From: a bacterium
GTDB lineage: Bacteria; Patescibacteria; Dojkabacteria; JAKAPS01; JAJZLI01
DNA length: 9,117 nt
Direction of reading: 5' to 3'
Assembly: GCA_021805885.1 (NCBI GenBank)
Contig: JAJZDR010000046.1
Location: forward strand, 1 to 9,117
Shown here: piece by piece, positions 1 to 9,117 of the stretch
Position numbering within the stretch: the first letter of the stretch is position 1
How the letters are laid out: every line of letters begins with the position of its first letter
Program-made: the position numbers and the translations under genes
The notes under the pieces: model-generated
The model's input: the letters and a program-made list of their open reading frames with translations, nothing else
Told to the model about the DNA's origin: nothing
Databases searched by the model: none

Positions 1-56
1 AACTAGGTTACAAGTAGCTTTATTACAGATACTTTTCCTACTATCTTTTTAAGCTA

Positions 57-2219
57 TTAAAATAGAGATTGAGGAATTGATGTGTTATATATGCTCCCAT
101 AAAATTGAGAATTCCCAAATGTATATACAGCACCATTATTTGTTAATATGTAATAACCATTATTATTAGAATTTATGGAAAACCCCACAGGTATATCTGA
201 TGGCTGATTAGGTATGTTATACATAGAACCATAAAATTGTGTATCCCCAAATGTATATACAGCACCATCTTTTGTTATAAGATAGTAACCATTTCCAGAT
301 TGTGTCAAAGCAAAAGTAATGGTGGTTTTAACAGGTGCGTTCGGTATATTAAATACAGATCCATAAAACTGTGCATTACCGAATGTATATACTGCGCCAT
401 TTGAGGTTACAATGTAGTAGCCTCCTCCTGATGGTGTTAGAGCAAAAGAGATAGGTGTCCTGTCTGGTACTGCTGAAGCCGGTATATTGAAGAGTGATCC
501 ATAGAAGACTGCATCCCCAAATGTATACACTCCTCCATCAGTTGTTAGAACATAATACCCCTTTCCTGTTGGAGTTGGGACAATACTAACTGGAGTTTTC
601 ACAGGAGCATTAGGTATATTAAACACAGATCCATAAAATCCTGCATCTCCAAATGTATATATTCCCCCATCCTGGGTTAGTATGTAGTATCCTTTTTTGT
701 CAGGAGTTGTTGCCGCCATTACAGGAGTACGGTTAGGTATAGTTCCTGTAATTGTTGTTAAATCACCATAAAATGTACCTGCACCAAACGTATATACCTT
801 TCCATTTTGTCCAAGTATATTATATTCCTCTCCGGAATTTTGAATTTGTAACATTGAATTTATATTCAAAAGTCCATAACCATATGTATTATTTATTCCT
901 CCTCCAAGCCGAGTTGAAGATTCTTTAAAAAGCAAATTGATACTTTGTGGATTTTGTACTCCATATCGAGCATCGTACAAAGCTATTGCTGCAACAGCTT
1001 GAGGTGCAGAAAAAGATGTCCCTGCCAAATACTCATTTGAGAATGATGTATAGGATGTTACATTGTTGCTATCATAACCTGTGTATGTTTGTTGATATAC
1101 TAAAGGTGTGTTATATCCTACAGGTGCAACTAATGTCTGACAATTACCCAGAGAAGAACAACCATAATTGGAATAGGAGGTTAATAAATTTTGTGAGTTA
1201 GAAGCTCCAACAGCTATAACCCCAGGGTAACCAGCTGGATATGCTAGGGATGAAGATGATTCATTCCCTGATGATGCAACAACTGTAATTCCGTTATTAA
1301 TAGCATCCTCTAGTTCTGTCTCCTCAGCAGAAGATGGAGTCATAGATTCTATTGATAAATTTATGACATTTGCATGATGGTCTATAGCCCACTGTATTCC
1401 CATTATCTCCGCAGATACTGGAACCCCCTGGGAGTTTCCTATCTTTACAGGCATGATAGTAGAGTTGAAAGCAATTCCTGCAGTCCCATATTGTGTTGAT
1501 CCAGAAGCATCATTGTTGGTGGACGACGCAATAACTCCTGTTACATACGTTCCGTGTCCTACACTATCATATGGATGATATTCATTTACAGTCTGATTAT
1601 TGTATACAGCTAAAGCATTATATGGATCTGTGATATTTAAACTTGCAAGTGATGGAGCTTGCCCATACACTGTTCCCGTTAGTGGATTTGTATAGTTTGT
1701 ATACGCAACCCCACTATCAAGTACTGCAACTATAATATTTGAAGATCCTCCCAAAGATGATGTAAACCCTGAATTGGATACTACAGGAGCATTAATCATA
1801 AAGAGATTCTTTTGATTATTAATATCTACATTGTTTGGAAGCGTTGAGAAAGATCTTATATAGTTAGGTGTAACAGATTTAACATTGGTTGTCTCCTCTA
1901 ATCCTGTTAGAAAATTCTTATAACTCTCATTTTGAGGTCTTTTTACTATTGCAATAGAGCTATTTACATTTGACACCGAAGGTCCCTCTAGTTTGGGGGA
2001 TAATTCTCCGGACCCAGATCCAGATCCAGACCTATTTTTATATACAACAATAGCCTCATTGCTATTGTAATTCTGGTTATGGATAAGAGAGTATACTTTA
2101 GATTGAGGACTCGGTTGATTTGTGGTGGTTGAATCTGAGGCATAAGCATTAATTCCAACACACAAAGGTATTATAAATAAGGATAAAACTAATATTTTAA
2201 TACTTATTTTTCTATTCAT
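57..2219 (-). CDS. Secreted subtilisin-like (S8 family) serine protease with C-terminal six-unit repeat module
   Basis: A 720-aa exported endopeptidase. Residues 1-27 form a signal peptide (basic MNRK, hydrophobic core, cleavage near AYA). Residues about 55-125 look like an I9-type prodomain, interrupted by a Gly-Ser tract at 64-71. The catalytic domain (about 135-460) shows the S8 triad: Asp168 in VAVLDSGV, His222 in GHGTYVTGVIA and Ser402 in AGTSFSAP, with oxyanion Asn319 in SSGN. Cys354 and Cys360 could form a disulfide. Residues about 465-720 are six repeats also found in the upstream GH18 protein. There is no C-terminal membrane segment or LPXTG motif. The ATG at 2219 follows an AGGAG ribosome binding site that overlaps the GH18 stop codon, so the pair is probably one operon with coupled translation. 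Family and activity are secure from the motifs; the substrate and the role of the repeats are unknown. Confidence 0.95.
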   Translation of the reverse strand: MNRKISIKILVLSLFIIPLCVGINAYASDSTTTNQPSPQSKVYSLIHNQNYNSNEAIVVYKNRSGSGSGSGELSPKLEGPSVSNVNSSIAIVKRPQNESYKNFLTGLEETTNVKSVTPNYIRSFSTLPNNVDINNQKNLFMINAPVVSNSGFTSSLGGSSNIIVAVLDSGVAYTNYTNPLTGTVYGQAPSLASLNITDPYNALAVYNNQTVNEYHPYDSVGHGTYVTGVIASSTNNDASGSTQYGTAGIAFNSTIMPVKIGNSQGVPVSAEIMGIQWAIDHHANVINLSIESMTPSSAEETELEDAINNGITVVASSGNESSSSLAYPAGYPGVIAVGASNSQNLLTSYSNYGCSSLGNCQTLVAPVGYNTPLVYQQTYTGYDSNNVTSYTSFSNEYLAGTSFSAPQAVAAIALYDARYGVQNPQSINLLFKESSTRLGGGINNTYGYGLLNINSMLQIQNSGEEYNILGQNGKVYTFGAGTFYGDLTTITGTIPNRTPVMAATTPDKKGYYILTQDGGIYTFGDAGFYGSVFNIPNAPVKTPVSIVPTPTGKGYYVLTTDGGVYTFGDAVFYGSLFNIPASAVPDRTPISFALTPSGGGYYIVTSNGAVYTFGNAQFYGSVFNIPNAPVKTTITFALTQSGNGYYLITKDGAVYTFGDTQFYGSMYNIPNQPSDIPVGFSINSNNNGYYILTNNGAVYTFGNSQFYGSIYNTSIPQSLF
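60..827 (-). repeat. Six-unit protein repeat module of the protease (possible beta-propeller)
   Basis: Protease residues about 465-720 hold six units of 44-46 residues. The core motif is GYYxLTxDGGVYTFGDAxFYGS followed by a xFNIPNAPVKTPxxxxxTPSG-like linker. The first unit (NILGQNGKVYTFGAGTFYGD) is the most diverged. Units 2 and 4 share GSVFNIPNAPVKT, while unit 3 has NIPASAVPDRTP. Six short beta-rich units suggest a six-bladed propeller. Similar GDGGIFSFGDAxFYGS-type repeats are known from secreted actinobacterial proteins. The fold is inferred, not demonstrated. Confidence 0.85.
2010..2032 (-). repeat. GGATCT hexamer tract encoding Gly-Ser repeat in the protease prodomain
   Basis: On the coding strand GGTCT, GGATCT, GGATCT and GGGTCC follow in tandem and encode SGSGSGSG (residues 64-71) inside the predicted prodomain. 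The hexamers match those making up the 15-bp palindromic unit found in other genes of this window, but read in the opposite orientation. It may be a decayed relative of that element or independent microsatellite expansion. Confidence 0.55.
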
Positions 2220-2222
2220 TGT

Positions 2223-2227
2223 CTCCT
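2223..2227 (-). promoter_or_regulatory. Shine-Dalgarno AGGAG for the protease, overlapping the GH18 stop codon
   Basis: The minus strand reads TAGGAGACAATG. The TAG is the stop codon of the GH18 gene, AGGAG is the ribosome binding site and ATG starts the protease. A ribosome finishing GH18 therefore covers the next initiation region, so translational coupling is likely. It fixes the protease start. It is one of only two clear SD sequences in the window. Confidence 0.8.
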
Positions 2228-4361
2228 ATTGTATAACATTAATATTGGAAGTGGAATTAAAATTACCAATCCCAGTTCCATCATATGTAGCATTACCAAA
2301 TGTATATACACCACCGTCCTGGGTTAGGATATAGTAACCTTGATTTTGAGGAGTAACAGATAAAGCCTTAGGGGTTTTTACAGGTGCACTTGGTATATTA
2401 AACATGGATCCTTCAAATACTGCATCTCCAAATGTGTACACACCACCATCAGCTGTTATAAGGTAATAACCATTGCCTGATGGGGTCAAAGCAAAAGTGA
2501 CAGTTGTCTTTACTGGAGCATTCGGTATGTTAAATACAGATCCATAGAATTGAGCGTCCCCAAATGTATATACAGCTCCATTTGAGGTTACAATATAGTA
2601 GCCTCCTCCTGATGGTGTTAGAGCAAATGAGACAGGTGTCCTGTCTGGTATGGCAGATGCAGGAATATTGTATAGTGACCCATGAAATACTGCATCCCCA
2701 AATGTATACACTCCACCATCGGCTGTTAGCACATAATAACCATTACCAGACGGTGTTGTTACAATTGAAACTGGAGTTTTAACTGGAGCATTAGGTATAT
2801 TAAATACAGAGCCATAGAATTTTGCATTACCAAAGGTATATATGCCTCCATCCTGAGTTAGTATATAGTAGCCAAGATCTGATGCTGTTGTTGCAATATT
2901 TACAGCATTATTATTTGGAGCTCCATTTACATATGACATGTCTCCATAATAATTGGCGTTCCCAAATGTTAGGACTCGACCATGTCCAGATAGAAGATAG
3001 TATGCCGATGCTGTCGATGAGAAAACAGTGTTTGATATAAAGAACTGATTTAGTGGATTCCACAAAGCAAGGGATGGTTCTTGATAACCTAAAGTCCACA
3101 AACTTACGCCACGAAGATTATTATCAAGTATTTGTTGATAAGTTAGGGATAAAGATTCTGGATTCTCATAAAATCCTTCCCTCATTTGATCGCCAGAGGC
3201 GCAATTTGGTGGAGTATTATTTGATGGATAACAATATCCATACCATGGGGTAGAGGATATTGAATCCCAATGTTTTGTACTCGCATTCTTGTATTGATCA
3301 TTAGTTTGACCATAAGGTTCTTCTATGCCAGTATTTGCTATTGCATTTGCATAAAGGTTGAAGGATGTTGTTGCAGTATCATTTCCATAATATGGTACTC
3401 CAAAAATTATCTTGTTTGCTGGAGCTATCGATGCATAATCCTTCATAGCTTGTTTTACATCATACCAAAAAGGACCATTCCCGTTGTTATAACCAGTCAA
3501 TGGTGCATTAGGATAGGCTTGAGCTGAAGATGAAGTATAAAAATCGTAAGCCATTACATTTATTGCATCTGTAACGTTAGCAAGCGCTGGAATATTATAT
3601 AATGACCCAGTCCATCTTGCTGCTGATGCAAAAGTATCAACACTAATAAAAGATCCTGGGATTTGAGAGTGCATCTGGTTGGTCAGGTTAGATACAAATG
3701 TTGTAAAATTATTTATTGTTGCTTGACTAGGGGTTCCATCAGTAGATGGGTTGTATTCAAAGTCTATATTTACTCCCTGAAGATTGAATGAGTTTACTTC
3801 TGATATAGTGTTGGTAATAAGATTTTGTGCTACAGCTGGTGTATTTACAACACTTTGTATGTCAGAGAGATTAAAAATTTTAATTGTTAATACTACTCTC
3901 ACATTACTTTGATGTGCTAGATTTACCATATCTACAAATTGCTGAGAGTGTAACCCTTGATACCCAGGATCGTTAGGTGCATTTGTACCAAAATTTCCAC
4001 TAGAGTTTGATGTTATACCAAAATATGCGATTGTTGTTAGATTGTTATATTCATATGATTGATAAGCATTGCTTGTCAAATCCCAATAAGGGGCAAATCC
4101 CATAACCTCTTTTTCTTGCCCAGATGGTCCATAGGCTGCAAAGGGTCTGGACCCAAAGGATCTAGATCCAAATTGTGTTGGCATAGGATTTGGTTTTGTT
4201 GTTGCAGGTTTGAAATTATATGTCTTATTCTTGTATTGATTGTTTAAAAGTATATTGCCAATTTGAGAATTTGGAGGTGGGGTCTGTGCAAATACTGACC
4301 CTGTAAATAAAAACAAAGAAAAGAATACTGATATAGATAGAAATATTTTGATTCTACTCAT
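2226..4361 (-). CDS. Secreted glycoside hydrolase family 18 protein with C-terminal six-unit repeat module
   Basis: A 711-aa exported GH18-type (chitinase/peptidoglycan-glycosidase superfamily) protein. The start used is ATG 4361, where a clean signal peptide begins (MSRIKIF, hydrophobic core, cleavage near VFA at 25). An in-frame TTG at 4379 would only add six residues and falls upstream of the predicted transcript start. A linker with FGSRSFGSRPF (about 64-74) carries a DNA repeat insertion. The TIM-barrel domain spans about 86-440: MGFAPYW at its first strand, catalytic LQGVNIDFEY with Asp200 and general acid Glu202, MAYDFY (270-275), and GVSLWTLGYQ near the end with Trp422. Cys377 and Cys387 could pair. 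The usual DGxDxDxE reads QGVNIDFE, so the first Asp is Gln. Residues about 453-711 are the repeat module shared with the protease. The barrel resembles bacterial cell-wall GH18 enzymes more than large chitinases, but the substrate cannot be told. Confidence 0.92.
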   Translation of the reverse strand: MSRIKIFLSISVFFSLFLFTGSVFAQTPPPNSQIGNILLNNQYKNKTYNFKPATTKPNPMPTQFGSRSFGSRPFAAYGPSGQEKEVMGFAPYWDLTSNAYQSYEYNNLTTIAYFGITSNSSGNFGTNAPNDPGYQGLHSQQFVDMVNLAHQSNVRVVLTIKIFNLSDIQSVVNTPAVAQNLITNTISEVNSFNLQGVNIDFEYNPSTDGTPSQATINNFTTFVSNLTNQMHSQIPGSFISVDTFASAARWTGSLYNIPALANVTDAINVMAYDFYTSSSAQAYPNAPLTGYNNGNGPFWYDVKQAMKDYASIAPANKIIFGVPYYGNDTATTSFNLYANAIANTGIEEPYGQTNDQYKNASTKHWDSISSTPWYGYCYPSNNTPPNCASGDQMREGFYENPESLSLTYQQILDNNLRGVSLWTLGYQEPSLALWNPLNQFFISNTVFSSTASAYYLLSGHGRVLTFGNANYYGDMSYVNGAPNNNAVNIATTASDLGYYILTQDGGIYTFGNAKFYGSVFNIPNAPVKTPVSIVTTPSGNGYYVLTADGGVYTFGDAVFHGSLYNIPASAIPDRTPVSFALTPSGGGYYIVTSNGAVYTFGDAQFYGSVFNIPNAPVKTTVTFALTPSGNGYYLITADGGVYTFGDAVFEGSMFNIPSAPVKTPKALSVTPQNQGYYILTQDGGVYTFGNATYDGTGIGNFNSTSNINVIQ
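2229..3005 (-). repeat. Six-unit protein repeat module of the GH18 protein, colinear with that of the protease
   Basis: GH18 residues about 453-711 contain six 44-46-residue units with the same VYTFGDAxFYGS core as the protease. Units 2-5 match the protease units one for one in order: NIPNAPVKTPVSIV, then NIPASAIPDRTP, then NIPNAPVKTT. This indicates duplication of the whole module, not independent repeat growth. The first unit (AYYLLSGHGRVLTFGNANYYGD) and the last (ending in TSNINVIQ) are the most diverged, as expected at module edges. Confidence 0.85.
4143..4172. repeat. Tandem pair of the 15-bp palindromic unit, in-frame in the GH18 gene
   Basis: Two 15-bp units, GGGTCTGGACCCAAA (4143-4157) and GGATCTAGATCCAAA (4158-4172), lie in the linker between signal peptide and catalytic domain. 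GGATCTAGATCC is a perfect 12-bp palindrome. The two units can fold on each other into a 12-bp stem with an AAA loop and few mismatches. The coding strand reads GSRSFGSRPF in the same frame as the related insertion in the 201-aa gene. Confidence 0.75.
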
Positions 4362-4369
4362 AGTATTTA

Positions 4370-4398
4370 AACCTATCAAATATGTATATACTTGTCAA
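4370..4398 (-). promoter_or_regulatory. Sigma70-type promoter of the GH18-protease operon
   Basis: On the minus strand: -35 TTGACA (4398-4393), 17-bp spacer, then extended -10 TGATAGGTT with the hexamer TAGGTT at 4375-4370. The -35 is perfect; the -10 is weak but supported by the TG extension. Only 8 nt separate the -10 from ATG 4361, predicting a transcript that starts at or 1-2 nt before the start codon. Confidence 0.6.
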
Positions 4399-4475
4399 TT
4401 TATATAAAACTCAAGTAGAGAGAAGTACTTAACCCTAGTGTTTTTGGTAGAGTAACTATAGAAAGTAGAAGAGGT

Positions 4476-5795
4476 TTATTGTCCATACCAGTATTGAGCA
4501 ATCATGCCAATACCTGCAACTTCGTTTGTATCCCAAGTTTGTCCAGAAGCTAGGCCTGAGACCGTCCCTTGTACAGTGAAGGTAGCTCCGTTTTGTGTTT
4601 GACCATTTGTATTTGTTGCAGATAAACCATAATAATTAAATGATGATGTGTTCCAGGCTCCATTCAGTCCACACGTTGAGGGACAATCACCAACATTTAT
4701 ATTCACTGCTCCAAAAGTATCATTGACTGTGTCTCCATTTACCCTTGCATTACCTTCAATGTTAAAGAATAACCTTGGGGATAAATTTACAGTTACATCT
4801 GCTATAGGGTTTCCATTTACATAAAATACCGCAGTAGAATTCTGTGGCCACCATGCTAGTTCTACATTTGTAGGACTATTTGATGCTTGAGATAAATATT
4901 CATATGTAAATACTCCGTTTTGTACTCTTTCCCATGTATAGTAAGGAAGACCATGAGATGATGCGGATGTTGAATCTGTCTGAATGCCTACAGATATTGC
5001 ATTATTAGAAGCATCGTGAGCATTTATGTATGCAGAATACCCTGTTCCTGAGCCTGATTCTGTTATAGTATCACTATATGTGAAATATGGATTACCTGCT
5101 GGTACTATTACAGGATTTGATACTACAGATCCTGGAGTAAATGATATTCCTGTGAATGTCGTATCGCAAATATCTCCAGGTTCTCTCGATGCAGCTAAGA
5201 ATGATATAGATGGATTATTTTCCGCTACTGGATATACACCCAATGTTACCTGATTATCTATCGTTACTGATATTCCTGTAGCAGTCCATGTGACTTGAAG
5301 ATGATGAGATGCTCCTGATATTGCACCTCCTGGCCAATATCCTCCTACTGGTACACCGTTAGCAGCCCCCTCTACCATTATTGTTATACCATTTGGTGAT
5401 ACACCAGGATCGTGAATGAATCCAAAGGCTATATAGTTTTTAGGGTCATTCCAAAATTGTACTAGCCCTTTATATCCTGTCCCAGATCCATATGCACAAT
5501 TACCATTTGGACAATATGTACCTTTTAAATCTACACTTAAAGTTCCTGAAGATGATCCTCTGTACGTTGTTGTAGCTCCTGATTGATAATTTACAGGACC
5601 TGTTCCCCAAGCTCCTTGATTTTGTCTTTGACCCCATGCATGAACAGTACTTCCATATGTTGAAGTAGTTGCATATAGACCTGGGTCCCAAGAATATGGA
5701 GATAATTGTGCTGATGCAGCAAAGGATTTATGAGCTACAAGAGTAAATACAGTAGCTATAACAAATAAAAATATTAATGATTTTAAGATTTTCAT
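4476..5795 (-). CDS. Secreted protein of unknown function with two probable ConA/LamG-like beta-sandwich domains
   Basis: A 439-aa protein with a signal peptide (MKILKSLIFLFVIATVFTL, cleavage near SFA at 26); the mature part is rich in Ser, Thr, Asn, Gly and aromatics. I recognise no named family. Residues about 45-222 (VQFWNDPKNYIAFGFIHDPG, then VTIDNQVTLGVYP, then TTFTGISF) and about 235-368 (YSAYINAHD, then FYVNGNPIADV, then PRLFFNIEGNARVNGDTVNDTF) each have the strand pattern of laminin-G/concanavalin-like jelly rolls, so a carbohydrate-binding or glycan-handling role is a guess. Cys95/100 and Cys371/375 are close pairs that could form disulfides. No catalytic motif or membrane anchor is visible. 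It has its own promoter and lies just upstream of the GH18-protease pair in the same orientation, suggesting a shared extracellular role. ATG 5795 is the start that gives the signal peptide. Confidence 0.85.
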   Translation of the reverse strand: MKILKSLIFLFVIATVFTLVAHKSFAASAQLSPYSWDPGLYATTSTYGSTVHAWGQRQNQGAWGTGPVNYQSGATTTYRGSSSGTLSVDLKGTYCPNGNCAYGSGTGYKGLVQFWNDPKNYIAFGFIHDPGVSPNGITIMVEGAANGVPVGGYWPGGAISGASHHLQVTWTATGISVTIDNQVTLGVYPVAENNPSISFLAASREPGDICDTTFTGISFTPGSVVSNPVIVPAGNPYFTYSDTITESGSGTGYSAYINAHDASNNAISVGIQTDSTSASSHGLPYYTWERVQNGVFTYEYLSQASNSPTNVELAWWPQNSTAVFYVNGNPIADVTVNLSPRLFFNIEGNARVNGDTVNDTFGAVNINVGDCPSTCGLNGAWNTSSFNYYGLSATNTNGQTQNGATFTVQGTVSGLASGQTWDTNEVAGIGMIAQYWYGQ

Positions 5796-5802
5796 TAGAT
5801 AT

Positions 5803-5831
5803 AATTTATAGGATTCTATATTCTAAGTCAA
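5803..5831 (-). promoter_or_regulatory. Promoter of the 439-aa secreted protein gene
   Basis: The minus strand shows -35 TTGACT (5831-5826), 17-bp spacer and -10 TAAATT (5808-5803). An overlapping TATAAA gives a 15-bp spacer. The -10 ends 7 nt before ATG 5795 and no SD is present, so the mRNA is predicted to be leaderless. Confidence 0.5.
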
Positions 5832-5848
5832 GTACCCAGAGACAAGTT

Positions 5849-6454
5849 TTAATATGAGTAATGTATACAATGAAAATCATTGAGCCTTAAAGTTGAAAAT
5901 GTTAACACTGCTCCTAAAAAACAAGGGGATCTGGATCCAATGGATCTGGATCCAAGGAAACAAGGTCCAGATTTATGATACCTATCTTCTATATATTCAA
6001 GATCTTGAGGGTACTCTGTACTTACCTGATCTAAAAGTTCTGCTATACTACAACCTATACCTTTATTTCCAATTATTATTGCTACCCTTCTTATATCCAC
6101 TAAAAGATCAGAACCTCTAATTTTGCGAATAAGACTTTCTTGAACTTTTGGTATTGGTAATTCAAATTTTTGATGTAATGCTCTAATATCTGAATAAATA
6201 CCAAAAGATCCTCTCCTGAATAAATCATCCTTTCTCTCCCCATTTTCTGTATCAATGGGGACTCCTCCTACACGTCTTGTTATTAGATCTAAAATTTTTA
6301 CTAAATGAGGCTGGGTTCTTTCAAATTCTTCTCTGGTTATTCCTTCTGGTTTATAATCAAGTTCAAAAAGAGATGGGAATCCTGGAGATCTTTTTATATC
6401 TGGATTTTGAATCCTTTGATCTCTCCTTACTAATATTTGCTCTACTGTATCCAC
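5849..6454 (-). CDS. Unassigned cytosolic protein, C-terminally shortened paralogue of the 280-aa protein
   Basis: A 201-aa protein starting with GTG at 6454; no family recognised, no signal peptide or membrane segment. It aligns along most of its length with residues about 18-166 of the neighbouring 280-aa protein. Shared points include GFPS/GIPS, QPxLxKIL, FRRGSFGIYSDI/FRQGALTIYADM, GSDLLVDI/NSDLLAII, DLEYIEDRY/DFEYIKRKY and LGAVLTFSTLRL/LGALFIFSALKL. About 110 residues of the paralogue C-terminus are missing: after LRLND it ends with an unrelated FHCIHYSY. Just before that, residues PCFLGSRSIGSRSPCFLG come from an in-frame 39-bp repeat insertion. It could be a functional short version or a decaying duplicate; the intact frame and its own promoter favour expression. 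GTG is preferred because the predicted transcript begins at it. Confidence 0.75.
   Translation of the reverse strand: MDTVEQILVRRDQRIQNPDIKRSPGFPSLFELDYKPEGITREEFERTQPHLVKILDLITRRVGGVPIDTENGERKDDLFRRGSFGIYSDIRALHQKFELPIPKVQESLIRKIRGSDLLVDIRRVAIIIGNKGIGCSIAELLDQVSTEYPQDLEYIEDRYHKSGPCFLGSRSIGSRSPCFLGAVLTFSTLRLNDFHCIHYSY
5919..5926. repeat. 8-bp direct repeat, left copy, flanking the inserted palindromic element
   Basis: AAACAAGG at 5919-5926 recurs at 5958-5965, directly flanking the 31-bp element. This resembles a target-site duplication, or the edges of a 39-bp slippage duplication. On the coding strand it encodes the repeated PCFLG. Confidence 0.6.
5927..5957. repeat. Tandem pair of the 15-bp palindromic unit, inserted in-frame in the 201-aa gene
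   Basis: Unit 1 is GGATCTGGATCCAAT (5927-5941); unit 2 is GGATCTGGATCCAAG (5942-5956). The plus strand can fold into a 12-bp stem with an AAT loop; ten pairs are Watson-Crick and the two central ones are G-T. On the coding strand the pair encodes GSRSIGSRS. Comparison with the 280-aa paralogue, which lacks it, shows that it is an insertion. Confidence 0.8.
5958..5965. repeat. 8-bp direct repeat, right copy
   Basis: AAACAAGG, identical to 5919-5926 and exactly 39 bp away. The unit plus one flank is 13 codons, so the frame is kept. Confidence 0.6.
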
Positions 6455-6460
6455 AATTTT

Positions 6461-6488
6461 ATAATATATCTGTAGAGTAATTTGTCAA
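6461..6488 (-). promoter_or_regulatory. Promoter of the 201-aa gene, predicted leaderless
   Basis: The minus strand shows -35 TTGACA (6488-6483), 16-bp spacer and -10 TATTAT (6466-6461). Only 6 nt separate the -10 from GTG 6454, so transcription should start on or next to the start codon. No SD exists. Confidence 0.65.
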
Positions 6489-6498
6489 GAATCCTATA

Positions 6499-6528
6499 TT
6501 GGCAAAATCATACAATATACAATATTAA
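6499..6528 (+). promoter_or_regulatory. Possible promoter of the RHH gene
   Basis: TTGGCA (6499-6504) and TATTAA (6523-6528) with an 18-bp spacer are the best boxes upstream of the RHH gene; an overlapping TACAAT at 6518-6523 lacks a properly spaced -35. It would give a leader of about 50 nt containing the repeat-like hairpin. The surroundings are AT-rich, so this is tentative. Confidence 0.35.
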
Positions 6529-6533
6529 TACAA

Positions 6534-6577
6534 GGATCAAGATTTAAGGCCCTAGTCCCGATCTAGGTCCAAGGAAG
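6534..6577 (+). repeat. Degenerate copy of the 15-bp element in the RHH leader, with hairpin and SD
   Basis: GATCTAGGTCCAAGGAAG at 6560-6577 matches the right end of the element in the 201-aa gene (5943-5960) at 15 of 18 positions. GGATCAAGATTTAAG (6534-6548) resembles another unit. GGCCCTAG (6548-6555) pairs with CTAGGTCC (6563-6570) with one mismatch and a 7-nt loop. The stem ends directly before the SD AAGGA (6571-6575), 10 nt from ATG 6586. It may be an RHH operator or an mRNA hairpin affecting initiation, both inferred. Confidence 0.5.
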
Positions 6578-6585
6578 ATAAAATT

Positions 6586-6765
6586 ATGAGTACACAAACA
6601 GTTGATATTACAATTGATGAAAAGCTACTTAGAGAAATGGATCAAGCAGTAAAACAGGATCTAGGAAGTAGGAGTAAGTACTTTAGAAGACTAGCTATTA
6701 TAAATTTAGATATACGTAAACGTTGGAATGACCTTTTATCTTCTGGAAATGTATCAATATTATAA
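6586..6765 (+). CDS. Small ribbon-helix-helix (CopG/Arc-type) DNA-binding protein
   Basis: A 59-aa protein ending at TAA 6763-6765. The N-terminal QTVDITIDE is the beta-strand of an RHH fold. EKLLREMDQAVKQDL is helix A, and GSRSKYFRRLAIINLDI is the turn and helix B with the typical SRSxYxRxL pattern. Such dimers bind short palindromes and often act as autoregulating antitoxins or plasmid-type repressors. No toxin gene follows: the next 102 bp are gene-free and the next gene is convergent. The SD AAGGA with 10-nt spacing supports this start. The gene diverges from the 201-aa gene, so it might control the shared 131-bp region. The RHH assignment is good; an antitoxin role is unsupported. Confidence 0.8.
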   Translation: MSTQTVDITIDEKLLREMDQAVKQDLGSRSKYFRRLAIINLDIRKRWNDLLSSGNVSIL

Positions 6766-6815
6766 AGCCAGCAGAATTTTTAAGTATAGACAATGGTTAT
6801 TCTCGATAAATATGT

Positions 6816-6846
6816 CACTTTATAATCTTTTAAATTTATATAAGTG
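6816..6846. terminator. Hairpin between convergent genes, possible bidirectional terminator
   Basis: CACTTTATAA (6816-6825) pairs with TTATATAAGTG (6836-6846) as a 10-bp stem with one bulged base and a 10-nt loop. It sits between the RHH gene and the convergent 280-aa gene, where both need to stop. It is AT-rich and lacks a clear U-tract on either strand, so termination is plausible but not strong. Confidence 0.35.
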
Positions 6847-6867
6847 TGAAACCTAGAAAGAATAATA

Positions 6868-7710
6868 CTACCTGCTTTTTTTGCTTATTGATCGTACTAC
6901 CATATCAAAAAAATCATGAGTAACTCCATGTTCATATTTTGATGGTACTGCTTTATTTATTTTTTTTATAATGAATCCTGATATTCCATCAATATTACCT
7001 TTATATTTTTCAATAGTGGACAACCTAAGGTAAAGTAGCCTCCAAATTGTCACTTGTTCTGCCTGAGTAATAGTATCTCCATTACGTAATTCAGTGATTT
7101 TACCAATAATGGCACTCTTCCATCTTTTTGAGCTATAATAAAGAGGATTATATGTGAGAGGATTATCTTGATTATCACTACCTTTTAAATAAGGATCTTT
7201 TTCTCCATCTAATTTTAATGCAGAGAATATAAATAAAGCTCCCAACGTTTCAGGGGAATAAAGGTTGTGAGGATACTTCCTTTTAATATATTCAAAATCA
7301 TGAGGATGTCTATGATGAATATCTCCGATAAATTGATGCAGTACATCTCCTTCCATCAGGCCCTCCTGTATAAATCTCTGTATAATCGCTAATAAATCTG
7401 AATTTATGATCTTTTCGAAACTAGAACTTGATAACTGTGGCAATGTTATTCCTTGTTCCAAGACCAATTCTTGCATATCTGCATATATGGTTAGAGCTCC
7501 TTGTCTGAATTGCTTTTGCCTATCCATTGCGGAGGTATCTTTATTAGAAGAATCAGTCATAACACTTAGTATCTTGGCTAAATTAGGCTGCTTGTTCTCA
7601 AATTTGTCTACAGGTATCTCTGGGGCTTCTATATCTTGACGAGGAAATGAAGGTATTCCATATTCTATATCATCTATTTCACTATAAAATGTTTCACCTA
7701 AATCGGACAT
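6868..7710 (-). CDS. Unassigned cytosolic protein, full-length paralogue of the 201-aa protein
   Basis: A 280-aa protein with no recognised family, signal peptide or transmembrane segment. It appears mostly helical and charged. Residues about 18-166 align with the 201-aa neighbour (QPNLAKIL, FRQGALTIYADM, NSDLLAII, HDFEYIKRKYP, LGALFIFSALKLD). The remaining part (about 167-280) is unique to it here: YNPLYYSSKRWKSAI, QAEQVTIWRLLYLRLSTIEKY, and a basic tail ISKKSR. The Arg/Lys-rich C-terminus might contact nucleic acid, but no motif proves this. It starts at ATG 7710, about 20 nt downstream of the predicted transcript start, without an SD. It is convergent with the RHH gene and divergent from the glycosyltransferase gene. 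Function is unknown. Confidence 0.85.
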   Translation of the reverse strand: MSDLGETFYSEIDDIEYGIPSFPRQDIEAPEIPVDKFENKQPNLAKILSVMTDSSNKDTSAMDRQKQFRQGALTIYADMQELVLEQGITLPQLSSSSFEKIINSDLLAIIQRFIQEGLMEGDVLHQFIGDIHHRHPHDFEYIKRKYPHNLYSPETLGALFIFSALKLDGEKDPYLKGSDNQDNPLTYNPLYYSSKRWKSAIIGKITELRNGDTITQAEQVTIWRLLYLRLSTIEKYKGNIDGISGFIIKKINKAVPSKYEHGVTHDFFDMVVRSISKKSR

Positions 7711-7737
7711 ACTAGAAATATCAAAATTAATGAGTTT

Positions 7738-7766
7738 ATTATATAAGACCTATAATATTTTGTCAA
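7738..7766 (-). promoter_or_regulatory. Consensus sigma70 promoter of the 280-aa gene
   Basis: The minus strand carries a perfect -35 TTGACA (7766-7761), 17-bp spacer and perfect -10 TATAAT (7743-7738). The predicted start near 7731 leaves a leader of about 20 nt with no SD before ATG 7710. It is the strongest promoter in the window by consensus match. Confidence 0.8.
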
Positions 7767-7783
7767 TCAATGGAATATTGAAG

Positions 7784-7797
7784 TTTTCTTGATAATT
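7784..7797 (+). repeat. 14-bp direct repeat in the divergent intergenic region, left copy
   Basis: TTTTCTTGATAATT at 7784-7797 recurs at 7961-7974, hereafter embedded in the GT2 promoter -35. The left copy also carries TTGATA but has only a poor -10 (CATATA at 7812-7817). It could be a regulator site or a promoter duplicate. Confidence 0.5.
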
Positions 7798-7884
7798 CAA
7801 TGATTACTGCACATATATTAACAGTATTTGTATCAATTTACTAAACGAATGGAGTTAACAAACCTAGAAATTTATTCAGCCCTG

Positions 7885-7913
7885 TTGAAAATCTAATTTG
7901 GGTTTACTATATT
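7885..7913 (+). promoter_or_regulatory. Possible upstream promoter of the glycosyltransferase gene
   Basis: TTGAAA (7885-7890), 17-bp spacer, TATATT (7908-7913); each box differs from consensus at one position. It would give a leader of about 85 nt, in tandem with the stronger promoter at 7966. Chance matches are common in such AT-rich DNA. Confidence 0.35.
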
Positions 7914-7960
7914 GAACAACTCAGGAAAAACTATATCGAAATCTTTACCCAATAATCATA

Positions 7961-7974
7961 TTTTCTTGATAATT
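7961..7974 (+). repeat. 14-bp direct repeat in the divergent intergenic region, right copy
   Basis: TTTTCTTGATAATT, identical to 7784-7797 and containing the -35 TTGATA of the glycosyltransferase promoter. Confidence 0.5.
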
Positions 7975-7994
7975 AAAGGGTTTTAAAATATAAT
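7966..7994 (+). promoter_or_regulatory. Promoter of the glycosyltransferase gene, near-leaderless
   Basis: -35 TTGATA (7966-7971), 17-bp spacer, perfect -10 TATAAT (7989-7994). The transcript should start near 8001, about 4 nt before ATG 8005. No SD is present. Confidence 0.75.
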
Positions 7995-8004
7995 AGTAGA
8001 ATCT

Positions 8005-9117
8005 ATGCTGAGAATTTTCACACTTTCTAAAAAAAGTATAAGGTATATCAAACATTTTGGGTTTATCGCTTTTTTAAAAAAAGCTAAGGTCTATATGAAA
8101 GATAGGCTGGTAAGATCCAGAGATAATATATCATATCAAGAATTTGTAAAAAAAGAACAAAAGAGTTTAAAAAATGTATCAAAGATAAAAAAGGAAATTG
8201 ATAGTTTTAGGTATAAACCCCTCATATCAGTAATCATACCTACATATAAAACACCTATAAAATTTTTAAAAGAAGCAATAGATAGTATACAAAAACAATT
8301 TTACAATAACTTTGAAATTATAATATATGATGATGCATCAAAAAGTGTAGAGATTGATAACTATTTTAAAAATATACAGATTCAAAATCTAAGAGTATTC
8401 TATAACAAAAAAAATTCTGGTATATCCGAGACCTCGAATAATTCAGTTAAAGAATCAAAAGGAGAGTACCTAGTTTTTCTAGATCATGACGATACCCTTT
8501 CCCCTGATGCTCTATATGAAATAGTCAAGATCTTGAATAAGAACAGAAACATTGATTATCTTTATTCAGATGAAGATAAATTATCAAAAAGTGGGGAGAG
8601 AGAAGATCCTTTCTTTAAACCTGATTTTTCATATGACATGTTACTCTCCTGTATGTATATAACCCATATAAGAGCTATAAAAAAATCTACATTTTTAAAA
8701 CTTAAAGGTTTGGATCCAAGATATGATGGTGCTCAAGATTGGGATTTCGCACTGCGACTTTATGAGCATAAAGGAACTTTTTATCATATACCAAAAATAC
8801 TATATCACTGGAGAAAGACAGATCAATCTACAGCAAATGAGAGCTCTGGTGCAAAATCATATGCATATAAAAGACAAAAAGAACTTTTGGAGGCTCATTT
8901 AAGACGATCAAAAATTGAAGCGGAGGTTAAAGAAGGATACTGGAAAGGATCATATAAGATAGATTATAAAATAGAGGACTCGACCCAGGGAGAACCAAAA
9001 GTTTCTATAATAATACCATTCCGTGATCAAGCAGGGTATCTTAAAACATGTATAGATTCAATAAAAGAAAAAACTACATATAAAAATTATAAAATTATAC
9101 TAGTAAATAATCAAAGC
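8005..9117 (+). CDS. GT2-family glycosyltransferase with two tandem GT-A domains (3' end outside window)
   Basis: 371 codons are visible, open to the window edge. After a basic N-terminal region (1-72), the first GT2 domain begins with ISVIIPTYKTP (about 74-84). It carries Asp109-Asp110 in IIYDDAS, the metal-binding FLDHDDTLSP (159-167), YSDEDKL (187-193), AQDWDFALRLYE (243-254) and the family hallmark IPKILYHWR (262-270). The second domain starts at about 332 with VSIIIPFRDQAGYLKTCIDSI and is cut at VNNQS. Such tandem GT2 proteins build surface polysaccharides or O-antigen-like glycans from nucleotide sugars at the cytosolic membrane face; donor and acceptor cannot be predicted. ATG 8005 is the first possible start after an in-frame stop at 7984 and lies just after a strong promoter. 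It probably begins a polysaccharide gene cluster continuing to the right. Confidence 0.93.
   Translation, partial: MLRIFTLSKKSIRYIKHFGFIAFLKKAKVYMKDRLVRSRDNISYQEFVKKEQKSLKNVSKIKKEIDSFRYKPLISVIIPTYKTPIKFLKEAIDSIQKQFYNNFEIIIYDDASKSVEIDNYFKNIQIQNLRVFYNKKNSGISETSNNSVKESKGEYLVFLDHDDTLSPDALYEIVKILNKNRNIDYLYSDEDKLSKSGEREDPFFKPDFSYDMLLSCMYITHIRAIKKSTFLKLKGLDPRYDGAQDWDFALRLYEHKGTFYHIPKILYHWRKTDQSTANESSGAKSYAYKRQKELLEAHLRRSKIEAEVKEGYWKGSYKIDYKIEDSTQGEPKVSIIIPFRDQAGYLKTCIDSIKEKTTYKNYKIILVNNQS

Follow-up and report, generated by a model that had tools for sequence, protein, structure and literature searches.

The 201-aa gene in the window, the 9,117-nt stretch of DNA analyzed here, contains in frame two tandem copies of a 15-bp palindromic unit, which raises the question of whether such units are ordinary coding repeats or a dispersed element that inserts into genes. 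A 12-bp palindrome, GGNNCYRGNNCC (usually GGATCYRGATCC), and a 3-nt spacer make up the unit, and the palindrome occurs as single copies or short tandem arrays, mostly within coding DNA, in a Patescibacteria lineage. A sequence-only reading of the window had placed tandem units in the 201-aa and GH18 genes, in the same GSRS frame and in DNA richer in GC than its surroundings, and had stated that a paralogue of the 201-aa protein lacks them. The units were found at 5927-5953 and 4143-4169, both arrays read Gly-Ser-Arg-Ser/Pro on the minus strand, their GC fractions are 0.50 and 0.52 compared to 0.34 for the window, and the 280-aa paralogue is indeed without the insertion. Both palindromes of the 201-aa gene are GGATCTGGATCC on the plus strand, with an AAT spacer. 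The pattern GGNYCTRGRNCC with at most one mismatch has 17 matches in the window versus 1.35 expected, a number reached in 0 of 200 shuffles; the count takes both strands, so one palindrome may count twice.

Genome-wide counts were made in G001 (MAG YP4.bin81), the nearest relative of the window's genome found, where orthologues of the subtilase, GH18, 439-aa, 201-aa, 280-aa, and glycosyltransferase genes lie in window order. About half of this genome was sampled as 20 blocks (L083-L102; 399,901 bases). P0002, P0005, and P0129, close homologues of two window proteins and a YP4 protein, carry the label Patescibacteria group bacterium, and comparisons with P0002, P0003, P0005, and P0126-P0129 were made at the protein level only.

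Table 1. Arrays, related sites, and genes of the window.
Feature	Position	Strand	Remarks
Two-unit array in the 201-aa gene	5927..5957	-	palindromes 5927-5938 and 5942-5953; codes GSRS-I-GSRS
Possible third, decayed unit GAAACAAGGTCC	5957..5968	-	15-bp register of the 201-aa gene array; self-set score threshold
Two-unit array GGGTCTGGACCC AAA GGATCTAGATCC AAA in GH18	4143..4172	-	palindromes GGGTCTGGACCC at 4143-4154 and GGATCTAGATCC at 4158-4169; 30 bp missing in the G001 orthologue
Related hexamer-stepped array GGACCCAGATCCAGATCCAGACCT in the subtilase	2010..2033	-	codes (SG)n
Two adjoining decayed palindromes, intergenic	6548..6570		each 1 mismatch from the pattern; upstream of the 59-aa ORF
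201-aa gene, array host	5849..6454	-	no Pfam match
GH18 protein	2226..4361	-	array in N-terminal linker; C-terminal YTFGDAxFYGS-type repeats
Subtilase (Peptidase_S8)	57..2219	-	family scan; C-terminal repeats of the GH18 YTFGDAxFYGS type
280-aa paralogue of the 201-aa protein	6868..7710	-	without the insertion

The C-terminal repeats common to the subtilase and GH18 proteins (57-4361) have weak RCC1-like matches and are perhaps a common surface module. At the hexamer-stepped site of the subtilase, the Gly-Ser linker of the G001 orthologue is a different one. The decayed intergenic palindromes lie just upstream of a 59-aa ORF (6586-6765, plus strand) that starts MSTQTVDITIDEKLL and has no Pfam match; we take it to resemble a small DNA-binding protein of the ribbon-helix-helix type. 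In G001 the syntenic gap (L103) leaves too little room for this ORF.

The palindrome is far in excess in G001. In the half-genome sample GGATCTGGATCC is the top-ranked 12-mer, seen 20 times versus 0.03 expected (ranking by n ln(n/expected) of words with 10 or more occurrences). Perfect 5+2+5 palindromes starting with GG number 63 in the sample compared to 9.2 simulated; the second-largest excess in number belongs to those starting with CT (56 versus 35.2). G001 as a whole has 49 copies of GGRYCYRGRYCC and a single copy of its reversed control, as opposed to 22 and 36, respectively, summed over 56 other genomes, and doublets number 12 in G001 (control 0) and none in those 56. When the species-genome collection was scanned for the doublet with an AAN spacer, 70 stretches matched, four of them (5 matches) in YP4.bin81 at loci with a GC content of 0.29-0.31. 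The other 66, many of them single matches in GC-rich actinobacteria, were taken for chance. Viral contigs had 0 stretches with the doublet pattern and nothing confirmed as related to the 201-aa protein, and there was no further carrier of the 201-aa gene or the doublet among the genomes of G001's family (8) and order (10). The 10-mer TTACCATTAG is also over-represented in the G001 sample (14 versus 1.69 expected).

Reading frame and host were determined for 56 palindromic sites in the sample, a count that includes AT-rich background palindromes, two EVPEP low-complexity sites, GGGTTYRAACCC words that presumably resemble tRNA arms, and a near-duplicate pair at two contig starts. The Gly-X-X-X frame accounts for 40 sites (mostly GSGS/GSRS) and a second frame (DPDP/LVLVP) for 10; no site uses the third, and the remaining 6 fall between genes. 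Called ORFs cover 93% of the sample and contain 50 of the 56. The third frame is partly closed by the code because a CTAG centre puts TAG in frame. The near-duplicate pair lies in a 94% identical stretch, carrying GGTACTAGTACC, with which two G001 contigs start (L083:1-177 and L095:1-176). Family scans identify guanylate kinase (gmk), a SpoVD/FtsI-like PBP, RsmH, TsaD, IMP dehydrogenase (guaB), S20, ValS, UvrC, MurC, and RecJ as hosts, the matches for guanylate kinase, PBP, IMP dehydrogenase, and MurC scoring below NCBI's cut-offs. Further hosts are trigger factor, S17, an HtrA-like protease, a glycosyltransferase, a polysaccharide exporter, and a TraG-like ATPase, and some hosts have no family match (L083:3170-3550 and L110:2837-3436). 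In G001, GSGS is spelled GGATCTGGATCC 18 times and GSRS is spelled GGATCCAGATCC once; in the window, the 201-aa gene has both of its units in the GSRS orientation. The skew may reflect selection against Arg or an insertion bias.

The arms of the palindrome stay complementary beyond what the protein requires. Among tetrapeptides of the form G[STAP][GRS][STAP] in 384 ORFs, 34 of 123 are written as palindromes compared to 0.71 from codon usage, with the near-duplicate pair at the contig starts included in the test. TCC, which most copies require at their end, makes up 6.6% of Ser codons. When GGnnCYRGnnCC words were picked irrespective of their inner pairing, both inner pairs were complementary in 38 of 50 versus 16.3 in shuffled words (0 of 5000 shuffles), and in 14 of the 23 outside the 5' AT type. 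The corresponding word with a purine-pyrimidine centre, GGnnCRYGnnCC, occurs 0 times. The feature that is kept is arm pairing around a pyrimidine-purine centre. A palindrome longer than 12 bp was rejected, outer-flank complementarity being not above expectation.

The sequence-only reading had both arrays folding into hairpins of about 12 bp with a 3-nt loop, and this holds for one nucleic acid at each site. A 12-bp stem with a 3-nt loop forms at 5925-5956 with the plus strand as DNA (z = -2.65) and at 4140-4172 with the minus strand as RNA (z = -1.79). It fails for the converse cases, 4140-4172 giving as DNA only two 4-bp hairpins (z = -1.03) and 5925-5956 giving as RNA 5+5 pairs flanking an internal loop (z = -2.44). 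With ~20 bases of flank both arrays fold no better than shuffles (z = -1.51 to +0.21), and a role as mRNA hairpins was rejected on this ground.

Presence and copy number differ between orthologous sites, often by exactly 15 bp per unit. At the GH18 site the window has two units (PTQF-GSRSF-GSRPF-AAYGP), P0005 has one GSRS(L) unit, and G001 has none; 10 more distant GH18 orthologues have no unit there. The G001 DNA reads CAATTTGCAGCA, and the window is 30 bp longer, after CAATTT. Gain is the simpler reading because the outgroups are empty. TsaD has 15 extra aa missing in 5 of 5 relatives aligned, and UvrC has 12 aa and 4+5 aa missing in 6 of 6. The first RsmH site is a GSGSK after codon 2 that is missing in P0126-P0129; the second adds 16 aa relative to P0126-P0128, and later RsmH sites vary. 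Solved homologues leave gaps of 5 and 10 aa in RecJ, 15 aa (as 6+9) at the first MurC site, and 11 aa in GuaB; 3hn7 aligns without a gap at the second MurC site. The guanylate kinase alignment stops at the insert and the ValS alignment passes over it. The array of the 201-aa gene is present as described, but the change there is not clean: the orthologues read GSRSIGSRS, GSRS, GSRSRSRSGS, or GYKS, and their lengths do not differ by multiples of 5 residues. The GYKS site, GGATATAAATCC in G001, is still a palindrome with 4-bp arms. Thirteen comparisons were made (two each for GH18, RsmH, UvrC, RecJ, and MurC and one each for TsaD, GuaB, and the 201-aa gene), and the length difference is a multiple of 5 residues in 7 of them: both GH18 comparisons, the first RsmH site, TsaD, both RecJ gaps, and the first MurC site. 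The genome-wide excess, the frame preference, and these presence/absence differences in the relative G001 support the earlier proposal of a small dispersed element tolerated in coding regions, and no conservation of the insertion at the same site was seen in distant orthologues. Beyond that proposal, the unit is defined as a 12-bp palindrome plus 3, its arms co-vary, and housekeeping genes are among its hosts.

Array structure was analyzed in 45 arrays (42 from G001 and 3 from the window). There are 22 single, 12 double, 8 triple, 2 four-unit, and 1 five-unit arrays, counting decayed units in register, and the array limits depend on a self-set score threshold. Flanking trinucleotides of the 40 in-gene arrays, oriented by gene, agree at 69 of 120 positions versus 41.7 expected (0 of 10,000 shuffles), and 8 arrays have identical flanks versus 2.7 (P = 0.0028). 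For 17 single-unit arrays, chosen by eye from the 40, the flanks agree at 26 of 51 positions versus 16.8 (P = 0.003). The unoriented test is weaker, with identical flanks in 5 of 45 arrays versus 2.1 (P = 0.048) and 67 matching positions versus 46.3 (0 of 5000). The agreement suggests a short target duplication, but decayed neighboring units may contribute in part. Array distribution is clustered (variance 5.6, mean 1.7 per block), with arrays near gmk/PBP/rsmH (L083; C2:0.6-5 kb) and uvrC/murC (L101-L102; C1:255-283 kb).

The arrays are very likely a dispersed insertion module rather than an ordinary coding repeat, and the account of them as such a module, neutral to the reading frame, is probably correct; counting against it, some hosts are Gly-Ser linkers that may be ordinary (the HtrA-like L098, and L097). 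The length differences that are not multiples of 5 residues, the merely partial flank agreement, the folding in context, the lack of pairing past 12 bp, and the absence of a known copying enzyme also weigh against it. The palindrome would insert with duplication of ~3 bp of target, and the frame would survive because 12 + 3 = 15. Arrays may then lengthen or shorten by slippage or unequal exchange, some in 6-bp steps, while hairpin or cruciform formation would keep the arms matched, either through template switching between arms or through an enzyme that recognizes the hairpin. Selection would keep insertions whose frame gives a flexible Gly-Ser-(Gly/Arg)-Ser in a loop, linker, or terminus. We judge the chances of hairpin-dependent maintenance to be evenly balanced and those of the 3-bp target duplication to be slightly lower. 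The Y1 transposase (Y1_Tnp, PF01797) has 0 matches in G001 and has matches in G004 and G006, and no mobilizing enzyme was identified. A stronger version, in which the 12-bp palindrome is itself mobile, duplicates 3 bp of target, preserves the frame, maintains its hairpin by compensatory change, and adds flexible loops to the housekeeping genes of reduced-genome Patescibacteria, is offered only tentatively. If true, this would put the mobile palindrome, at 12 bp, far below the size of the coding palindromic elements in the literature compared.

The main competitor to an insertion module is origin in situ with no mobility between genes: slippage would copy local Gly-Ser-coding seeds in increments of 15 or 6 bp, and template switching at quasi-palindromes would turn them into palindromes. 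Arms that vary from array to array yet pair, tandem arrays with decayed neighbors, and hexamer-stepped variants (window 2010-2033; P0003) would all be expected. Identical 12-mers, GGATCYRGATCC, at unrelated loci and clean gains in TsaD and UvrC, whose relatives offer no linker for expansion, make this origin unlikely. If the palindrome were instead a site recognized by its sequence, for example a DNA-uptake or chromosome-organizing word accumulated by biased uptake or selection, its genome-specific excess and mostly constant GATC core would follow; compensating pair changes in the arm bases, copies that come as tandem insertions, and a total of only 49 sites in ~0.8 Mb render such a role quite improbable.

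Two further explanations carry very little weight. The palindrome could be a by-product of ordinary low-complexity Gly-Ser linkers with biased codons, as most in-gene sites read GSGS or GSRS and a few lie in plain Gly-Ser linkers, but the 34 palindromic tetrapeptides of the codon test, the copies in the second frame and between genes, and the co-variation of the arms make it barely credible. Excision footprints of insertion sequences, consisting of terminal-repeat ends and a remaining 3-bp target duplication, would yield a 12-bp palindrome plus 3 bp with similar flanking trinucleotides. Against them, no two perfect 12-bp inverted ends in the G001 half-genome sample are separated by 100-3000 bp and accompanied by a 3-bp duplication, repeats of at least 60 bp form only 7 pairs there, and arm variation is left unexplained; we regard footprints as highly improbable.

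To our knowledge, there is no settled account of how in-frame coding palindromes spread in Rickettsia, Wolbachia, and one archaeon. A 15-bp version with 0/1/2-unit differences, paired arms, and housekeeping hosts would be a clean system for the multiplication of tiny palindromes, and it would also serve to ask how proteins acquire loops. A search of openly licensed texts gave no such element in Patescibacteria/CPR among the matches listed.

Short dispersed palindromes of bacteria include the REP (repetitive extragenic palindrome) elements with RAYT (Y1) transposases, given as 20-40 bp in PMC3733652. The present sites resemble them in being short and dispersed, but are mostly intragenic (50 of 56), and G001 is without a Y1_Tnp match. 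Unlike a MITE, the unit has no autonomous element with matching ends in the G001 half-genome sample, and the flank agreement (69 of 120 versus 41.7; identical in 8 of 40 versus 2.74) could be read as a MITE-like target-site duplication to which decayed neighbors may contribute. Mitochondrial GC clusters, double-hairpin elements, and short palindromes are described as tiny selfish-looking hairpin repeats that vary among close relatives; the behavior is analogous, but those repeats are organellar and of other sequence.

Coding palindromes are closer in kind. PARCELs (palindromic amphipathic repeat coding elements) are described in PMC2996958 as tandem coding repeats with dyad-symmetric DNA, made of 75-nt, 25-residue amphipathic units in ORFs without assigned function, often with membrane-targeting sequences. 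The present arrays have in common with them tandem coding repeats and dyad symmetry, but their units are 5-residue Gly-Ser and housekeeping proteins are also hosts; no DUF285 family appeared in Pfam scans covering 7 window proteins and 10 hosts. In-frame palindromic coding insertions in Methanocaldococcus jannaschii, as cited in PMC2996958, are alike by that description. The Rickettsia and Wolbachia elements (RPE/WPE) are, in the passages of PMC2996958, PMC10969869, and PMC3767692, dispersed palindromic repeats in frame in protein genes, including housekeeping genes, with an RPE length of 100-150 bp. Like these elements, the present unit is dispersed above chance in G001, lies in frame in genes, and is missing from orthologues (TsaD, GH18, and UvrC). 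It differs in its 15-bp length (about a tenth of an RPE), its tandem arrays of 1-5 units, its variable paired arms, and a host outside Rickettsiales, its homologues bearing the Patescibacteria label. On this comparison we class the unit by its behavior as a coding palindromic element and do not place it in the RPE family.
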